Origin: an uncultured bacterium
Lineage (GTDB): Bacteria; Atribacterota; Atribacteria; Atribacterales; Caldatribacteriaceae
Assembly: GCA_937922705.1 (NCBI GenBank)
Contig: CALAIW010000025.1
Coordinates: 1 to 55,839, forward strand
Direction: 5' to 3'
Length of the DNA: 55,839 nt
Part shown: in pieces, positions 1-55,839 of the stretch
How the letters are laid out: each line of letters begins with the position of its first letter
How positions within the stretch are numbered: position 1 is the first letter of the stretch
Translations under genes and position numbers: made by a program
Notes under the pieces: model-generated
Databases searched by the model: none
Told to the model about the DNA's origin: nothing
Seen by the model: only the letters and a program-made list of their open reading frames with translations

Positions 1-19
1 GTTTATCAGGCATCTTAAA

Positions 20-340
20 CTCCTGGTAGAAACATTCGAGGACAGGTTGGAGAATGTGAGACCCCTGATAAATACATTCAGGGGTGACAGTTTTTAGTAG
101 AAACGTTCAGGGGTGACAGTTTTTAGTTCATCATTCCCGCAAAAACCCTTTCTGTTATGCCTGCACAAACTTCTTTCGTCATTCCTGCATGTAGTAAGCA
201 GGAACCTTAGTCACTGAAGGGAAAGTTACTGAGATTCCTGATAGATACGTTCAGGAATGACGCTTTTTATTTGCCCGTCGTTCTGCACATTTTTATCGAA
301 CATCTTAGGTTCCTGATTAAAACATTCGGGGACAAAGAGA
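20..340. repeat. Cluster of hairpin repeat elements, left edge
   Basis: No gene is supported in the first 417 bases. The stretch holds several versions of one short element. The clearest hairpin is 62-84: left arm CCCCTGA, nine-base loop TAAATACAT, right arm TCAGGGG, followed by TGAC. Decayed versions lie near 20-45, 95-115 and 300-330. The complete 86-bp copy at 177-262 is listed separately. The same family recurs at 1248-1609 and 2835-2960, which suggests a small non-coding repeat that spreads or amplifies locally. Function unknown. Confidence 0.75.
177..262. repeat. 86-bp MITE-like element, copy 1
   Basis: This element is bounded by perfect 11-bp terminal inverted repeats (CGTCATTCCTG at the left, CAGGAATGACG at the right). 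Inside each end sits a hairpin: TTCCTGC, a nine-base loop and GCAGGAA on the left, and ATTCCTGA, loop TAGATACGT and TCAGGAAT on the right. By direct reading it differs from the copy at 1311-1396 at one base, so duplication was recent or the copies are kept identical. It carries no ORF. It could be a miniature transposable element moved in trans; no transposase is present in the window. Confidence 0.8.
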
Positions 341-417
341 GTCGTTTTGAGACGCAAAGTACTAGGAAGTCTCATGGATGGCTTTAAATCTCTTGCACTC
401 TTGAATTAGAGGTAGGG

Positions 418-789
418 GTGGGTTATATTGAGGGGGAAAAGAGCGGTGATGTACTCGTGGAAAGAAAAAGGAATTTAGACCTTTCGACCATTGTCGAGGT
501 TCTTTCAGCCCACAGGAGGGAATTTCAAGAAAAATACGGAGTAAGAACGATGGGCATTTTCGGCTCTTATGCGAGGGGGGAGGCAAGAAAGCGAAGCGAC
601 ATCGACATCCTGGTGGAGTTTGCAAACCACGCTCGGGTGAGTCTCCTCGATTTCATCCGCCTGGAGCAGGCTATAGAAGACCTTTTGGGTGTCAAGGTTG
701 ATTTGGTGGAGAAATCAACCCTGAAACCAAGGATAGGTAAGTACATCCTTAGAGAAACCAGGTACATATGGGAAGGAAAAGAGCAATAG
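418..789 (+). CDS. MNT-family nucleotidyltransferase antitoxin (MntA-like)
   Basis: A small nucleotidyltransferase of the MNT antitoxin family. In characterised MntA-HepT modules this protein adds AMP to a tyrosine of its HEPN toxin partner and silences it. The motif GSYARGE (residues 49-55) followed by DID (61-63) is the canonical GSx10DxD active site that binds nucleotide and metal. The reading frame opens at a GTG at 418, and a second in-frame GTG at 457 would also keep the whole domain; neither has a strong Shine-Dalgarno sequence, so the start is uncertain. It overlaps the downstream HEPN gene by 22 bases, which is typical of co-translated toxin-antitoxin pairs. Hairpin repeats flank the pair on both sides, as in mobile accessory regions. 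Confidence 0.88.
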   Translation: MGYIEGEKSGDVLVERKRNLDLSTIVEVLSAHRREFQEKYGVRTMGIFGSYARGEARKRSDIDILVEFANHARVSLLDFIRLEQAIEDLLGVKVDLVEKSTLKPRIGKYILRETRYIWEGKEQ

Positions 790-1130
790 GTGACTATCTT
801 GAGGATATTCTCAAGGCTATGAGCGATGTCCTAGAGTTTGTTGCGGATATGGATTTTGACGAGTTTACCCGGGATACAAAGACAATGTATGCTGTTGTTC
901 GGGCCATAGAGATAATCGGTGAAGCCACCAAGAAAATTCCCCAAAGCTTCAAGCAAAAGTATCCAGGAATACCCTGGAGGGAAATGGCGGGCATGAGGGA
1001 TAAAGTCATCCATGAGTATTTTGGAGTTAGCCCTAGACGTGTTTGGGAGACCGTAAAGAGGGATATACCTTCTTTGAAACCTTTGTTTGAGGAGATTCTG
1101 AAAGATATAGAGAAAAGGGATTATGAATGA
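768..1130 (+). CDS. HEPN-domain ribonuclease toxin (HepT/DUF86 family)
   Basis: A 120-residue helical HEPN protein and the likely toxin partner of the preceding nucleotidyltransferase. HEPN toxins cut RNA as dimers using an Rx4-6H motif. Here R77, H82 and Y84 form the complete Rx4HxY motif in RDKVIHEY, so both the catalytic pair and the tyrosine that is AMPylated in MntA-HepT systems are present. The start ATG lies inside the end of the antitoxin gene (22-base overlap), which suggests coupled translation. It resembles the DUF86 group more than the longer second HEPN gene in this window, so the two pairs are not simple duplicates. No sign of truncation. Confidence 0.88.
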   Translation: MGRKRAIGDYLEDILKAMSDVLEFVADMDFDEFTRDTKTMYAVVRAIEIIGEATKKIPQSFKQKYPGIPWREMAGMRDKVIHEYFGVSPRRVWETVKRDIPSLKPLFEEILKDIEKRDYE

Positions 1131-1247
1131 GCTTTTTCTGCCAAAGGTGTAGTAGACCCCCTTTCGTTGTTCCTCAAGCTTGCAGGGGAAATCCTTTTTC
1201 CGTCTAAGGTCTTTAACCAGACGTCTTGGTTTTGAAACGGAGTGAGA

Positions 1248-1270
1248 CCCCGGCTAAAAAATTGCCGGGG
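1248..1270. repeat. Hairpin element with GC-rich arms
   Basis: Arms CCCCGGC and GCCGGGG enclose the nine-base loop TAAAAAATT. It is preceded by GTGAGA and followed by TGAC, the same flanks as the other elements here. The arm sequence differs from the neighbours but pairs perfectly, so this member supports the idea that structure, not sequence, is kept. A half-element (GGTCATTCCCGC) follows at about 1286. Confidence 0.75.
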
Positions 1271-1310
1271 TGACGGGAAAAGGAGGTCATTCCCGCATGA
1301 ACCCCCCTTT

Positions 1311-1396
1311 CGTCATTCCTGTATGTAGTAAGCAGGAACCTTAGTCACTGAAGGGAAAGTTACTGAGATTCCTGATAGATACGTTCAGGAATGACG
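1311..1396. repeat. 86-bp MITE-like element, copy 2
   Basis: Same element as 177-262, with the 11-bp terminal inverted repeats at 1311-1321 and 1386-1396. The only difference I read is T instead of C in the left inner hairpin (CCTGTATG for CCTGCATG). The identity continues four bases further left (CTTT). Together the two copies bracket the first MNT-HEPN pair at 418-1130, like the ends of a composite unit. Confidence 0.8.
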
Positions 1397-1409
1397 AATT
1401 ACGTTCATC

Positions 1410-1490
1410 CGTCATGCCCGAAATCTGTAATCGGGCATCTTTCGTTGTGGGATAATGTGAGATTCCTGATAGATACGTTCAGGAATGACG
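1410..1490. repeat. Diverged 81-bp relative of the MITE-like element
   Basis: It begins CGTCATGCCCGA and ends CAGGAATGACG. The right hairpin is the same as in the 86-bp copies (ATTCCTGA, loop TAGATACGT, TCAGGAAT). The left hairpin has a different stem: ATGCCCGA, loop AATCTGTAA, TCGGGCAT, again eight pairs around a nine-base loop. It lies 13 bases right of copy 2 and directly left of the first 27-bp tandem array. Confidence 0.7.
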
Positions 1491-1501
1491 GTATGAATAG
1501 G

Positions 1502-1609
1502 CCCCTGGTAAATGCATCCAGGGGCAAGCCCCTGGTAGATACATCCAGGGACAAGCCCCTGGTAAATATATCCAGGGGCAAGCCCCTAGTAAATACATCC
1601 AGGGACAAG
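1502..1609. repeat. Tandem hairpin array, four 27-bp units
   Basis: Four exact 27-base periods start at 1502, 1529, 1556 and 1583. Each unit is a hairpin with arm CCCCTGG (CCCCTAG in the last), a nine-base loop of the type TARATAYAT, arm CCAGGGG or CCAGGGA, then the spacer CAAG or ACAAG. There is no unique spacer between units, so it is not a CRISPR array. The single-base differences are mostly in the loop. The array sits between the 3' ends of the two convergent toxin-antitoxin pairs. Confidence 0.85.
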
Positions 1610-1664
1610 TTATTAGTGAGTGAGAGCAAAAGTAAAGGGCTGCGGCGTTTGGAGGGCCTGTTGC

Positions 1665-2087
1665 TCAGATTTGTACGTATCTTTTAATCGCGGCTATAAA
1701 ATCCTCTATATCTTTGAGGTTTGAGCAAATCACGGTATAGAGCTCCTCATCGCTAACTAAGTTGTAAAGGTGCACTAGTCGATTTCTGTACCCTGCCATC
1801 TGGACGAGTTTTTTACTGAGCGCTTCATCGACAATTCCTGCCTCTTTGAGTCCTTGTGCTATGGCCTTATATTCGGTGGCCATTTCCATGTATCCGGTTT
1901 TTGCCAGAATGTGGCGACCCACATCGAATATAGCCTCTAGCGCCCTTCGGAGAAAGCTTTCCCCTGCTGCCGGATTTCTCGTATCCGAGAGAAAAGAGGC
2001 TTTATCGAGAGCCGAAAGTTTGTAGAGCTCTCGAAGGAAAAAATCTATGAGGACAAGTCTTTGAGCAATAAACTGCTTGTTAACCAT
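1665..2087 (-). CDS. HEPN-domain ribonuclease toxin (HepT-like), second pair
   Basis: A 140-residue HEPN protein, probably an RNA-cleaving toxin. R101, H106 and Y108 in RNRLVHLY form the full Rx4HxY motif. It is longer than the first HEPN protein and shares little beyond the motif. Transcription runs leftward, and the ATG at 2087 directly abuts the TAA stop of the nucleotidyltransferase gene, so the pair has the order antitoxin then toxin, as in the first module. The gene converges on the first pair across the tandem hairpin array at 1502-1609. It is complete, with no frameshift seen. Confidence 0.85.
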   Translation of the reverse strand: MVNKQFIAQRLVLIDFFLRELYKLSALDKASFLSDTRNPAAGESFLRRALEAIFDVGRHILAKTGYMEMATEYKAIAQGLKEAGIVDEALSKKLVQMAGYRNRLVHLYNLVSDEELYTVICSNLKDIEDFIAAIKRYVQI

Positions 2088-2519
2088 TTAGTACTTCTCC
2101 AGCACTTCTTCGTAGAATTTTTCAAGCACATATTGAAAATCGGCTGACCTTCTCAGAACCATCATTTCATACGCTTCTTTGAACTCCTCTGATACACGGT
2201 ATACGCATATTCCCTTGAGGGCCTCGGCCTGAAAGACAGAGTGGCATTCCTGGAGGAATACCAAATCTAGGGGATAGGGTTTGAAGAGGTCTTCGAGTGC
2301 ATTGTAGATATCAGCGTAAAGTTGGTGTTTCTCTCGTATCTCTTCTATGTTCTTGAGAAAAACTATTCCCACGTCTATATCGGCAAGTGGGTCATCGATA
2401 CGAACGTTCTGGTTCTCTAAAATCTTATACGCGTTCTCTTTTTGAGACCCAAAAAGATAGGCAAGGGCAACGCCGTATTTTTGGCAAATCTCCCTGAACG
2501 TTTCTCCCTTCTTGCTCAT
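2088..2519 (-). CDS. MNT-family nucleotidyltransferase antitoxin with enlarged active-site loop
   Basis: Partner of the HEPN gene immediately downstream. GS at residues 24-25 and DID at 47-49 form the nucleotidyltransferase active site, but 21 residues lie between them instead of the usual 10, so the loop carries an insertion. I start the gene at the ATG at 2519 (143 residues); the frame is open further upstream but that part runs into repeat-rich, non-coding-looking sequence. A perfect TATAAT on the minus strand (2531-2526) ends seven bases before this ATG, so the transcript would be leaderless, and no Shine-Dalgarno sequence is present. By family knowledge it AMPylates and neutralises the HEPN toxin; whether the larger loop changes this is unknown. 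Confidence 0.8.
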   Translation of the reverse strand: MSKKGETFREICQKYGVALAYLFGSQKENAYKILENQNVRIDDPLADIDVGIVFLKNIEEIREKHQLYADIYNALEDLFKPYPLDLVFLQECHSVFQAEALKGICVYRVSEEFKEAYEMMVLRRSADFQYVLEKFYEEVLEKY

Positions 2520-2546
2520 GGCTATATTATAGTACAGGTTTAAGGC

Positions 2547-2576
2547 GCAGCGTTGCCCCCAGAGGGGCAAAGCTGC
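2547..2576. repeat. Long imperfect hairpin upstream of second antitoxin gene
   Basis: GCAGC (2547-2551) pairs with GCTGC (2572-2576), and TTGCCCC (2553-2559) pairs with GGGGCAA (2564-2570), with one mismatch and a four-base loop. It lies just upstream of the -10 box of the second antitoxin gene, so it could be an operator or another repeat relic. There is no T-run on either side, so it is not a standard terminator. Confidence 0.5.
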
Positions 2577-2834
2577 GGAAGTACTCTTCGGTAATTCCAC
2601 CAGCAAGGACATAGGGCTTGCCATGGCCAACTGTTTCCACCCTTTGGGGCTTTTCTTCTTTTTCATTCTGGGTTCTGTAGCGTTTTTCCGCAAAACCACT
2701 TATGTTTCCGCGCCACTCTTTGTGTCATTTTCACACGCTGCTTCCATTATTTCCGCATGGTACCCTTTTCTGTAACTTTTGGACGACCTCCACCCCCTCA
2801 CTCCCGCACCCAGTAGGTGGGAATCTCCATTTAG

Positions 2835-2942
2835 ACCCTGGCTCAAGGACTGCTGGGGTGACCCCTGGTAAATACATCCAGGGGCAAGCTCCTGGTAAAT
2901 ATATCCAGGGGCAGGCCCCTGGTAGATACATCCAGGGGCAGG
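2835..2942. repeat. Second hairpin array: one wobble hairpin plus three 27-bp units
   Basis: Units start at 2862, 2889 and 2916 and follow the pattern of the array at 1502-1609 (arm CCCCTGG or CTCCTGG, nine-base loop, arm CCAGGGG, spacer CAAG or CAGG). Just before them, 2835-2859 holds ACCCTGGC, nine bases TCAAGGACT, then GCTGGGGT and GAC; its stem closes fully only if two G-U pairs are allowed. That points to structure at the RNA level. A right half-element (GCTGGGGTGAC) follows near 2961. The rest of 2577-3107 holds no gene I can support. Confidence 0.8.
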
Positions 2943-3107
2943 CTGGAAAAGGGAGGATTGCTGGGGTGACAAATAAAGCGTTTACAGGTGCGCTTCTTCT
3001 CTAGCAGTGGTTTTATTTTTGTGCTCTTGCAATTGCTTGACCGTGGTACCGCGCGAACTCTTTGCAAGCCATCTGGTAGGATAGAAAAACAAGAAAGGGG
3101 GATTTTT

Positions 3108-3326
3108 GTGACTAGAGGTAAACGGGTTTTTCTCCTCCTTTTCGGTCATGGCTGCATCGTTTTGGGATGTTTTCTCATCACCTGGGGGATATACCTTCTT
3201 CCCGTATCGCAACCTCGTTTGGTCCATATCCTCACTCGCCCACTCTTTTGGGGGCTTTTCTCCCTCATGGGTGGGGTTTGTGCCAACTACCATGGTTTCT
3301 GCCGCTGCGTCCAAGGGAGATGGTAA
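3108..3326 (+). CDS. Small hypothetical membrane protein, possibly a gene remnant
   Basis: A 72-residue frame starting at a GTG preceded by AAAGGGGG (3095-3101). It has a strongly hydrophobic segment near residues 8-29 and a second one near 42-58, and no recognisable domain. A longer reading from 2988 has no ribosome-binding site. It lies between the repeat region and the sugar kinase with no partner gene. The abrupt end soon after the second hydrophobic segment would also fit the surviving N-terminus of a longer membrane protein. I do not recognise the family. Confidence 0.3.
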   Translation: MTRGKRVFLLLFGHGCIVLGCFLITWGIYLLPVSQPRLVHILTRPLFWGLFSLMGGVCANYHGFCRCVQGRW

Positions 3327-3572
3327 GGCGTTGCACCAGAACCTAAAGTGCATCCTTTAGTCCAAAGCTCTGGGAATACATACTTTTTGGAACGTGACAA
3401 ACTTTATGAAAAGCACAAGTTTGTATCGGCCATCGGGTCACGAGGGAGTGTTAATGGGCTAGATAAGGAAAAAGGTTGAACGCAGGTAAGATGCAGGGGT
3501 ACACTCAAAAGGAACTTGGTTTGTTTCGAGGAGGATGGGCCGCCAAAAGGTGCAGGCAATCTCTTCTCCCTA

Positions 3573-3581
3573 TGGTATAGT
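3573..3581 (+). promoter_or_regulatory. Extended -10 promoter for sugar kinase
   Basis: TGGTATAGT, an extended -10 (TGnTATAGT), lies 32 bases before the ATG of the kinase. The same TGGTATAAT-type box recurs before several genes in the window (19025, 35111 and, on the minus strand, near 51722). A second candidate, TTGAAC at 3476 with TACACT at 3500 (18-base spacer), lies further upstream. The stretch 3327-3572 shows no gene. Confidence 0.5.
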
Positions 3582-3612
3582 AATTCCAGCCTTGTGGAGG
3601 GAGGTTTCGACA

Positions 3613-4551
3613 ATGCGTGTGGGATGCATGGGAGAGCTTCTCGTAGAGATTATGCGGGATCGGGTGGATGTGCCTTTGGGGGTTCCTGGGGTTTTCCTCG
3701 GGCCGTATCCGAGTGGAGCCCCAGCAATTTTTGCCGATTGCCTTGCTCGCCTTGGGGAAGAGGTCTTCTTCGTAGGCGCCGTTGGGAACGACGACTTTGG
3801 TTTTCTTATCCTTGAGCGGCTACGACGGGATGGAGTGGACACTTCGGGCATCAAAATCCTCGAGGGCTACACCACCGGCGTTGCTTTTGTAACGTACTTC
3901 AGCGATGGCTCAAGGAAGTTCATCTACCACATTTCCCGGGCAGCTTCAGGGCAGATTTTTCCAGAGGATGTGCGGGAAGAGGACTTTGCCAAACTCGATG
4001 TGCTCCATGTCATGGGTTCCACAATGCTCATTAACGAGAACTGCCGGGCATCTTACGAAAAGGCCATGAGCATTGTAGAGCGACATGGGAAACGGATAAG
4101 CTTTGACCCCAATTTCCGTCCAGAGCTTCTTGGGAAGGACCGGGCACGAGAACTGTTCTTACCTATTTTGCGGAAGAGCTTCGTTGTCTTTCCTACTGAG
4201 GAGGAACTCGCTGTCCTCACCGGAGAGGAAAACTTTGACCGGGCTTGCGAAAAGGTTCTCGCTGAGGGTCCAGAAATCATTGCTGTGAAGCAGGGGAAGC
4301 GTGGGTCAACAGTGGTGACGAAAGAGGGGAAGTGGTCGGTTCCAGCATTCCAGGTGGAGGAGGTTGACCCCACAGGAGCGGGGGATTGCTACTGTGCTGG
4401 ATTTTTAGCTGCTCTCTCTTGGGGGATGAAGATGGAAGAAGCAGCGCGCTTTGCCAATGCTGTTGGGGCATTAGCGGTGACACAAAAAGGACCTATGGAA
4501 GGTGCTCCTACCCGAGAGGAAGTTGAAGCGTTCCTCAGGCGGCATTCGTGA
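3613..4551 (+). CDS. PfkB-family sugar kinase
   Basis: A 312-residue ribokinase-like (PfkB) enzyme that phosphorylates a sugar or sugar phosphate with ATP. The C-terminal signature is TGAGDCYCAGF (residues 254-264), where GAGD forms the anion hole and D258 is the catalytic base; SGAPAIFADCLARLG (34-48) is the N-terminal signature region. The chosen ATG has GGAGGGAGG eight bases upstream; earlier in-frame starts lack this. The stop overlaps the start region of the GatZ/KbaZ-family gene, so the two are probably co-transcribed. That context favours fructose, tagatose 6-phosphate or 2-keto-3-deoxygluconate as substrate, but PfkB substrates cannot be read safely from sequence. Confidence 0.88.
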   Translation: MRVGCMGELLVEIMRDRVDVPLGVPGVFLGPYPSGAPAIFADCLARLGEEVFFVGAVGNDDFGFLILERLRRDGVDTSGIKILEGYTTGVAFVTYFSDGSRKFIYHISRAASGQIFPEDVREEDFAKLDVLHVMGSTMLINENCRASYEKAMSIVERHGKRISFDPNFRPELLGKDRARELFLPILRKSFVVFPTEEELAVLTGEENFDRACEKVLAEGPEIIAVKQGKRGSTVVTKEGKWSVPAFQVEEVDPTGAGDCYCAGFLAALSWGMKMEEAARFANAVGALAVTQKGPMEGAPTREEVEAFLRRHS

Positions 4552-4565
4552 AGGAGGGACGTGTC

Positions 4566-5864
4566 GTGTTTCCCCGAAGGAAAGTCGACGAGAGTCCCAT
4601 TCGCCAAAAAGCTGAGAAAGCAGGTATCCCCGTGTGTGATTTTCTCATGGGAAAGATGGATGCCCTTGCTCGGGTGGAAGGAAAGCGCCAAACTCTTCTT
4701 GCCGTTTGTCCCAACTCCCGAACAGTTATTCGGGCAGCTATCCGGGCGGCAAAAAGGGCAGGAGCACCCCTTAAATTTGCTGCCACCCTCAACCAAGTGG
4801 ACCTTGACCGGGGATACACAGGGCTCACGCAGAAGGAATTTGTGGAACTCGTGAAGCAGGAGGCAGAAGCCCTTGATTTCCGGGGGCTTATCATCATTGC
4901 CGTAGACCACGGTGGCCCCTGGGTCAAAGACCGGCACACCATTGAGGGTTGGAGTCTTGCAGAGTGTATGGATTGGGTGAAGCGCTCTTTTGAGGCTGCC
5001 ATCGATGCGGGATACGACCTTCTCCATGTTGACCCAACCGTTGACCGTACGCTTCCACCTGGAACGCCGCTTCCTGTGGAGACGGTCATTGAGCGGACGG
5101 TGGAACTCATAGAACATGCTGAGCGGTACCGGAGGGCTCGAGGTCTTCCCCCAATTTCCTACGAGGTAGGGACAGAGGAAGTCCATGGGGGTTTAGCGGA
5201 CCTAAGCGTTTTTGAAGCCTTCCTTGCGGGCCTCAAAAAGGCGCTTTGCGCTCGAGGACTTTCTGAGGTGTGGCCTATTTTCGTAGTGGGAAAGGTTGGC
5301 ACCGACCTCCACACCACCCTTTTTGACCCGGAGGTGGCACGGATTCTTACCGAAAAGGCGCGTCCCTATGGTTCCTTTATCAAAGGGCACTACACTGATT
5401 ACGTGGAGAATCCTGAAGAGTACCCAGAATCTGGTATGGGAGGGGCGAACGTGGGCCCAGAATTCACCGAAGAAGAGTACAATGCTTTAGCAGAACTTGC
5501 TCGCATTGAAGAGGAGCTTGCGCAAAGAGGCCTTGTCCCTCAGCGATCTGGGATTCTTGAGGTTCTTACCCAGGCGGTGTACCGAAGCAATCGCTGGAAG
5601 AAGTGGCTCCTCCCAGAGGAAGAGGGGAAGGACCTTTTTGCCCTCCCGGAGGAACGCAAGACGTGGCTTGTCAAGACTGGATGCCGCTACATTTGGGCAA
5701 ATCCCGAGGTCATCGCTTCCCGAATGCTCCTTTATGAAAATTTACGACGCAACGGGTACTTCCCGGAGGAAATCGTTCTTCTTGCCATTGAACGGTCACT
5801 GGACAAGTACTTCCGGGCATTCAATCTCCTCGATCTTGAGAAGCGGCTGGAAAAAGTCCTGTAG
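4566..5864 (+). CDS. GatZ/KbaZ-family protein (tagatose-bisphosphate aldolase subunit or sugar-phosphate epimerase)
   Basis: A protein of about 432 residues of the GatZ/KbaZ family. In enteric bacteria these are non-catalytic subunits that stabilise class II tagatose-1,6-bisphosphate aldolase; thermophile homologues have been reported to epimerise fructose 6-phosphate and tagatose 6-phosphate at C4. The conserved barrel segments IIIAVDHGGPWVKD, LLHVDPTVD, YEVGTEEVHGG and VGKVGTDLHTT are all present, including candidate metal ligands. No GatY-type aldolase lies nearby, which fits an independent epimerase better than a subunit. I start at GTG 4566, seven bases after AAGGAGGG; a GTG at 4548 overlapping the kinase stop is possible but has no ribosome-binding site. 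Confidence 0.85.
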   Translation: MFPRRKVDESPIRQKAEKAGIPVCDFLMGKMDALARVEGKRQTLLAVCPNSRTVIRAAIRAAKRAGAPLKFAATLNQVDLDRGYTGLTQKEFVELVKQEAEALDFRGLIIIAVDHGGPWVKDRHTIEGWSLAECMDWVKRSFEAAIDAGYDLLHVDPTVDRTLPPGTPLPVETVIERTVELIEHAERYRRARGLPPISYEVGTEEVHGGLADLSVFEAFLAGLKKALCARGLSEVWPIFVVGKVGTDLHTTLFDPEVARILTEKARPYGSFIKGHYTDYVENPEEYPESGMGGANVGPEFTEEEYNALAELARIEEELAQRGLVPQRSGILEVLTQAVYRSNRWKKWLLPEEEGKDLFALPEERKTWLVKTGCRYIWANPEVIASRMLLYENLRRNGYFPEEIVLLAIERSLDKYFRAFNLLDLEKRLEKVL

Positions 5865-5899
5865 AGTGGTATGATAGGGAGGAGAGGAGGGGTTACTCT

Positions 5900-8800
5900 A
5901 TGAAGTGGTTTTCTGTTTTTGGGGTTGTTTTGAGTTTTGTGGCGCTTTTTTGCGGTTTCCTCTTTGCCCAAGAGGAAGAGTTCACCATTCTCTCTATTTC
6001 CCCACCTCCTGATTCCCTGGTTCCCTCAGTCCTTACCGAAATCCGTGTAACCTTTTCCCAGGATGCAGTACCACAAGAGGAGGTTGGGGTTTTACGGGAC
6101 TTTTCTCTTCTCCCCCTTTCCATTACCCCGCCCCTTTCGGGGCAGTTTGTCTGGGAGGACGCAAAAACTCTCGTTTTGAAAATCAAGGGCGCTCTTCGAG
6201 AGGCAACGCGGTACACTTTTCGTTTTCGAGACGATTTTCGAAATGTGCGGGGGAAACTCCTTGCTGGCCGACACGATTTCACCCTCTATACCGAACCCTT
6301 AAAGGTTCTCGATGTGAAACAGGTGGATTACGTAAGCGATGGCAGTGTTGTCTTAGAGTGCTCTTTTTCTCTACCCGTTCTCCCTCAGAAACTCCGAGGC
6401 TTTCTCACCCTCCGTGATCAGGAGGGCAACGAAATTCCCTATTCTTTGCCCCTTGGTCCTGCAAGCACAAGGCTGTACATTACCACTGCGCCTCTCAGAA
6501 ACCCTATTCTGACCATTGAAATCGCTCCAGGCCTCACGAGCGAGCGAGGACCTCTTGGTCTTGAGACCGCCTATCGAAAGGTACTCACGGCAACGTATGC
6601 CTTTGAGATTCTTGGGTACTATGTGTACTTTGAGTCTCCAAAACAGTGTGTCATTACTTTCAACACCTCAACCCCAGTAGACCCAGAAAAGCTTTCTCCC
6701 TTCATTCGCGTGGAACCTGAGAGTCCTTTTACCGTTCGCCGAAGCTACAGCGGATTCGCCATTGCCGGACCTTTTCTGCCTCGAGAGCGCAAAGTCATTA
6801 CGGTGCAAAAGGGTGCACAGGCCGAGAATGGGGCAAAGCTCCTTTCTGATTTTACCCAGGCGGTCATTATTCCTGATCTCTATCCCTCTATATCCTTTCC
6901 GGTCACAGGGCTCTATATGACCTCTGCTTTGGGGGTGCGTATCCCTATAGACCTGGTGAACGTTCCCAAAGTGCGCCTTTCTCTCTGGCGACTCTATGAC
7001 AGTAACATCCCCATAGCCTTGGCCAATTTCCCTCAAGTTCCCGCTTCAGCTTTAGGAGAACTTGTTTGGGAGGACACTCTTTTCAACGACAGTCCTCCAA
7101 ATACCCCTGTTCGCAAGGCTGTTGACCTGGGAATGGTAACCGGGAATCGCAGAGGTACGTATCTTCTCGTTGCTCAGGATGCAAGCGAAGAAGGTTGGGC
7201 TTTTGCTGAGCACCTTTTTACCTTCACGGATATTGGTATTGTGGCTAAGATTTTTCCTCAGGGGATCCTTGTTTGGGCAAACTCTCTCAGCAGTGGTTTA
7301 CCCCTTTCTGGGGCCTGGGTTAAGGTTTTCTCTCGAGCCAATCAGCTCCTTTTTGAGGGCACCTGTAATGAGGATGGGGTTTTTCTTGGTACCAGAGACC
7401 TTCCTTGGGGCGAGAAAGAGACCCCTTATGTGGTGACGGTGCAGATGGAAAACGACTTGTCGTTTGTCACCTTAGAGAACGAACTTTTTGCTACTTCGGG
7501 CTTTGATATTACCGGGAGGCAGTACCTCCGAAAGGGTTACGAGGCTTTCCTCTTTCTCCCTCGCGGAGTCTTTCGCCCCGGAGAGGAACTCAGTGCTCAG
7601 GCTATTATCCGGGGTTCGGAACTCTCTGTGCCTTCGGGATTTCCAGTGCGGTTTGTGGTAAAGAATCCCTTTGGGCGAAGCATTGGAGAAATCACAACGA
7701 GTCTTTCTGCACAGGGAAGCGTAACCCTTACTTTTCCCCTTCCTGAGAATGCTCCCACAGGGGTGTACACTCTTTCCCTTACCCTTCCTGATGGGAAGAC
7801 CCTTCTTGCTGAAAAGTCCTTCCTCGTTGAGGAATTCGTTCCACCCCGAATCCGGATGGAGGTCAGTGCTTCGCCTTCTTTTGTGTCCACGGGAGGGGAT
7901 GTCAGTGTTACCGTTTCCTCAGAGTACCTCTTTGGTCGAAAGGCCAGTGACCTCCCCTATAGTGCCCAGGTGGTCTTTGAAGGCGTACCCTTTGCGCCCC
8001 CCGATTTTGCTACCTACACCTTTGGAAACGGAGAGCTCTCCTTTACTCCTGTAACCCTCCCCCTTGGAGAAGGAGTCCTCGATGCTGCAGGAAAGGCCAC
8101 TTTTTCCTTTACCGTTCCCCCGGACCTCCGTCCCCCGGCGATGCTCTCAGGAAAGGTCACCGTCACGGTAGATGACCCGGCAGGCCGTCCAGTATCGGGA
8201 AGCGCTACTGTGGCCATCTCTCCCTATCCGGTGTACTTTGGCGTTGCCCTTCCTGAGGGTGAGTTTGAACCTGGGGAACCCATAACTTTCTCCCTTGTTG
8301 CCCTTGACCCCTTGTATTCGCTTAAAGAGACCGAAGTCAGTATTCGCGTTTTTCGCATTCTCCGCCATTTTATTCTCTCTTCTCCCCAGGAGGGTGAGGG
8401 TCTCCGATATCGGGAGGAAGAAGAGCGCATCCCCGAGGTTGCTCTAACCCTTCTCCTTGCCCGGGGAAAAGGTACCTATACTTTTACTCCTCAAGCCTAT
8501 GGCGAGTACCTTGTGGAGGTAAGTGACCCCGCTTCTTTGAGCATCACAACCCGCCGCTTCTACGTCTTTGGGCGATACGGCTTTTTCCCGGGACCTGCAG
8601 CCCTCCCCGACCGGGTCATTTTGAGCCTTACACAGCCTCGGTATCGCGAGGGTGAGGAAGCAGTTCTCCGGTACCAGGCACCTTTCCCAGGAAAGGCGCT
8701 CTTCACCGTGGAAACAGACCGAATTATCCTTGCGCAAGTCCTTGAGGTTGCTGAAAATGGGGAAATTCGTTTTCCAGTTACAAAAGACATGTTCCCGAAT

Positions 8801-11215
8801 GCATACTGTTCTTTGGTTCTCCTGCAGGAAGGTGCTCCAAGAGAGGGTCTACCCCTTCGGGCTCTTGGGGTTCTTCCACTTTTTGTTGAGGCAAGCCCCC
8901 ACCGCCTTGAGGTCACTACAGAATGTGCAGACAAAGCAAAACCAGGACAACCGCTTGAGGTCAAGGTTCGGGTTCGGGATTCTTCTGGGAATCCTGTTCC
9001 TGGTGCCTCAGTCACTTTTGCCCTGGTCGATGTAGGCATTCTTGCCTTGACTGATGAACCGGTACCGGACCCCTTTGCTTTCTTTACCGCTAAACGAAAA
9101 CTTGGGGTGGGAACCTTTGACCTCTACAGCAGCCTCATCCTGGGAGAGCCTGAGACCACACCCCTCCTCCATCCCGCAGGGGGAGCCCCAGAGGAAGCGT
9201 TCCTTCGGGCTCAGCTCTCCTTCCTGCGACCAGCACTCTTCCGTATTGTCTCCATTTTCGCTCCAGACTATGGTACTGATGCCAACGGGGAAGTTGCTGC
9301 GACTTTTGACCTTCCGGATGTGGCGACAACCCTTCGTGTGGTTGCGGTAGCTTTCAAGGACGACCGCTTTGGAAGTGGGGCAAAAGAGGTTGTCTTGCAG
9401 GAGGATATTGTTGCCGAACTCACCCACCCGAGGGTTCTTGCTCCCGGTGATTCTTGTGCCATTCCCGTTACCCTCTTTTCCCAGAAAGACGCACCTTTGC
9501 AGATTACCGTAAACCTTGTACCCAATGACCTTCTTGAGGTCACGCCAAAGGACGTTTCCTTTGCCCTTCCACCGCGAGGGAAGGAAACAGCGCTCTTCTC
9601 GGTTCAGGCCAAAGGGCTTGTGGGCGATGCCACTCTTGAGCTCATCGTTCGTGCTGATGGAGAAGAAAAACGTCACTTTTTCCGTTTCCCGGTCCGTCCG
9701 GCTTCTCCAAGGGTACCAGTGACCCTTGTGGGGAGTGTGGAGCCAGGAGAGACCGTAACCATCAAGGTTCCTGAGAACTTTATTGTTGCGACTGAACAGG
9801 GAAAGCTCTTCCTCTCAGGAACACCCGATATCGACCTCAAGCGCATCGCTTCATCCCTTTGGGATTACCCTTATGGTTGCCTTGAACAGGTTGTTTCAAG
9901 CGCCTGGGTAGCACTGCTTCTTCCTGAATACTTGAAAGAAGAAGACCCTCTCCTCTTGCCGGAGGAACTTGCCCGGAGACTCCTTACTCAGAAAATCCGT
10001 CGCATCCTCTCGTTGCAAACCTACGATGGTGGCTTTAGTTCCTGGCCGCAGGGGACAAGTACTCCCTGGAACACCGCGTATGCTTTGCATCTCCTTTACG
10101 CCTCTCAAGAACGGGAGATAGACCTTCCTCAAGAGCCACTTGTGGCTGCCAAGGAATACCTCTTGCGTTTCCTTGTGGCTGTACCATATGAGGCTGATGA
10201 AGAGGGACTTCGGGACTTCTACACGGCTAAAGCTTATGCTGCTTACGTCCTTACCCTTTCTGGAGAGCGTCCTCTGGCGGCTCTTGAGGAACTTCGGGAG
10301 AAGCATTTCTACCTTCGAAAGTCTGGTCTCTTCTTCCTCGCTCTGACCTATCTTTCTCTTGGCCAAAGAGACCTTGCGAGGAACCTTGTTGGGGACTATG
10401 TGCCATCCCTTTCTGGCGAACCGCAAACTGGGGGAGTCCTTGAATCTCCTCTTCGAGAGGGTGCCTTAGCGTTGCTCTTTGCTCTTGAGCTTGACCCAAC
10501 CCATGCTCAGGCTGCCTTTCTTGCCGAGCGTCTCAGAGAGGTTCTGGCAAAGCGACCGTACGTAACGACTCAGGAAGGGGCTTTCCTCCTCCTTGCCCTT
10601 TCCCGGTACTTTGCTCAGGAGAAGCGAGGTAGTCTCTTCTCAGCGAAGCTCTCTGATGAGAAAGGGAAAGCCATTGCCTCCTTTGCTGAAAAAGAGGCTG
10701 TGACTCTTGACGTTGCTCTTCTTCCTCGAGCACCTTGGATGCTTACCAACACTGGAACCACTCGCCTTTTCTATGCCCTTGTTTGTGATGGGGTTCCTGT
10801 AACTCCTCCCGAACCCTGGGAACGAGGAGTTCGGGTACGGAAAACGTATCTTGACCGGGATGGGAATCCCCTCAAAGATGGTAGAGTCAAAAAGGGTGAC
10901 GATGTTACAGTGCTTCTTGACATTGAAGCGCCAGGAGTTCTTGAGAATGTGGCTGTTGTAGACCTTCTCCCTGGGGGTCTTGAGCCAGCAAGGGGTGTAA
11001 TACCCCAGGAGGGAATTGCTCCCGATTTTGTGGACCGCCGAGATGACCGAGTGATTATCTTTTTCTCGCGCCTTGAGGGGAGGGTTTCGTACAGGTATCT
11101 CACTGCTGCCGTTACCTCTGGAACTTTTACCGCTCCCCCTGTAAAAGCCGAGTGCATGTATAACCCGGGAATCTCGAGCCTCTCTTCTTTTGGGACACTG
11201 AGGGTGGAGGAGTAA
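5900..11215 (+). CDS. Bacterial alpha-2-macroglobulin, thioester type
   Basis: A 1771-residue periplasmic protein with an N-terminal signal peptide (hydrophobic residues 3-22, likely cut after FA). A bacterial Ig-like fold covers about residues 27-110, then come macroglobulin-like beta domains, a bait-region stretch, a central A2M domain (about 1120-1210) and an alpha-helical thioester domain with YGCLEQ, where C1327 and Q1330 would form the internal thioester. Such proteins trap attacking proteases and bind them covalently. There is no lipobox cysteine, unlike YfaS-type relatives, and no penicillin-binding protein 1C gene beside it, the usual partner. The gene has GGAGAGGAGGGG upstream, its own weak promoter (TATGAT near 5871) and a terminator behind it, so it is monocistronic. 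Confidence 0.92.
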   Translation: MKWFSVFGVVLSFVALFCGFLFAQEEEFTILSISPPPDSLVPSVLTEIRVTFSQDAVPQEEVGVLRDFSLLPLSITPPLSGQFVWEDAKTLVLKIKGALREATRYTFRFRDDFRNVRGKLLAGRHDFTLYTEPLKVLDVKQVDYVSDGSVVLECSFSLPVLPQKLRGFLTLRDQEGNEIPYSLPLGPASTRLYITTAPLRNPILTIEIAPGLTSERGPLGLETAYRKVLTATYAFEILGYYVYFESPKQCVITFNTSTPVDPEKLSPFIRVEPESPFTVRRSYSGFAIAGPFLPRERKVITVQKGAQAENGAKLLSDFTQAVIIPDLYPSISFPVTGLYMTSALGVRIPIDLVNVPKVRLSLWRLYDSNIPIALANFPQVPASALGELVWEDTLFNDSPPNTPVRKAVDLGMVTGNRRGTYLLVAQDASEEGWAFAEHLFTFTDIGIVAKIFPQGILVWANSLSSGLPLSGAWVKVFSRANQLLFEGTCNEDGVFLGTRDLPWGEKETPYVVTVQMENDLSFVTLENELFATSGFDITGRQYLRKGYEAFLFLPRGVFRPGEELSAQAIIRGSELSVPSGFPVRFVVKNPFGRSIGEITTSLSAQGSVTLTFPLPENAPTGVYTLSLTLPDGKTLLAEKSFLVEEFVPPRIRMEVSASPSFVSTGGDVSVTVSSEYLFGRKASDLPYSAQVVFEGVPFAPPDFATYTFGNGELSFTPVTLPLGEGVLDAAGKATFSFTVPPDLRPPAMLSGKVTVTVDDPAGRPVSGSATVAISPYPVYFGVALPEGEFEPGEPITFSLVALDPLYSLKETEVSIRVFRILRHFILSSPQEGEGLRYREEEERIPEVALTLLLARGKGTYTFTPQAYGEYLVEVSDPASLSITTRRFYVFGRYGFFPGPAALPDRVILSLTQPRYREGEEAVLRYQAPFPGKALFTVETDRIILAQVLEVAENGEIRFPVTKDMFPNAYCSLVLLQEGAPREGLPLRALGVLPLFVEASPHRLEVTTECADKAKPGQPLEVKVRVRDSSGNPVPGASVTFALVDVGILALTDEPVPDPFAFFTAKRKLGVGTFDLYSSLILGEPETTPLLHPAGGAPEEAFLRAQLSFLRPALFRIVSIFAPDYGTDANGEVAATFDLPDVATTLRVVAVAFKDDRFGSGAKEVVLQEDIVAELTHPRVLAPGDSCAIPVTLFSQKDAPLQITVNLVPNDLLEVTPKDVSFALPPRGKETALFSVQAKGLVGDATLELIVRADGEEKRHFFRFPVRPASPRVPVTLVGSVEPGETVTIKVPENFIVATEQGKLFLSGTPDIDLKRIASSLWDYPYGCLEQVVSSAWVALLLPEYLKEEDPLLLPEELARRLLTQKIRRILSLQTYDGGFSSWPQGTSTPWNTAYALHLLYASQEREIDLPQEPLVAAKEYLLRFLVAVPYEADEEGLRDFYTAKAYAAYVLTLSGERPLAALEELREKHFYLRKSGLFFLALTYLSLGQRDLARNLVGDYVPSLSGEPQTGGVLESPLREGALALLFALELDPTHAQAAFLAERLREVLAKRPYVTTQEGAFLLLALSRYFAQEKRGSLFSAKLSDEKGKAIASFAEKEAVTLDVALLPRAPWMLTNTGTTRLFYALVCDGVPVTPPEPWERGVRVRKTYLDRDGNPLKDGRVKKGDDVTVLLDIEAPGVLENVAVVDLLPGGLEPARGVIPQEGIAPDFVDRRDDRVIIFFSRLEGRVSYRYLTAAVTSGTFTAPPVKAECMYNPGISSLSSFGTLRVEE

Positions 11216-11249
11216 AGGGGAATTGTGTTGGTGAGGTCAGAGAAAACCG

Positions 11250-11285
11250 AGGGGCAGGAGGGTTGTAGATCCTGCCCCCTTTTCT
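11250..11285 (+). terminator. Rho-independent terminator after alpha-2-macroglobulin gene
   Basis: GGGGCAGGA (11251-11259) pairs perfectly with TCCTGCCCC (11270-11278) around a ten-base loop and is followed by CTTTT. It closes the macroglobulin transcript. Confidence 0.85.
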
Positions 11286-11367
11286 CACCTTTTGGCCTCT
11301 CCGGTTGTGAGCTCTCTTTTGCCTTAGGAGATAGGACTTCAGGTTTGCACACGTTTGCGCTCCCTTT

Positions 11368-11396
11368 TTGACCGTTCCGCTCCTGTGTGATATACT
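11368..11396 (+). promoter_or_regulatory. Sigma-70-type promoter of copper ATPase gene
   Basis: TTGACC at 11368-11373, a 17-base spacer and TATACT at 11391-11396. The start codon follows 41 bases later, which leaves room for a leader of about 35 bases with GAGGTGG as ribosome-binding site. No clear copper-responsive operator (CsoR or CopY type) was recognised beside it. Confidence 0.75.
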
Positions 11397-11437
11397 TTAG
11401 TGAATCTATAATTTGAGTAGGAAAACGAGGTGGGATT

Positions 11438-14023
11438 ATGCGTCGTGTCCACTTACGTATAGAGGGAATGCACTGCCCAAGTTGTGCAAAGCTTATTGAG
11501 AGAGAGCTTCTGGGGAAAGAAGGGGTCAGAGAGGCGAAAGTACGCTTTCCGGAGGGAGAAGGAATAGTGGTTTTTGATGAGGGAAAGGTGCAGCCTGTTG
11601 CTTTGGTCAAAGCTTTGGAGGACCTTGGATACCAGGCTCAGTTTGCGAATGAAGAGGAAATTGAAGAAGGTTCAGAAGTTCACAAAAAGCGGGCGGGACC
11701 TGAAGATGCCTCAAGTAGTGGTCGAGTAACTTTACAGATTTCAGGAATGCACTGCGCCTCGTGCGCCCTTCTTATTGAGCGTGAATTGATGCGTACTCCA
11801 GGAGTCAGAGAGGCGCGGGTGAGTTTTGCTGCCGAGAAGGCCTGGGTGGTTTTTGACCCAGGTACCACAACAGTTGGGGACCTTATCCAAGTTGTGGAAA
11901 ACGCGGGATACCGGGCATCCCTGGTAGAGAGGAAGGAAGAGGCTGTTTTGCTTGCCCGGAAGCGATTTTTCCTCGCCCTCGCTTTGAGCTTTCCTCTGCT
12001 TGTCTTCATGGCTCTTGACTTTGTCCCTCTTTTTGCGGTACGAGAGCGTATCCACCCCTTTATGGGCCTTGTGTCCTTTCTCTGTGCTACTCCTGTTCAG
12101 TTTATCCTTGGATTGCCCTTCTACCGGGGGCTTGTGGCCCAGTTTCGACGTCGTCTCCTTGGGATGGATAGCCTTATTGCCATTGGAACGTCAGTAGCCT
12201 ATGGATACAGTCTCGTTCTCTACCTCCTTTACGTTTCTGCCTCACGTACTTTTCTTTTCCACCACAGAGTGGAGCCACCACATCTGTACTTTGAAACCTC
12301 AGCCTTCCTTATCACCTTTGTTCTCCTTGGGAAGTGGCTTGAGGTAAAGGCAAAAAGGCGTACCTCTCAGGCTATTGAGAAACTCCTCTCCCTTGCTCCA
12401 AAAACAGCCCGGGTGCAGAGAAATGGTGCGTTTGTCGATGTTCCTCTTTCTGCCGTCAATGTGGGGGATGTCATTCTTGTCCGTCCTGGAGAGACTGTGC
12501 CGGTTGACGGGGAAGTCCTTGAAGGATACGCCTCGATTGATGCATCGTTCCTTACTGGGGAGAGCATTCCCGTAGAGAAGAAGCCGGGCGATACGGTTAT
12601 TGGGGGAACAGTCAACCGAACGGGAAGCTTTACCTTTGTGGCTCACCGGGTTGGGAAGGATACGGTTCTTGCTCGCATTATTCGCCTTGTGGAGGAAGCG
12701 GAAAGTTCCAAAGCCCCTATTCAGAACCTTGCTGACCGTATTGCTGGTGTTTTTGTCCCGGTGGTCCTTTTTGTGGCCCTTGTGACCTTTCTTGTATGGT
12801 ACTTTGCCTTTGGCGCTTCTCTTTCTTTTGCCCTCATGGCCATGACTGCAGTCATCGTCATTGCTTGCCCTTGCGCTCTTGGTCTTGCCACACCAACAGC
12901 ACTCGTTACCGGTCTTGGGAAAGGTGCAGAGTTTGGAATCCTCATAAAGGGTGGAGAGGCTCTAGAAGGAGCACAACACATTACTACGGTTATCTTTGAC
13001 AAAACTGGAACACTCACTCGGGGCAATCCCGAGGTGACTGATATCGTGGCTTTGTCTGGGACTGAAGAGGAGCTCTTGGCTCTTGCTGCCTCTTTGGAGG
13101 TACGTTCTGAGCACCCTCTGGCTTTGGCTTTCCTTGCCAAAGCAGAAGAGAGGTCCATTCCCTTTCGCGAGGTTGCGACGTTTTCCGTCTTTCCTGGGAA
13201 AGGGGTCACTGGGGTTATTGAGGGTGTACCCTATGTCCTTGGAAGTCCCTCTTTTGTCGCAGAGACTTTGGGAATCTCCCTTGTATCTTACGAGAGTCAC
13301 GTTGCTCGCCTTGAAGAAGAGGGAAAAACGGTTGTTGCTTTTGGGTCGGAGGGAAAGCTTCTTGGAATATTTGCCATTGCTGATCCTCTCAAAGAGACGG
13401 CACGGGATGCGGTTTTAGCACTTGAAGATATGGGACTCCAGGTGGCCATGGTTTCTGGGGATGCTTGGCGTGTTGCCCAGGCTGTGGCAAGAAAGGTTGG
13501 TATCCCAACGGTCTTTGCCGAGGTATCCCCTGAGGGAAAGGTGGCAATTGTACGGGAACTCCAGGAAAACAAAGAGAAAGTCGCTTTCGTAGGTGACGGA
13601 ATAAACGATGCTCCCGCTTTGGTCCAGGCAGACCTTGGTATTGCCATGGGCCAGGGTTCCGATATCGCCCTTGAAGCGGGAGACATTGTCCTTGCTCGGG
13701 GGGACCCAAAGGATGTGGCTTTAGCTTTTGCCCTTTCCCGAGCAACTTTTCGAAAAATCCGCGAGAATCTCTTCTTCGCCCTTTTCTATAATGTTTTGGG
13801 TATTCCTATTGCTGCTCGAGTCTTTGCCCCTTGGGGTCTTGTGCTTCGGCCAGAGCTTGCTGGTCTTGCCATGGCACTGAGCTCTCTTTCTGTAGTTTCC
13901 AATGCCCTTCTTTTGCGGAGATTTCAGCCAGGGAAAAAAGATACCCTCTCGATCCTTACACCTTTTATCCTTGGTGGTTTCTTTGTCGTGCTTTTCTTTG
14001 CTTTTGCCGCCTTAAGCGCTTGA
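11438..14023 (+). CDS. copA: Copper-exporting P1B-type ATPase
   Basis: An 861-residue P1B-1 ATPase that pumps Cu(I) out of the cytoplasm. Two N-terminal heavy-metal-associated domains carry GMHCPSC (C13, C16) and GMHCASC (near residues 104-110). The membrane core holds CPC (C477, C479) in the sixth transmembrane helix. DKTGTLT with the phosphorylated D521, the nucleotide-binding HP motif SEHPLA and [10 protein letters not shown] complete the machinery. The order and length are standard for CopA. It has its own promoter and is followed on the opposite strand by a nitroreductase gene whose end overlaps by 12 bases. No chaperone or regulator gene is adjacent. Confidence 0.95.
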
Positions 14024-14524
14024 GAAATCTTCCCAGCGCAGGATTGCAGAGAGCTCCTTTTTCTTTGGTGCTTTTGGTATTTCCCTGGGGTATCCGACAG
14101 CAAGAATCACCGCAAGTTCAAAATTGTCTGGGCAGTGTACGAGGCGCTTTACCGCCTCTGAGTGGGCTTTGCGGTGTGAATTAATCCAGCACGTCCCAAG
14201 GCCATATGCCCAGGCAGCGATAATGATGTTTTCTGCAGCAGCACAAGCGTCCTCTAAACCGGTTTCCGCATCTTTTTCGTAAAAAATGCCTATGGCTGCT
14301 CTTGCTTCTTTCAAGAATCTTCCCCATGGGCAGAGTTCTGCCAGGGCGTGTCTTTTCTCGCTCTCGGTGATGACTACAAAGACCCAGGGTTGCCTGTTGT
14401 AGCCAGAGGGAGCAAGTCTTCCACAATCGATAAGGTCTTCAAGGATTTCTCGGGGGATTTCTTTTGTCTCATCGTATGCCCTCACACTTCTTCGGGATTT
14501 TATAACCTGAAGAACTTCTTTCAT
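14012..14524 (-). CDS. Nitroreductase-family flavoprotein
   Basis: A 170-residue nitroreductase-like FMN protein. These enzymes reduce nitro groups, quinones or flavins with NAD(P)H. The N-terminal SRRSVRAY (FMN phosphate contacts), [11 protein letters not shown] and the C-terminal [12 protein letters not shown] are family hallmarks; the middle YGLGTCWIN segment is also typical. The start is the ATG at 14524 with AAAGGAGTGGGG four bases ahead; the frame continues upstream but without support. It converges on the copper ATPase, with a 12-base overlap of the coding ends. It is short, like the compact anaerobe nitroreductases. Substrate not predictable. Confidence 0.88.
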
Positions 14525-14736
14525 GTTGCCCCACTCCTTTCTCAGGGTATACCATCTGCTGGTGGTATCTTCGTAAAAGGTTGTCAACTTTACATGGCTT
14601 ATTTACCACCTTCCGAGCACCCTGCTCAAGGCCTTCCCCGCAGTTTTTGAACAAGTCTGGGAGAGACTCCTTCTTGGGGCATTTGTGATCGTTCCCTCGG
14701 GTTTTTAAGGGAGGTATTTGGATTTTTGGAGAACAC

Positions 14737-14760
14737 GTCACAAAGGGTACACTTTGTGAC
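14737..14760. repeat. Perfect 9-bp inverted repeat in intergenic region
   Basis: GTCACAAAG and CTTTGTGAC are separated by GGTACA, and on the plus strand CCCCCCTTTT follows. The region 14525-14882 otherwise has no gene I can support; it holds several further short palindromic GTAC-containing motifs (14792-14846). The element could be a transcription-factor operator or a weak plus-strand terminator, but no plus-strand gene ends close by. Confidence 0.45.
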
Positions 14761-14882
14761 CCCCCTTTTGAGGCCAAATGGACGCCGCTTAGGTACTCTG
14801 GGAGTGCAGTACCACAAGGTGCACTGCAGGCGGTACCCTCACAGGGTTCGTGCGGGTAAGGGCTAAAGGGAGACCAAAATCC

Positions 14883-14957
14883 TGGTGGGCGAAAGAGGAT
14901 TCGAACCTCTGACCCCTTGCTTGTAAGGCAAGTGCTCTCCCCCTGAGCTATTCGCCC
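14883..14957 (-). tRNA. tRNA-Val (anticodon TAC)
   Basis: Read on the minus strand, the acceptor stem GGGCGAA pairs with TTCGCCC, followed by A and the encoded CCA. The anticodon arm is CTTGC, loop CTTACAA, GCAAG, giving anticodon TAC (reads GTA valine codons). The T arm contains GGTTCGAATCC. Length is 75 bases including CCA. A minus-strand extended -10 (TGATATAAT, core at 14973-14968) lies 11 bases before the 5' end. Confidence 0.96.
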
Positions 14958-14968
14958 ACCATATTCCA

Positions 14969-15265
14969 TTATATCATACTCAGAAACTTCCAAAACACAT
15001 GTGGCACTCGAACTTGTCGCTGAATTTTGGTGCTCTGTCCTTGAAGCTTTCCGAACCGTTCTGTAGTCAAATTGGTACTCTGCACCAAAGAGGTTTGAGT
15101 GTTCTTCAATGGTCCCATTGCGCAAGAAGAGGTAGTACGGGTACCTTCTTTTTTGAAACCGAAGCCAGTACTACTACCCTTATCCGAGGAAATCCCAAAG
15201 GCTTGTTTCTGAGCATTTCTGAGAAGTGGAGTGCCGAGTTTCTGTACTTCTTCAAAGAAAGACAT
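14969..15265 (-). CDS. Doubtful small hypothetical gene, possibly decayed
   Basis: A 98-residue frame with a good ribosome-binding site (AAAGGAG eight bases before ATG 15265). The first 25 residues (MSFFEEVQKLGTPLLRNAQK) look like the amphipathic start of small zinc-ribbon proteins, but the rest is low in structure, has no cysteine pairs and looks shifted out of frame. Its end reaches the promoter of tRNA-Val. I take it as a decayed or spurious gene; no function can be given. Confidence 0.25.
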   Translation of the reverse strand: MSFFEEVQKLGTPLLRNAQKQAFGISSDKGSSTGFGFKKEGTRTTSSCAMGPLKNTQTSLVQSTNLTTERFGKLQGQSTKIQRQVRVPHVFWKFLSMI

Positions 15266-15311
15266 GGGTACCACTCCTTTCTGTGGGGTATGCGTTGGAC
15301 TACGGATATGG

Positions 15312-15317
15312 TATACT
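15312..15317 (+). promoter_or_regulatory. Extended -10 promoter of cobalamin riboswitch transcript
   Basis: TATACT preceded by TGG gives an extended -10 (TGGTATACT). Transcription would begin near 15324, at the start of the riboswitch. No good -35 is seen 17 bases upstream. Confidence 0.55.
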
Positions 15318-15321
15318 TAAG

Positions 15322-15600
15322 GTGGTTCGTTTCAGGTGGACGTAGTCCTTAATAGGGAAGCCGGTGGAAATCCGGCGCGGTCCCGCCACTGTGACCGGGG
15401 AGGAAAGCACCTAAGCCACTGGGGAAACCTGGGAAGGTGTGCTGTAACCGATGAACCGGGAGCCAGGAGACCTGCCTGGAACGTATCCCAACCACTCTTC
15501 GCGGAAAGAGGAGGTGGGGAAAGTGTCCTGGACTCCGCCCCAGGCCACCGAGGTATCCCTCCCTCTCCCCCTCCTCCTTCGCGAACAGTAAAGGAGGAGC
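15322..15600 (+). promoter_or_regulatory. Cobalamin (B12) riboswitch with SD-sequestering platform
   Basis: The aptamer (about 15322-15490) holds the diagnostic blocks: AATAGGGAAGCCGGTG, GCGGTCCCGCCACTGT, GCCACTGGGGAAACCTGGGA and GAGCCAGGAGACCTGCC. In the expression platform CTCCTCCTT (15571-15579) pairs perfectly with AAGGAGGAG (15591-15599), which is the ribosome-binding site of btuF. An upstream purine tract AGAGGAGGTGGGG (15508-15520) can compete for the same CTCC strand. So the switch probably acts on translation: with cobalamin bound the btuF ribosome-binding site is hidden. No terminator is present, in agreement with this. Confidence 0.93.
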
Positions 15601-15604
15601 GGAA

Positions 15605-16537
15605 ATGCAACGTGGTGTAGTTTTTCTTTCTGCTTTTTGTATCTTGCTTTTCCTTGGGTCCCTTGCTTTTGGGCTTCAAGTAGTCGACAGCGTGGGAAGA
15701 ACGGTGTCCCTTCCTGCTCCGGCACATCGCGTCGTTTCCCTTACCCCAGCAAATACGGAAATTGTTTTTGCCCTTGGGGCAGGGGAGGAACTCGTTGGGG
15801 TGACAACCTACTGTGACTATCCTGAAGAAGCAAAGACGAAGGAAAAAGTGGGAAGTATTACTGAGGTTGACCTTGAAGCGGTAGTTCGCCTTTCCCCGGA
15901 CCTTGTCCTTGCAGGTTCGCTCACTCCCAGAGAAACGGTCGACCGCATTGCGGAGCTTGGGTACCCGGTCGTGGTACTTGACGCAAGGTCCATAGCCGAA
16001 GTTCTTGAGAATGTACGAAAAGTTGCCCTTCTTCTTGGGAGGGAAAAGGAAGGGGGGGAGTTGGTTGCTTCTCTGGAGAAAGCGATTACGGATATTACCA
16101 CCAAGGTGGCGGGCATTCCTGAGGCTTCCCGTCCTCGGGTGTTCCACGTTATCTGGCACGATCCTCTCTGGACCGCAGGGAAAAATACCTTCATTCATGA
16201 ATTCATTACCTTGGCAGGCGGGCAGAATGTCGCTGGAGATCTTGAGGGATACGTTACTCTCGACCTTGAAGAGCTTATCCGCCGAAATCCCGATATCCTT
16301 ACGGTGGTAAGCACCCACGGTGGGGAGAATTTCCCCTATCAGTTCATCACCTCTGACTCAAGGCTCCAGACCCTTGGGGCAGTCCGAAACAAGAAGGTTT
16401 TTGTGGTTGATAGCGATATCGTTTCCCGCCCGGGGCCAAGGGTTGTGGAGGCGTTACGCATTTTTGCTTCCATCATGCATCCTGAACTTTTTCCTCCTCA
16501 AGAAGCTGCCACGGAGCGTAGCTCTCCTTCCGAGTAG
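15605..16537 (+). CDS. btuF: Cobalamin ABC transporter substrate-binding protein
   Basis: A 310-residue periplasmic binding protein (BtuF/FhuD class) with a signal peptide ending near ALAFG (about residue 22). The segment RVVSLTPANTEIVFALG and the central VVVLD-type linker helix are typical of helical-backbone class III binding proteins. The riboswitch directly upstream and the permease and ATPase genes downstream identify the substrate as a corrinoid. The start ATG 15605 has AAGGAGGAG five bases upstream, the strand controlled by the riboswitch. Its last 65 bases overlap a small gene on the opposite strand. Confidence 0.93.
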   Translation: MQRGVVFLSAFCILLFLGSLAFGLQVVDSVGRTVSLPAPAHRVVSLTPANTEIVFALGAGEELVGVTTYCDYPEEAKTKEKVGSITEVDLEAVVRLSPDLVLAGSLTPRETVDRIAELGYPVVVLDARSIAEVLENVRKVALLLGREKEGGELVASLEKAITDITTKVAGIPEASRPRVFHVIWHDPLWTAGKNTFIHEFITLAGGQNVAGDLEGYVTLDLEELIRRNPDILTVVSTHGGENFPYQFITSDSRLQTLGAVRNKKVFVVDSDIVSRPGPRVVEALRIFASIMHPELFPPQEAATERSSPSE

Positions 16538-16754
16538 GGAGCAATCGTGCGGAGAGGACTACGCGCTTCTTTGTGGGGTGTGTGAGCACTGTGACATAGG
16601 CTCGGACAAGGTTTGCGATGGTTGCCTCCTGGAACGTGAGGGAAGTACCATCCACAAGAACAATGGTTGTCCTGATGTGCTTGTGCCCTTCGGGGATTTC
16701 CACAATGATACTCTGAACATCTTCGTTTCGAAAAACGAAGGTTTTTGGTTCCAT
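16473..16754 (-). CDS. Hypothetical protein lying backwards between btuF and btuC
   Basis: A 93-residue protein with an excellent ribosome-binding site (AAAGGAGGAACTCACC before ATG 16754) and a -10 box TATACT at 16783-16778. The sequence is rich in beta-strand pattern (MEPKTFVFRNEDVQ, TTIVLVDGTSLTF, RAYVTVLTHP) with no cysteines or membrane segments, so a small cytoplasmic beta-barrel is likely. I do not recognise the family. Its 3' end overlaps the end of btuF by 65 bases and its promoter overlaps that of btuC, so it interrupts the transport operon. It could be a regulator or an unrelated insertion; the first is tempting but unproven. Confidence 0.6.
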   Translation of the reverse strand: MEPKTFVFRNEDVQSIIVEIPEGHKHIRTTIVLVDGTSLTFQEATIANLVRAYVTVLTHPTKKRVVLSARLLPTRKESYAPWQLLEEEKVQDA

Positions 16755-16777
16755 GGTGAGTTCCTCCTTTGTGAAGG

Positions 16778-16785
16778 AGTATAAT
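16778..16785. promoter_or_regulatory. Overlapping divergent -10 boxes between btuC and the reverse small gene
   Basis: On the plus strand TATAAT occupies 16780-16785 and ends seven bases before the btuC ATG at 16793, so the btuC transcript would start at or next to its own start codon. On the minus strand TATACT occupies 16783-16778 and would give a leader of about 17 bases containing GGAGG for the small gene. The two promoters share bases, so polymerase can use only one at a time. Confidence 0.55.
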
Positions 16786-16792
16786 CCTGCCT

Positions 16793-17791
16793 ATGAGGCG
16801 TGGAAAGAGGAGAAACTTTCTTCCCGGCATCTTTGTCTGTGCTTGTGGAATGAGTATCCTTTTTGCTCAGGGGGTGGGGCAGGGGGGTTACCATTTCTGG
16901 GACTCTCTTGCGCTCTTTCGCGCCTTTTCCCTTGCACCAAGTGAGCGGACTATTCTTTTTGCCATCCGTCTCCCAAGGGTTCTCCTCTCTTTTCTCGTGG
17001 GTGGAGGGCTTTCCTTAGGGGGAGCTGTGCTTCAAGGAGTGTTTCAGAATCCTCTTGTGGACCCATACATCCTTGGGGTAAGTTCTGGGGCTGCCTTTGG
17101 AGCGGTGGTGGCAATACTCTCGGGAATCTACTTTGGCCTTTTTACCGTGCCTCTGTGTGCCTTTTTGAGTGCTCTGGGGACAGTGTTTTTTGTCTTTCGT
17201 CTTGCCCGGGTGGGAAGAAAAATGCCCCTTGAGGTTTTGCTTTTGGCCGGCCTTGCCGTGGGCTTTTTCTTCTCTGCTCTTATTTCCCTTGGGATGTTTC
17301 TTTCGGGAGAAAACCTCCATCAGGTGGTTTTTTGGACCATGGGAGGATTCTGGGGCCGAAGCTGGGGGAACGTCGGGATGGTCCTTCCCTTTTTTGCTGT
17401 GGGAGTCCCAGTGCTTCTCTCTTTTGGAAGGGAACTGAATGCCTTCCTTCTTGGGGAGAAGGTGGCTGAAAGCCTAGGAATCGATGTGGAACGCACGAAG
17501 CGGCTTCTTCTTTCTGTTGTGGCTCTTCTTGTGGCAAGCTGTGTAGCAACAAGCGGGGTCATTGGATTTGTTGGTCTTGTGGTTCCTCATGTTTTACGCC
17601 TTCTTGGGTTTCAGGACCATCGTAAGCTCCTGCCCCTCTCTCTTTGTGTGGGGGGTGTGGTACTTCTTCTTGCCGATACTCTTGCTCGAAGCATTATCCA
17701 TCCTGCGGAACTCCCCGTTGGGGTTGTGACCAGCCTCCTTGGGGCTCCCTTCTTTGTATACCTTCTCCGCCAGAGAAAGAAAGGTCTATGA
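16793..17791 (+). CDS. btuC: Cobalamin ABC transporter permease
   Basis: A 332-residue FecCD/BtuC-family permease with about ten transmembrane helices. GGGLSLGGAVLQGVFQNPL near residues 74-92 and the cytoplasmic coupling helix GVIGFVGLVVPHVLRLL near 260 are the family signatures; the latter contacts the ATPase. There is no Shine-Dalgarno sequence before the ATG, in keeping with a leaderless transcript from TATAAT at 16780. The TGA stop overlaps the ATG of the ATPase gene (ATGA). It is separated from btuF by the reverse small gene, so it may not be under the riboswitch. Confidence 0.92.
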   Translation: MRRGKRRNFLPGIFVCACGMSILFAQGVGQGGYHFWDSLALFRAFSLAPSERTILFAIRLPRVLLSFLVGGGLSLGGAVLQGVFQNPLVDPYILGVSSGAAFGAVVAILSGIYFGLFTVPLCAFLSALGTVFFVFRLARVGRKMPLEVLLLAGLAVGFFFSALISLGMFLSGENLHQVVFWTMGGFWGRSWGNVGMVLPFFAVGVPVLLSFGRELNAFLLGEKVAESLGIDVERTKRLLLSVVALLVASCVATSGVIGFVGLVVPHVLRLLGFQDHRKLLPLSLCVGGVVLLLADTLARSIIHPAELPVGVVTSLLGAPFFVYLLRQRKKGL

Positions 17792-19032
17792 GGCCGTATC
17801 TTGAGGTTTCGGAAGTTTCTTTTGCCTATCGCGATGGAGAAGAGGTTCTAAGCAATATCTCTTTTACCCTGGAACGGGGGGATTTCGTTGGAGTTCTTGG
17901 CCCAAATGGCTCTGGGAAAACAACACTTTTGCACCTTATGGCTCGTCTTCTTGTGCCTCGGAAGGGGGCTATTTTCCTTGAGGGGAGAGACATCCAGACT
18001 TTTCCCCGAAGTGCTCTTGCCCGGAAGATAGCGGTGGTTTTCCAGGAGATACCAGGGAATATCAATCTTCCGTGTCTTGATGTTGTCATGATGGGGCGTA
18101 TTCCCTACCTTTCCCGTTTCCAGAAGGAGACAAAGGTTGATGAGGAGGCGGTACACTGGGCCATGGAAGTTACTGCAACACTCCCCTTCGCTGAGGAACC
18201 TTTTAGCGAACTCTCCGGGGGAGAACGGCAGAGGGTTTTGATCGCCCGGGCTCTAGCCCAAAAACCGGAACTCTTACTCCTTGATGAGCCAACGAGCCAT
18301 CTTGATGTAGCTCACGAACTTGAAATCCTTGAAATCCTCAAAAATCTTACTGCAATGGGTATTACGGTTTGTGCCATTTTCCACGACGTGAATTGTGTTG
18401 CCCAGTTCTGTGGGAAAGCACTCCTTTTGAAGGCTGGGTATCTCCTCCGGTTTGGCCAAGTTACGGAGGTGCTTTCCGAAGAGTCTCTTGAGGAGCTTTT
18501 TGGAGTGCCTTTTGCGGAAGTGGCCCATCCCTTTGCCATGCGCTCGCTTTTTGTGCCTCTTCAGGGACCTCGTGCACGACCTCAACGCGGATGGGTGCAT
18601 CTCATATGTGGGGGAGGAAGTGGAGTACCGGTTATGCGGCTCCTCTACGAGGCAGGGTTTACAGTGAGTGTGGGGGTGGTGAACCAGTTTGACTCCGATG
18701 CAGAAATGGCAAGATACCTTGGTTTTCAAACCGTGCTGGAGAAACCCTTTTCCCCGGTAGGTGAGGAGGCTATGCGTGAGACCCTTGCTCTTGCCCGAAG
18801 TGCAGACTACGTGGTCATTGCTCCAACTTTTTGGGGATGGGGAAATGTGCGCAACCTCGATCTTGCCCTTGCCCTTCAGAAAGAGGGAAAACGGGTTTTT
18901 GTTTTTTCTGATGCCTTGAGAGAGGACCATGACTATACGGGAGGTGAAGCACAAAAGAAACTTCGTATCCTCCTTGAGGACGGAGGGTTAGTTGTAGACC
19001 ACGCCAGGGCGCTCCTTCGCCATATGGTATAA
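17788..19032 (+). CDS. btuD: Cobalamin ABC transporter ATPase with extra C-terminal domain
   Basis: A 414-residue protein. Residues 1-250 are an ABC ATPase: Walker A GPNGSGKTT (38-46), Q-loop Q86, signature LSGGERQ (142-148), Walker B LLLLDEP (162-168) and an H-loop IFHD. That is the length of ordinary BtuD. Residues from about 265 to 414 form an additional domain beginning HLICGGGSGVPVMRLLYEAG, with alternating strands and helices (VVNQFDSDAEMARYLG, SADYVVIAPTFWGWGN) like a Rossmann fold; such tails occur on some corrinoid or metal-chelate ATPases and their role is unclear to me. It starts at the ATGA overlap with btuC. Its end carries the promoter of the next gene. Confidence 0.9.
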   Translation: MRPYLEVSEVSFAYRDGEEVLSNISFTLERGDFVGVLGPNGSGKTTLLHLMARLLVPRKGAIFLEGRDIQTFPRSALARKIAVVFQEIPGNINLPCLDVVMMGRIPYLSRFQKETKVDEEAVHWAMEVTATLPFAEEPFSELSGGERQRVLIARALAQKPELLLLDEPTSHLDVAHELEILEILKNLTAMGITVCAIFHDVNCVAQFCGKALLLKAGYLLRFGQVTEVLSEESLEELFGVPFAEVAHPFAMRSLFVPLQGPRARPQRGWVHLICGGGSGVPVMRLLYEAGFTVSVGVVNQFDSDAEMARYLGFQTVLEKPFSPVGEEAMRETLALARSADYVVIAPTFWGWGNVRNLDLALALQKEGKRVFVFSDALREDHDYTGGEAQKKLRILLEDGGLVVDHARALLRHMV

Positions 19033-19033
19033 T
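19025..19033 (+). promoter_or_regulatory. Extended -10 promoter inside end of btuD
   Basis: TGGTATAAT straddles the btuD stop and lies 28 bases before the ATG of the DUF4384-type gene. It would start a separate transcript for the 19062-23280 cluster. No -35 hexamer is visible. Confidence 0.6.
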
Positions 19034-19061
19034 GCTACAAAAGGCAAAGGGGGAGACGGCG

Positions 19062-20564
19062 ATGTCCCGGAGGGTTGTAATGGTATTTTTCGTGCTTCTT
19101 TGTGTGTGGGGTGCTATGGCCTTTGCCCAGGCAGAAGTTCTCCTCCGCTTTACCCTGAGTCCCCAAATCTACATTTCTATTCCCCGTTCGGCGGATATCA
19201 ATGTCTCGGTTGATCGAGGCGAAGGAGCAACTTACACTATTGGTGACCCCATAACCATTCGTTACCGTACGAACCGCGATGGCTACGTTAACCTTATCGA
19301 TTACCTTCCAAGCGGAGAGGTGCGAGTCCTTGTGCGTAATCGTTTTGTTCGTTCGGGAGTCAGTGAAACGTATTCTGGAACGGTTTCTGGTCCTGGGGGA
19401 ACAGAGCGCCTTGTTGCTCTCCTTACCCCTGCTCCAGTGTCTGATGGGGATTTGGAGCGCTTTATCCAAGCGCCGCACCAAGCAGGTCGTATCTTCCGGG
19501 GCCAATACGCAACCGATCGGACCCACTTTCAGGTCATTGCCCGGGTAGAGGGAACAATCCTCACCCTTGAGCCCCAGGAGGTACAAATTGGCCCATCGAG
19601 CGCTCTCGTTTTTACTGCTACCTTGACCACTTCGGGTGGAAGACCTCTTGAGGGACAAGAGATTCGCTGGTCGGTGAGTAACGGATCCATAGCGAGTCTT
19701 CGAACCTTTACTGGTCCTGATGGGACCTCGAGGAATACCTTCTATGCTCCATCCTTTTCAGGGACAGTGACTGTGGAAGCGTATTTTGCAGGCGATGTTC
19801 GTCTTGCTCCGTCTTCGGCGCGTGCTACCGTTGAGGTGGGACGGCGTATTGTCGAAACATACTTGAGTCTTGAGCCAGCAAAGACGGTTCTTTCTCCAGG
19901 TGAGCGGGTACGAATTGTTGCTCGCCTTAGGGATCGGGATGGGAATCCCCTTTCTGGGCGGACCATCGAATGGGAGGCTCCCCGGGGAACCTTGAGTACT
20001 ACTTCAAGCGTTACTGATACTTCCGGCCGGGCTTCGGTTTTCTACACTGCTCCACGGGTTCGGGAAACAACCGATATCGACCTTGTGGCTCGTTTCCCAG
20101 GAAGTGCTCAGTATGCCCCTTCAGAAGCTTTTGTGACCGTAACGGTGGAGTATGCGCGTCCTGTACTCTCTGAGACCCTCTTTTTCCTTGACTTTTCAAG
20201 CGGCACGGCAAAGCACAATGGTGACCGTTTGAGCTACAAGGGACGGATGGTTTCTGATTTTTCGGTGAACGGTGTCACCCTCCTTGAGATGCGCCGGGGA
20301 GAGAGCGTTGAATTTCGCTTCACTCCTGGAGCGGTTCCGGAGGAAGGGGTTATCTACCTCTGGATTCAGGGAGATGGTGGTATTGAGGTGAACCTCAATG
20401 GGAATAACCTTGGAACCATACCGGCGGTAACGGATCTCCTTTCTCCGAGTACTGAGAAGCGGCTCATTGTGACCTTCCGGGACTTCGTTGCTAGGACCAA
20501 TGTACTCCGTCTTACTTCTTCTGGACGGGTTGTACGTCTTCAACGAGTGGTCATCGTCTTCTGA
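19062..20564 (+). CDS. Secreted DUF4384-type protein with Ig-like repeats
   Basis: A 500-residue exported protein. A signal peptide covers residues 1-24 (cleavage near AFAQ). Next is a DUF4384-like domain (GDPITIRYRTNRDGYVNLID and following), then two bacterial Ig-like domains of the invasin type (around 170-260 and 265-365), each with the pattern VxLSxxGRPLxGxxIxW. The C-terminal 120 residues are a further beta domain that I do not recognise. The role is probably structural or adhesive in the periplasm or at the cell surface. The start is ATG 19062, preceded by AAAGGGGGAG; a start at 19032 lacks a ribosome-binding site and would spoil the signal peptide. It leads a cluster with the diguanylate cyclase. 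Confidence 0.8.
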   Translation: MSRRVVMVFFVLLCVWGAMAFAQAEVLLRFTLSPQIYISIPRSADINVSVDRGEGATYTIGDPITIRYRTNRDGYVNLIDYLPSGEVRVLVRNRFVRSGVSETYSGTVSGPGGTERLVALLTPAPVSDGDLERFIQAPHQAGRIFRGQYATDRTHFQVIARVEGTILTLEPQEVQIGPSSALVFTATLTTSGGRPLEGQEIRWSVSNGSIASLRTFTGPDGTSRNTFYAPSFSGTVTVEAYFAGDVRLAPSSARATVEVGRRIVETYLSLEPAKTVLSPGERVRIVARLRDRDGNPLSGRTIEWEAPRGTLSTTSSVTDTSGRASVFYTAPRVRETTDIDLVARFPGSAQYAPSEAFVTVTVEYARPVLSETLFFLDFSSGTAKHNGDRLSYKGRMVSDFSVNGVTLLEMRRGESVEFRFTPGAVPEEGVIYLWIQGDGGIEVNLNGNNLGTIPAVTDLLSPSTEKRLIVTFRDFVARTNVLRLTSSGRVVRLQRVVIVF

Positions 20565-20581
20565 GGGGAGCGCCGTTTGGG

Positions 20582-21751
20582 GTGAGGGTGCATAAAGCCC
20601 AGCGTGAGGTTATTCGGGAGCTTGTCCGACTTTCCCCTTTTGGTAAGAGTTGGGAGGAGAGTGTCCGGAAGCTCCTGGGGTGTGTTTTGCGGATTCCAGA
20701 CGTTCTGGGGCTTCTCTATGTGAGGGAGGGGCAGACCATTGGGGTTGGGGAACTGCCCCTTTCGTTTTCTGTAGAGAGCGCTCCTCGGCGAGGGAAGATT
20801 GGTTTCGTCCGTTTTCGGAAGGTTCCTGTTGCTCCAGGCGCGTATCTTGTCGTCTTCTGGAAAAAGGATGGTTGGGTTTTTCCCTCTCTGGTCCTTTCTC
20901 TCCTCATTGTACTTTTGCGGTTCCTCGAGAGTCTTGAGAACGAGCGAAGGCAGAGGTTATTTCTCCTTAATGGAACTACCGATTTTCTCTTTTTCCTCGA
21001 CAAGGAGGGACGAGTTCTTGAGGTCAATACCCGGGTGGAAGCAATTCTTGGGTGGAAGCGAGAAAGCATCCTGGGAAAGCGAGTTGCGGAGTTCATTGGG
21101 GAAGATGCTTGGTGGATACTCCAGAACAATGGTACGCGGATGGAGCTTGCTCTTTGGGGTGCTTCAGGGCACCTTGTTCATGTTGAGGCGGTTCTTACTC
21201 CCCTTGAGGGGGCGAGCTTTTTCCTCCTTGCTCTTCGAGATATTGGAGAACGGAAGCGTTACGAAGCGGTGCTTTTGCGCTTTGCCCTGTACGACCAACT
21301 TACTGAAGTTTACAACCGTCGCTTCCTTGAGGAGTACTTGCGCAAAGAGCTTGAGCGAACCCGCCGTGAAGGGTATCCTCTAACCCTTATTATGCTCGAC
21401 ATAGACTCGTTTAAGGCCATTAATGACCGCTATGGTCATGTTTTTGGCGATGAGGTGCTCCGCATGGTGGCCCGGGTGCTCCAGGAAAGCCTTCGCTCAA
21501 GCGACGTTGTGGCTCGCTACGGAGGGGATGAGTTTGTGCTTGTGCTTCCCCGAGCAAAAGAGGAGGATGCCCACAAAGTTATGGATAGAGTGAGCAGGAA
21601 CTTGCGGGGAGCGCAGGTCATGGGTGAACCCTTCCCTATTCGGGTTTCCTATGGAGTATGCTCCTGGGATGGCCAAAAGACCCTCTCTGAGCTTTTCCAA
21701 GAAATTGACCAGCGGATGTACGAAATGAAAAAACAGAGGAGTGACGCCTAA
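20582..21751 (+). CDS. PAS-GGDEF diguanylate cyclase
   Basis: A 389-residue signalling enzyme that makes cyclic di-GMP from two GTP. An N-terminal segment (1-85) of unknown fold is followed by a hydrophobic stretch (about 96-113) that may anchor it to the membrane, a PAS domain (about 125-225, ending in a LALRDIGERKRYE-type exit) and a GGDEF domain (230-385). The catalytic motif is intact GGDEF (314-318). RSSD (305-308), exactly five residues before it, is a complete inhibitory I-site, so product feedback is expected. The start is GTG 20582, with no strong ribosome-binding site. It abuts the next gene by one base (TAATG). A predicted c-di-GMP effector lies at 46878-48731. Confidence 0.93.
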   Translation: MRVHKAQREVIRELVRLSPFGKSWEESVRKLLGCVLRIPDVLGLLYVREGQTIGVGELPLSFSVESAPRRGKIGFVRFRKVPVAPGAYLVVFWKKDGWVFPSLVLSLLIVLLRFLESLENERRQRLFLLNGTTDFLFFLDKEGRVLEVNTRVEAILGWKRESILGKRVAEFIGEDAWWILQNNGTRMELALWGASGHLVHVEAVLTPLEGASFFLLALRDIGERKRYEAVLLRFALYDQLTEVYNRRFLEEYLRKELERTRREGYPLTLIMLDIDSFKAINDRYGHVFGDEVLRMVARVLQESLRSSDVVARYGGDEFVLVLPRAKEEDAHKVMDRVSRNLRGAQVMGEPFPIRVSYGVCSWDGQKTLSELFQEIDQRMYEMKKQRSDA

Positions 21752-23280
21752 TGACATTTCTCCACGGTACAGTAATGCTTCCTGCTGATGCTCCATTTCA
21801 CGATGGGTTTTGGGAATACCCATCATCCAAAGACGAGGAGGCGCCAACTATCCCCATTGCTGGAGCAAAAGTCCTTGTGGTCCTTGCTGAGAGTGGGGTG
21901 CCGGTGACTCAGGCGGTAACCAACGATAACGGAGAATTTGTCGCTCGAGTTCCCTCTGGAGAACGGTACTTCCTTGAAGTCTCCATTGAGGGCAATCTTG
22001 TGGCTTTGGGATTTGCTGAGGTGGGTGAAGGAAAGCACTGCGAGGTGGGTACCATAGGGGAGGAAAGTACCATTGGAGCTATTGTGCAAAAGCGTGCCCT
22101 TGTGTTTCCGGAAAAGCAGGAGGAGGCTCTTACCAAGGAAATGCTGCAGTCCTGGAGGGAGGACCTTTTGCAAATCTGGCGTAAAGGGAAGGGTCTTCTC
22201 CATTTTCCGCCGTGGAAGGAGATTGCCAAAAAAGATGTCCCAATATCTCTTGATCCTTTGCATCTTTTTGAGAAAGTTGAGTACTTCTTTGGAGAAGACG
22301 GGCATTACCTTGTCGTTCTCTGGAAAGCAAAAGAAGAGGTGGAAGTTACCCTTTACCTTCGCCCATTTCGGCTTCCTGTTTTCCAGAAAGATGGTCCGGC
22401 AACAGGGAAAGAGGGACGATTCGTTCTTCCGGTTGAGGAGTTTGAAGGATACCTCTTCTTTCTCGAGGCTAAGAATGTTACCAATCTTCTTGGTCGTACC
22501 CCAACGTATGTTGTCCGGGCACCATTTGCATCCCAGATACGGGAAGTCATGCTCTCTGGGTACCAGGAAGGACCGACAACGATTCTCCGGCGAGAGACTA
22601 GGGGGCGGCGGGTCATCCATTTTCGTTCTGACCGGGACGGGGTGATTGTTCTGACCCTTCGAGGAGCTCAGGAACGGGGATTTGCTGTGGAAATGGAATT
22701 TGACCTGAGCCGAAAGCGTGTCTTTCCAAAATGCTTTACCCAAGAGGGATTTCGTCACTTGGCACTTGCCATGTACTTTTCAGAGGATCGCTCCTTCTTC
22801 TGGGGTCCGGTGGGACGGGGAGTCAAAATCCGTGAAGAGGAGTGGGAAGAGCTTTTGGGTCTTTGGAAGAAGGTCCCTCCTGAAATTTCTCTTAAGGACC
22901 ATTTTGTGGAGGTGGGTTTTGGGTTTCCTTTTGTCGAGGTTGTAGGATTTTTCCGGGATGAGGAATTTCGTCTCTTTGCCAACCGGTATCCTGAGGATGG
23001 AGTACTTTTGCTTTCTTCCCGCCGTCTTGACTCTTTGGATGTGGAGTCTACCATCTACTACCGCGGTCGGGTCCGTCTCTGGGGCGAGGGGGTTTTTGAG
23101 GGCTGTTTCCTTGATGTCGACTTTGAGGGGAAGTTTGTAGAGGATACGGAGAAAGAGAGCGAAGAGGAGGCTTTCCCCTCTCTTCAGGTCCCGGTGAAAG
23201 GCCCGGTGACGCTCTGGGCCAAGGCCTGGGTAGGACAGATTAGAGGGATTTCTCTGGATACGCGCAAAGGTCAGGAATAG
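21751..23280 (+). CDS. Hypothetical protein with carboxypeptidase-regulatory-like N-terminus
   Basis: A 509-residue protein without signal peptide or membrane segments. Residues 35-100 (IPIAGAKVLVVLAESG, TNDNGEFVARVPSGERYFLEV) have the pattern of a carboxypeptidase regulatory-like, transthyretin-type beta sandwich. The remaining 400 residues are rich in aromatic beta strands and acidic tracts, and I cannot name a family. The ATG shares its first base with the stop of the diguanylate cyclase gene, so the two are translationally coupled and probably work together. The last 41 bases overlap the end of the convergent endonuclease III gene. A cytoplasmic protein with a domain normally found outside cells is unusual; a missed upstream export signal is unlikely because the preceding gene is continuous. 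Confidence 0.7.
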   Translation: MTFLHGTVMLPADAPFHDGFWEYPSSKDEEAPTIPIAGAKVLVVLAESGVPVTQAVTNDNGEFVARVPSGERYFLEVSIEGNLVALGFAEVGEGKHCEVGTIGEESTIGAIVQKRALVFPEKQEEALTKEMLQSWREDLLQIWRKGKGLLHFPPWKEIAKKDVPISLDPLHLFEKVEYFFGEDGHYLVVLWKAKEEVEVTLYLRPFRLPVFQKDGPATGKEGRFVLPVEEFEGYLFFLEAKNVTNLLGRTPTYVVRAPFASQIREVMLSGYQEGPTTILRRETRGRRVIHFRSDRDGVIVLTLRGAQERGFAVEMEFDLSRKRVFPKCFTQEGFRHLALAMYFSEDRSFFWGPVGRGVKIREEEWEELLGLWKKVPPEISLKDHFVEVGFGFPFVEVVGFFRDEEFRLFANRYPEDGVLLLSSRRLDSLDVESTIYYRGRVRLWGEGVFEGCFLDVDFEGKFVEDTEKESEEEAFPSLQVPVKGPVTLWAKAWVGQIRGISLDTRKGQE

Positions 23281-23869
23281 GGCAAATGGAACAACGAGGC
23301 TTTTTCGCCTCGCAGATGAACCGCCCTAAAAAACCTAAAAGATGTGATGCCTCAATCCACCGGTCCTTGGGGATAATGTGCCTCAGGTCCTCTTCAATCG
23401 CTTCGGGGGTTTTGGCACGGCTCAAGCCGATGCGTAGGGCAACCCGTCCGACGTGGGTATCGACCGGTATAGCAGGAAGGCCGTAGGCGTTCGCAAGAAC
23501 GATGTTTGCCGTTTTCCTTCCTACCCCGGGGAGGGACACGAGGTCTTCTAGGGAAGCTGGTACCTTTCCTCCAAACCTGGTGACAATGGCCTCACTCACT
23601 TTTTGGATAAAATCCGCCTTTTTCCGGGCATAGTTGAGAGGTTTCACTATTGCAGCAACTTCTTGGGGAGGTGCCTTTGCCAGATCCTCAGGGGTTGGGA
23701 ATCGGGCAAAAAGTTCTCGAGTGACCTCGTTAACCTTTTCATCTCGTGCCTGTGCGGCAAGAACAGTGGCAATAAGGAGTTCAAAGGGATTCCTAAACTC
23801 AAGAAGAAGCCGGGCGTCAGGAAAGCGCTCCTTGAGGCGGTCAAGTAGAAGAGTACATGTCTCTTGCAT
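23240..23869 (-). CDS. nth: Endonuclease III
   Basis: A 209-residue DNA glycosylase/AP lyase for oxidised pyrimidines. The helix-hairpin-helix LPGVGRKTANIVL contains the Schiff-base lysine K119. The conserved aspartate is D137 in VDTHVGRVALR. Four cysteines C186, C193, C196 and C202 (Cx6Cx2Cx5C) bind the 4Fe-4S cluster. Length and order match bacterial Nth. The start is ATG 23869, with AAAGGAGG nine bases upstream. The gene is divergent from lptA and shares a 55-base promoter region with it; its end overlaps the convergent unknown gene by 41 bases. Confidence 0.95.
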   Translation of the reverse strand: MQETCTLLLDRLKERFPDARLLLEFRNPFELLIATVLAAQARDEKVNEVTRELFARFPTPEDLAKAPPQEVAAIVKPLNYARKKADFIQKVSEAIVTRFGGKVPASLEDLVSLPGVGRKTANIVLANAYGLPAIPVDTHVGRVALRIGLSRAKTPEAIEEDLRHIIPKDRWIEASHLLGFLGRFICEAKKPRCSICPIPDLCAYPEKSL

Positions 23870-23890
23870 CCTTATTATCCTCCTTTAGGG

Positions 23891-23896
23891 TATAAT
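23891..23896 (+). promoter_or_regulatory. -10 box of the lptA-lptD transcript
   Basis: TATAAT lies 28 bases before the lptA ATG, inside the short divergent region with nth. The -35 is unclear because the space is shared with the nth ribosome-binding site. Confidence 0.5.
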
Positions 23897-23924
23897 AAAC
23901 GAAAATTGAGCTTTTGGGGAAGGG

Positions 23925-24593
23925 ATGAACGTGAGAAAAATCCTCTTCGGTGTTTTCCTCTTCTTTCTCTTATGCACCGCGGTCTCCTTTGCTCAAGAGA
24001 AACCAAGGGAAATTTTCCTCGAGAGGGCGGAAAAGATTTCCTACGATTCGAAAAACGAGGTTTTCACTGCTTCGGGGAATGTTATTATCGTCCAGGGTGA
24101 AAACCGTATTGAGTGTCAGGACCTTACCTTTGACCTTAAGCTGAATCGGGGTACCTTTCGGGGAGGGATTCGGGTAACGAGAAAAGAAACGGAGATTCGT
24201 GCTCTTACCATGGAGGGAGATTTCGATGCGGAGCTCTATACGTTCTCTGGAGGCGTGGAACTTCGGAAAACCAGGGAAAAGAATGGAGAAACCTCGGTGA
24301 TTCTCTGGAAGGCTGAGACCCTCTCCTACAATGGGAAAAACGAGGAGGCCTGGAGCGAGGGAAGCGTGGTGATTACCTGGAAGGAAGTCCTTCTTCAAGC
24401 CAATCGGGCTCATTACTTTCCCAAGGACGAAACGAGAAACGAAGAGGAACGTGTGGTCCTTGAGGGGAATGTGGTCATCACCGAGAAAGAGCGAGAGATT
24501 GAGGTGGCTCGGGCAGTGTATTTCCTTGATACCGAAGTTCTTGAGGCAGAGGGCATCGCTCGGGCAAAGTTCATTATCAAGGAGAAGGAATGA
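23925..24593 (+). CDS. lptA: LptA/OstA-like periplasmic lipopolysaccharide transport protein
   Basis: A 222-residue exported protein (signal peptide 1-23, ending SFAQ) made of OstA/LptA beta-jellyroll repeats. The motif pattern FLERAEKISYDSKNEVFTASG, then ENRIECQDLTFDL, and a second round (AETLSYNGKNEEAWSEG) is the repeat signature. LptA forms the bridge that carries lipopolysaccharide across the periplasm to LptD. The next gene, starting inside its last codons (ATGA overlap), is LptD-like, which supports the role. LptB, LptC, LptF and LptG are not in the window. This is good evidence for an outer membrane. It could also be called an LptC/LptA hybrid. Confidence 0.85.
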   Translation: MNVRKILFGVFLFFLLCTAVSFAQEKPREIFLERAEKISYDSKNEVFTASGNVIIVQGENRIECQDLTFDLKLNRGTFRGGIRVTRKETEIRALTMEGDFDAELYTFSGGVELRKTREKNGETSVILWKAETLSYNGKNEEAWSEGSVVITWKEVLLQANRAHYFPKDETRNEEERVVLEGNVVITEKEREIEVARAVYFLDTEVLEAEGIARAKFIIKEKE

Positions 24594-26590
24594 ATTTCTG
24601 GAGAAGGTTTTTTTCTCTTGCCTTGGTCCTTTTGTGTGCAGCTTCTTTTGCTTTTGCCTTTGCCTCAGAGGAAGCTCTAGAGCTTGAAGGGGCTCGTCTT
24701 ATCTATCGCTTGAGTGAAGAAGAGGTTTTAGTGTTTCAAGGGAAGCTAAAGTACAAAGATATGCAGCTTGTCGCGGATGCAATCCAGGTGCTCCTCAAGA
24801 AAGAAGAGCTTAAAGCCTGGGGGAACGTGCGGGTAACACGAAAGGACGAGGGGTTTACTGCGGAAGAGGTCATCTACAACTGGAGGGAAGATTTCTGGTT
24901 TTCCAAAAAGGTCTCTTCAGAGATCACTGGCAAAGGCATACAGGGGAAACTCTTCTTCCATGGAGAGTTGGTTGCAGAAAAGGATGACACTATGACCATT
25001 GAGGGCGCTCGGGTTACGGGTTGTGATCTTCCAGAGCCTCACTACTTTTTTGAGGCGAAACGCGTTGTCATCTACCCCAATACAAAAGTTATTCTGTACC
25101 ACCTTTCGTATTTTGACTTCGGTCGTAAGCTCTTTTCCCTTCCCTCCTATGCCTTCTTCTTGAACCGGAAGGAACAGCTTCCTTTTCTTCCTCTTTTGGG
25201 ATACGCAAGAAACACGGGGTATTACCTGACCTATTACCATAACTACTTCTCTGGGGATGCTGCTTTCGGGACGATTGAAGCGAGTTTTTGGGAGAAGATT
25301 GGGTGGAAACTTGCGGTAACCCACTACATTGAAGATGCAAAGAAAAGCGAGAAAGGAAAGTTTTACGTGGAATACCTGGATAAAAGAGGAGTTTCACCCT
25401 CCCTTGCGGCCCGGGGCGAATACTCTCGAAAATTTAGCGAATTTCTTGACTTTTCCTCAAACTTTTCCTATACAAAGACCCTGGGTGAAGCAAAGGATCG
25501 CCTTTCGCTACAAGCTCTTTTGACCTACAAGGAGAAAAAAATAACAAGTCAACTCAGCACGAGTTACGCTACAGATACAGCTCAAAAGAGCGACACCCTC
25601 TCTCTTACCTGGACGACTTCCTATGACCTTGGAGGAGTGGTGGCAGGGGCACGGTTCCTTTACCGGGAGGACAGCCGCTGGGGTGCATATACCGACGAGG
25701 ACCTCCAGTATGAGTTCTCGCTCCAGAGGACCTTCGGGAAGTACACGTATACCCTTCGCTACACCGGCCATGAAGACCTTGAGGGTGATACGTATACTGG
25801 GGATTTTGTGCGGTTTGTGCGGAAGGTTCCAGAGCTTGAGGTGGTTCGGGCAAAAGAACGCATCGGGAAATCCGATTTTGTTTATGTGGTGGGAGCTACT
25901 CTTGGGCACTACGTAGAGGAGGATACGGGGGTTGAGGATGAGCGCCTAAACATTTTCCTTGACCTCGAAGGGAAGAGTTCCCTGGGAAGAGACTTATTCC
26001 TCAAGCCAAAGCTGCGTTTTGAGCAGAACTTCTATGGGAATGGTTTTGCTCGGTACGTTTTTTCTGGGTCGCTGCTTCTTGAAGGGGAAATAAGCGAAGG
26101 GATGAACCTAGTTTTAGGATACAATCGGGCAGGGTACGCCGGGGCAACGCCCTTTCGCTTCGATTACACCACGCCAAAAACCGAGTACTGGAGCCTTGGG
26201 TTAGTTTACAGTAAGGGACCGTGGGATGCACGCTTTGAGACGGGATACGACACGATGGGTAAGGCTTTTTCCGAGGGCCTTGTTCAGGTCCGCTACGAGG
26301 AGAGTGACGCAAAAAGCATCGAGCTTCGAGGAAGTTACGATTTCAACGAGGGAACTTTTGTAGGAGTGATGGTAAGCCTCTCCTGGCCTCTCTCTCAAGA
26401 GTGGAACATTGGCTTTGATGGGGGATGGAACCTGATAAATGGGAAGCTTGAGTCTTTGCGGGTTCGGCTCACGAAGGATCTCCACTGCCGTACGGTTAGC
26501 CTTTTCTATGACCGTTCTGACGACACCTTCTGGCTTGAGTACAGCCTCAAAGCTTTCCCAGAACAGGTGGTACGTCTTGGGGGTGAATAA
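24590..26590 (+). CDS. lptD: LptD-like outer-membrane assembly protein
   Basis: A 666-residue outer-membrane protein with a signal peptide (cleavage near FAFAS). The N-terminal 150 residues repeat the OstA jellyroll found in lptA; the rest has alternating beta strands of a large barrel and ends in the family's typical YDRSDDTFWLEYSLKAFPE. LptD inserts lipopolysaccharide into the outer leaflet. Cysteine pairs of the enterobacterial type are not clearly conserved (one each near 148 and 640). No lptE gene is seen, as in many non-proteobacteria. It starts in a 4-base overlap with lptA and is followed after three bases by a small lipoprotein gene. Confidence 0.85.
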   Translation: MNFWRRFFSLALVLLCAASFAFAFASEEALELEGARLIYRLSEEEVLVFQGKLKYKDMQLVADAIQVLLKKEELKAWGNVRVTRKDEGFTAEEVIYNWREDFWFSKKVSSEITGKGIQGKLFFHGELVAEKDDTMTIEGARVTGCDLPEPHYFFEAKRVVIYPNTKVILYHLSYFDFGRKLFSLPSYAFFLNRKEQLPFLPLLGYARNTGYYLTYYHNYFSGDAAFGTIEASFWEKIGWKLAVTHYIEDAKKSEKGKFYVEYLDKRGVSPSLAARGEYSRKFSEFLDFSSNFSYTKTLGEAKDRLSLQALLTYKEKKITSQLSTSYATDTAQKSDTLSLTWTTSYDLGGVVAGARFLYREDSRWGAYTDEDLQYEFSLQRTFGKYTYTLRYTGHEDLEGDTYTGDFVRFVRKVPELEVVRAKERIGKSDFVYVVGATLGHYVEEDTGVEDERLNIFLDLEGKSSLGRDLFLKPKLRFEQNFYGNGFARYVFSGSLLLEGEISEGMNLVLGYNRAGYAGATPFRFDYTTPKTEYWSLGLVYSKGPWDARFETGYDTMGKAFSEGLVQVRYEESDAKSIELRGSYDFNEGTFVGVMVSLSWPLSQEWNIGFDGGWNLINGKLESLRVRLTKDLHCRTVSLFYDRSDDTFWLEYSLKAFPEQVVRLGGE

Positions 26591-26593
26591 ACG

Positions 26594-27124
26594 GTGCTCC
26601 GGATACTTTGTGTTCTTTTTCTTTGTGGCGTGCTTTGTGCTGGATGTGCTCGGGGTGAGCAGCCCCAATGGGGGGAAACAGGGAGGGCGGTAACCTTTCG
26701 GATAACCTGTAGGGGTGAGCTTGATCCAGAGCTTACCTACCGCATTGCTATAGATACCGATGGTGATGCTCTCACTGGTCCCTCAAGCAATCCAAGCGAG
26801 TGGAACAATCTGTACGTCCTTGAGTGGCGCAATGGCAACGCCTTCCTTCTCGCTCCTGGTGGGACGCGTACGTACCTTCTTGAGAGTAGTTTCTCCGGGC
26901 AGAATGCTGAAGCTAAAATTGGTCTTGAAACCCTTGGGAGTCCAGAGCAGCTTGAAGTTATGGCCCTGGTTGAGGATAGTGGAGGCAATATTCTTGAGCG
27001 CTTGCGAACCTTCTTCACAATACGGCTCAAGTACCAGCAGTTGGTCTCCCGGAGTGACGAGGAGGGAGATGCCTCGAATCCCTCGGCAGATATACTTCGC
27101 GTCAGCGTTGAAGTGAGCTTCTGA
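26594..27124 (+). CDS. Small predicted lipoprotein
   Basis: A 176-residue exported protein starting at GTG three bases after the lptD stop. The N-terminal stretch ends in LCAGC, an imperfect lipobox with C18 as the probable lipidated residue. The mature part has a beta-rich pattern with IAIDTDGDALTG near residue 52, resembling the calcium-loop type of periplasmic beta-sandwich proteins, but I do not recognise a family. Its position after lptAD and before another lipoprotein suggests an envelope role. The start lacks a strong ribosome-binding site and may depend on coupling. Confidence 0.65.
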   Translation: MLRILCVLFLCGVLCAGCARGEQPQWGETGRAVTFRITCRGELDPELTYRIAIDTDGDALTGPSSNPSEWNNLYVLEWRNGNAFLLAPGGTRTYLLESSFSGQNAEAKIGLETLGSPEQLEVMALVEDSGGNILERLRTFFTIRLKYQQLVSRSDEEGDASNPSADILRVSVEVSF

Positions 27125-27137
27125 AAGGAGGGACAGT

Positions 27138-28370
27138 ATGCGTCTCAAAAACCTTGCTCTAATCGCCCTTTTTTTCCTTTTCCTTGTGGCTGGATGTTCT
27201 CTTCCCGGGGGAGGGGAGTTCCCCCAGGGGGGAAGGCAATGGACCGTTATGGTCTACATGGCGGCAGACAACAACCTTGCGGGTGAAGCCTTAAAAGACC
27301 TCCAGTCTATGGAACAGGTGGGTTCAACCGATGCGGTGGCTATCGTTGTGGAGCTTGATACCCCTTCTGGGGCTACTCGTTATCTTGTCAATCGCGGAGG
27401 ATCAACTGTCCTTGAATACTTGGGGAATGTGGATTCGGGAAATCCCGGAACGCTCTTGCGTTTCATTCGTTTTGCTCGGGAGAGATACCCAGCACAGCGC
27501 TATGCTCTCATTCTCTGGAACCATGGTTCCGGAGTGAAGAGCCTGCGTAAGGACATTGCCTTCGATTGGAGCGCTCAAAGCGCCATAACTCTTCCAGGCT
27601 TAAGGAGCGCCTTAGCCCTCTCTGGGGTTTTCTTTGAGCTTCTTGGGATGGATGCCTGTCTCATGCAGATGGTGGAGGTAGCGTATGAGGTACGAAATCA
27701 AGCCCGGGTCCTGGTCTCATCCCAAGAAACCGTCCCTGGAGAAGGATGGGATTACGAGACGGTTCTTCGTGCGCTCACAGGAAATCCTACGATGCACCCT
27801 TTTGATCTTGCCCGACTTATTGTTGCCAGTTACGTTGCGTACTACAGAAGAAGCGGCGTCCCAGGCCGCTACACTCTTTCAGCGGTGGATCTTACCCGAG
27901 TTGGAGACCTTGTGGGAGCTCTCGATGCGCTTGCTTTAGCGATACTCAGTGATACGCAAACCCCTCCTTGGGTGTATCTTGCCCTGCGTGGTTTGGCGTT
28001 GTACTTTGAAGACCCTGATTTCGTGGACCTTGGAGATTTCATGCGTATTCTGGCTTCAAACCCAAGAATACCCCTTGGAGTTCAAGAAAAAGCGCGTGTG
28101 GTTTTGGACAAGCTCACCGCGTGTGTTTTTTCGGTTGAGAGTTTTGGTATAATACCAACATCTGGGTTGAGCATTTACTTCCCCTATACAGGGTATGTGC
28201 GGAAGTACGAAGGTCTTGCCTTTGCTTCCGCCACGCACTGGGATGAGCTTATAAGGTATCTTGCGCAGTGGCGATACGATACGGGGAGGAGGTGGAAGTA
28301 TGCATCGTTACGAGGTTCAAATTCTTCGTTCGCTCAAAGAGAGCCCGAAGAGTTTCTGGAGACTCCTTGA
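27138..28370 (+). CDS. C11-family (clostripain-like) cysteine peptidase lipoprotein
   Basis: A 410-residue predicted lipoprotein: signal sequence with lipobox LVAGC and C20 as the lipidated residue. The peptidase domain starts at WTVMVYMAADNNL (35-47). Catalytic histidine H129 lies in LILWNHGSG and catalytic cysteine C174 in MDACLMQ. C11 peptidases cut after arginine or lysine and often mature by self-cleavage. AAGGAGGGAC precedes the ATG. The last 71 bases overlap the start of the BpsA gene in another frame, an unusually long overlap; the final 24 residues look unstructured and may be a later extension. Confidence 0.88.
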   Translation: MRLKNLALIALFFLFLVAGCSLPGGGEFPQGGRQWTVMVYMAADNNLAGEALKDLQSMEQVGSTDAVAIVVELDTPSGATRYLVNRGGSTVLEYLGNVDSGNPGTLLRFIRFARERYPAQRYALILWNHGSGVKSLRKDIAFDWSAQSAITLPGLRSALALSGVFFELLGMDACLMQMVEVAYEVRNQARVLVSSQETVPGEGWDYETVLRALTGNPTMHPFDLARLIVASYVAYYRRSGVPGRYTLSAVDLTRVGDLVGALDALALAILSDTQTPPWVYLALRGLALYFEDPDFVDLGDFMRILASNPRIPLGVQEKARVVLDKLTACVFSVESFGIIPTSGLSIYFPYTGYVRKYEGLAFASATHWDELIRYLAQWRYDTGRRWKYASLRGSNSSFAQREPEEFLETP

Positions 28371-29328
28371 CGAGCAGGACGAGCACATTCGGGGTTTTGT
28401 AGAGCGCTTGAGAGGTCTTCTTGACTCAGGTCTTGTACGGTATAACGATGGGAAGTTCTCTCTCACCCCTCTTGGGGAAGAAAAGGCACAGGGCCTTCCC
28501 TCTCGAAAAGACGTTCGGTGTCCCCACTGTCACGGTGGGTATGTCTTTGATGTTTTCCAAGACGCCTTTTCTCTGTACCACGAGCTTGTACAGGGGAGAC
28601 CTCTTCCCAACCTTGATTTTGACCAGGGTTTCATGACCGAGGAGGATGTCTTTGCCCGAGTGGCTTTTCTCTATGAGCGGGGGGATCTTGAAGGACAGGA
28701 CATCCTCATTCTTGGAGACGACGATCTCTTTAGCCTTGCCCTTGCCAGTACTAGGCTTCCGCGTTCTATTACCGTTCTTGAGGTTGATGAACGTATTGTA
28801 AAGTTCATCGCAAAACGGTCAGAGGAGTACCATCTCGGCATCCAGGTCTTGGAGTACAATGCCGCCCATGCGTACCCTCTCAAGGAACACAATTTCTCCG
28901 TGTTTGTTACCGACCCTGTGGAGAGTGAGAAGGGTCTTAGGGTTACTCTTTCCCGTGGAGCTCAAGCACTCCAAAAGGGTGGAGTACTGTACTTTGGTCT
29001 CACGACCATCGAGTCCTCTTGGCATAAATGGCATAAAGTGGAACGGATGCTCCTTGATATGGGATTTGTGATTACTGACATTCTGCGGCGCTTCAGTGCT
29101 TACCCCGATTCGGACAATCACTTCGGTGAAGAGTTCTACGATCGAACGATGATGCGCCGACTCATGGATATGGATTTTCCATTGCCTGCTGATGCCGATT
29201 GGTTCCGCTCGAGCTTTATCCGTTGTGAGGCAGTGGAAGAACCAAAACCTCTGGTTGTGGGGGACGTAGCCTTTGACCTGGATTTTTACCTCGACGATGA
29301 GACCATGGCGACGCCCCGATTCCGATAA
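28300..29328 (+). CDS. bpsA: Branched-chain polyamine synthase (N4-bis(aminopropyl)spermidine synthase)
   Basis: A 342-residue BpsA/DUF43-family aminopropyltransferase. It adds two aminopropyl groups from decarboxylated S-adenosylmethionine to the central nitrogen of spermidine, giving branched polyamines that stabilise nucleic acids in hyperthermophiles. An N-terminal winged-helix-like domain (1-70) is followed by CPHCHGG, the family's conserved ILGDDDLFSLALAST (around 152-166) and the acidic motif VTDPVES. The start is ATG 28300, four bases after GGGAGGAGGTGG; this lies inside the C11 peptidase gene. A palindromic TTGGTATAATACCAA at 28144-28158, inside the same gene, is a possible separate promoter. 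The family is mostly found in hyperthermophilic archaea and bacteria. Confidence 0.9.
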   Translation: MHRYEVQILRSLKESPKSFWRLLDEQDEHIRGFVERLRGLLDSGLVRYNDGKFSLTPLGEEKAQGLPSRKDVRCPHCHGGYVFDVFQDAFSLYHELVQGRPLPNLDFDQGFMTEEDVFARVAFLYERGDLEGQDILILGDDDLFSLALASTRLPRSITVLEVDERIVKFIAKRSEEYHLGIQVLEYNAAHAYPLKEHNFSVFVTDPVESEKGLRVTLSRGAQALQKGGVLYFGLTTIESSWHKWHKVERMLLDMGFVITDILRRFSAYPDSDNHFGEEFYDRTMMRRLMDMDFPLPADADWFRSSFIRCEAVEEPKPLVVGDVAFDLDFYLDDETMATPRFR

Positions 29329-29377
29329 TTTTTGGAAATTTTTTGGGGAAAGTGTAGCCAAATGGACGTTTTTGACG

Positions 29378-29590
29378 TATATTATAGGTGAAGGATAGGT
29401 GGCTATCCTATCCCGGACTCCTGGGTGAGGGAAAGGAGGTGAAAAAGAGGACTTGGTGGCCCGGGAGAAGGGATATGCGGTGGCAGCCGGAAGTCCAAAG
29501 GACGGGAGTCGAGAGGAAACATGGACACTCTCTTATCCCTCCTTGGGAGGACGGAAGGCTGAAAATCCAAGCAACCAAGGAGGTTGGCAT
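29378..29590 (+). promoter_or_regulatory. Promoter and long structured leader of SLH porin gene
   Basis: TATATT at 29378-29383 with TAGCCA 17 bases upstream is the best promoter, giving a leader of about 200 bases. It contains stems GGATAG/CTATCC (29394-29409), CCTCC/GGAGG (29542-29554) and, at the start codon, AACC/GGTT around the AAGGA of the ribosome-binding site. A near-perfect Shine-Dalgarno AAAGGAGGTGA lies at 29431-29441, far from the porin start. An ATG at 29475 with GGAGAAGGG before it opens a 39-codon frame that ends exactly in the porin start (ATGA at 29591-29594). The leader therefore looks regulatory, by structure or by coupled translation. I do not recognise a known riboswitch class. 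Confidence 0.5.
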
Positions 29591-31324
29591 ATGAGGAAGC
29601 TTGCACTTGCGATTGTTTTGGTGTTTGCCCTTGCAGGTTATGCTCTGGCGGCAAACCCCTTTGTGGATGTTCCCCTGAACCACTGGGCCTATGACGCGGT
29701 TCAGAGCCTGGCGGCCAAGGGGATTATTGTTGGATACCCTGATGGGACTTTTGGTGGTAACCGTGCACTAACCCGGTATGAGTTCGCTATGGCCATTGCT
29801 CGCGCGGTTGGTTACCTCGAGCAGAAGATTGAAGAAGCTGGCTACGCAACCCGGGAAGATATCGCTACTGTTGAGAAACTCGTTCAAGAGTTTGCCGATG
29901 AACTCAAGCAGCTTGGTGTGACTGTTGATGACCTCAAGAAAGCTCTTGGTGAGCAGAGTGCTGCCATCAAGGCCCTTGAGGATCGCGTTGCCGCACTTGA
30001 GAAGTACGCCGAGCCAGTAAAGGTTACCGGAGAGTTTGACGTTACCTACACTGCGTACATGCCCACTGCTTCTGGGAAGACTGACGCGAAGCTCGTTGAC
30101 GAGACTACCCTCAACATTGTGGCTACCATCAACGATTACACCACTGCGGGGGTAAAACTCACTATTAAGGATACTTTTGCTACTCCCTCCCTCTCAGCCG
30201 ATAACTTCTTCATCGAGTACAAGAAGGACGAGTGGTACATTCGAGTTGGGGACATTGACCAGCCCAAAGTCGACCTTGGCCTTGTGCTTGGTGGGTACCA
30301 GCCAGACGATGATGACGACGACCTGAGCTACGAAGGTATCTACGTTGTCTATGCTCCAGAGGACAGTGACATCACCTGGAAAATGTACGCCGATGTCAAC
30401 AAATTCTACACACTCCGTATGGAATGGGAAAAGGTTGCCCTTGGCGTCACCTGGATGCCCGAAGGCGCGTCTCTCTCCAATGCTGGTTCTGACCTGATTG
30501 TAAGCGCTAGTGGCTGGACTGATTTTGATGAATCAGACGTCAAACTGACCCTCGAAGGTGCCTATGGAGTCCTCTCTGGAAGCTATGGTGTTGCTGGCCA
30601 GATTGACATCAAGGCAAGTGAAGACATCACTGTAACCCTTGACGCTCACTACGTCACTGCTGGGTTCACACCGGCTACTTCTTCGGCATCTCCAAGCTCT
30701 TTCAACGCCGATGAGATGGGCTTTGGCGTGGCAGCAACCTTTGACCTCTCTGGTGAAGATAGCGCTGAGAAGTGGATGCTTGATCTTGAGTACGACTATG
30801 CTCAGGCCATTTCAAGCGGTGCAGTAACCACCAACAAAGTCAGCGGTACGGTGACCTACGTCCCAGGGGATGCAGTCAAAGACGTTCCGGAAATCACCAA
30901 TGAGGGTACTGAGGAGAAAGGCTTAGTGAAGGTGACCTACGACCTTCTTACCAATGGTATCACCCTTTACGGTGCATACCTGAACTACCCACTTGATCTT
31001 GAGAGTGAAAATAACGCTGCTTACCTCTCCGTTGGTGCTGAGTACAATATGGCCACCCAGGGTATTACTGCTGTTGGTCAGTTCAAGTACCAGTGGCTTG
31101 AGGAAAAGACCACTGCCACTCTTGAAGCTCGCTACGACAGCACACCTGCTGCTGGTGCTCCAGTCTACAGTGTGCTTGCACAACTCGACTGGGAAATGGC
31201 TGAAAACACTACCCTTACTTTGAGCTACGAACTCAATACCTGGGATGCTGGTGATGACTTTGGTCAGGGTAACATCGTAGACGGTGCCGGCACAATTACT
31301 GCAGAGCTTACGGTGAGCTTCTAA
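29591..31324 (+). CDS. SLH-domain outer-membrane porin
   Basis: A 577-residue porin-like protein. A signal peptide (1-20) is followed by one SLH domain (about 22-65: FVDVPLNHWAYDAVQSLAAK, then GYPDGTFGGNRALTRYE), which anchors to peptidoglycan or a cell-wall polymer. A coiled coil (about 85-135, ending ALEDRVAALEKYAE) spans the periplasm and a beta-barrel of about 440 residues ends in the aromatic TVSF. This is the layout of the outer-membrane tether porins of Thermotogae, Deinococcus, Synergistetes and Atribacterota. The repeated use of a few preferred codons and the strong terminator suggest very high expression. The start ATG 29591 has AAGGAGG six bases upstream. An in-frame extension to 29453 would destroy the signal peptide. 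Confidence 0.92.
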   Translation: MRKLALAIVLVFALAGYALAANPFVDVPLNHWAYDAVQSLAAKGIIVGYPDGTFGGNRALTRYEFAMAIARAVGYLEQKIEEAGYATREDIATVEKLVQEFADELKQLGVTVDDLKKALGEQSAAIKALEDRVAALEKYAEPVKVTGEFDVTYTAYMPTASGKTDAKLVDETTLNIVATINDYTTAGVKLTIKDTFATPSLSADNFFIEYKKDEWYIRVGDIDQPKVDLGLVLGGYQPDDDDDDLSYEGIYVVYAPEDSDITWKMYADVNKFYTLRMEWEKVALGVTWMPEGASLSNAGSDLIVSASGWTDFDESDVKLTLEGAYGVLSGSYGVAGQIDIKASEDITVTLDAHYVTAGFTPATSSASPSSFNADEMGFGVAATFDLSGEDSAEKWMLDLEYDYAQAISSGAVTTNKVSGTVTYVPGDAVKDVPEITNEGTEEKGLVKVTYDLLTNGITLYGAYLNYPLDLESENNAAYLSVGAEYNMATQGITAVGQFKYQWLEEKTTATLEARYDSTPAAGAPVYSVLAQLDWEMAENTTLTLSYELNTWDAGDDFGQGNIVDGAGTITAELTVSF

Positions 31325-31338
31325 GTAGGTGACTCCCA

Positions 31339-31370
31339 AAGCCCCCCGGGAATTCCCGGGGGGCTTTTTT
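31339..31370 (+). terminator. Very strong rho-independent terminator after the porin gene
   Basis: GCCCCCCGGG and CCCGGGGGGC enclose AATT and are followed by six T. With flanking A and T the whole is a perfect 28-30-bp palindrome. It isolates the porin transcript from the bactofilin gene. Confidence 0.95.
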
Positions 31371-31387
31371 GCTGCCCCCTTTTCCGG

Positions 31388-31393
31388 TATAAT
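31388..31393 (+). promoter_or_regulatory. -10 box giving a leaderless bactofilin transcript
   Basis: TATAAT ends seven bases before the ATG at 31400, so transcription should start at the start codon. The terminator lies only 18 bases upstream. No ribosome-binding site is present. Confidence 0.6.
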
Positions 31394-31399
31394 GGGTAC

Positions 31400-31840
31400 A
31401 TGTCTCTCCTTGCGATTCTTACGTCCTGGAAGAATACTTTTTTGGGAAAGCTTTGGAGAAGAATTGACCCTGCATTCTCTCGATACCCTGTGGATGTTTT
31501 TTTCCCTCCTTCGGTAGCCTTTGATGGTGAGATTGAGAGTACTGCTTTGGTGCGTATTGAAGGAGAGGTACGAGGAAGTATTCGCTGCCCGGTTACCGTC
31601 TTTGCCTCGACGGCAAAGGCAACCGTAGAGGTAGAATCGTACTGCATCTATATTGAGGGACACTGTCGTGGGGTCTTCCGAAGTAACCTCCTCTATCTTG
31701 CCCCTGAAAGCCAGGTTGAGGGGGAAATACATACCGAGACACTGTATATTGAAAATGGAGGGAAAATGCGAGGAAGAATCTGCGTGGGGGGACATGGAAA
31801 AGCTTATGAGACTTGGGAAGCTCTCGCCTCACGAACTTGA
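31400..31840 (+). CDS. Bactofilin
   Basis: A 146-residue bactofilin, a cytoskeletal protein that polymerises without nucleotide and places cell-wall or surface machinery. The core (about 40-130) shows the right-handed beta-helix rhythm of the family: GEIESTALVRIEGEVRGSIRC, then TVEVESYCIYIEGHCRGVFRS and SQVEGEIHTETLYIENGGKMRG. The N-terminal hydrophobic or amphipathic segment can touch the membrane. It has no ribosome-binding site and probably a leaderless mRNA. Its last 47 bases overlap the start of the HypE-like gene. Confidence 0.88.
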   Translation: MSLLAILTSWKNTFLGKLWRRIDPAFSRYPVDVFFPPSVAFDGEIESTALVRIEGEVRGSIRCPVTVFASTAKATVEVESYCIYIEGHCRGVFRSNLLYLAPESQVEGEIHTETLYIENGGKMRGRICVGGHGKAYETWEALASRT

Positions 31841-32801
31841 ACGCTTGGTATTTCCTTTTCAGGGGGCCGAACGGGAAGAGGTTGTCTTTGGTCCTCGCCT
31901 TGGCCGAGACTGTGGGGTTTTACGACTTTCCCCCTTGTACCTCTCCTGTACTTGCGATCCGGTAACGGGAACAAGCTTTGGTGCTGGATCTTTGGCTCCG
32001 CATCTTGTGGCTAATGACCTCATTGCCTCGGGAGCAGAGCCGGTAGCACTCGTTGTGAGTCTTCTTTTCCCTCCTGAGGCTTCCGTGTCGCTCTTAGAAG
32101 AGACTATGCGGGAGCTGGATGAGGCAGCGAAAGCAATTGGTTTTGCCATTCTTGGGGGGCACACTGAAATTACCGATGCAGTTACCCGTCCGGTTATTCA
32201 CTGTACCGGTATTGGGATAATTGCCTTTGAACCCCTTCCCGATGTGACCCGGGTGAAGCCAGGGGATACTATTGTTATGACCAAAGGTGCAGGAATTGAG
32301 GGGACAGCAATCCTTGCCTTGGAACGGGCCAAAGAGCTACAGGGGATTCTCACCGACGAGGAACTCAAGAGGGCTCAGACCTTCCTCAAAAGGGTGAGCG
32401 TTCTTCCTGAGGGAAGGATTGCTCTTCGATGCTCTCCCCACTGTCTCCACGATGCTACCGAAGGTGGGATTCTTGGTGCAGTCTTCGAAGTCTGTAGCGC
32501 TCAAGGTCTTGGATTTATCCTTGAGGAGGGTAAAGTCCTTCTCTTTCCCGAGACTGAGAAAATAGCAAGGTACTTTGGGTGCGACCCTCTCCGCCTTATC
32601 TCAAGCGGAACGCTTCTTGTCTTTACTCCCCATCCTTTGCCTCTTCTTGGGGCGCTTCAAGATGCGGGGATTCCTGCTTCGGTCATTGGTCAGGTGACAG
32701 AGAATGGCCGTGTGCTCATTCGCAAAGACGGAACCCGGGAGGAGGTTACTGAGTGTCCTCAGGACGAACTCTGGCGTCTTTTGGAGGTATCGAAGCCATA
32801 G
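31794..32801 (+). CDS. AIR-synthase/HypE-family protein
   Basis: A 335-residue protein of the PurM/HypE/SelD/ThiL ATP-binding superfamily. The N-terminal half has the Asp-containing loop ARDC-type (RLGRDCGVLRL) and CDPVTGTSFGAGSLAPHLVANDLIASGAEP, the ATP and metal contact region; the C-terminal half contains CLHDATEGGILGAVFEV. HypE makes the thiocarboxamide that becomes the cyanide ligand of NiFe hydrogenases, but it needs a C-terminal cysteine, and this protein ends in LEVSKP with no cysteine. No other hyp or hydrogenase gene is near. So it is a HypE relative with another dehydrating or phosphotransfer role. Start ATG 31794 (GTGGGGGGAC ahead); ATG 31806 is also possible. Confidence 0.75.
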   Translation: MEKLMRLGKLSPHELERLVFPFQGAEREEVVFGPRLGRDCGVLRLSPLYLSCTCDPVTGTSFGAGSLAPHLVANDLIASGAEPVALVVSLLFPPEASVSLLEETMRELDEAAKAIGFAILGGHTEITDAVTRPVIHCTGIGIIAFEPLPDVTRVKPGDTIVMTKGAGIEGTAILALERAKELQGILTDEELKRAQTFLKRVSVLPEGRIALRCSPHCLHDATEGGILGAVFEVCSAQGLGFILEEGKVLLFPETEKIARYFGCDPLRLISSGTLLVFTPHPLPLLGALQDAGIPASVIGQVTENGRVLIRKDGTREEVTECPQDELWRLLEVSKP

Positions 32802-33382
32802 GGAGGCGACTTTTCCCTTACCGAGGGGTCATTTGGGGTACCATGGGAGGTGTGGTGTACCTCTTTGCTCATCCCCGGCCTCCACTTTTTCGCCTTGGGG
32901 TTTTTCTTATTCTCCTTGGAGAACTCTTGCGTCTTTGGGCCTGCGGATACATCAAGACATATCGTGGTCCGATGGAGGAAGTGGAAGAGCTTACCACCGC
33001 TGGGCCATATGCGTACCTTCGGAACCCTCTTTACCTTGCCAACGGCTGCATTGGTCTTGGCATCGTTTTCCTTTCGGGTATTTTAGCTCTTATTCCACTG
33101 TTTCTTGGGGTTTTTGCTTTCCTTTATGGGTCTATTATCCGTGCCGAGGAAGCCTTTCTTGTAGAGCGGTTTGGCAAAGTCTATAAAGAGTATGCCTCTT
33201 CGGTCCCTCGCTTTGTGCCCCGCCTTGCACCTTACCCAAATCGCCAAGGCACCTTTTCTTTTCGAGTTCTTTTAGAGCGGGAAATCATAACCATTGGAAC
33301 CCTTGCTCTGGTGATGCTTCTTTTCTATCTCCGGGGGTTTGGAGTTTTACGGATTCTCGACCGTCTCTTCCTTAGGCTGTAG
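32753..33382 (+). CDS. Isoprenylcysteine/phospholipid methyltransferase-like membrane protein
   Basis: A 209-residue membrane protein of the ICMT/PEMT methyltransferase family, with about five hydrophobic segments. The S-adenosylmethionine-binding signature is GPYAYLRNPLYLANG (residues 84-98), and the family's C-terminal RAEEAFLVERFGKVYKEYASSVPRFVP is complete. Bacterial members methylate small thiols, lipids or unknown substrates. The GTG start at 32753 lies 49 bases inside the preceding gene but has GGGAGGAGG exactly seven bases upstream, so I keep it. The end overlaps the convergent AmaP-like gene by 36 bases. Confidence 0.8.
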   Translation: MSSGRTLASFGGIEAIGRRLFPYRGVIWGTMGGVVYLFAHPRPPLFRLGVFLILLGELLRLWACGYIKTYRGPMEEVEELTTAGPYAYLRNPLYLANGCIGLGIVFLSGILALIPLFLGVFAFLYGSIIRAEEAFLVERFGKVYKEYASSVPRFVPRLAPYPNRQGTFSFRVLLEREIITIGTLALVMLLFYLRGFGVLRILDRLFLRL

Positions 33383-33898
33383 GTCTATAAGGAGTTTAAC
33401 GTCTCGCAAAGTAATCCCTGTTTGCCGTTCGATACGTTCCCGAACCTTTGTTTGTACAAGGCTTGAGAGTTCGGGAATCGAGGCGTCAGCTCGAACCACA
33501 AGGTGCAGCACAAGCTGCGCTTCTTGTCCAATTTTCGTCACCCTTGGTGTTACGGAAACAATCTCCCGGAAACCCTGCAGAGCTTCTCGGGCAAGAACAT
33601 GAAGGGACTCAAAGGAAACTCGAATTTCTCCTTCCTCTGTCCTTTGCACAATGAACCGGCCTCCTCGGGGAAGAAGAAGACGAAAAAGGAACACTGCCCC
33701 AACGACGAGAAGCACAATGCCTGTAGCACTTAGGGCCTTAGTGAGGGTATTACGATGGAGAAGCGTATGGAAATCGACGAGCCATTCCTGGATAGCCAGA
33801 AGGGGTACAACGTTGAAAAAGAGAATGGCCACACCCACGGCAAAAAGAAGCACAAGAATCCCTACAATCCCAGTTACCACTTTTCCAAAAAGCTGCAT
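33347..33898 (-). CDS. amaP: Alkaline-shock membrane-anchor protein (AmaP-like)
   Basis: A 183-residue protein with two N-terminal transmembrane helices (about 8-32 and 55-77) and a cytoplasmic C-terminal domain with ASP23-like strand pattern (VSFESLHVLAREALQGFREI, VVRADASIPELSSLVQTKVRERIERQTG). AmaP anchors Asp23 to the membrane in Gram-positive bacteria; no asp23 gene is next to it here, so the function in a diderm is open. AAAGGAGGG lies five bases before the ATG. It follows the Rad52-like gene after 12 bases, so the two are probably co-transcribed. Confidence 0.75.
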   Translation of the reverse strand: MQLFGKVVTGIVGILVLLFAVGVAILFFNVVPLLAIQEWLVDFHTLLHRNTLTKALSATGIVLLVVGAVFLFRLLLPRGGRFIVQRTEEGEIRVSFESLHVLAREALQGFREIVSVTPRVTKIGQEAQLVLHLVVRADASIPELSSLVQTKVRERIERQTGITLRDVKLLIDLQPKEETVENP

Positions 33899-33910
33899 AT
33901 AAACCCTCCT

Positions 33911-34456
33911 TTACCGCTTCCCTGTTTCTCCCCGGAGTCGGTCAATGAGTTCTGAAGCCTCCTGGGCAGAAAGCGAAGAGAGCATTCCTTCGTCTACTGG
34001 TTTTCCCTGGCTTTTGAGAAGATCCCGGATAAAGCTTTTCTGTCTTTCTGTTGCGGGACGGAAGGCCTCAGAAGGTTCTTCTTCCTCGCCCTCATAAAGG
34101 TACAGTCCCACCCCAAGAAGGGTAGCACATTTTTTGAGGGCATCAGAGGCAGCAGCCTTAAGGTCATCTCCAAGGTCTACAAAGGAGCCATCAGGGTTAT
34201 ACGCTATAGCTTTTGACCCAAACTGCTCTTTTACTACACCTCCGCAGCTTAAACGCCCCAGGACCCAGACATAACCGTTCTCTGTGTCAATGTGTTTCTC
34301 TTTAATTTCAAAAGACCAGTCTCCCTCAAAGGCCTCATTGAGGCGCCTAATGACTGAGGCTGTATCGACATAGAGTATGGTCTTTCCCCCAGGACCTGGC
34401 CGGCTCTTCACTTCCCTTTTGGCAAACTTCTTCTCGAGGATATCCCTGTTTTTCAA
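33911..34456 (-). CDS. Rad52/Rad22-family single-strand annealing protein
   Basis: A 181-residue protein. The N-terminal domain (about 20-120) matches the Rad52 fold seen in phage recombinases and DdrA: TASVIRRLNEAFEGDWSFEI, then the characteristic DLGDDLKAAASDALKKCATLLGVGLYLY. Such proteins form rings on single-stranded DNA and promote annealing. The C-terminal part (RPATERQKSFIRDLLKSQGK, LSAQEASELIDRLRG) is the helical tail common in phage relatives. The start is TTG 34456 and has no clear ribosome-binding site of its own. A nine-codon frame with an excellent Shine-Dalgarno ends in the same bases (TTGA), so its translation may be coupled, or the start region may have suffered a frameshift. 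Confidence 0.82.
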   Translation of the reverse strand: MKNRDILEKKFAKREVKSRPGPGGKTILYVDTASVIRRLNEAFEGDWSFEIKEKHIDTENGYVWVLGRLSCGGVVKEQFGSKAIAYNPDGSFVDLGDDLKAAASDALKKCATLLGVGLYLYEGEEEEPSEAFRPATERQKSFIRDLLKSQGKPVDEGMLSSLSAQEASELIDRLRGETGKR

Positions 34457-34482
34457 TTGGCATCACCACTCTGTACAACCAT
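34453..34482 (-). CDS. Nine-codon leader frame coupled to the Rad52-like gene
   Basis: ATG at 34482 follows AGAAAGGAG by seven bases; the frame reads MVVQSGDAN and stops at a TGA that overlaps the TTG start of the Rad52-like gene (TTGA at 34456-34453). This is the best ribosome-binding site in the region. Either ribosomes ending here restart on the TTG, or these codons are the real N-terminus cut off by a one-base shift. Confidence 0.4.
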   Translation of the reverse strand: MVVQSGDAN

Positions 34483-34578
34483 TTTGTTACTCCTTTCTTC
34501 CGTAGCCAGACTTGCTTGAGAAATCATCTTCTGCACGTCTGCATTCGTCAGAAGGGTTGCTTACCTCTTTTAAGCATC

Positions 34579-35085
34579 CTATGACGAGAGCATTTTTTGG
34601 TAGAAACACACATCAATCCATCGGCCAAATTTGAACCCCGCTTCTTTCAAAACACCCCGGAGAACGAAACCAAGTTTTTCATGGAGTTTAATGCTTGCGA
34701 TGTTTTCGCTAGCGATGATGGCAACGATCGAGTGATACGAGAGGCGTTTTGCCTCCTCAACGAGGGTACTCAGGAGTTCGTATCCTATGTGTTGTCGGCG
34801 AAACTCCCGGCGGACGTAAATAGAATCGGTTACGGTGTACTGATACCCCTCCCGGTCAGAATATGGACTCAAGCATGCCCAGGCGACTATAAGGCCCTCC
34901 TCTTCGGCAACAAGGAGAGGATAACGTTCGTTGTGGCTTTCAAACCAGCGAACCTGTTCCTCTAAAGACCTGGGGTAAAGGTGAAATGTGGAGATGGTGG
35001 TAAGGACTGCCTCGTTGTAGATTTCAGTAATAGCCTGGAGGTCTTCTTGCCTTGCTCTTCGGATAACAAGGAGTTTCTCTTTCAT
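34579..35085 (-). CDS. GNAT-family acetyltransferase (phosphinothricin-acetyltransferase-like)
   Basis: A 168-residue N-acetyltransferase. The acetyl-CoA-binding motif A is YVRREFRRQHIGYELLSTLVEEA (about 90-112), with the Q/RxxGxG/A pattern slightly altered to RRQHIGYE. The C-terminal ENIASIKLHEKLGFVLRGVLKEAGFKFGRW is typical of the Pat/YncA subgroup, which acetylates amino-acid-like substrates such as methionine sulfoximine. A minus-strand TACAAT (35100-35095) would place the transcript start near 35088, so the ATG at 35085 is preferred over the one at 35094; the transcript would be nearly leaderless. It is divergent from the periplasmic protein gene. Confidence 0.85.
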   Translation of the reverse strand: MKEKLLVIRRARQEDLQAITEIYNEAVLTTISTFHLYPRSLEEQVRWFESHNERYPLLVAEEEGLIVAWACLSPYSDREGYQYTVTDSIYVRREFRRQHIGYELLSTLVEEAKRLSYHSIVAIIASENIASIKLHEKLGFVLRGVLKEAGFKFGRWIDVCFYQKMLSS

Positions 35086-35110
35086 GGCGTTCATATTGTA
35101 GCAAAGAGGC

Positions 35111-35119
35111 TGGTATAAT
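35111..35119 (+). promoter_or_regulatory. Extended -10 promoter of periplasmic protein gene
   Basis: TGGTATAAT, 28 bases before the start codon. It lies back to back with the -10 box (TACAAT) of the divergent acetyltransferase gene. Confidence 0.55.
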
Positions 35120-35147
35120 AAAAGGAGTTGGAAAGGAGGGATGTCGT

Positions 35148-35714
35148 ATGAAGTTCCTCGTTTTTCTTGTTTTTGCCCTTGGTTTCCTTCTTGTGGTGGG
35201 TCCGGGATTTACCCAGGATGCAGCAACGCTTTTGCAAGACGCAGCAGTTCTTGTGACTGAGGGAAAGCTTGAAGAGGCTCAAGCTCTTGTTGAGGAGGCG
35301 TACCTTGCTCTCTGGAACAAGGCACCCTTGACCTGCCCGGTGTATCTCTTCGTTGAGGGGGAGCCAGAATTTTTCGGAGTATACCGGGAAAGACCTTCGC
35401 GGAGTTTTGTTGCAGGGGAGACGATGCACGTTTACGCTAAACCTAAGAACTACACCATTTTGAAGGAGGACAATATTTACCACGTCTACCTTTCCTTAAG
35501 CTACTCGGTTTACGACAAAGACGGAAAGTACCTTGGTGGTGAAGACCCTTGGGAGAATTTCCGGTACGTTACTTATGCACCGACCTTTGAGCTCTTTTTG
35601 AGTCTTTCCTTTTCTTTTGAACTTGATCCTGGAGAGTACACCTTAGAGATCACAGTGGAGGATAAACTTTCTGACAAAGAAACGAGTTTCAAACTCCCCT
35701 TTAAAAGGCTTTAG
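35148..35714 (+). CDS. Hypothetical periplasmic protein
   Basis: A 188-residue exported protein with a clear signal peptide (1-22, ending GFTQ) and a strong ribosome-binding site (GGAAAGGAGGG). After a short helical segment (24-50, a TPR-like LLQDAAVLVTEGKLEEAQAL) comes an all-beta domain with many aromatic residues and the C-terminal DPGEYTLEITVEDKLSDKETSF, the pattern of an Ig-like or transthyretin-like sandwich. I do not recognise a family. Its end overlaps the remnant of the DUF4914 gene by four bases. Location is probably periplasmic. Confidence 0.7.
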   Translation: MKFLVFLVFALGFLLVVGPGFTQDAATLLQDAAVLVTEGKLEEAQALVEEAYLALWNKAPLTCPVYLFVEGEPEFFGVYRERPSRSFVAGETMHVYAKPKNYTILKEDNIYHVYLSLSYSVYDKDGKYLGGEDPWENFRYVTYAPTFELFLSLSFSFELDPGEYTLEITVEDKLSDKETSFKLPFKRL

Positions 35715-37327
35715 GATGCTTTTGGCCCGGAGATGAGTGCGAGGAGCTCTCGTGCAGCTTCTTCGGGCCCGTGGGTTTCGAATCCTTCAAGACCAAGCCG
35801 CGTGCGCATTTCCCCGACGAAAATGCCCCGCTCAAAGAAAGCCCGAAAGAATTTCTCGGCAATAACCTCATGGAGATCTCGGTACTGAGGGAGACCAAAG
35901 ATATTGGCAAAGTATGAATGCACAATGCCTGTGGAGGTGGTTGTGCCTTTACTCATGGCTGTTTATCAACGGGATGTCCCTTGATGACAACGTCGTACGT
36001 CGTTACTGGAATGACGATTCGGGCGTTGCCCTGACTTGGACTCATAATGATTGCCCGGTCAATCTGACCAAAAGCGTATCCTTTTTGCAGGTCGTCAAGG
36101 CGCAGAAAAGCCCCAATTTCCGTTCCGTAGCCAATAATTTCTCCTTCTTCGTTGATTTCCAAAGACCCCATGTCGTCAGCAATGATGGCGATTTCACGGA
36201 GATACTCCTCTGAGAGAATGCGCAATGCTTCAAGGGTTTCCGATTTCCCCGCAGCGGTATCTCCAATGAGAAGCACTGTTTTCTCAATGCCATTTTTCAG
36301 CGCAATTTTCACAAGAGCTCCGTGAAAGGGGAGCCGTCCTCGCTTCATCATGACGACGTTGTGGAGGGTAAGGACCATTTTCTTGAGATATCCGAAGTAT
36401 CCGAACTCATCACGGCCGGGGCAGGCTGCTGTGAGAATATTGTTCTCCTCATCATCGAAGAAGACCGTGGGGTAAGGGGCAAGGTCGTCTCAAACGTCTC
36501 CTGGAACCCCAAAGGTGTAAATTGCGTCAGGGGCTTTTTTCAGGTCCTCAGTGGCGAGTTCAAAGAGGTTACTCAGAGAGAACCCAAGTTCAAAGAACTT
36601 CTCGTGGAAGTATATAAGGACAAGCAATGGCCCCACCTTTGCTGGGTAACATAACCACTCGCTTGCGTCAAGGTCAAAACGCTTGAGGGGGTTTTCGAGT
36701 ATTCGCTCAAAGCGACCGCTTCTTTTGTTCATTGGCGGGTTGAAAATGAGCGGCGGATTCAAGAGAACTTGCCGGATAACGGGAAGGTGCGCAAGTTTTT
36801 CCTTATACAATGGGTGAGGGAAAGGGATATCCTTTGGTACCGCAATCCCCGCAATGTTTGCTCCCGCAGGGAGTTGGCGATAGATTCGGGGATGCTTCTC
36901 AGGTTGCAACGGTGGCATTAAAGGTGCGATAGGGACGTTTGTCGGGACCTTCGTTTTGTGAGGTGCAGATGAGGAAACGGTCAAAACTTCGCCAGAAATT
37001 GTACAGGTACTCCGCAAGGTCATTGAGCTTTCCAGGGTCCTGCAAGAAAGATTCTGTCCCTGGAAGGAGGGAAGGGAGGAAACGCAGAGGAACTTTAACG
37101 AGTATCTGCAGAGCCTTTATGAAAAGCTCAAGGTCGTTTGTATCGGTCTCGTCTTTACCAAAGACTTGAAGCAGTGAGGACCCCTTCTTTTCAAGCTGTT
37201 TCAACCCTCTCCAGACAATTTCCCGAAAAAGAGGGCTTTCAAAGAGCTCACTTGGAGTCTCACAAACCCGATACTCAGTACGAAGAATAACTTTGTGGTT
37301 AAGTATACGGAAGTTTTCACGCTTCAT
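35711..37327 (-). pseudogene. Multiply broken DUF4914 (PEP-carboxykinase-like fold) gene
   Basis: Read from 37327 leftward, pieces of one DUF4914 protein appear in order. Piece 1 (37327-36899) covers the N-terminus up to KRPYRTFNATVAT. Piece 2 (about 36915-36490) continues in another frame with HPRIYRQLPAGANIAGIA and appears to miss some 15-20 residues at the joint. An in-frame TGA at 36490-36492 (GDV stop DDLAPYP) then interrupts the frame; TGG would restore it. Piece 3 (36489-35953) holds the P-loop GDTAAGKSE. Piece 4 (35956-35711, MSKGTTTSTGIVHSYFAN) is the C-terminus, with a large part deleted before it. The ribosome-binding site (AGGAGG) and a -10 box (TATACT, 37358-37353) survive. The gene cannot make a full protein. 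Confidence 0.85.
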
Positions 37328-37514
37328 GGATGTTTCCTCCTGATTAGGAAAGAGTATACCGACGGGGGATTTGGGAGTTAAGGTTCTGCTGAAAGTACTT
37401 AAGACAGGCCGTACACTTTAAGGGGTTTTGGCCTGAGGATTTTCGTAAGGGCTCGAAAAAGCAGAGTCGAGTACTTCCCTTTGTGGTTGAGAAGAGGTAC
37501 AATTGCTACTAACA

Positions 37515-38009
37515 ATGGTTTGGAGTAGAGTCGTACCGGTTCTTAGCATGCTTTTTTGTCTTTTGTTTTTAGGGTGTGCGGTATCACCCAGCATAAGTGT
37601 TTCCTTCGGTGAGCAGGTCCAGCTTGCATTTGGCCAGACTCTTTTCCTCAAAGGCACGAAGTATGCAGTAACTTTTAAAGATGTTCTTGAGGACTCTCGC
37701 TGTCCCCAAGGAGTAGAGTGTTTTTGGGAGGGCCGAGTTCTCATTCTCCTCCAGGTTGGAGAAGATACGCTAATACTTGAAGTGCAACCCTCGAAGCTTC
37801 CTGTAGAGACCGTTGTGTCTTTCTCGCCTTCTGAAAGGTATCGCTTGGTTGTTGCTGAACTTTTTCCGTCACGTCTTTCGTTGGAGCCTCCGGAAAAAGC
37901 GGAGTATGCGATTACTCTCTGGATTGAGAGCGAGGTTGCAGGAGGATGGGAAAGTCGGTATAATGCTCCCTGGGAGGGGTGTCCGAACTGGCTAAGGAGC
38001 CGGTCTTGA
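37515..38009 (+). CDS. Small predicted lipoprotein with DSRCP-type motif
   Basis: A 164-residue exported protein with a hydrophobic N-terminus ending LLFLGC (weak lipobox, probable lipidated cysteine near residue 21). The mature part holds EDSRCPQGVECFWEG, a pattern (DSRCPxxVxCxWxG) seen in many small bacterial lipoproteins of unknown function; the two cysteines may form a disulfide. The start is ATG 37515; TACAAT at 37498-37503 puts the transcript start near 37510, so the leader is only a few bases and there is no ribosome-binding site. The last 12 codons run through the first 37 bases of tRNA-Ser, so the true end may have been extended by loss of a stop. Confidence 0.65.
   Translation: MVWSRVVPVLSMLFCLLFLGCAVSPSISVSFGEQVQLAFGQTLFLKGTKYAVTFKDVLEDSRCPQGVECFWEGRVLILLQVGEDTLILEVQPSKLPVETVVSFSPSERYRLVVAELFPSRLSLEPPEKAEYAITLWIESEVAGGWESRYNAPWEGCPNWLRSRS
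37936..37964 (+). promoter_or_regulatory. Promoter of tRNA-Ser inside the lipoprotein gene
   Basis: TTGCAG (37936-37941), 17-base spacer, TATAAT (37959-37964). The tRNA begins nine bases later. The promoter lies within the coding part of the lipoprotein gene. Confidence 0.8.
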
Positions 38010-38063
38010 AAACCGGTACGCCCTTGACGGGCAATGTGGGTTCGAGTCCCACCCCCTCCGCCA
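37973..38063 (+). tRNA. tRNA-Ser (anticodon TGA)
   Basis: Acceptor GGAGGGG pairs with CCCCTCC, followed by G and encoded CCA. The anticodon arm is CCGGT, loop CTTGAAA, ACCGG, giving anticodon TGA (reads TCA serine codons). A long variable arm (ACGCCCTTGACGGGCAAT) is as expected for serine, and GGTTCGAGTCC forms the T arm. 91 bases including CCA. After it, 38064-38419 holds no gene and no clear terminator; a -10-like TACAAT at 38395-38400 serves the next gene. Confidence 0.96.
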
Positions 38064-38419
38064 GTTACTTTTACGTTGCTTTGTGTTTCCTTTTTCCCGA
38101 GAGACCCCGTCTTTTCCTCCTCGATGTCCTTTTCCTTCTTCTTCTGAGGGTGGGAAGGTCTTCATAGGACCTGTGCAACGTATTTGGACTCAAGGCTGGG
38201 TCTTCTCTAGAGGATTTATGGTGCAAGCATCGTGCAATCGTTTCTGGGTTGCATGATTGGGTCCTCTTGTACTCGATGTTTTCCACTTTGGGCTCCGTCT
38301 TAGGGTAAAGGGAATATGTTGTTGTGTCTGGTCTGAAGGTGCCGAAATTGTCCTGTTCTTGGGAATCCCCTTTTCTGAGACTTTCTGGCTTTTGTACAAT
38401 ACTTTCTGGGGGTGAAAGT

Positions 38420-38761
38420 GTGGTTCTTGCAACGCTTGAGGCGATTCCAGGAAAAAGAGTCAAAGAGGTTCTTGGGGTGGTTTGTGGGAGCACCATTAGA
38501 GCGCGCTGGATAGGAAAGGATATCGCTGCAGTTTTTCGGACCCTGGTGGGTGGGGAAATTGTTGAGTACACCGAAATGCTTCAAACAGCACGGCGTGTTG
38601 CCCTTGAACGAATGATAGAAGAGGCACGAAAGCTTGGTGCCGATGCTATTTTAGGAGTACGACTTTCCACAAGTATGGTGATGAGTGGAGCCGCAGAGAT
38701 TATTGCCTACGGAACAGCGGTAAAGCTTGAGGATTTTAGCGGTGACTCAGCATCTCAATGA
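38420..38761 (+). CDS. YbjQ-family (UPF0145) protein
   Basis: A 113-residue protein of the YbjQ/UPF0145 family, small cytoplasmic proteins that assemble into pentamers and were suggested to bind heavy metals; the true function is unknown. VKEVLGVVCGSTIRAR, the charged helix RRVALERMIEEARKLGADAILGVRLSTS and the final AYGTAVKL are all conserved. The start is GTG 38420 (GGGGGTG before it); the frame is open 96 bases further upstream but homologues begin here. The end overlaps the convergent UbiB-type gene by 26 bases. Confidence 0.88.
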   Translation: MVLATLEAIPGKRVKEVLGVVCGSTIRARWIGKDIAAVFRTLVGGEIVEYTEMLQTARRVALERMIEEARKLGADAILGVRLSTSMVMSGAAEIIAYGTAVKLEDFSGDSASQ

Positions 38762-40373
38762 CCAGGGTGATACCGAGGAAGGCAGCAATAGCAAAACCGA
38801 GAATACCAAGGATACCGAGAAGGCGCGAGTACGGGTAGTTGGTGTAAATGAGTGAGGAGCCGATAAGGAGGGATCCGAGGATAACACTTAGGGCAAGACG
38901 CGTGCTCATCCGCTCAATACGGCGGTTCATTCCCTCAAGGTCGTGGCTTTCCGCCTGGAGCCGTATTTTGCCTGAAATGGTATGGGCAAGAAGCCGGTCG
39001 AGGCGATGTGGAAGGTTTTCAAGGAATTCCTTCCAGTCAAGGACATACTCTTCAAGGCGCTCTCTAACCCTCTCCAATTGCATGGAACGGACGATAATGC
39101 GTTTTAAGGCTTCCTCAAGGTGAGGAAAGACGTTGAACTCGGGGTCAAAGAGGAGCCCTGTTCCCTCGGCAACGACAAGGGCTCGAAGGAGTATGGAGAA
39201 GTGTGTAGGAAAACGCAGGTGGTGTTTTCGCGCCAGGTAAAAGAATTCTTGAACTATGCTTTCAAGACGTATTTCTCGAAGGTCTGAGGCAACGTACCGT
39301 TCGATAACCTCGCTCAAATCAAGGCGAAAGGCAAGAGGGGAGGGAAGAGAGGAAAGGAGGAATTCTTCTTCGAGAATTTCTACGACACGCTCGGTGTCCT
39401 TCTCAAGGAGTGCAAAAAGCATTCGCACCATGTGTTCTCGTGTTGTCCGGTCAATAACCCCCACGGTTCCAAAATCAAGGAGTACGAGGTCTTTTTGGGA
39501 GGGGCGAAAGAGGATATTACCAGGATGGGGATCGGCGTGGAACAATCCATCCTCAAAAATCATTTTGAGAATCGCTTCAATGCCTCGCTGGGCGAGGTAC
39601 TGGCGGTCTTCCTTCTTGAGGGATGCAGGATCAAGGTGGGAAAGGGGAATACCTTCTATGAGTTCGCTCACCAGAACTCGCCGAGTAGAATACGGAAGAA
39701 AGACTTGGGGAATGGTAATGCCATCAAAGCCTTCAAAGTTTTCTCGAAAACGGCGCATGTTTTGCGCTTCGATGAGAAAATCAAGTTCCCGGAGAAAGTA
39801 TTTACGGAACTCAAGGAGCAGTTCAGAGGCTGGGACACCTTCAAGGAAGTTCAAGCGGTCAACAACCCGAAAAAGACTCTCAAGGACTGCAAGGTCTTCG
39901 AGAATAACCTCTGCAATTCCTGGTTTTTGCACTTTCACGGCGACTTCCCTTCCATCAGGCAGGCGTGCCCGATGGACCTGGGCGATGGAGGCAGAGGCAA
40001 GGGGGGAGGAGTCAAAGTGAGGGAAAACTTCCTCAAGAGGTTTCCGGAACTCTTCCTCAATTACCTGTCGTATGGATGCAAAGCTTACCGGAGGAGCCTG
40101 GTCCTGGAGCTTGCGAAGTTCCCGACAGTACTCTTCCGGAAGAAGGTCAAGACGGGTACTCAAGATTTGACCGATTTTGATAAAGGTAGGGCCAAGTTCT
40201 TCAAGGGCCAGGCGAAGGTTCTCCTGAGGAGGTCGAGAAAGAACTTCTGGAGAAAGGAAAAAGCGCAATCGTTCAAAAAGAGGAATTCGGCGGGAGAGAA
40301 GGGGCAAGCCGTATCGAGCAAAAGTGTGCAGAATCTGCTGGAGACGACGACTGTGGCGGAATATCATGGGCAT
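38736..40373 (-). CDS. ubiB: ABC1/AarF/UbiB-family atypical kinase
   Basis: A 545-residue UbiB-family protein. These atypical kinases (ATPases) support synthesis or transport of isoprenoid quinones and lipids. KxGQ is present in GPTFIKIGQILSTRLD, the alanine-rich loop in PLASASIAQVHRA, the catalytic loop as HADPHPGNI and the metal site as LLDFGTVG. Two transmembrane helices close the protein (about 490-540). No quinone-synthesis genes lie near. The start is ATG 40373, inside the last bases of the SecB-like gene (10-base overlap), so it ends a chain of overlapping genes starting at 42687 or 43188. Confidence 0.92.
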   Translation of the reverse strand: MPMIFRHSRRLQQILHTFARYGLPLLSRRIPLFERLRFFLSPEVLSRPPQENLRLALEELGPTFIKIGQILSTRLDLLPEEYCRELRKLQDQAPPVSFASIRQVIEEEFRKPLEEVFPHFDSSPLASASIAQVHRARLPDGREVAVKVQKPGIAEVILEDLAVLESLFRVVDRLNFLEGVPASELLLEFRKYFLRELDFLIEAQNMRRFRENFEGFDGITIPQVFLPYSTRRVLVSELIEGIPLSHLDPASLKKEDRQYLAQRGIEAILKMIFEDGLFHADPHPGNILFRPSQKDLVLLDFGTVGVIDRTTREHMVRMLFALLEKDTERVVEILEEEFLLSSLPSPLAFRLDLSEVIERYVASDLREIRLESIVQEFFYLARKHHLRFPTHFSILLRALVVAEGTGLLFDPEFNVFPHLEEALKRIIVRSMQLERVRERLEEYVLDWKEFLENLPHRLDRLLAHTISGKIRLQAESHDLEGMNRRIERMSTRLALSVILGSLLIGSSLIYTNYPYSRLLGILGILGFAIAAFLGITLVIEMLSHR

Positions 40374-40708
40374 GCCTTCTCAAGGAAATCCTGGACGAAT
40401 TGACGGAGGGGATGCACAAGGAGTGCGGCTCCCTGAGTGCGACACAGAGTTTCAAACTTTTCTTTTTCAAGGGTATCACCAAGAAATTCAGCCTCAGCGA
40501 CAAGATGCACGGTAAAGGTTTTTTCTCTTTCCGAGAAGAAGTCCATGGTTAGCGTAAGTTTCCCTTCCCATTTGCCCTCGGGATTTTGCCTTACCTCAGT
40601 TGCAGAATGCACACTCCACCCACTCTTATTCTCGGTCTTTTTGGCGTCAAAAACAAAGTGGGTAATGCGATGCCCAAGGAGTACAATACCAGGAGCAATT
40701 TCCCTCAT
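40364..40708 (-). CDS. SecB-like small protein
   Basis: A 114-residue protein resembling SecB, the export chaperone, and the SecB-like toxin-antitoxin chaperones. The middle holds two long amphipathic strands (KLTLTMDFFSEREKTFTVHLVAEAEF) and the end matches the SecB helix pattern: ETLCRTQGAALLVHPLRQFVQDFLEKA, where SecB has LxxxNGxAxLxPYxR. It is shorter than SecB (about 150). It overlaps the sugar kinase stop by four bases and the ubiB start by ten. The call rests on pattern only, so a different beta-rich family is possible. Confidence 0.55.
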   Translation of the reverse strand: MREIAPGIVLLGHRITHFVFDAKKTENKSGWSVHSATEVRQNPEGKWEGKLTLTMDFFSEREKTFTVHLVAEAEFLGDTLEKEKFETLCRTQGAALLVHPLRQFVQDFLEKACP

Positions 40709-41640
40709 CTTTGGTCCTCCAAAAAGAGAGTTTTCTCAAGCATGTCTTTGGTAACTAAGCGGTCCCGTGTCGGGGAAAGGGAGATATTTAAAGAGGCAAC
40801 AAGGTTTGCACATCGGAGAACACGAGGAAAAGGATACCCTTGCAAAAGACCAAAGATAAATCCAGCGTTGAAATAGTCCCCCGCTCCAATGGTATCCGTG
40901 ACGGAGATGTCGAGAGTTGCAGAAGAGAAAGTTCCGTCTTTCGTATACGCGGTGCATCCCTTTTTTCCTTGCTTCATGATGACCCCTTTTCTTGGAAGGG
41001 GGATAGCATCCTTTCCCCCCACACCCTCAAATTCTTTCTCGTTGGGGAGGAAGTAATCAAAAGCAGGGAGAAGGCCTTGGATTTCCCGGCGCACCTTTTC
41101 TGTCCAGCCCTCGGTGGGCCATCCTGTGTCAAAAAGGAGTGTGAGCTTGTGCTGTGTCCTGAGGAATTCAAGGGTCTTTTTAAGAGTTTCAGTGCGAAGA
41201 CGGGGTGAGAGGAAGTACCCGCAAAGGAGCACAAAGTCCCCATTGCCAAGAAGTGGAAGCATCGCTTTAAGGTGTTCTTCTGCAAGGCATTCTTGGGCTC
41301 CAAGATCCGTGAGAAAACTCCGCTCTTGAGTACGTGCATTGGTTACCCCTATGGAAAGAGCCGTTTCGTATCCAGGAACATGGAAAAGAAAGTCAGTATG
41401 GACTGATGCCTTCTCAAACTGCGTCCGGATATCTACCCCAAGAGAATCCTCTCCCACCGTAGCAACAATGTATGTCGACACGCCCAAGGCCGCAAGGGCT
41501 AAGGAGGCGTTGCTTGCTGCACCCCCAGGACGCATAACGTACCCGGGAATGAGCATTTCTGTTCCCCACTCGGGGTACTCAGGAATCCCCCCAAGAACAA
41601 GGTCAAGGCTCACATTGCCCACCACAAAGACCTTAGGCAT
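40705..41640 (-). CDS. PfkB-family sugar kinase (possible fructosamine kinase)
   Basis: A 311-residue ribokinase-like kinase. RPGGAASNASLALAALG (38-54) is the first PfkB signature and DTIGAGDYFNAGF (249-261) the second, with catalytic D255. VGNVSLDLVLG opens the protein as in ribokinases. It starts three bases after the SIS-protein stop and shares its own stop with the start of the SecB-like gene. A PfkB kinase beside a SIS-type deglycase or isomerase is the arrangement of FrlD-FrlB, which degrade fructoselysine; that is a hypothesis from context. Substrate not determined by sequence. Confidence 0.87.
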   Translation of the reverse strand: MPKVFVVGNVSLDLVLGGIPEYPEWGTEMLIPGYVMRPGGAASNASLALAALGVSTYIVATVGEDSLGVDIRTQFEKASVHTDFLFHVPGYETALSIGVTNARTQERSFLTDLGAQECLAEEHLKAMLPLLGNGDFVLLCGYFLSPRLRTETLKKTLEFLRTQHKLTLLFDTGWPTEGWTEKVRREIQGLLPAFDYFLPNEKEFEGVGGKDAIPLPRKGVIMKQGKKGCTAYTKDGTFSSATLDISVTDTIGAGDYFNAGFIFGLLQGYPFPRVLRCANLVASLNISLSPTRDRLVTKDMLEKTLFLEDQR

Positions 41641-41643
41641 TGC

Positions 41644-42687
41644 TCACTCCTTAAGCGTCGTTTTTTGAATGAGAAACGCCTTTCCTGGTTCTATGCCCTT
41701 ATCCTCAGCAAGAGCATAGGCAAGAAGCATAAGGGGAATGACACTCAAAGCTGGGGCAAAGAGTTCGTTTGGAAAGTGTAAGGGTATGACCTCAACATTG
41801 TATCGTAGCTTTTGTTCCTGTCCTAGGAGTAAAACCCCAACTCCTCGCGCAGCAAGCTCTTCGGCAAGGTTCACCAAGAGTTTCTGAGTTTTTCCAGGGA
41901 GTGCGAGGATGATAGCGAGCATTGTTTTTATGGCAAGTTCCAAAGGACCATGGCGGAATTGACCCCCGGAAAAGCTCAAAAAGGTTTCCTTTGCACATTC
42001 GTACATGAGGAGGCATCCATGCCAGGCAGAGGCAAGAGCCGGTCCTCGAGCGATAATGACCTTAGTCTCGGCGTTTTGTGCAAAGGCCATGGCTTCAAGG
42101 GTTTTTTTCGTCCACTCCGGGGCACTCTCAATAAGGCGTTCTGCCTCCTCAGAAAGGAGTTCAAGGTCTAGCGAGGCATGGAGGAAAGCATCTTTGTCCT
42201 TTGCTTGGGCAAGTGCCCAGAGATTGAGAGTTACAAGCATTGCGGTATGCGTTTTTGTGGAGGTTACCGCATATTCTGTGCCGCTTAGAATATCAAAAAC
42301 CCGATGCGCCTTTTGAGCCAGAGTGCTTTTGGGTGATGCGGTAAAGGCAAAAATTCGGGGACGGGAGGTAAGGTGGCGAAGGATTTCAAGAACCTCATAG
42401 GACTCACCGGATTGGGAAATCAGAAGGAGGGTATCTTCGTTTTTCACTCCTGAGAGCCCATAGTGGAGGAATTCTGAAGCATCAATATAGATGACTGGAA
42501 ACCCACGAGAGAGAAGGTAAAGATACGCTGGATACGCTGCAAAAAGGGAACTTCCCATCCCAGTGAAATACACAGTCCCGGGATGGTCTTCGTACCAGGC
42601 TTCAAAAGTTTCCTCGTTCACATAAGCTTTGGCGATACGCCGGAAGACTTCTGGCTGCTCGCTGATTTCCCGATACAATGTGTTCAT
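41644..42687 (-). CDS. Double-SIS-domain sugar isomerase/deglycase (GlmS/FrlB-like)
   Basis: A 347-residue protein with two sugar-isomerase (SIS) domains, like the isomerase half of GlmS. The first domain has YFTGMGSSLFAAYPA (about 40-54) and LISQSGESYEVLEIL (88-102), the phosphate-binding serine-rich loops; the second has VIIARGPALASAWHG and the ECAKETFLSFSGGQFRHGPLE active-site segment. There is no N-terminal glutaminase domain, so it acts on phosphorylated amino sugars or Amadori products (FrlB, AgaS, NagB-like types). Together with the adjacent PfkB kinase a kinase-plus-deglycase pathway is likely. No transporter is adjacent. Confidence 0.85.
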   Translation of the reverse strand: MNTLYREISEQPEVFRRIAKAYVNEETFEAWYEDHPGTVYFTGMGSSLFAAYPAYLYLLSRGFPVIYIDASEFLHYGLSGVKNEDTLLLISQSGESYEVLEILRHLTSRPRIFAFTASPKSTLAQKAHRVFDILSGTEYAVTSTKTHTAMLVTLNLWALAQAKDKDAFLHASLDLELLSEEAERLIESAPEWTKKTLEAMAFAQNAETKVIIARGPALASAWHGCLLMYECAKETFLSFSGGQFRHGPLELAIKTMLAIILALPGKTQKLLVNLAEELAARGVGVLLLGQEQKLRYNVEVIPLHFPNELFAPALSVIPLMLLAYALAEDKGIEPGKAFLIQKTTLKE

Positions 42688-42693
42688 TTTCTC

Positions 42694-43188
42694 TCATTTC
42701 CTGGCAAGTTCTATAGTTTTTGTCCCTTTGGCCAGTACCCCTCGCAGGGCATATCCATACTTGGCAATGTCCTGCTTGATGTCTTCAGGTTGTCCCTCCG
42801 GAGAAGTATATTTTGCCTCATACACGTACACGGTGACCTTTTTGCCTTCAGCAAATTCAGGAATCTCCTCATTGATGTTTTCCAGGAGGTGCACCCGCCG
42901 GAAGTCACTTTTTGTAAAACGCAGGACGAAGAAAGGTTGACGGACCGAAAGATCAAGGGTTACGGGCTCAGTAAAGTACGTATACTTATCATAGTCTGTA
43001 GAAGCCTGGACAAAGATAACCCCATCCTGTCCCTCAACTTCAAGTTCAAGACGAACCTGTGGTACTCCATCAATTTTCAAAATTTCCATTTTTGTGATTC
43101 GCACTTTCTCCACCACTCCAAAGGCAATGTTTCCCAGAAAAAGCACTACGAAGAGAACAGTGACAACACTCAGTACGGATCTTCGCAT
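42694..43188 (-). CDS. Hypothetical exported protein
   Basis: A 164-residue protein with an N-terminal signal peptide (hydrophobic 7-23, cleavage near AFG) and AGGAGG before ATG 43188. The mature part is a beta-rich domain (RITKMEILKIDGVPQVRLELEVEGQDGVIFVQ) with an acidic stretch (ENINEEIPEF). No family recognised. It lies between the M23 peptidase (62 bases upstream) and the SIS gene (6 bases downstream), so it probably belongs to the same transcript. Confidence 0.65.
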   Translation of the reverse strand: MRRSVLSVVTVLFVVLFLGNIAFGVVEKVRITKMEILKIDGVPQVRLELEVEGQDGVIFVQASTDYDKYTYFTEPVTLDLSVRQPFFVLRFTKSDFRRVHLLENINEEIPEFAEGKKVTVYVYEAKYTSPEGQPEDIKQDIAKYGYALRGVLAKGTKTIELARK

Positions 43189-43250
43189 GGTCTCGCCTCC
43201 TGTTGGTTTTTCTTTTTCTCCATACTCAACTTCTCGCGCGATTGTTCCCT

Positions 43251-44291
43251 TCAGGGGAGATGAGGCCAGGGATTCACCACTTTTCCATACCGGCGAACTT
43301 CGTAGTGCAGGTGTGGACCAGTGCTTCGACCGGTATTTCCCACTTCTCCAATTTTTTGTGCCTTTTTCACCCAGTCCCCAACATTTACCGAGATTCTTGA
43401 AAGGTGACCGTATACTGTCTCGAATCCAAAGTCATGACGAATAATAACACACTTTCCATAGTTTCCGTTCCATCCGGTAAAAACCACTCGTCCTTCAGCC
43501 GCAGCGACGACGCTACGTCCCACTGGAGCAGCAATGTCTACCCCGGTATGCCAGGCCCGCCGACCGGTAAAGGGGTCTCGTCGCCAACCGTAGTTTGAGG
43601 AGACCCGTCCCCAAGTAGGCCAGCGGGAAGGGACAACCTCAAGAATTCGGTCTCTTTTGGCTGCAAGGTCGATGATTTCCTCAAAAGCCTTGCGCCTGAG
43701 GAGTATCTCTCCCCGAAGCCAGATGAGGGTGTCTTCCAGAGCCTTTGTGGTGAGGTCATGGGGCGAAGGGAACATAGGGACAATTTGGGGTGGGAGTGGC
43801 AAGAAAGCGGCAAGTTCTGGACCTCCTTCACCCTCAGGGGGCAATACAAAAAGACTTCCCAGAAAACGATGGAGAGGGATGCAGGTTTGGACTTCAGTTG
43901 TTGAAAGGGTAAGAGTGACACCAAGACGTTTGAGCTGGGACTGGAGGTTCTTTTCCATAATTTCCCGCACCTTTTGCTCGAGTTCCCGGAGGTTATTGAG
44001 TTCAGTAAGAACATTCTCGGCTTCTTTCGTGAGGCGCTTCAGTTGCGCTTCCTGTTCCCTTTTCTCCGCTTCAAGAACGAGGAGACTTTTTCGCATTTCC
44101 TCAATTTTTGCCCTGGTGGCGAAAAGCTCATGTTTCATTCGTGCCTGGTACCAGAGCACCCCCCCGATGCCAAGACCGATGCCCAAAAAAAGCACGAAAA
44201 CCCCAAGAAGCAGCATCTGCCACCGCAGGTGCAAGCGTTTCACCTGACCCTGCAGGGGGCTAATCCAAAACACTGTGAAGTGACGCTTCAC
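43251..44291 (-). CDS. M23-family peptidoglycan endopeptidase with coiled coil
   Basis: A 346-residue membrane-anchored cell-wall hydrolase or hydrolase regulator. One transmembrane helix (27-47) is followed by a coiled coil (52-125), a linker and a C-terminal LytM/M23 domain (228-340). All zinc ligands are present: H248 and D252 in WHTGVDIA and H329 in GPHLHYEV, with H296 and H327 as catalytic histidines, so the enzyme should be active. The start GTG 44291 has GGAGGGG upstream. It follows parB after 12 bases, placing a cell-wall hydrolase in the chromosome-segregation operon. Confidence 0.9.
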   Translation of the reverse strand: MKRHFTVFWISPLQGQVKRLHLRWQMLLLGVFVLFLGIGLGIGGVLWYQARMKHELFATRAKIEEMRKSLLVLEAEKREQEAQLKRLTKEAENVLTELNNLRELEQKVREIMEKNLQSQLKRLGVTLTLSTTEVQTCIPLHRFLGSLFVLPPEGEGGPELAAFLPLPPQIVPMFPSPHDLTTKALEDTLIWLRGEILLRRKAFEEIIDLAAKRDRILEVVPSRWPTWGRVSSNYGWRRDPFTGRRAWHTGVDIAAPVGRSVVAAAEGRVVFTGWNGNYGKCVIIRHDFGFETVYGHLSRISVNVGDWVKKAQKIGEVGNTGRSTGPHLHYEVRRYGKVVNPWPHLP

Positions 44292-44303
44292 CAGAACCCC
44301 TCC

Positions 44304-45122
44304 TTATTCTGGCCGCATAATAAGCAGATATATTCTTTTAAGGTCCTCAGGACCATAGTATTCAATGGTAATTTTCCCCTTTCCGACCCGGACTCGAGTG
44401 GCAAGGTAGTGAGTGAGGAGTTTCTCAACATGGGCTTCTTCTTGGTCTTTGGGAATCTCCTTCTTCACTTTCTTTTGTTTCGCAAGTGTTTCGGTGTCCC
44501 GCACCGAAAGGTCGCGGGAGAGGATTTCAGAAAGGAGAGATCTCTGGACATCTTCCGGGAGTCCAAGAAGCGCTTTAGCATGGCCTGGGGAGAGCGTTCC
44601 CTGGGCAATGAGTTCCTGGATATCCGGAGGAAGGTCAAGGAGTCTCAAGAGGTTGGCCACGGTTGAGCGCTTTTTACCGATGCGTGCAGCAATTTCCTCT
44701 TGGGTGAGACCAAAGGTTTCGAGGAGTTTTTGGATACCCCGGGCAAGTTCGATGGGGTTTAAATCCTCACGCTGGAGATTCTCCACAAGAGCAAGTTCAA
44801 GTTTTTTCTCCTCGTCTATTTCCTCTTCCACAATAACCGGAACCGTCTGAAGTCCTGCTTTCTGTGCTGCTCTCCAGCGGCGTTCCCCCGCGATAATTTC
44901 AAACCCCTGAGGGCTTCGGCGCACAAGAATGGGTTGTAGAACGCCGTGCTGGCGGATGGAGGTAGCAAGTTCTTCAAGTCGTTCTTCGTCTAAAGCGCTA
45001 CGGGGCTGCAGGCTGTTGGGGTGGAGTTTGTCAATCTCCACCTCTTGGATGACACGGCCTCCGAAAAGCCCTGCCCCAGGGATAAGTGCTTCGAGTCCCT
45101 TACCGAGACCGCGCTTTGTCAT
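44304..45122 (-). CDS. parB: Chromosome-partitioning protein ParB
   Basis: A 272-residue ParB/Spo0J protein. The CTPase/nuclease-like N-terminal domain holds GERRWRAAQKAGLQTVPVIV (about 80-99, the GERRxRA CTP-binding motif) and ENLQREDLNPIELARG; a helix-turn-helix for parS DNA follows (GLTQEEIAARIGKKRSTVANLLRLL). The C-terminal dimerisation domain is present. It overlaps parA by 23 bases. I saw no parS-like palindrome (TGTTTCACGTGAAACA) in the window. Confidence 0.95.
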   Translation of the reverse strand: MTKRGLGKGLEALIPGAGLFGGRVIQEVEIDKLHPNSLQPRSALDEERLEELATSIRQHGVLQPILVRRSPQGFEIIAGERRWRAAQKAGLQTVPVIVEEEIDEEKKLELALVENLQREDLNPIELARGIQKLLETFGLTQEEIAARIGKKRSTVANLLRLLDLPPDIQELIAQGTLSPGHAKALLGLPEDVQRSLLSEILSRDLSVRDTETLAKQKKVKKEIPKDQEEAHVEKLLTHYLATRVRVGKGKITIEYYGPEDLKRIYLLIMRPE

Positions 45123-45882
45123 GGGTCCTCTCTAAAACCTCCTCGGCAAGTTCTCGGTACGCTTGGGCACCTTTTGAGCTCCCCTCATAAAGCGTAATGG
45201 GTTTGCCGTAACTTGGAGCTTCGCTTAAGCGAACGTTTCGGGGGATGATAGAACGAAAGACTTTGTCACCAAAGACCTTTCGGACTTCATCCACAACCTG
45301 TTGGGAGAGGTTCGTTCGTGGGTCAAACATCGTAAGGAGCACCCCCAAAAGCTCAAGATGGGGATTGAGGGAACTTCGAACCATAGTGATGGTGCTTAGG
45401 AGTTGCCCAAGACCTTCAAGAGCGTAATACTCACACTGAATAGGGATAAGAAGAAGCTCAGCAAAAGTCAGGGCGTTTAAGGTCAAAAGTCCAAGAGAAG
45501 GAGGACAGTCTATGAAAATCCAGTCAAAGGCTGGAACAAGGTGTTTTAGGCCTTCTCTGAGGCGGGTTTCCCTTCGAGGTAGGGTGGCAAGTTCTACCTC
45601 GCCTCCGGCAAGACGGATAGTCGAGGGAAGAAGCCAAAGGTCAGTAACTTCTGTTTCTCGGAGGAGCTCTCCCGCTTCAATGCCATTTATGAGGAGATCG
45701 TATACGCATTGCCTGAGGTTTCGGCGATCGATACCTAAACCACTTGTTGCGTTTCCCTGAGGGTCGATATCAACGATAAGAACCCTATGTCCTCGCTCGG
45801 CAAGGCACGCCCCAAGGTTCACACAGGTTGTTGTCTTTCCCACTCCGCCTTTTTGATTGGCTACTGCCAATACTGTTCCCAT
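45100..45882 (-). CDS. parA: Chromosome-partitioning ATPase ParA
   Basis: A 260-residue ParA/Soj ATPase with the deviant Walker A KGGVGKTTTCVNLG (residues 10-23), Walker A' DIDPQGNATSGLG and Walker B FIDCPPSLG. It has no N-terminal helix-turn-helix, so it belongs to the chromosomal Soj type. It works with ParB to move origins. The -10 box TACAAT (45898-45893) lies only 11 bases before the ATG, giving a leader of about four bases. It opens the parA-parB-M23 transcript and is preceded, on the same strand, by the polysaccharide operon. Confidence 0.96.
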   Translation of the reverse strand: MGTVLAVANQKGGVGKTTTCVNLGACLAERGHRVLIVDIDPQGNATSGLGIDRRNLRQCVYDLLINGIEAGELLRETEVTDLWLLPSTIRLAGGEVELATLPRRETRLREGLKHLVPAFDWIFIDCPPSLGLLTLNALTFAELLLIPIQCEYYALEGLGQLLSTITMVRSSLNPHLELLGVLLTMFDPRTNLSQQVVDEVRKVFGDKVFRSIIPRNVRLSEAPSYGKPITLYEGSSKGAQAYRELAEEVLERTHDKARSR

Positions 45883-45918
45883 AAGCGTCCTTATTGTAGC
45901 ATAAAGCTTTTTCCATGC

Positions 45919-46881
45919 TCAACATGAGGGGAATCCGCAAAATGCAAGCACCCAGCCCAGAGCGTTCCAGAGAAGGAGTCCAAAAAGCGCGCCCTTTTTG
46001 GGATTTGGGTCAAGGGCGCAGAGAAAGGCAAGAAGGAGGGAAGTAAATGGAGCTACAAGATGGGGGGCAAGAAGAGAAAGTGCAAAAATGCCCCAGAGGA
46101 CTATGGTGTGGGCGATTCCGGAAAAAGAAGCGGCGCAGAGAAGGGGAAGCGCAAGGATAGTACCGTTTTGGGCTTGAACGAGCATTTCCCTCGTTTTGAG
46201 GAATGCTTCAAGGGAAAGCTCTGGATTCCGGAAGGCGGACAGGGCGTATCCCTCATAGACCCAGCCAAAAAAGAGCGACATTCCCTGAAAGACAAGGGAC
46301 GGAAAAAGGGCAAGGGCAGCGAGCGTTCCCCGGCGGTGCAACGGTACCTGGAAGAGGAGGGCCTCGCAGAGCGCAAAGAAGGGCAAAAGCCAAAGCCCAA
46401 AGGGGTGTAAGGAGGTACCAAAACCAAAGGCAAGATTGCCTATGAGAAGCTCCTCGAGAGCATTTTTGGTGGTGCTCTGGAGCATGACAGAAAACCCTAG
46501 GGCAACAAAAAAGGAAAAAAGGGTTAGAGCTGGTCGCATCAAGGCTCCGAAGATATACACTGGGGAGAAGAGGACCAAAAGCGCAGGGAAAAGGTTACGC
46601 CGTCGTGCCCCAAAAAGGAGAAGGGCAAACGCTACACTCCATCCGACAATATGTGGAAAGTACTCGCGGAAAGCTAAGGCCAGGAGAAGGGGGAGTGAAG
46701 GATGGGTGGCAAGGATTCCCTGGGCAGGGTCAGGGAGATACCGAACGGCAAGCGCCCGGAGAAGAAAAAAGCGAGCTTCAGGATGCGAGAAATTCTCCCC
46801 ACGGAGGATAGCGCTTAAACCTAATAAGCTTAAAAATGCTGCAACACCAACGATACCGTATGGTGCACTTTTCTGCCTCAT
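45919..46881 (-). CDS. Polytopic membrane protein of the exopolysaccharide operon
   Basis: A 320-residue protein with about nine hydrophobic segments and short polar loops. FSHPEARFFLLRALAV near residue 31 and the ATHPSLPLLLALAFREYFPHIVGWS stretch resemble the start of GT-C or DUF2723-like transporters or glycosyltransferases, but I cannot name the family. The ATG overlaps the stop of the glycosyltransferase gene by four bases, so it is the last gene of the operon. Likely roles are polymer export or modification; this is inference from position. Confidence 0.65.
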   Translation of the reverse strand: MRQKSAPYGIVGVAAFLSLLGLSAILRGENFSHPEARFFLLRALAVRYLPDPAQGILATHPSLPLLLALAFREYFPHIVGWSVAFALLLFGARRRNLFPALLVLFSPVYIFGALMRPALTLFSFFVALGFSVMLQSTTKNALEELLIGNLAFGFGTSLHPFGLWLLPFFALCEALLFQVPLHRRGTLAALALFPSLVFQGMSLFFGWVYEGYALSAFRNPELSLEAFLKTREMLVQAQNGTILALPLLCAASFSGIAHTIVLWGIFALSLLAPHLVAPFTSLLLAFLCALDPNPKKGALFGLLLWNALGWVLAFCGFPSC

Positions 46882-48731
46882 TGTTTCTTCCCCTTGTGAA
46901 GTCCGTGGACAGTCTTTTCCCAGAAAAAGGGTCGGGAAACGAGCTGTCCAATACCCTTCCAGGCGGCTACACCGGCAAGCATCCAGTAGAGGGGATTTAC
47001 AAGTGCAAAGGGAAGGAGATGATCAAGGTTGCGACGAAAGACGGCAAACATGGAGAAGTACACCCCAAGGAGGTTCCCCACAAAGAGGTTCACTGCACCG
47101 ATGTAGAGCAGTGCTCCCGAGAAGTACGTCCTGAGGAACTCGCTGCGGGTCACAAGCCACCCAAAGAACACCCCCCAGAGAATGAGGGAGGCGGCGTATC
47201 CAAGAGGTGTTCCACCAATGAAAAGCCAGAGAGTGAGGATCCCTCTGATGCCTGAAACCCGAAGGGCATAATAAGGTCTCCGGGTATGCACGAGGAAGGT
47301 CTGAAGGTACCCCTTAAGCCAGCGAGAACGCTGGCGAATCCAGTTTCGAATGTGGCTATTCGCCTCTTCGTACGTTGTGGAGGGAAGGATTCCCACCCGA
47401 AAGCCTCGGTAGTGTGCGCGCATACCAAGGTCGGCATCTTCAGTGACGTTAAAGGGGTCCCATCCACCAAGTGCTCGCAAAGCCTCCGTCCGAAAGTGGT
47501 TCGACGTCCCTCCAAGGGGGATGGGAAGGCGAAGGTGAAAGAGCCCAGGGAGAAGGTAATCAAACCAGAAGGAGTACTCAAGAGTGAAAAGGCGAGTCAG
47601 AATGTTTTGGGTAGGGTTGTAGAAGTTCAAGGCTGCCTGGAGGCAGACGAACTCTTTGGGGAGTTTTGAAAAGGCAACCACGGCTTTTTTAAGCTGGTCT
47701 TTTTCGGGAATGTCTTCCGCATCGTAAATGGTGAGGAATTCCCCTTTGGCAAAGGCAAGGCCAAAGTTGCAAGCCCGGGGTTTTGTTTGTGGTTGTCCTC
47801 GGGGAATAAGGATGAAGCGAACGTTGTACGGAGGATGTGCCTCTTTGCAAGCCCTCAGTGTTTCCGCATCGTCTTCCTCGATGAGAAAGAGAACGTCAAG
47901 CTTTTCTTGAGGGTAATCAAGAGACCGAATGGAGTGGACAAGTTGCTCAATGACCTCTTTAGGCTCCCGATGGAGAGGGAGAAGGATAGTATAAACGGGA
48001 AGGGTGCGAGGGTCAAGAGAAGCAAGGTCTTCTTCGGTAATTGTGACTGACGCAACCGGTGTTGCCCCCTGTATCCCCACGATGGTTTTGAAAAGGACCT
48101 GACCAAAAAAGGCGAGATTCATAATGGCAAAGAGGATACGTAAGGTAGTTTGAGGGGCGAAGAACGTTCCTGCAAGGAGGGTAAAGAGTATCGTGACGAG
48201 TATCCCCCACTGCCAGGGGACAAGAACAGAGGCAGCTGATTCTTCTGGAGCGCGAAAGAAAAGCCCGGTGGTGGCTTCGGCAAGGAAACGCTCCTTGAAG
48301 AAAAAGTGGAGAAGCCAGTCAAGTTCATAAGGAGTTATGAGCGCTTTGCTCACGGATACCCCAGGAAAGGTACGCTTAAGCCAGGCGTCCTGGGCTTCGT
48401 TATCCGGAAAAGGGGTGAGCACCTCGAGGGTTCCATTTGCGATACGACGGGGAAAAAGAGCAAGACGAAGGAGCTCCGAAGGGTTCAAGCGAGAAACAAC
48501 ATTAGGGTCAATGCTTACGAGAAGTTCTGAAAGGTTTCTGCCTGCATAAAGGCGGTTTCCCTGTTCGGCAAGGGCCTCGTAAAGCGTTACTGGATGCACA
48601 AAGCCCCGGGAAATGAGGATTTCTCCAAGGAGCCTTCCACTTTCCCTTTGGAGCCGCAGGGCTTCTTCAAGTTCCTCCCTTTTGAGAATACCCCGAGAAA
48701 CCAGAATTTCCCCAAGAGGCTTCCAGGTCAT
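46878..48731 (-). CDS. Processive family-2 glycosyltransferase with N-terminal MshEN c-di-GMP domain
   Basis: A 617-residue membrane glycosyltransferase. Residues 5-28 and 34-57 are two 24-residue MshEN motifs (PLGEILVSRGILKREELEEA and the rest; LLGEILISRGFVHPVTLYEA and the rest), separated by exactly five residues, matching the published c-di-GMP-binding pattern with L, G, L, L/I, L, L and Q in place. After two membrane helices (near 150-195) the GT2 domain has TILLPLHREP, YDAED (DxD), VTEDADLG and QRSRWLKG, the set found in BcsA-type polymerases; more helices follow. Fusion of MshEN to a GT2 is known from NfrB. The start ATG 48731 overlaps the bcsB-like stop (ATGA). Confidence 0.9.
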   Translation of the reverse strand: MTWKPLGEILVSRGILKREELEEALRLQRESGRLLGEILISRGFVHPVTLYEALAEQGNRLYAGRNLSELLVSIDPNVVSRLNPSELLRLALFPRRIANGTLEVLTPFPDNEAQDAWLKRTFPGVSVSKALITPYELDWLLHFFFKERFLAEATTGLFFRAPEESAASVLVPWQWGILVTILFTLLAGTFFAPQTTLRILFAIMNLAFFGQVLFKTIVGIQGATPVASVTITEEDLASLDPRTLPVYTILLPLHREPKEVIEQLVHSIRSLDYPQEKLDVLFLIEEDDAETLRACKEAHPPYNVRFILIPRGQPQTKPRACNFGLAFAKGEFLTIYDAEDIPEKDQLKKAVVAFSKLPKEFVCLQAALNFYNPTQNILTRLFTLEYSFWFDYLLPGLFHLRLPIPLGGTSNHFRTEALRALGGWDPFNVTEDADLGMRAHYRGFRVGILPSTTYEEANSHIRNWIRQRSRWLKGYLQTFLVHTRRPYYALRVSGIRGILTLWLFIGGTPLGYAASLILWGVFFGWLVTRSEFLRTYFSGALLYIGAVNLFVGNLLGVYFSMFAVFRRNLDHLLPFALVNPLYWMLAGVAAWKGIGQLVSRPFFWEKTVHGLHKGKKQ

Positions 48732-50677
48732 AGGGGCCTTGAACGGATGAGTTTGCGGTACAGTGTAAGGCACCACCCAAGGAGGACAACACAAGCACCA
48801 GCAAAGAGAAGCAACCTCCAGCGTAAAAAAGCCTCTTCAAGAGAAGAGGTGGTACTCAGGGAAACGCGTGTTTCTCCCCACCCTCCTGGGGTAAAGATTG
48901 CCACATTTCCTACCATGCGGCGAAGGGTCTCGGCTCCCCTAAAGTGTTTCAAGAAAGCACTGTAGGCGAGGTCTCTGCGTCCAATGGGAGTAAAGACAAG
49001 AGCTGGTTTCCCAGAGATTCTTTGAGCGATAAGAACTCCTCCTGGAGTATCAGGAGCAAGGGCAAAGGTTTCAAGACCTGGGAGAGGGGCAAGGACGAGG
49101 GTTTCGCTTCTGCGGAGGGCAGGAGTTGGTGAGGGTAGCATACCCTCTCGGTCCACGACAAGGAAGTACTCTTGCAGCACAAGAGGTGGGGTGAGGAGGA
49201 ATCGAAAATCCAGCTCTTTCAGGGCTTTAAGGAGAGAAGGAAGAGAAAAAGGCGGGAACTTCTTCCGTCTTTCAGGGATGGTATGTACCACTTCAAGGAC
49301 AAGGGGAGTTGTGTCAATCTCCCGAAGGGCACTGTAGAGTCGTGCCACAACCTCGATTTCCTCGAGGGAAGGCTTTTCAGGAAGAACAACCCAGGCCTTT
49401 CCAGAGAACAAGGTGGGGGCATCGGCAAAGGTTACGGTGTCCGGGGTTGCCCTGAAAGTGCCGGAGAAATACGACTGCTCAAAAATTGTGGCCTCAAAGG
49501 GCATGGTCCCTCTTCTGCACTCACCCACTTCTGGGAAGTATGCAAAAACGATGTCCAAAGTATTTTCTCGCCCGAGGAGCCTTGGAGGGAGGAAAATAAC
49601 CTCTCTTTCGATACCCTTTTGGGTTTTCTTGAGAATCTTTCGAGTGCAAACAAGGGTATTGTTGAGGAACACTTTAAGAAATACCTCACTTTTTGGGGTT
49701 TCCGGAAGAGGTGTGCTTGAGAAGAAGAGGTTGAGGGAAAGAGATGCCGGAATACCTCCAAGATCTGCAAGGGTAAAATACACCCTTTGCCTGAGTTCCC
49801 CAATGCCCCGGAGGGTTGTGCTTCGCATTCCAAAGTCTTGGAGGGTACGCTTTCTCTCAAAAAAGAGGGGCAGGCTCCGGACTTTAAAAGAACGGCCGGC
49901 AAAGAGGGGGAGCTCGGCGAGAACCCCTTGCACTCCCTGAGGGGTAAGGTACAGGGTAAATCCAAGCAGCTCTACGTCTCGAAGGGCTTTCTCCCGAAGG
50001 ATAATACGGAGCTCCTTGGCGTCTTCTCTTTCAGGAAGTCTTAAGGGAAGCATTTCGGTAACGACTTCCCGCCGGATGCGGCGAAGAAAGGCAAAGAGTT
50101 TGAGATACGCCGCAAGGAGTTCTTTTGAGGGGGAATCTTTAGGGAGGAAAACGCGAATACGTGATGCGGGGAAACGGAAAAAATCTCGGACCGTCCAGTT
50201 TGCTACACCGAGGTCGGTAACGAGGGAACTTATTGCACGGATACGAACAAAGAGGTCTTGGGAGAGAAGGTCCTCACAGAGATTCTCGCTTCTTTGCAAG
50301 CTTCCCCGGACTTCAATTCGGATAAGGTCTTTGAGAGGCAATCCCTCAAGGGGGGCAAGAGAGATTCTCGCGCGGTGCTCTCCAGGGCGAATTTCCCAGG
50401 AGGAAAGGAGTATGCCTTCGGCAGAGACAGAAAGGGTTGCACCACGAGAGAGAGCAGGAGAGGCAACATACTCAAGAAGGAGTGCCGTGTCTTTAGGGCG
50501 CATCCCGGGTAAGACCGGAAGATACAGAGAAAGAGACGGTGCTGGTCCCTCAAGAACAAAATCTTCGGTGATGCCAGTGATTTCCTGAAGCGTCCAGGAA
50601 AAAGGCGTTGTTTTTCCCTCGCCGTGCCCGAAAAGCAAAAAAAGAAGTACCCCCAAGAGAAGGATGGCACGTCTCAC
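48728..50677 (-). CDS. BcsB-like periplasmic polysaccharide synthase subunit
   Basis: A 649-residue protein with a signal peptide (1-21), a large periplasmic part and a single C-terminal transmembrane helix (about 622-642, RWRLLLFAGACVVLLGWCLTLY). BcsB surrounds the nascent glucan and guides it through the periplasm. The first domain (DTALLLEYVASPALSRGATLSVSAEGILLSSW) and the repeat pattern of carbohydrate-binding-like and flavodoxin-like domains match BcsB. It overlaps both neighbours by four bases (GTGA with the isomerase gene, ATGA with the glycosyltransferase gene). No BcsC, BcsZ or PilZ gene is near. Confidence 0.82.
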   Translation of the reverse strand: MRRAILLLGVLLFLLFGHGEGKTTPFSWTLQEITGITEDFVLEGPAPSLSLYLPVLPGMRPKDTALLLEYVASPALSRGATLSVSAEGILLSSWEIRPGEHRARISLAPLEGLPLKDLIRIEVRGSLQRSENLCEDLLSQDLFVRIRAISSLVTDLGVANWTVRDFFRFPASRIRVFLPKDSPSKELLAAYLKLFAFLRRIRREVVTEMLPLRLPEREDAKELRIILREKALRDVELLGFTLYLTPQGVQGVLAELPLFAGRSFKVRSLPLFFERKRTLQDFGMRSTTLRGIGELRQRVYFTLADLGGIPASLSLNLFFSSTPLPETPKSEVFLKVFLNNTLVCTRKILKKTQKGIEREVIFLPPRLLGRENTLDIVFAYFPEVGECRRGTMPFEATIFEQSYFSGTFRATPDTVTFADAPTLFSGKAWVVLPEKPSLEEIEVVARLYSALREIDTTPLVLEVVHTIPERRKKFPPFSLPSLLKALKELDFRFLLTPPLVLQEYFLVVDREGMLPSPTPALRRSETLVLAPLPGLETFALAPDTPGGVLIAQRISGKPALVFTPIGRRDLAYSAFLKHFRGAETLRRMVGNVAIFTPGGWGETRVSLSTTSSLEEAFLRWRLLLFAGACVVLLGWCLTLYRKLIRSRPL

Positions 50678-51696
50678 GGTTTTCTCCCTCCTTCGAAGCT
50701 ACATTCAAGTCTTCTCAGAAGCCACTTGAAGTGCGTGACTATTGGGATACGCTCGATATCTTCAGTGTGTATCTGAGCAAGGTGGATACTCAACCAGTCT
50801 CCAAAAGCCACAAGGGATAGGGCACGGCACAAGGATGACGTTCCCTGTGCCCAGACTTCAAAAGTTTTGATACCCCTTTTTGCCACATGCTTGAGGTACA
50901 TTCGGGCCATAGTGGTGCAGCAACTTGGTTCTTCTGGATCGTGGAGGAACACAAAGGCAAGAGGCAGAGCCTCGGGGTGGAGAAAGGCAACGATTTCGTT
51001 GTGCATGGCTTCAGGAATGGTACTGGCAAAGGCTACGTGCTTAGCATTTTCGTTGCACTGAGTTTTGTAGCGCCAGGCGACACAATCTGTATAGTGCTCG
51101 ATGCCTATAAAGACGGGAATGAGGTTGGCCATCTCCTGGGCCATCTGGTAGGGAAGGCCTTGAGAGGAAGCGTAGGTAGGAATGACTGCCTGAAGGTGAT
51201 TTTGTGTTTCTTCAAGGTCTTGAGAAAAAGAGAGGAAAGGGAAAAGTGCTTCGAGAGCTCCAAGGATTCCACCGACTATGTACCCTAAGGCAAAGCGAGG
51301 TTGCAGTCCCCCAGGAAGGCGTACAAAGATGTCTCTGTCTTCCTTCTCCTTTTCCAGCTTTCCTCCCTGGGAGAGGAGAAGGAGCAATGCCCCTCGTTTG
51401 CGTGCTTCCCGAGCGAGGGCAAGGGTTTCTTCCGTATTCCCCGAGTACGTAGAGGCTATACACAGGGTGTTCTCGTTCACCCAGGCGGGAAGTGGTGGAG
51501 AGGAAACAGTAAGGAAAGGAAAAGAAAGAAGTGGTTCAAGGATACGTGCGAGGATTTTCCCACCAATCCCTGATCCTCCGATACCACAAAAGAGCACAGC
51601 CTTTGGCGCATGCAAAAGAGATCCTGAAACGGCTTCTTTGCCTCTTTGGTATCCCTCAAGGAGCTCTTCAGGGAAAGCACGAAGAATTGCTTCCAT
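50674..51696 (-). CDS. Bifunctional phosphoglucose/phosphomannose isomerase
   Basis: A 340-residue SIS-fold isomerase of the bifunctional PGI/PMI family, which interconverts glucose 6-phosphate or mannose 6-phosphate with fructose 6-phosphate. FCGIGGSGIGG (about 37-47), STYSGNTEETL (82-92) and NENAKHVAFASTIPEAMHNEI, with the conserved glutamate and histidine, are diagnostic. It heads the exopolysaccharide operon and would supply its hexose phosphates. The start is ATG 51696; the ribosome-binding site GGAAAGGGGGG sits inside one arm of a 16-bp inverted repeat, so its translation may be controlled by RNA structure. The start at 51699 (TTG) is less likely. Confidence 0.88.
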   Translation of the reverse strand: MEAILRAFPEELLEGYQRGKEAVSGSLLHAPKAVLFCGIGGSGIGGKILARILEPLLSFPFLTVSSPPLPAWVNENTLCIASTYSGNTEETLALAREARKRGALLLLLSQGGKLEKEKEDRDIFVRLPGGLQPRFALGYIVGGILGALEALFPFLSFSQDLEETQNHLQAVIPTYASSQGLPYQMAQEMANLIPVFIGIEHYTDCVAWRYKTQCNENAKHVAFASTIPEAMHNEIVAFLHPEALPLAFVFLHDPEEPSCCTTMARMYLKHVAKRGIKTFEVWAQGTSSLCRALSLVAFGDWLSIHLAQIHTEDIERIPIVTHFKWLLRRLECSFEGGRKP

Positions 51697-51701
51697 CAAA
51701 T

Positions 51702-51751
51702 CCCCCCTTTCCTCAGGTTATACCAGAAAAATTCCCCTGAGGAAAGGGGGG
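51702..51751. repeat. Perfect 16-bp inverted repeat over the ribosome-binding site
   Basis: CCCCCCTTTCCTCAGG (51702-51717) pairs perfectly with CCTGAGGAAAGGGGGG (51736-51751), with an 18-base loop. On the minus-strand RNA the right part of the stem is the Shine-Dalgarno of the isomerase gene. The loop contains TGGTATAAC (51725-51717 on the minus strand, overlapping the arm by one base), an extended -10. Neither side has a T-run, so it is not an ordinary terminator for the GH31 gene that ends at 51757. Confidence 0.85.
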
Positions 51752-51756
51752 AAGGT

Positions 51757-53769
51757 TTACCCGAGGATTGGGAGTTGTACTCCATCCCTGAGGAATAGGG
51801 GAATACGCTCTATCGGAGCGTCGGCGTCAATCCACTGGCCTCCCTCGTATACTGTTCCGGTGTAGGGGTCGGTAAAGCGTGCTCCTTTGGGGAGGTACAC
51901 CGGTCTTTTTCGAGCGCCCTCCTCGGTAACAGGGGCAACGAGGAGGTCTGGTCCAAAGAAGTACTCGTCTTCAACAGTGTAACACTCTGGGTCGTCTGGA
52001 AACTCAAAAAACAGTGGTCGCATGAAGGGTATGCCCTCTTTGTGGGCTTTGCGCATGCCCTCAAGGATATAGGGTTTCAAACGTTCTCGAAGAAAGAGAA
52101 GCCCTTTGATGATTGCATACGCTTCCTCCCCAAAGGACCAGATTTCATTTGGCCCTCCAGTGAGTTCCTCAGCTGGACAGCGGTTTGGGTCTTTCGGATA
52201 GGGAAGACGAAAGCCGTGAAGCCTAAAAATTGGGCAGAACACTCCAAACTGGAACCAGCGAACGATGAGTTCTCTAAAGCTTGGACTTTCTGGGTCCCCT
52301 CCGTAGAATCCCCCAATATCTGTAGTCCAAAAGGGAATGCCACATACACTCATGTTGAGCCCAGCTTTGATTTGCTTTCTTAAGGATTCAAAGGTTGAAG
52401 GGATATCTCCAGACCATACCACAACCCCAAAGCGCTGACTCCCAAGCCAGGCACAGCGAATGAGGTTGACAATCTCCTTTTCTCCCTCACTCTGCAGGCC
52501 CTCAAAGAAGGCCTGGGCATAGAAGAAGGGATAGATGTTACTCACTTCAAGGCCATTGCCCAAAAAGTAGCGAAGGTTGTCGTAGTCGTAAGGAAGAACG
52601 TTGTCGTACCCAAAGCCCGGCATACCAAATTCTGGCTCTGCTTCATCAAGCCAGAACATCTTGATACCATAGCGGTAGTAATTTTCTCGAACCCTTTCCC
52701 AGATGAATTTCCGGGCTTCAGGGTTTGTGGCATCAAAAAGGGTCGTAATACCGCGGAAAGTAAAGAGAACGGGGATACCTCTCTCAGTGCGAAGCAGAAG
52801 CCCCTTTTGAGCCATCTCTTGGTAGTTTTCGCTCTCGATATCCACGGTGGGCCAGATAGAGACCATGACTTTTACTCCGAGTTCCTCAAGTTCCCGGACC
52901 ATTTTCTCTGGATCGGGAAAGTATTTTGAGTCAAACTTCCAATCCCCCTGCTTGGGCCAGTGGAAGAAATCAACGATAATGACGGAAAGCGGGAGTCCCC
53001 GCTTTTTGTATTCCCGGGCAACCTCAAGAACCTCCTCTTGTGTTCGATACCGGAGCTTGCATTGCCAGAATCCCAAAGCCCACTCAGGGATCAAGGGAGG
53101 CTTCCCGGTGATTTCTGCGTAGCGGCGGAGGATATCTTTTGGGGTATCCCCAGTAATGACAAGGTAGTCGATTTGTCGGCATCCAGCAGAAAACCACATG
53201 GTGTGGTTTTTCGCAAGCTCTGCCCGTCCAATGGAGGGGTTATTCCAGATAAAGCCATATCCCCGAGAGGAAAGAAGGAAAGGAATACTGATTTGGGTGT
53301 TCCGTTGGGCAAGCTCAAGAACACACCCCTTAAGATCCAGACAGTCGTTCGCGTATTGCCCCATGCCAAAGAAGTGTTCTTCAGGATGGGCCTTGAAGTA
53401 CAGGGAAATCTCAAAAAGGTCGGAACTCTTTGCCTTGTAGTTTCGGGCTTTAAGGAGGTCAGCGTTTAAAACCCTTTGGTCAATCCAAAGTTCCTCAAGG
53501 AGTATTTCTCCAGTGTCCTTTCGGTATCGTACCGTTCCTTTGGCATCGACCTCGGCAACGATTTTCCCGTTCCGAATTCGCGCTCCTTGGGGAGTTATGG
53601 TTATCTCTGGTTCCACATCTTCCTGAGGAAGGAGGGTCCAGTCAAGGGGTTCAATACGCCCTCGGCGCGATGCACGAAAGCGAAGGCAATCCCGTCCAAA
53701 GGGTTCAATCCATATGATTTCTCCTCCGCCCTGGATGAGAAGTTTTTTTCCATCCTGAGTGAAAATCAT
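51757..53769 (-). CDS. GH31 alpha-xylosidase-like glycoside hydrolase
   Basis: A 670-residue family-31 glycosidase. The nucleophile is D375 in MFWLDEAEPEF, the sequence typical of alpha-xylosidases (YicI/XylS type) rather than GDMNE-type alpha-glucosidases; the acid/base is D455 in VVVWSGDIPSTFESL. An N-terminal beta domain (1-220), the catalytic barrel and C-terminal beta domains are complete. There is no signal peptide, so it acts in the cytoplasm on imported oligosaccharides such as xyloglucan fragments. It follows the two permease genes, fitting uptake plus hydrolysis. Start ATG 53769 has AGGTGG before it. Confidence 0.9.
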   Translation of the reverse strand: MIFTQDGKKLLIQGGGEIIWIEPFGRDCLRFRASRRGRIEPLDWTLLPQEDVEPEITITPQGARIRNGKIVAEVDAKGTVRYRKDTGEILLEELWIDQRVLNADLLKARNYKAKSSDLFEISLYFKAHPEEHFFGMGQYANDCLDLKGCVLELAQRNTQISIPFLLSSRGYGFIWNNPSIGRAELAKNHTMWFSAGCRQIDYLVITGDTPKDILRRYAEITGKPPLIPEWALGFWQCKLRYRTQEEVLEVAREYKKRGLPLSVIIVDFFHWPKQGDWKFDSKYFPDPEKMVRELEELGVKVMVSIWPTVDIESENYQEMAQKGLLLRTERGIPVLFTFRGITTLFDATNPEARKFIWERVRENYYRYGIKMFWLDEAEPEFGMPGFGYDNVLPYDYDNLRYFLGNGLEVSNIYPFFYAQAFFEGLQSEGEKEIVNLIRCAWLGSQRFGVVVWSGDIPSTFESLRKQIKAGLNMSVCGIPFWTTDIGGFYGGDPESPSFRELIVRWFQFGVFCPIFRLHGFRLPYPKDPNRCPAEELTGGPNEIWSFGEEAYAIIKGLLFLRERLKPYILEGMRKAHKEGIPFMRPLFFEFPDDPECYTVEDEYFFGPDLLVAPVTEEGARKRPVYLPKGARFTDPYTGTVYEGGQWIDADAPIERIPLFLRDGVQLPILG

Positions 53770-53784
53770 AGTTCCACCTCCTGC

Positions 53785-54612
53785 TCATTCTTTAAAAGCT
53801 CCGGCAGTAAGCCCCGCCACAATGGCTTTCCCTGCAAGGAGAGCCACAATAAGAGGAGGGATAGCAAATATCATGCTCCCCGCCATGAGCTTATTCCACT
53901 GTATCCCATACTGCCCAATGAAATTGTAGAGACCTATGCTCATCGGCTGCAGCGTTCGCTCTTTCAAGAAGGAAAGGGCAAAAATGAAATCACCCCAGGC
54001 CATAATGAGGGTAAGAATGCTTGCCGTAGCGATAGCTGGACTGGCCAAGGGTACGATGATGCTCGTAAAGATTCGGAAAAAGCCTGCTCCGTCAATGAGA
54101 GCAGCCTCTATGAGCCCAGAAGGAATGGCCTGGATGTAAGCATTAAGGACAATGGTAGCAAAAGGAATGGTGAAGACCGAGATCCCAAGGATAACTCCAA
54201 GGTAGTTGTTGATAAGGCCAACGCGACTAAAGATGAGAAAGAGGGGAATGATGATGGCTGTTGCTGGAAGAACCTGGGTAAAGGCAAGGATAAAAGAGGC
54301 GGGTCGCTTCAAGAGGAACTGGAACTTTGCAAGCGCAAAGGCTGAGGGTAAAGCCACTACAAGAGTTACCCCAAGTACTCCAAGGGCAATGATGAGGCTA
54401 TTGCGCAGGTATGGAGCAAGGGTAAAGAGTGCATCTTTGTAGTATGCTGTGGTTGGGTTAGGAGGGAAAAGATGAGGGGGTTTGTGGAAAATTTCGGCAA
54501 CGCTCTGAAAGCCCCCAATGGCGATGAAGTACAAAGGTAAAATGATTATGCCTGTAGGTATGGCTGCATATACAGTCCATTTCCATTGCGTCCAGACCTT
54601 TTTCCGTTTCAT
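53785..54612 (-). CDS. Sugar ABC transporter permease, MalG type
   Basis: A 275-residue CUT1-family permease with six transmembrane helices. The cytoplasmic EAA loop EAALIDGAGFFRIFTSIIVP (about 188-207) contacts the ATPase. The N-terminal cytoplasmic piece is short, as in MalG, LacG and UgpE. It begins one base after the first permease gene ends. The ATPase gene (often a shared MsmK-like protein) is not in the window. Co-located with a GH31 enzyme, the substrate is probably an alpha-linked or xylose-containing oligosaccharide. Confidence 0.92.
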   Translation of the reverse strand: MKRKKVWTQWKWTVYAAIPTGIIILPLYFIAIGGFQSVAEIFHKPPHLFPPNPTTAYYKDALFTLAPYLRNSLIIALGVLGVTLVVALPSAFALAKFQFLLKRPASFILAFTQVLPATAIIIPLFLIFSRVGLINNYLGVILGISVFTIPFATIVLNAYIQAIPSGLIEAALIDGAGFFRIFTSIIVPLASPAIATASILTLIMAWGDFIFALSFLKERTLQPMSIGLYNFIGQYGIQWNKLMAGSMIFAIPPLIVALLAGKAIVAGLTAGAFKE

Positions 54613-54613
54613 G

Positions 54614-55489
54614 TTATGCCTCCTTCTGGAAAAGGTTCAAAAAAACTGTAAGAAGCATTACCACAAGGAGCATGACCACAAGCACTGCCGAGGCCTTGCC
54701 AAAGTGGAGCTTGTTGAAGGCAAGAGAGTACGATAGGGTGCTGAAGAGGTGCGAAACGTCCCCTGGCCCTCCCTGGGTGATGATCCACACTAGGTCGAAG
54801 ACCTTTACCGTGAAGATGCATCCCAGGGTAAGGGTAGCAAGGATGACAGGTCGAAGAAGCGGAGTGATGATGTAAACCACCCTCTGCCATCCCGTGGCTC
54901 CATCGATTGCTGCGCTCTCCAAAAGCTCTTCGGGAATCCCTTGAAGCCCCGTGTAGAGAAGGACAAAGTTAAAGGGAATACCAAGCCAGATGTTTGCCAT
55001 GGTTACTGAGAAAATAGGGAGATGGCCGCTTGTAATCCAGGGAATGGGCCGTGTAACAATACCAAAAGCGGTGAGAAAACCGTTAAGCATACCGTTGTCG
55101 CTGAAAAACCATCTGAAAAATGAACCACTCACAATGATTGGCAGAACCCAAGGAACCATAATAAGGCTTTGGAGAATTCCTTTGAGAGGAAAAGAGCGGT
55201 TAAAAAGCAGCGCCAGGAAAAACCCGATGGTGAATTGGAAGAGAATGGAAAGACCGGTAAAAAGGAGGGTGTTGGAAAAGGTTCGGCGAAAGATGGGGTC
55301 ATTGGCAAGTTCAGAGTAATTCCCAAGCCCCACGAAGCGTGCCGTTCCCTGGACATAGGTGATAAAGGTTACATCTTTCAGGCTTAAGGAGACATTGTAG
55401 AGGAGAGGATAAAGCCCAAAGACAAGAACGTAAAGCAGGGCAGGCAAAAGAAAAAAGTACGCAGTACGTGTTTCTTTCATCCGTACCAC
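54614..55489 (-). CDS. Sugar ABC transporter permease, MalF/UgpA type
   Basis: A 291-residue CUT1-family permease with six transmembrane helices. The EAA loop ESAAIDGATGWQRVVYIITP (about 192-211) is conserved, and the N-terminal helix begins at AYFFLLPALLYVLVFGLYPL. It forms the membrane channel with the MalG-type partner. It starts 37 bases after the substrate-binding protein gene, whose end lies at 55527. The start ATG 55489 has a ribosome-binding site of the AAGAAAGGTGG type. Confidence 0.92.
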   Translation of the reverse strand: MVRMKETRTAYFFLLPALLYVLVFGLYPLLYNVSLSLKDVTFITYVQGTARFVGLGNYSELANDPIFRRTFSNTLLFTGLSILFQFTIGFFLALLFNRSFPLKGILQSLIMVPWVLPIIVSGSFFRWFFSDNGMLNGFLTAFGIVTRPIPWITSGHLPIFSVTMANIWLGIPFNFVLLYTGLQGIPEELLESAAIDGATGWQRVVYIITPLLRPVILATLTLGCIFTVKVFDLVWIITQGGPGDVSHLFSTLSYSLAFNKLHFGKASAVLVVMLLVVMLLTVFLNLFQKEA

Positions 55490-55526
55490 CTTTCTTGGGG
55501 AGGGGATTTTTCCCCTCCCCCTCTTT

Positions 55527-55839
55527 TCACTTTCCTGCGGCTGCTGAGATAAGCTCTCGAGCCTGCTTTTTGTATGCTTCGAACTCCTCAGGTGAGAAAA
55601 GTCCTCGAATGGTTGCTGCCGCCTCTTTGAGGGCTTCTTCTGGGGTCCTCATTCCAGTGAGGGCACGCTGGATTGCTGTCCAGACCGTAGAGGACACATC
55701 GGGGTACTTCTCTACGCCACCCACAAGGGGTCGTGGAAGGGCATATCGCGCCTGTTCAAGGAATGGAGCAAGAATAGGTTTCTGGGCTGCGATTTTCTCA
55801 GCAGCAGAGGCTCTGGTTGGAAGGCCACCGTGTTCAAGA
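55527..55839 (-). CDS. Sugar ABC transporter substrate-binding protein, C-terminal part (cut by window edge)
   Basis: The frame is open to the edge of the window; about 103 C-terminal residues are visible, beginning LEHGGLPTRASAAE. The pattern GGLPTR and the final SSTVWTAIQRALTGMRTPEEALKEAA, with a helix of the kind that closes family-1 extracellular solute-binding proteins, identify it as the binding protein of the CUT1 system encoded downstream. The N-terminus and signal peptide lie outside. A short reading from an internal ATG (55724) is only part of it. Confidence 0.9.
   Translation of the reverse strand, partial: LEHGGLPTRASAAEKIAAQKPILAPFLEQARYALPRPLVGGVEKYPDVSSTVWTAIQRALTGMRTPEEALKEAAATIRGLFSPEEFEAYKKQARELISAAAGK

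What the first reader, a model, noticed from the sequence alone, without database searches (positions are those of the whole stretch)
45919..51696. c-di-GMP-controlled exopolysaccharide operon with MshEN in place of PilZ
Four genes joined by 4-base overlaps encode hexose-phosphate isomerase, a BcsB-like protein, a BcsA-type GT2 and a polytopic membrane protein. The GT2 has no PilZ domain; its N-terminus carries two complete MshEN motifs with the 5-residue spacer. A BcsB-type partner with an MshEN polymerase and no outer-membrane BcsC looks like an intermediate between cellulose synthase and the NfrAB system. The diguanylate cyclase at 20582 is a possible supplier of the signal.
Basis: partly seen in the sequence, partly recalled or inferred. 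Interest (0 to 1): 0.7.

Follow-up and report, generated by a model that had tools for sequence, protein, structure and literature searches.

The report
c-di-GMP-switched polysaccharide synthase operon
A heat-loving Caldatribacterium carries a four-gene kit for making a surface sugar polymer, built like cellulose synthase but with a different on-switch for the signal c-di-GMP and probably fed with mannose rather than glucose; the layout is shared by many bacterial phyla and is a variant of known systems, not a new class.

Summary
On the minus strand, PGI/PMI (51696-50674), a BcsB-like protein (50677-48728), a GT2 (48731-46878) and a polytopic membrane protein (46881-45919) are joined by three 4-base overlaps. 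The GT2 has no PilZ domain and carries an N-terminal MshEN domain (NCBIfam NF053729, 66 bits, cut-off 38). 'Complete motifs' is slightly overstated: the leading Arg of both motifs is replaced (P5, L34). Published binders tolerate both changes (E. coli NfrB, Thermus PilF). The BcsB partner is confirmed by Pfam and by predicted fold (22 best PDB hits all BcsB). The 'intermediate between cellulose synthase and NfrAB' idea fails: the catalytic core resembles BcsA, not NfrB, and MshEN sits at the opposite end. BcsB plus this synthase recurs in several phyla, and published sfz and bcsB-xagBCD iron-stalk clusters have the same layout. New points: (1) the only GDP-mannose pyrophosphorylase of several genomes lies beside this locus, so the product is probably a mannan or glucomannan, not cellulose; (2) the polytopic protein is probably a GT-C (GT39/PMT-like) glycosyltransferase; (3) a sister genus replaces BcsB with a ~105-residue protein keeping little more than the BcsB tail anchor, the part known to suffice for BcsA activity in vitro.

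The parts
50674..51696 (-). Bifunctional phosphoglucose/phosphomannose isomerase-like protein (340 aa; SIS + bact-PGI_C); supplies hexose phosphate, probably mannose-6-phosphate
   Evidence: PF10432 120.5 bits, PF01380 28.2 bits; best NCBIfam NF006426 210.5 bits, below its cut-off 295; only PF10432 protein of the genome, with a separate PF00342 PGI match elsewhere; stays next to BcsB in other genera of the family (L039, L051)
48728..50677 (-). BcsB-like periplasmic co-polymerase (649 aa): signal peptide, periplasmic part, C-terminal tail-anchor helix 612-645
   Evidence: PF03170 43.9 bits over cut-off 21; AlphaFold2 pLDDT 78.6; 22 best Foldseek PDB hits all BcsB, best E 3.5e-29, TM about 0.6; family HMM hits E. 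coli BcsB at 1.9e-17
46878..48731 (-). GT2 polysaccharide synthase (617 aa) with N-terminal MshEN c-di-GMP domain and BcsA-like catalytic core
48561..48719 (-). MshEN_N c-di-GMP motif pair, residues 5-57: motif I 5-28, spacer 29-33, motif II 34-57
   Evidence: NF053729 whole-model match, residues 5-57; placed at G000:C25:48561-48719; residue table
48297..48518 (-). MshEN_C subdomain, residues 72-145
   Evidence: PF05157 27.6 bits
47313..48014 (-). GT2 catalytic core, about residues 240-473: DAED 337-340, TED 430-432, QRSRW 467-471
   Evidence: motifs conserved in Atribacterota relatives
45919..46881 (-). Polytopic membrane protein (320 aa), probable GT-C (GT39/PMT-like) glycosyltransferase, short form
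   Evidence: no Pfam hit itself; homologue L067 PMT_2 25.2 bits, cut-off 26.1; Geobacillus counterpart in the syntenic position annotated GT39; GT2-PMT_2 fusion in L096, 27.2 bits; model pLDDT 87, Foldseek hits with probability above 0.5 in the listed rows are GT-C enzymes, none with E<0.05
20582..21751 (+).
   Evidence: PF00990 163.9 bits; intact GGDEF; one of eight in the genome

Best explanation
The operon encodes a synthase-dependent exopolysaccharide machine. Shown by sequence or model: a processive-type GT2 with a BcsA-like core and an N-terminal MshEN domain, a BcsB-fold partner, a GT-C-like polytopic protein (weaker), and a hexose-phosphate isomerase, in one overlapping gene run. Inferred: c-di-GMP binds MshEN residues 5-57 and releases the GT2 from an inhibited state, doing the job PilZ does in BcsA. 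The GT2 polymerises and translocates the chain, with the BcsB tail anchor packed against its membrane helices and the BcsB periplasmic lobes receiving the chain. The sugar donor is most likely GDP-mannose (F6P to M6P by the operon's PGI/PMI, then ManC encoded elsewhere), giving a mannan or glucomannan. The GT-C protein may add side sugars outside the membrane.
For: MshEN well above cut-off, with both leading-residue substitutions precedented in measured binders: Leu as in PilF GSPII-B, KD 6 nM, and Pro as in PilF GSPII-C, about 500 nM (PMC11731258); Pro at the same place in E. coli NfrB (sequence), KD 1 uM (PMC8669469). BcsB by Pfam, HMM and fold. Processive GT2 motifs conserved. BcsB / GT2 / polytopic recurs in Atribacterota, Bacillota, Desulfobacterota, Chloroflexota, Cyanobacteria, Actinomycetota and Bacteroidota, with a weaker third gene in Synergistota. 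GDP-mannose: the only guanylyltransferase-type ManC found in the Atribacterota genomes G001, G005, G009, G010, in Anoxybacillus (G050) and in a Synergistaceae MAG (G051) lies next to this locus, in several with a mannose-6-phosphate isomerase; in Legionella one of two copies does. A Geobacillus conjugative plasmid carries sugar-phosphate nucleotidyltransferase / BcsB / GT2 / GT39 in order. c-di-GMP enzymes adjoin or lie near relatives L076 and L046, and eight GGDEF proteins exist in the window's genome.
Against: No binding or activity is measured. Both leading Arg of MshEN are gone, and relatives lose Gly14 (family f2) or Gln57 (genus g3). In the window's own genome ManC is not in the operon (C23), and the PGI/PMI could simply interconvert glucose- and fructose-6-phosphate. 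No outer-membrane exporter was found although an LptA-like gene in the window points to a two-membrane envelope. The candidate GT-C acid is not invariant and the structural match is weak.
Confidence: 0.65

Rival explanations
1. Same machine, but it makes a glucan (cellulose-like or mixed-linkage) from UDP-glucose; the isomerase serves as PGI and the ManC neighbours in relatives belong to other pathways.
For: The catalytic core is nearest to BcsA among characterised models (TIGR03030 64 bits); the PGI activity of this isomerase family gives glucose-6-phosphate.
Against: Single-copy ManC, with or without PMI, beside the locus in separate lineages; cellulose models miss their cut-off by far (64 versus 699 bits); no BcsC; the genome has another PGI-family protein.
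Confidence: 0.2
2. The MshEN domain no longer binds c-di-GMP and serves as a structural or protein-docking module; the operon is controlled by other means.
For: Both leading Arg lost; relatives lose Gly14 or Gln57; XpsE shows MshEN domains can lose binding (PMC5013675); MshEN scores poorly or not at all in Bacteroidota members of the BcsB-linked group.
Against: Nearly all other consensus positions intact in the window protein; L34 and P5 both occur in measured binders; the position-3 Gly and the Leu cluster are kept in the genus.
Confidence: 0.12
3. An evolutionary intermediate between cellulose synthase and NfrAB.
For: It combines BcsB with an MshEN-GT2; in Achromobacter a BcsB homologue lies in the nfr cluster (PMC8669472).
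Against: The GT core does not match NfrB and MshEN lies at the other end; the synthase groups with its own multi-phylum relatives; NF008411 31.9 versus 1170 bits, and only over MshEN.
Confidence: 0.03

Closest known systems
sfz1-sfz2-sfz3 stalk cluster of Zetaproteobacteria / bcsB-xagBCD of Ferriphaselus (PMC8250860, PMC4643136)
   Same: BcsB-family gene followed by a GT2 with an N-terminal T2SSE_N domain (IPR007831, the MshEN domain) and TED and QxxRW motifs, then further genes of unknown function
   Different: Those authors read the domain as EpsE-like and looked for RxxD/RxxxR motifs, not MshEN binding; an sfz4 GH10-like gene follows there; no PGI/PMI or ManC link reported in the passages read; protein homology was not tested here
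BcsA-BcsB cellulose synthase
   Same: BcsA-like GT2 core motifs, BcsB fold with signal peptide and tail anchor
   Different: MshEN instead of PilZ; scores far below cellulose models; no BcsC; associated sugar enzymes point to mannose
NfrB-NfrA (N4 glycan receptor system) of E. coli
   Same: GT2 with an MshEN c-di-GMP domain
   Different: MshEN is C-terminal, GT core not matched at this sensitivity, outer-membrane NfrA and WecB/ManNAc supply, no BcsB in the E. coli nfr operon
XagB of Xanthomonas
   Same: Named in the literature as the relative of the BcsB-linked GT2s of stalk formers; needed for biofilm (PMC3609779)
MshEN / PilF GSPII domains of pilus and secretion ATPases
   Same: 53-residue double motif with 5-residue spacer; L34 as in PilF GSPII-B L196, P5 as in PilF GSPII-C P335
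   Different: Fused to a glycosyltransferase, not to an ATPase

Membership tests
MshEN c-di-GMP domain | Two 24-residue motifs with 5-residue spacer, family model over cut-off | tested here: met
   NF053729 66.2 bits, cut-off 38; spacer RESGR; residue table
MshEN c-di-GMP domain | Leading residue R, K or L in each motif (extended consensus, PMC11731258) | tested here: inconclusive
   Motif II L34 fits; motif I P5 does not, but Pro is found in E. coli NfrB and PilF GSPII-C, both binders
MshEN c-di-GMP domain | Binds c-di-GMP | not testable with these tools
   needs ITC or DRaCALA
BcsB family (PF03170) | Pfam gathering score and BcsB fold | tested here: met
   43.9 versus 21 bits; fold, E 3.5e-29
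BcsB family (PF03170) | N-terminal signal helix and C-terminal tail anchor | tested here: met
   helix 2-16 and helix 612-645 in the model; conserved tail
Cellulose synthase BcsA | GT2 motifs: second acid motif, TED, QxxRW | tested here: met
   DAED, TED, QRSRW
Cellulose synthase BcsA | C-terminal PilZ domain | tested here: not met
   no PilZ in the protein
Cellulose synthase BcsA | Family model TIGR03030 over cut-off | tested here: not met
   64.2 versus 699.1 bits
NfrB | NF008411 over cut-off, GT core homologous, MshEN C-terminal | tested here: not met
   31.9 versus 1170 bits, only over MshEN; GT core of E. coli NfrB not matched
Sfz/Xag-type BcsB + T2SSE_N-GT2 cluster | BcsB gene directly upstream of a GT2 with N-terminal MshEN/T2SSE_N | tested here: met
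   against the description in PMC8250860
Sfz/Xag-type BcsB + T2SSE_N-GT2 cluster | Protein homology with Sfz1-3 / XagB-D | not tested
   no Zetaproteobacterial or Xanthomonas sequence was fetched
Sfz/Xag-type BcsB + T2SSE_N-GT2 cluster | Following glycoside hydrolase-like gene (Sfz4) | tested here: not met
   the next gene is parA-like (45882-45100)
GT-C / GT39 (PMT) glycosyltransferase, fourth gene | Family model over cut-off | tested here: inconclusive
   window protein no hit; homologue L067 25.2 versus 26.1; L096 fusion 27.2; Geobacillus counterpart in the same position annotated GT39
Bifunctional phosphoglucose/phosphomannose isomerase | PF10432 over cut-off; NCBIfam subfamily cut-off | tested here: inconclusive
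   PF10432 120.5 versus 24.5, met; NF006426 210.5 versus 295, not met

The most novel reading that the evidence does not exclude
A multi-phylum family of BcsB-partnered synthases that make a GDP-mannose-derived polymer under MshEN/c-di-GMP control, decorated by a GT-C enzyme, in which one Atribacterota genus has reduced BcsB to little more than its tail anchor: a natural version of the minimal BcsA-BcsB(tail anchor) synthase known from reconstitution.
Probability: 0.45. Interest if true: 0.68.

Novelty: new variant of a known kind. Interest (0 to 1): 0.5.

Why it matters
If right, c-di-GMP control of BcsA/BcsB-type synthases exists in two designs (PilZ and N-terminal MshEN), the second spread over many phyla but mostly annotated as a plain glycosyltransferase next to a 'cellulose' BcsB gene. 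Such operons would then be misread as cellulose when the sugar enzymes beside them point to mannose. The tail-anchor-only BcsB of the sister genus makes the question of what BcsB must do directly testable. It also proposes a c-di-GMP output for the Atribacterota, which have almost no genetics.

Tried and rejected
Intermediate-with-NfrAB reading: rejected. The DGC at 20582 as dedicated supplier: no evidence. Phylogeny (FastTree, rooted on E. coli BcsA): used only to see that BcsB-linked members group together; deep branches not relied on. An iterated HMM for the polytopic gene drifted into GT2s (151 hits) and was replaced by a model built from the polytopic proteins alone. Promoter/terminator scan: not clearly above shuffles. 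PDB phmmer with the BcsB-like protein gave nothing, which only the fold search overcame. The unlinked BcsB-like paralogues of genera g5 and g8 have no GT2 of this family beside them, so I did not assign them to this machine. Literature searches for BcsB with mannan and for Caldatribacterium exopolysaccharide found nothing. The motif script stopped before its last part, so only the Atribacterota rows of that table were used.
Full report
What is there. The window is from a Caldatribacterium-like member of the Atribacterota (best named relative Ca. Caldatribacterium saccharofermentans). Four genes on the minus strand overlap by four bases each: 51696-50674 (340 aa), 50677-48728 (649 aa), 48731-46878 (617 aa) and 46881-45919 (320 aa). 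Downstream lies a parA-like gene (45882-45100); upstream, after a 60-base gap, come a GH31 hydrolase and two ABC permeases.

The synthase. The GT2 has the processive-type motifs (DAED, TED, QRSRW), unchanged in the Atribacterota relatives that cover them. It has no PilZ. Its residues 5-57 match NCBI's MshE-related c-di-GMP motif domain at 66 bits against a cut-off of 38, and residues 72-145 match Pfam MshEN. The 5-residue spacer is exact. Compared with the published consensus, the leading Arg is replaced in both motifs (P5, L34); the other scored positions agree apart from a conservative Phe at 44, which the V. cholerae form of the motif also allows. Wang et al. report that changes at Arg9, Asp12 and Gln32 alter affinity no more than about fivefold, while changes in Gly11 and the Leu cluster are severe (PMC5013675). 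In Thermus PilF, GSPII-B has Lys and Leu at the leading positions and binds with 6 nM, and GSPII-C, whose stated deviation is a Pro at this position, binds at about 500 nM (PMC11731258). E. coli NfrB, a measured binder (KD 1 uM, PMC8669469), also has Pro at motif I (sequence). Binding is therefore likely but not shown.

The partner. The 649-aa protein passes the Pfam BcsB cut-off. An AlphaFold2 model (pLDDT 78.6) matches BcsB chains of the solved cellulose synthase complexes in all 22 best hits, best E 3.5e-29, TM about 0.6 for most. A family profile also hits E. coli BcsB at 1.9e-17.

The fourth protein. It has no Pfam hit itself. A homologue reaches the edge of the PMT_2 cut-off (25.2 versus 26.1); in a Ktedonobacterales protein a PMT_2 region (27.2 bits) is fused behind the GT2; the protein in the same operon position on a Geobacillus plasmid is annotated GT39. 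Its own model is confident (pLDDT 87), and among the listed structural matches those with probability above 0.5 are GT-C enzymes, but none reaches E<0.05. GT-C is likely; catalytic activity is uncertain because the candidate acid is not invariant.

Distribution. In the phylum, 18 of 50 genomes have the synthase and 20 of 50 a BcsB-like protein. Across named genomes, BcsB plus this synthase occurs in Bacillota, Desulfobacterota, Synergistota, Chloroflexota, Cyanobacteria, Actinomycetota and Bacteroidota; MshEN is clear in most of these, weak or displaced in Cyanobacteria, and weak or absent in Bacteroidota.

The sugar. In family f2 of the order a mannose-1-phosphate guanylyltransferase lies next to the synthase or its partner, in several genomes with a mannose-6-phosphate isomerase. 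In six genomes checked, from three phyla, it is the only such gene found in the genome (Legionella has two, one of them here). With one copy in 1.9-3.3 Mb, a position within 3 kb by chance is roughly 0.2% per independent lineage (my arithmetic). The Geobacillus plasmid shows a sugar-phosphate nucleotidyltransferase in the same operon. In the window's family the isomerase gene takes that place and ManC is encoded elsewhere. The economical reading is a GDP-mannose-using synthase; linkage alone cannot tell mannan from glucomannan.

A reduced BcsB. In genus g5 the gene overlapping the synthase is a 103-108 aa protein with a signal peptide and a C-terminal helix (seen in L041-L044, L047, L048). That helix matches a profile of BcsB tails (E 3e-6 to 7e-5; no shuffled control among the listed top hits), and aligns to the BcsB tail of L058 with a score no shuffle reached (67 versus best 44 in 10,000). 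The genome search also picked up this stretch as the BcsB C-terminus (G006:C171). Cellulose synthesis in vitro needs only BcsA and the BcsB tail anchor (PMC11470070). This is good natural support that the pair works like BcsA-BcsB. Most of the same genomes keep an unlinked full-length BcsB-like gene of unknown role, which could act in trans.

Relation to known systems. The layout equals that described for the stalk clusters sfz1-sfz2 (PMC8250860) and bcsB-xagBCD (PMC4643136); the passages read do not identify the domain as MshEN. NfrB shares the domain, not the core at this sensitivity, and carries it at the other end. The finding is therefore a variant of synthase-dependent, c-di-GMP-controlled polysaccharide systems.

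Limits. No experiment was done. Relatives from MAGs may be incomplete. The absence of an outer-membrane exporter rests on one BcsC profile and on the operon's content. Homology to Sfz2 or XagB is taken from the published descriptions and was not tested.

Noticed in passing
L042:10282-10593, L047:9529-9855, L044:2830-3156, L041:10715-11026, L048:4072-4383: In one Atribacterota genus the BcsB gene upstream of the MshEN-GT2 is replaced by a 103-108 aa protein with signal peptide and BcsB-like tail anchor only: a natural minimal BcsB.
   Followed up: partly
L145:7756-10008, L146:7140-9392, L147:5257-7437: Unlinked 726-750 aa BcsB-like proteins in a conserved neighbourhood without a GT2 of this family; role unknown.
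   Followed up: partly
L073:1-2781, L075:5844-9857: Dehalococcoidia synthases carry tandem arrays of three to six MshEN stretches in front of the GT2, possibly a graded or high-affinity c-di-GMP sensor.
   Followed up: no
L149 (CP128455.1, 33746-40483): A nucleotidyltransferase-BcsB-GT2-GT39 operon lies on a conjugative plasmid of Geobacillus stearothermophilus, so the system can move horizontally.
   Followed up: partly
L096:7572-11318, L113:7719-11219: Ktedonobacterales proteins fuse the GT2 with the GT-C-like membrane protein.
   Followed up: no
L076:9943-11763 and L046:3493-7740: c-di-GMP enzymes (GAF-GGDEF-EAL; PAS-GGDEF-HD) lie next to or near relatives of the operon.
   Followed up: no
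L067:4433-5971, L047, L044, L046, L069: The only GDP-mannose pyrophosphorylase found in several genomes sits beside this locus.
   Followed up: yes
window 23925-24593: LptA/LptD_N-like gene (PF03968 45 bits), in line with a two-membrane envelope; makes the missing outer-membrane exporter a real question.
   Followed up: no

Follow-up and report, generated by a model that had tools for sequence, protein, structure and literature searches.

The usual view is that terminators separate bacterial operons. In translational coupling, an intercistronic stem masks the SD of the next gene, and the leaders of IS10 and IS50 protect the transposase genes from outside promoters. The leader of IS200 tnpA contains an inverted repeat that sequesters the ribosome-binding site (PMC12594629). 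In bacteriophage T4, the SD of gene e (lysozyme) is masked on the longer early transcripts, and the RNAs from late promoters situated just upstream are made without the 5' strand of that stem; leaders with a sequestered SD are likewise listed for soc, gene 49 and I-TevI (PMC3014915). We examined an inverted repeat between two chromosomal operons, upstream of an isomerase gene whose leader is predicted to behave like that of gene e, in which the long RNA initiated upstream sequesters the SD.

The window, meaning the whole stretch of DNA that was analysed (55,839 nt), is a complete contig (G000:C25) of a 1.85-Mb genome. A sugar-uptake operon and a polysaccharide operon meet on its minus strand, with 60 nt between the last gene of the former and the first gene of the latter. 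The genes concerned are the following:

51757–53769, minus strand: GH31 alpha-glucosidase/alpha-xylosidase-like gene, closing the sugar-uptake (ABC transporter) operon, with its stop codon at 51757–51759.
50674–51696, minus strand: bifunctional phosphoglucose/phosphomannose isomerase-type gene (SIS domains), opening the polysaccharide operon, with its ATG at 51694–51696.
48728–50677, minus strand: BcsB-like gene (PF03170, E=1e-11).
46878–48794: cellulose-synthase-like glycosyltransferase gene, in the same operon as the isomerase and BcsB-like genes.

The GH31 product matched Pfam PF01055 (E=3e-86) and also PF21365, and its top NCBIfam matches were alpha-xylosidase/MalA, under the model cut-offs. 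The isomerase matched Pfam PF10432 (bact-PGI_C, E=8e-35) and the NCBIfam family PRK08674, the latter under the cut-off. With a 4-nt overlap between its GTG start and the stop of the isomerase gene, the BcsB-like gene is probably coupled to the isomerase in translation. The glycosyltransferase carries an N-terminal MshEN-type c-di-GMP-binding domain and its gene adjoins the BcsB-like gene, which suggests that the polysaccharide is under c-di-GMP control.

Read on the minus strand from the end of GH31 to the isomerase start, the sequence is GGGTAA ACCT TCCCCCCTTTCCTCAGG GGAATTTTTCTGGTATAA CCTGAGGAAAGGGGGGA TTTG ATG, and its parts are listed here in the order of transcription:

51736–51752, minus strand: 5' arm TCCCCCCTTTCCTCAGG, SD-complementary, beginning 4 nt past the GH31 stop.
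51740–51745, minus strand: candidate weak −35, TTTCCT, 17 nt before the −10 and within the 5' arm.
51724–51749, minus strand: weak intrinsic-terminator-like hairpin CCCCT-TTCCTC-AGGGG, then AATTTTTCTG, in which the 5' arm pairs with the loop.
51718–51735, minus strand: 18-nt loop, holding a T-run and most of the −10.
51717–51725, minus strand: extended −10 TGGTATAAC of the candidate local promoter, from sequence and conservation.
51701–51717, minus strand: 3' arm CCTGAGGAAAGGGGGGA, containing the isomerase SD.
51702–51712, minus strand: SD-containing GGAAAGGGGGG, within the 3' arm.
51708–51712, minus strand: predicted transcription start region (about 51710), within the 3' arm, inferred from the position of the −10.

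The two arms (51701–51717 and 51736–51752) form an inverted repeat of 17 bp with 100% complementarity and 18 nt between them. The first-pass annotation had described a 16-bp inverted repeat here; it is real and perfect, and one pair longer than described. An extended −10 had also been placed in the loop, and we located it at 51717–51725, abutting the 3' arm so closely that its final base is the first base of that arm. The call of a local promoter is based on this extended −10 and its conservation, and a simple promoter scanner did not report the site at 51717–51725 because its −35 is poor. The spacing of the candidate −35 was unchanged in G002, G003 and G004 of the genus comparison below, and the motif was not kept in G001. 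The local RNA is predicted to start near AAAGGGGGGAUUUGAUG. The small terminator-like hairpin and the 17-bp stem are mutually exclusive.

We consider it probable that these parts make up a self-insulated promoter, in which read-through RNA would mask the isomerase SD and a local start would escape the masking. Polymerase arriving from the sugar-uptake/GH31 operon would produce an RNA with both arms, the 5' arm would emerge first, and it would pair with the isomerase SD in the 17-bp stem once the SD is transcribed. With the SD masked, the isomerase would stay untranslated and, by coupling, so would the BcsB-like and glycosyltransferase genes. A start at the extended −10 of the loop would give an RNA that begins in the 3' arm, without the 5' arm, and that leaves the SD accessible close to its 5' end. 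The polysaccharide operon would thus be driven by its own promoter despite a gap of 60 nt without a clear terminator. We infer in this way the local transcript start, the read-through, the translational block and insulation as the purpose of the arrangement.

The 17-bp repeat exceeds chance expectation. In a 440-kb sample that included the window we found four perfect repeats of at least 17 bp with a loop of up to 80 nt, this one among them, and the longest perfect repeat in third-order Markov copies of the same sample was 14 bp. When 840 kb (45%) of the genome was sampled as stretches, only four perfect repeats of at least 13 bp had a loop of more than 10 nt; this was the longest and the other three were of 13 bp. 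Nearly all long repeats in the 840 kb had loops of 3–7 nt, many of them with A-rich 5' arms as in terminators. We also scored the helix between an upstream arm and the SD for 120 extended −10 sites lying ahead of gene starts; the score was 45 here and 26 in the runner-up, with about 20–25 for shuffled upstream sequence (maximum of 24.5 among the replicates listed).

Folding predictions bore out two further claims of the annotation, that the stem hides the isomerase SD on a long RNA and that a local transcript leaves it free. In read-through RNA with 100 nt of upstream sequence, the predicted cost of opening the SD was 23.6 kcal/mol at 37 °C, 18.7 at 55 °C and 14.4 at 70 °C. In RNA beginning 7 nt past the −10 it was 3.0, 1.1 and 0.5 kcal/mol, and across starts a few nt past the −10 it was about 1.1–1.2 kcal/mol at 55 °C and 0.5–0.6 kcal/mol at 70 °C, the contrast being present at the three temperatures alike. 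At 55 °C, the long and short RNAs were predicted to require 18.5 versus 5.8 kcal/mol in G003, 12.4 versus 4.2 kcal/mol in G004, and 8.5 versus 4.2 kcal/mol in G002, a modest contrast with 100 nt upstream. We also surveyed 732 gene starts in the 840 kb, with genes and starts taken from a simple script without annotation, and compared the opening cost in RNA with 100 nt upstream to that with a 20-nt leader. The isomerase ranked first of the 732 in predicted SD access lost on the long RNA (difference of 14.7 kcal/mol at 55 °C), followed by a start with 11.5 kcal/mol and, in third place with 9.5 kcal/mol, by the junction between a chemotaxis receptor gene and an ATP-grasp ligase gene. In a smaller set of 382 gene starts, the isomerase and the ligase junction likewise held ranks 1 and 3.

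We then compared five genomes of the genus, from G000 (this genome) to G004. The GH31 gene adjoins the isomerase gene in G002, G003 and G004, and outside the genus the two genes were not neighbours; named genomes yielded only remote relatives of the isomerase. Conservation in relatives, which the annotation had named as a check, was found: the C-rich arm, the extended −10 and the G-rich SD arm were kept in 4/5 genomes (G000, G002, G003 and G004), and both the extended −10, as TTTTCTGGTATA or TTTTTCTGGTACAAT, and the isomerase SD in all five. The conserved blocks of the gap in G002–G004 were CCCCCTTTCCTCA, TTTTCTGGTAT and the G-rich SD, CCCCCTTTCCTCA of the 5' arm being invariant in the four genomes that include G000. 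Loop lengths were 18 nt in G000, about 21 nt in G002 and about 40 nt in G003 and G004, and the stem still pairs, with a single G-U in G002 and a single bulge in G003/G004. The 5' arm begins about 4–6 nt after the GH31 stop in these four genomes, within which the arm pattern is unique to the GH31–isomerase gap. The overlap of the 5' arm with a possible −35 (TTTCCT) is a counterpoint to insulation; that possible overlap aside, the evident role of the C-arm, as far as the sequence tells, is pairing with the SD. G001 has the GH31 gene, the −10 and the SD without the 5' arm, in a longer gap of about 155 nt, which also counts against insulation. This gap (G001:C54) contains a small terminator-like hairpin, AGGGG/CCCCT with ATTTTTCT, directly before the −10, and upstream a perfect 28-nt palindrome, GAGGGCGAAGGAGCGCTCCTTCGCCCTC, with no U-run.

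A genus-wide search for the order C-arm, TGNTA and SD-arm recovered the same order in all five genomes at the junction from the chemotaxis receptor to the ATP-grasp ligase. The genes of this second junction, a chemotaxis receptor, a D-Ala-D-Ala-ligase-like (ATP-grasp) gene and then a dehydrogenase, are unrelated to the isomerase locus. Its elements, written as arm, spacing and arm, are:

G000 (G000:C10:40190-40220): CCCCCCTCC-13-GGAGGGGGG
G002: CCCCCCTTCAGT-5-ACTGGAGGGGGG
G003 and G004: CCCCTCCCTAAT-5-ATTAGGGAGGGG
G001: CCCCTCCC-19-GGGAGGGG

Between G002 and G003/G004, 12 out of the 12 pairs were kept, four of them by two-sided changes and one as G-U, and sliding the partner by 1–3 columns left at most one two-sided pair. 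This covariation value was equalled in 7 of 500 shuffles, with three distinct sequences only, and we regard the covariation as good but not overwhelming evidence. What selection seems to preserve at the second junction is the pairing and not the sequence itself, and this speaks more for an RNA (or cruciform) role than for a site of protein binding. No comparable sites were found with the reversed arm order around the −10, and no such element was seen at the ligase locus outside the genus. A further element with a C-rich arm, TGCTATGAT and GGGAGGGG was observed in G004:C68 and G003:C50, conserved in these two genomes. What can be read directly from the DNA is the arms, the −10 and the SD, the conservation of all three, and the covarying pairs of the second locus. 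We give roughly even chances to the broader proposal that the genus separates adjacent operons without terminators by promoters inside SD-masking repeats, which would have evolved independently at no fewer than two junctions and been kept by compensatory changes, as a chromosomal translational insulator.

The masked-SD promoter design is a local solution and not a genome-wide one, because across the genome SD-complementary arms were not in excess ahead of extended −10 sites: mean SD-complementarity in these upstream regions was not above that of swapped controls, and the other candidates scored at chance. The canonical-SD version of the pattern showed no excess over the reversed control, and a genomic search for the arm as a recurring motif or regulon site likewise gave none. 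Since no conserved C-arm accompanies the other conserved promoters that share this −10, such promoters can do without the arm, and it is not a promoter part as such. Two further candidates were dropped. A URO-D-domain gene (G000:C2:38973) was considered as a third case, and its promoter is conserved and its arm is not, the extended −10 TTTCTGRTATACTACYTT being strongly conserved and the SD-complementary CCCCTCTTT present in G000 alone. The window gene at 19032/19062 was considered as a fourth case, and its arms lie in coding sequence and are not clearly conserved. In this region (window 17644–19062), the promoter TGGTATAAT is genus-conserved and sits within the 3' end of the preceding coding sequence, ahead of the gene starting near 19032–19062.

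Among the other explanations of the repeat, the one that survives best, though we judge it unlikely, is termination, in which the 5' arm and the loop would form a hairpin (CCCCT/AGGGG followed by AATTTTTCT, with the T-run just before the −10) that halts read-through. The terminator-like match in G000 folds with −8.2 kcal/mol at 37 °C, and in G001, the genome without the SD-masking arm, AGGGG/CCCCU and then ATTTTTCT occupy that place, with the 28-nt palindrome upstream of them. The hairpin of G000, however, has only about 5 pairs and at 70 °C is worth about −3 kcal/mol, G002–G004 showed nothing corresponding to it, and the scan yields many such matches (16 against 8.3 in shuffles). The 17-bp stem itself does not look like an intrinsic terminator: it has no direct U-run, the sequence after it being UUUGAUGG (minus strand) or AGGTTTAC (plus strand), and it is unlike the many strong hairpins of the genome, with their A-rich 5' arms (hence T-runs) and loops of 3–7 nt. 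The annotation's description of two operons isolated without a terminator is not certain, because the weak small hairpin may contribute, by ending part of the read-through ahead of long-stem formation.

Translational coupling, in which the isomerase would be silent until a ribosome finishing GH31 loosens the stem, so that the operons would be linked and not isolated, has the short distance from stop to arm in its favour, which is kept at about 4–6 nt in four genomes while the loop varies. By our own estimate from the usual footprint, a terminating ribosome would cover about 5–6 of the 17 arm bases and leave about 11 pairs, GGAAAG included, and the local promoter, present in 5/5 genomes, would be of little use were read-through RNA the main message. 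We therefore hold coupling as the main function to be quite improbable. The GH31 stop 4 nt before the arm may nevertheless leave room for partial coupling, and the annotation's statement that only the local promoter would allow translation is too strong, because a ribosome ending GH31 there could loosen the base of the stem.

We give equally little credence to a DNA operator, in which the repeat would provide regulator half-sites straddling and repressing the promoter, perhaps by looping. The arms do flank the −10, as operator halves often do, and the second-locus palindrome in G003/G004 is centred on the −10. Half-sites at fixed spacing that recur in a regulon were not found: the spacing of the arms varies (about 18, 21 and 40 nt here and, at the second locus, 5, 13 and 19), so that helical phasing is lost, and extra genomic copies of the arm do not rise above the reversed-control level. 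At the second locus the arm sequence drifts and the pairing stays, and the G-arm is always downstream and always the SD, the opposite order giving no comparable sites. Least probable of all is that the stem only shields the 3' end of the message from the sugar operon, or serves as a processing site, with an incidental SD overlap. The stem does stand directly behind the GH31 stop, and another strong palindrome takes its place in G001, but the pairing partner is the SD in all four genomes, as it is at the second locus, and a protective stem need not contain an SD or enclose a promoter.

The interpretation of the first-pass annotation, SD masking on read-through RNA with escape by a local start, is thus largely supported by the predictions and comparisons made here. 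If the self-insulated promoter is true, packed operons could be kept apart in translation even as transcription continues through them, and one compact element of about 50 bp would serve as promoter, leader and insulator. The order of an SD-complementary arm, a −10 and an SD would then be a searchable signature for operon borders that RNA-seq alone would merge, and a compact part for synthetic circuits.

A literature search of partial coverage returned no report of this design between chromosomal operons. In coupling hairpins the stem likewise lies before the next gene, but at the isomerase locus the upstream gene ends before the stem and the promoter lies inside it. The insertion-sequence leaders are not homologous to this element, with no transposase or mobile element at the isomerase locus, and the transcript of IS200 itself carries the stem, whereas the local transcript of the isomerase is predicted to be made without the 5' arm. 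The closest likeness is to T4 gene e: the SD is placed by folding prediction in a stable stem on the longer RNA, and in 4/4 two-arm genomes the promoter, judged by its position, would give an RNA without the 5' strand. The two leaders are not homologous, and T4 separates early and late times via phage late promoters, whereas the isomerase locus, lying between two metabolic operons of a chromosome, has a vegetative-type extended −10 in its loop. The mechanism is one known from T4 gene e, and what appears to be new is that it is used between operons of a chromosome.
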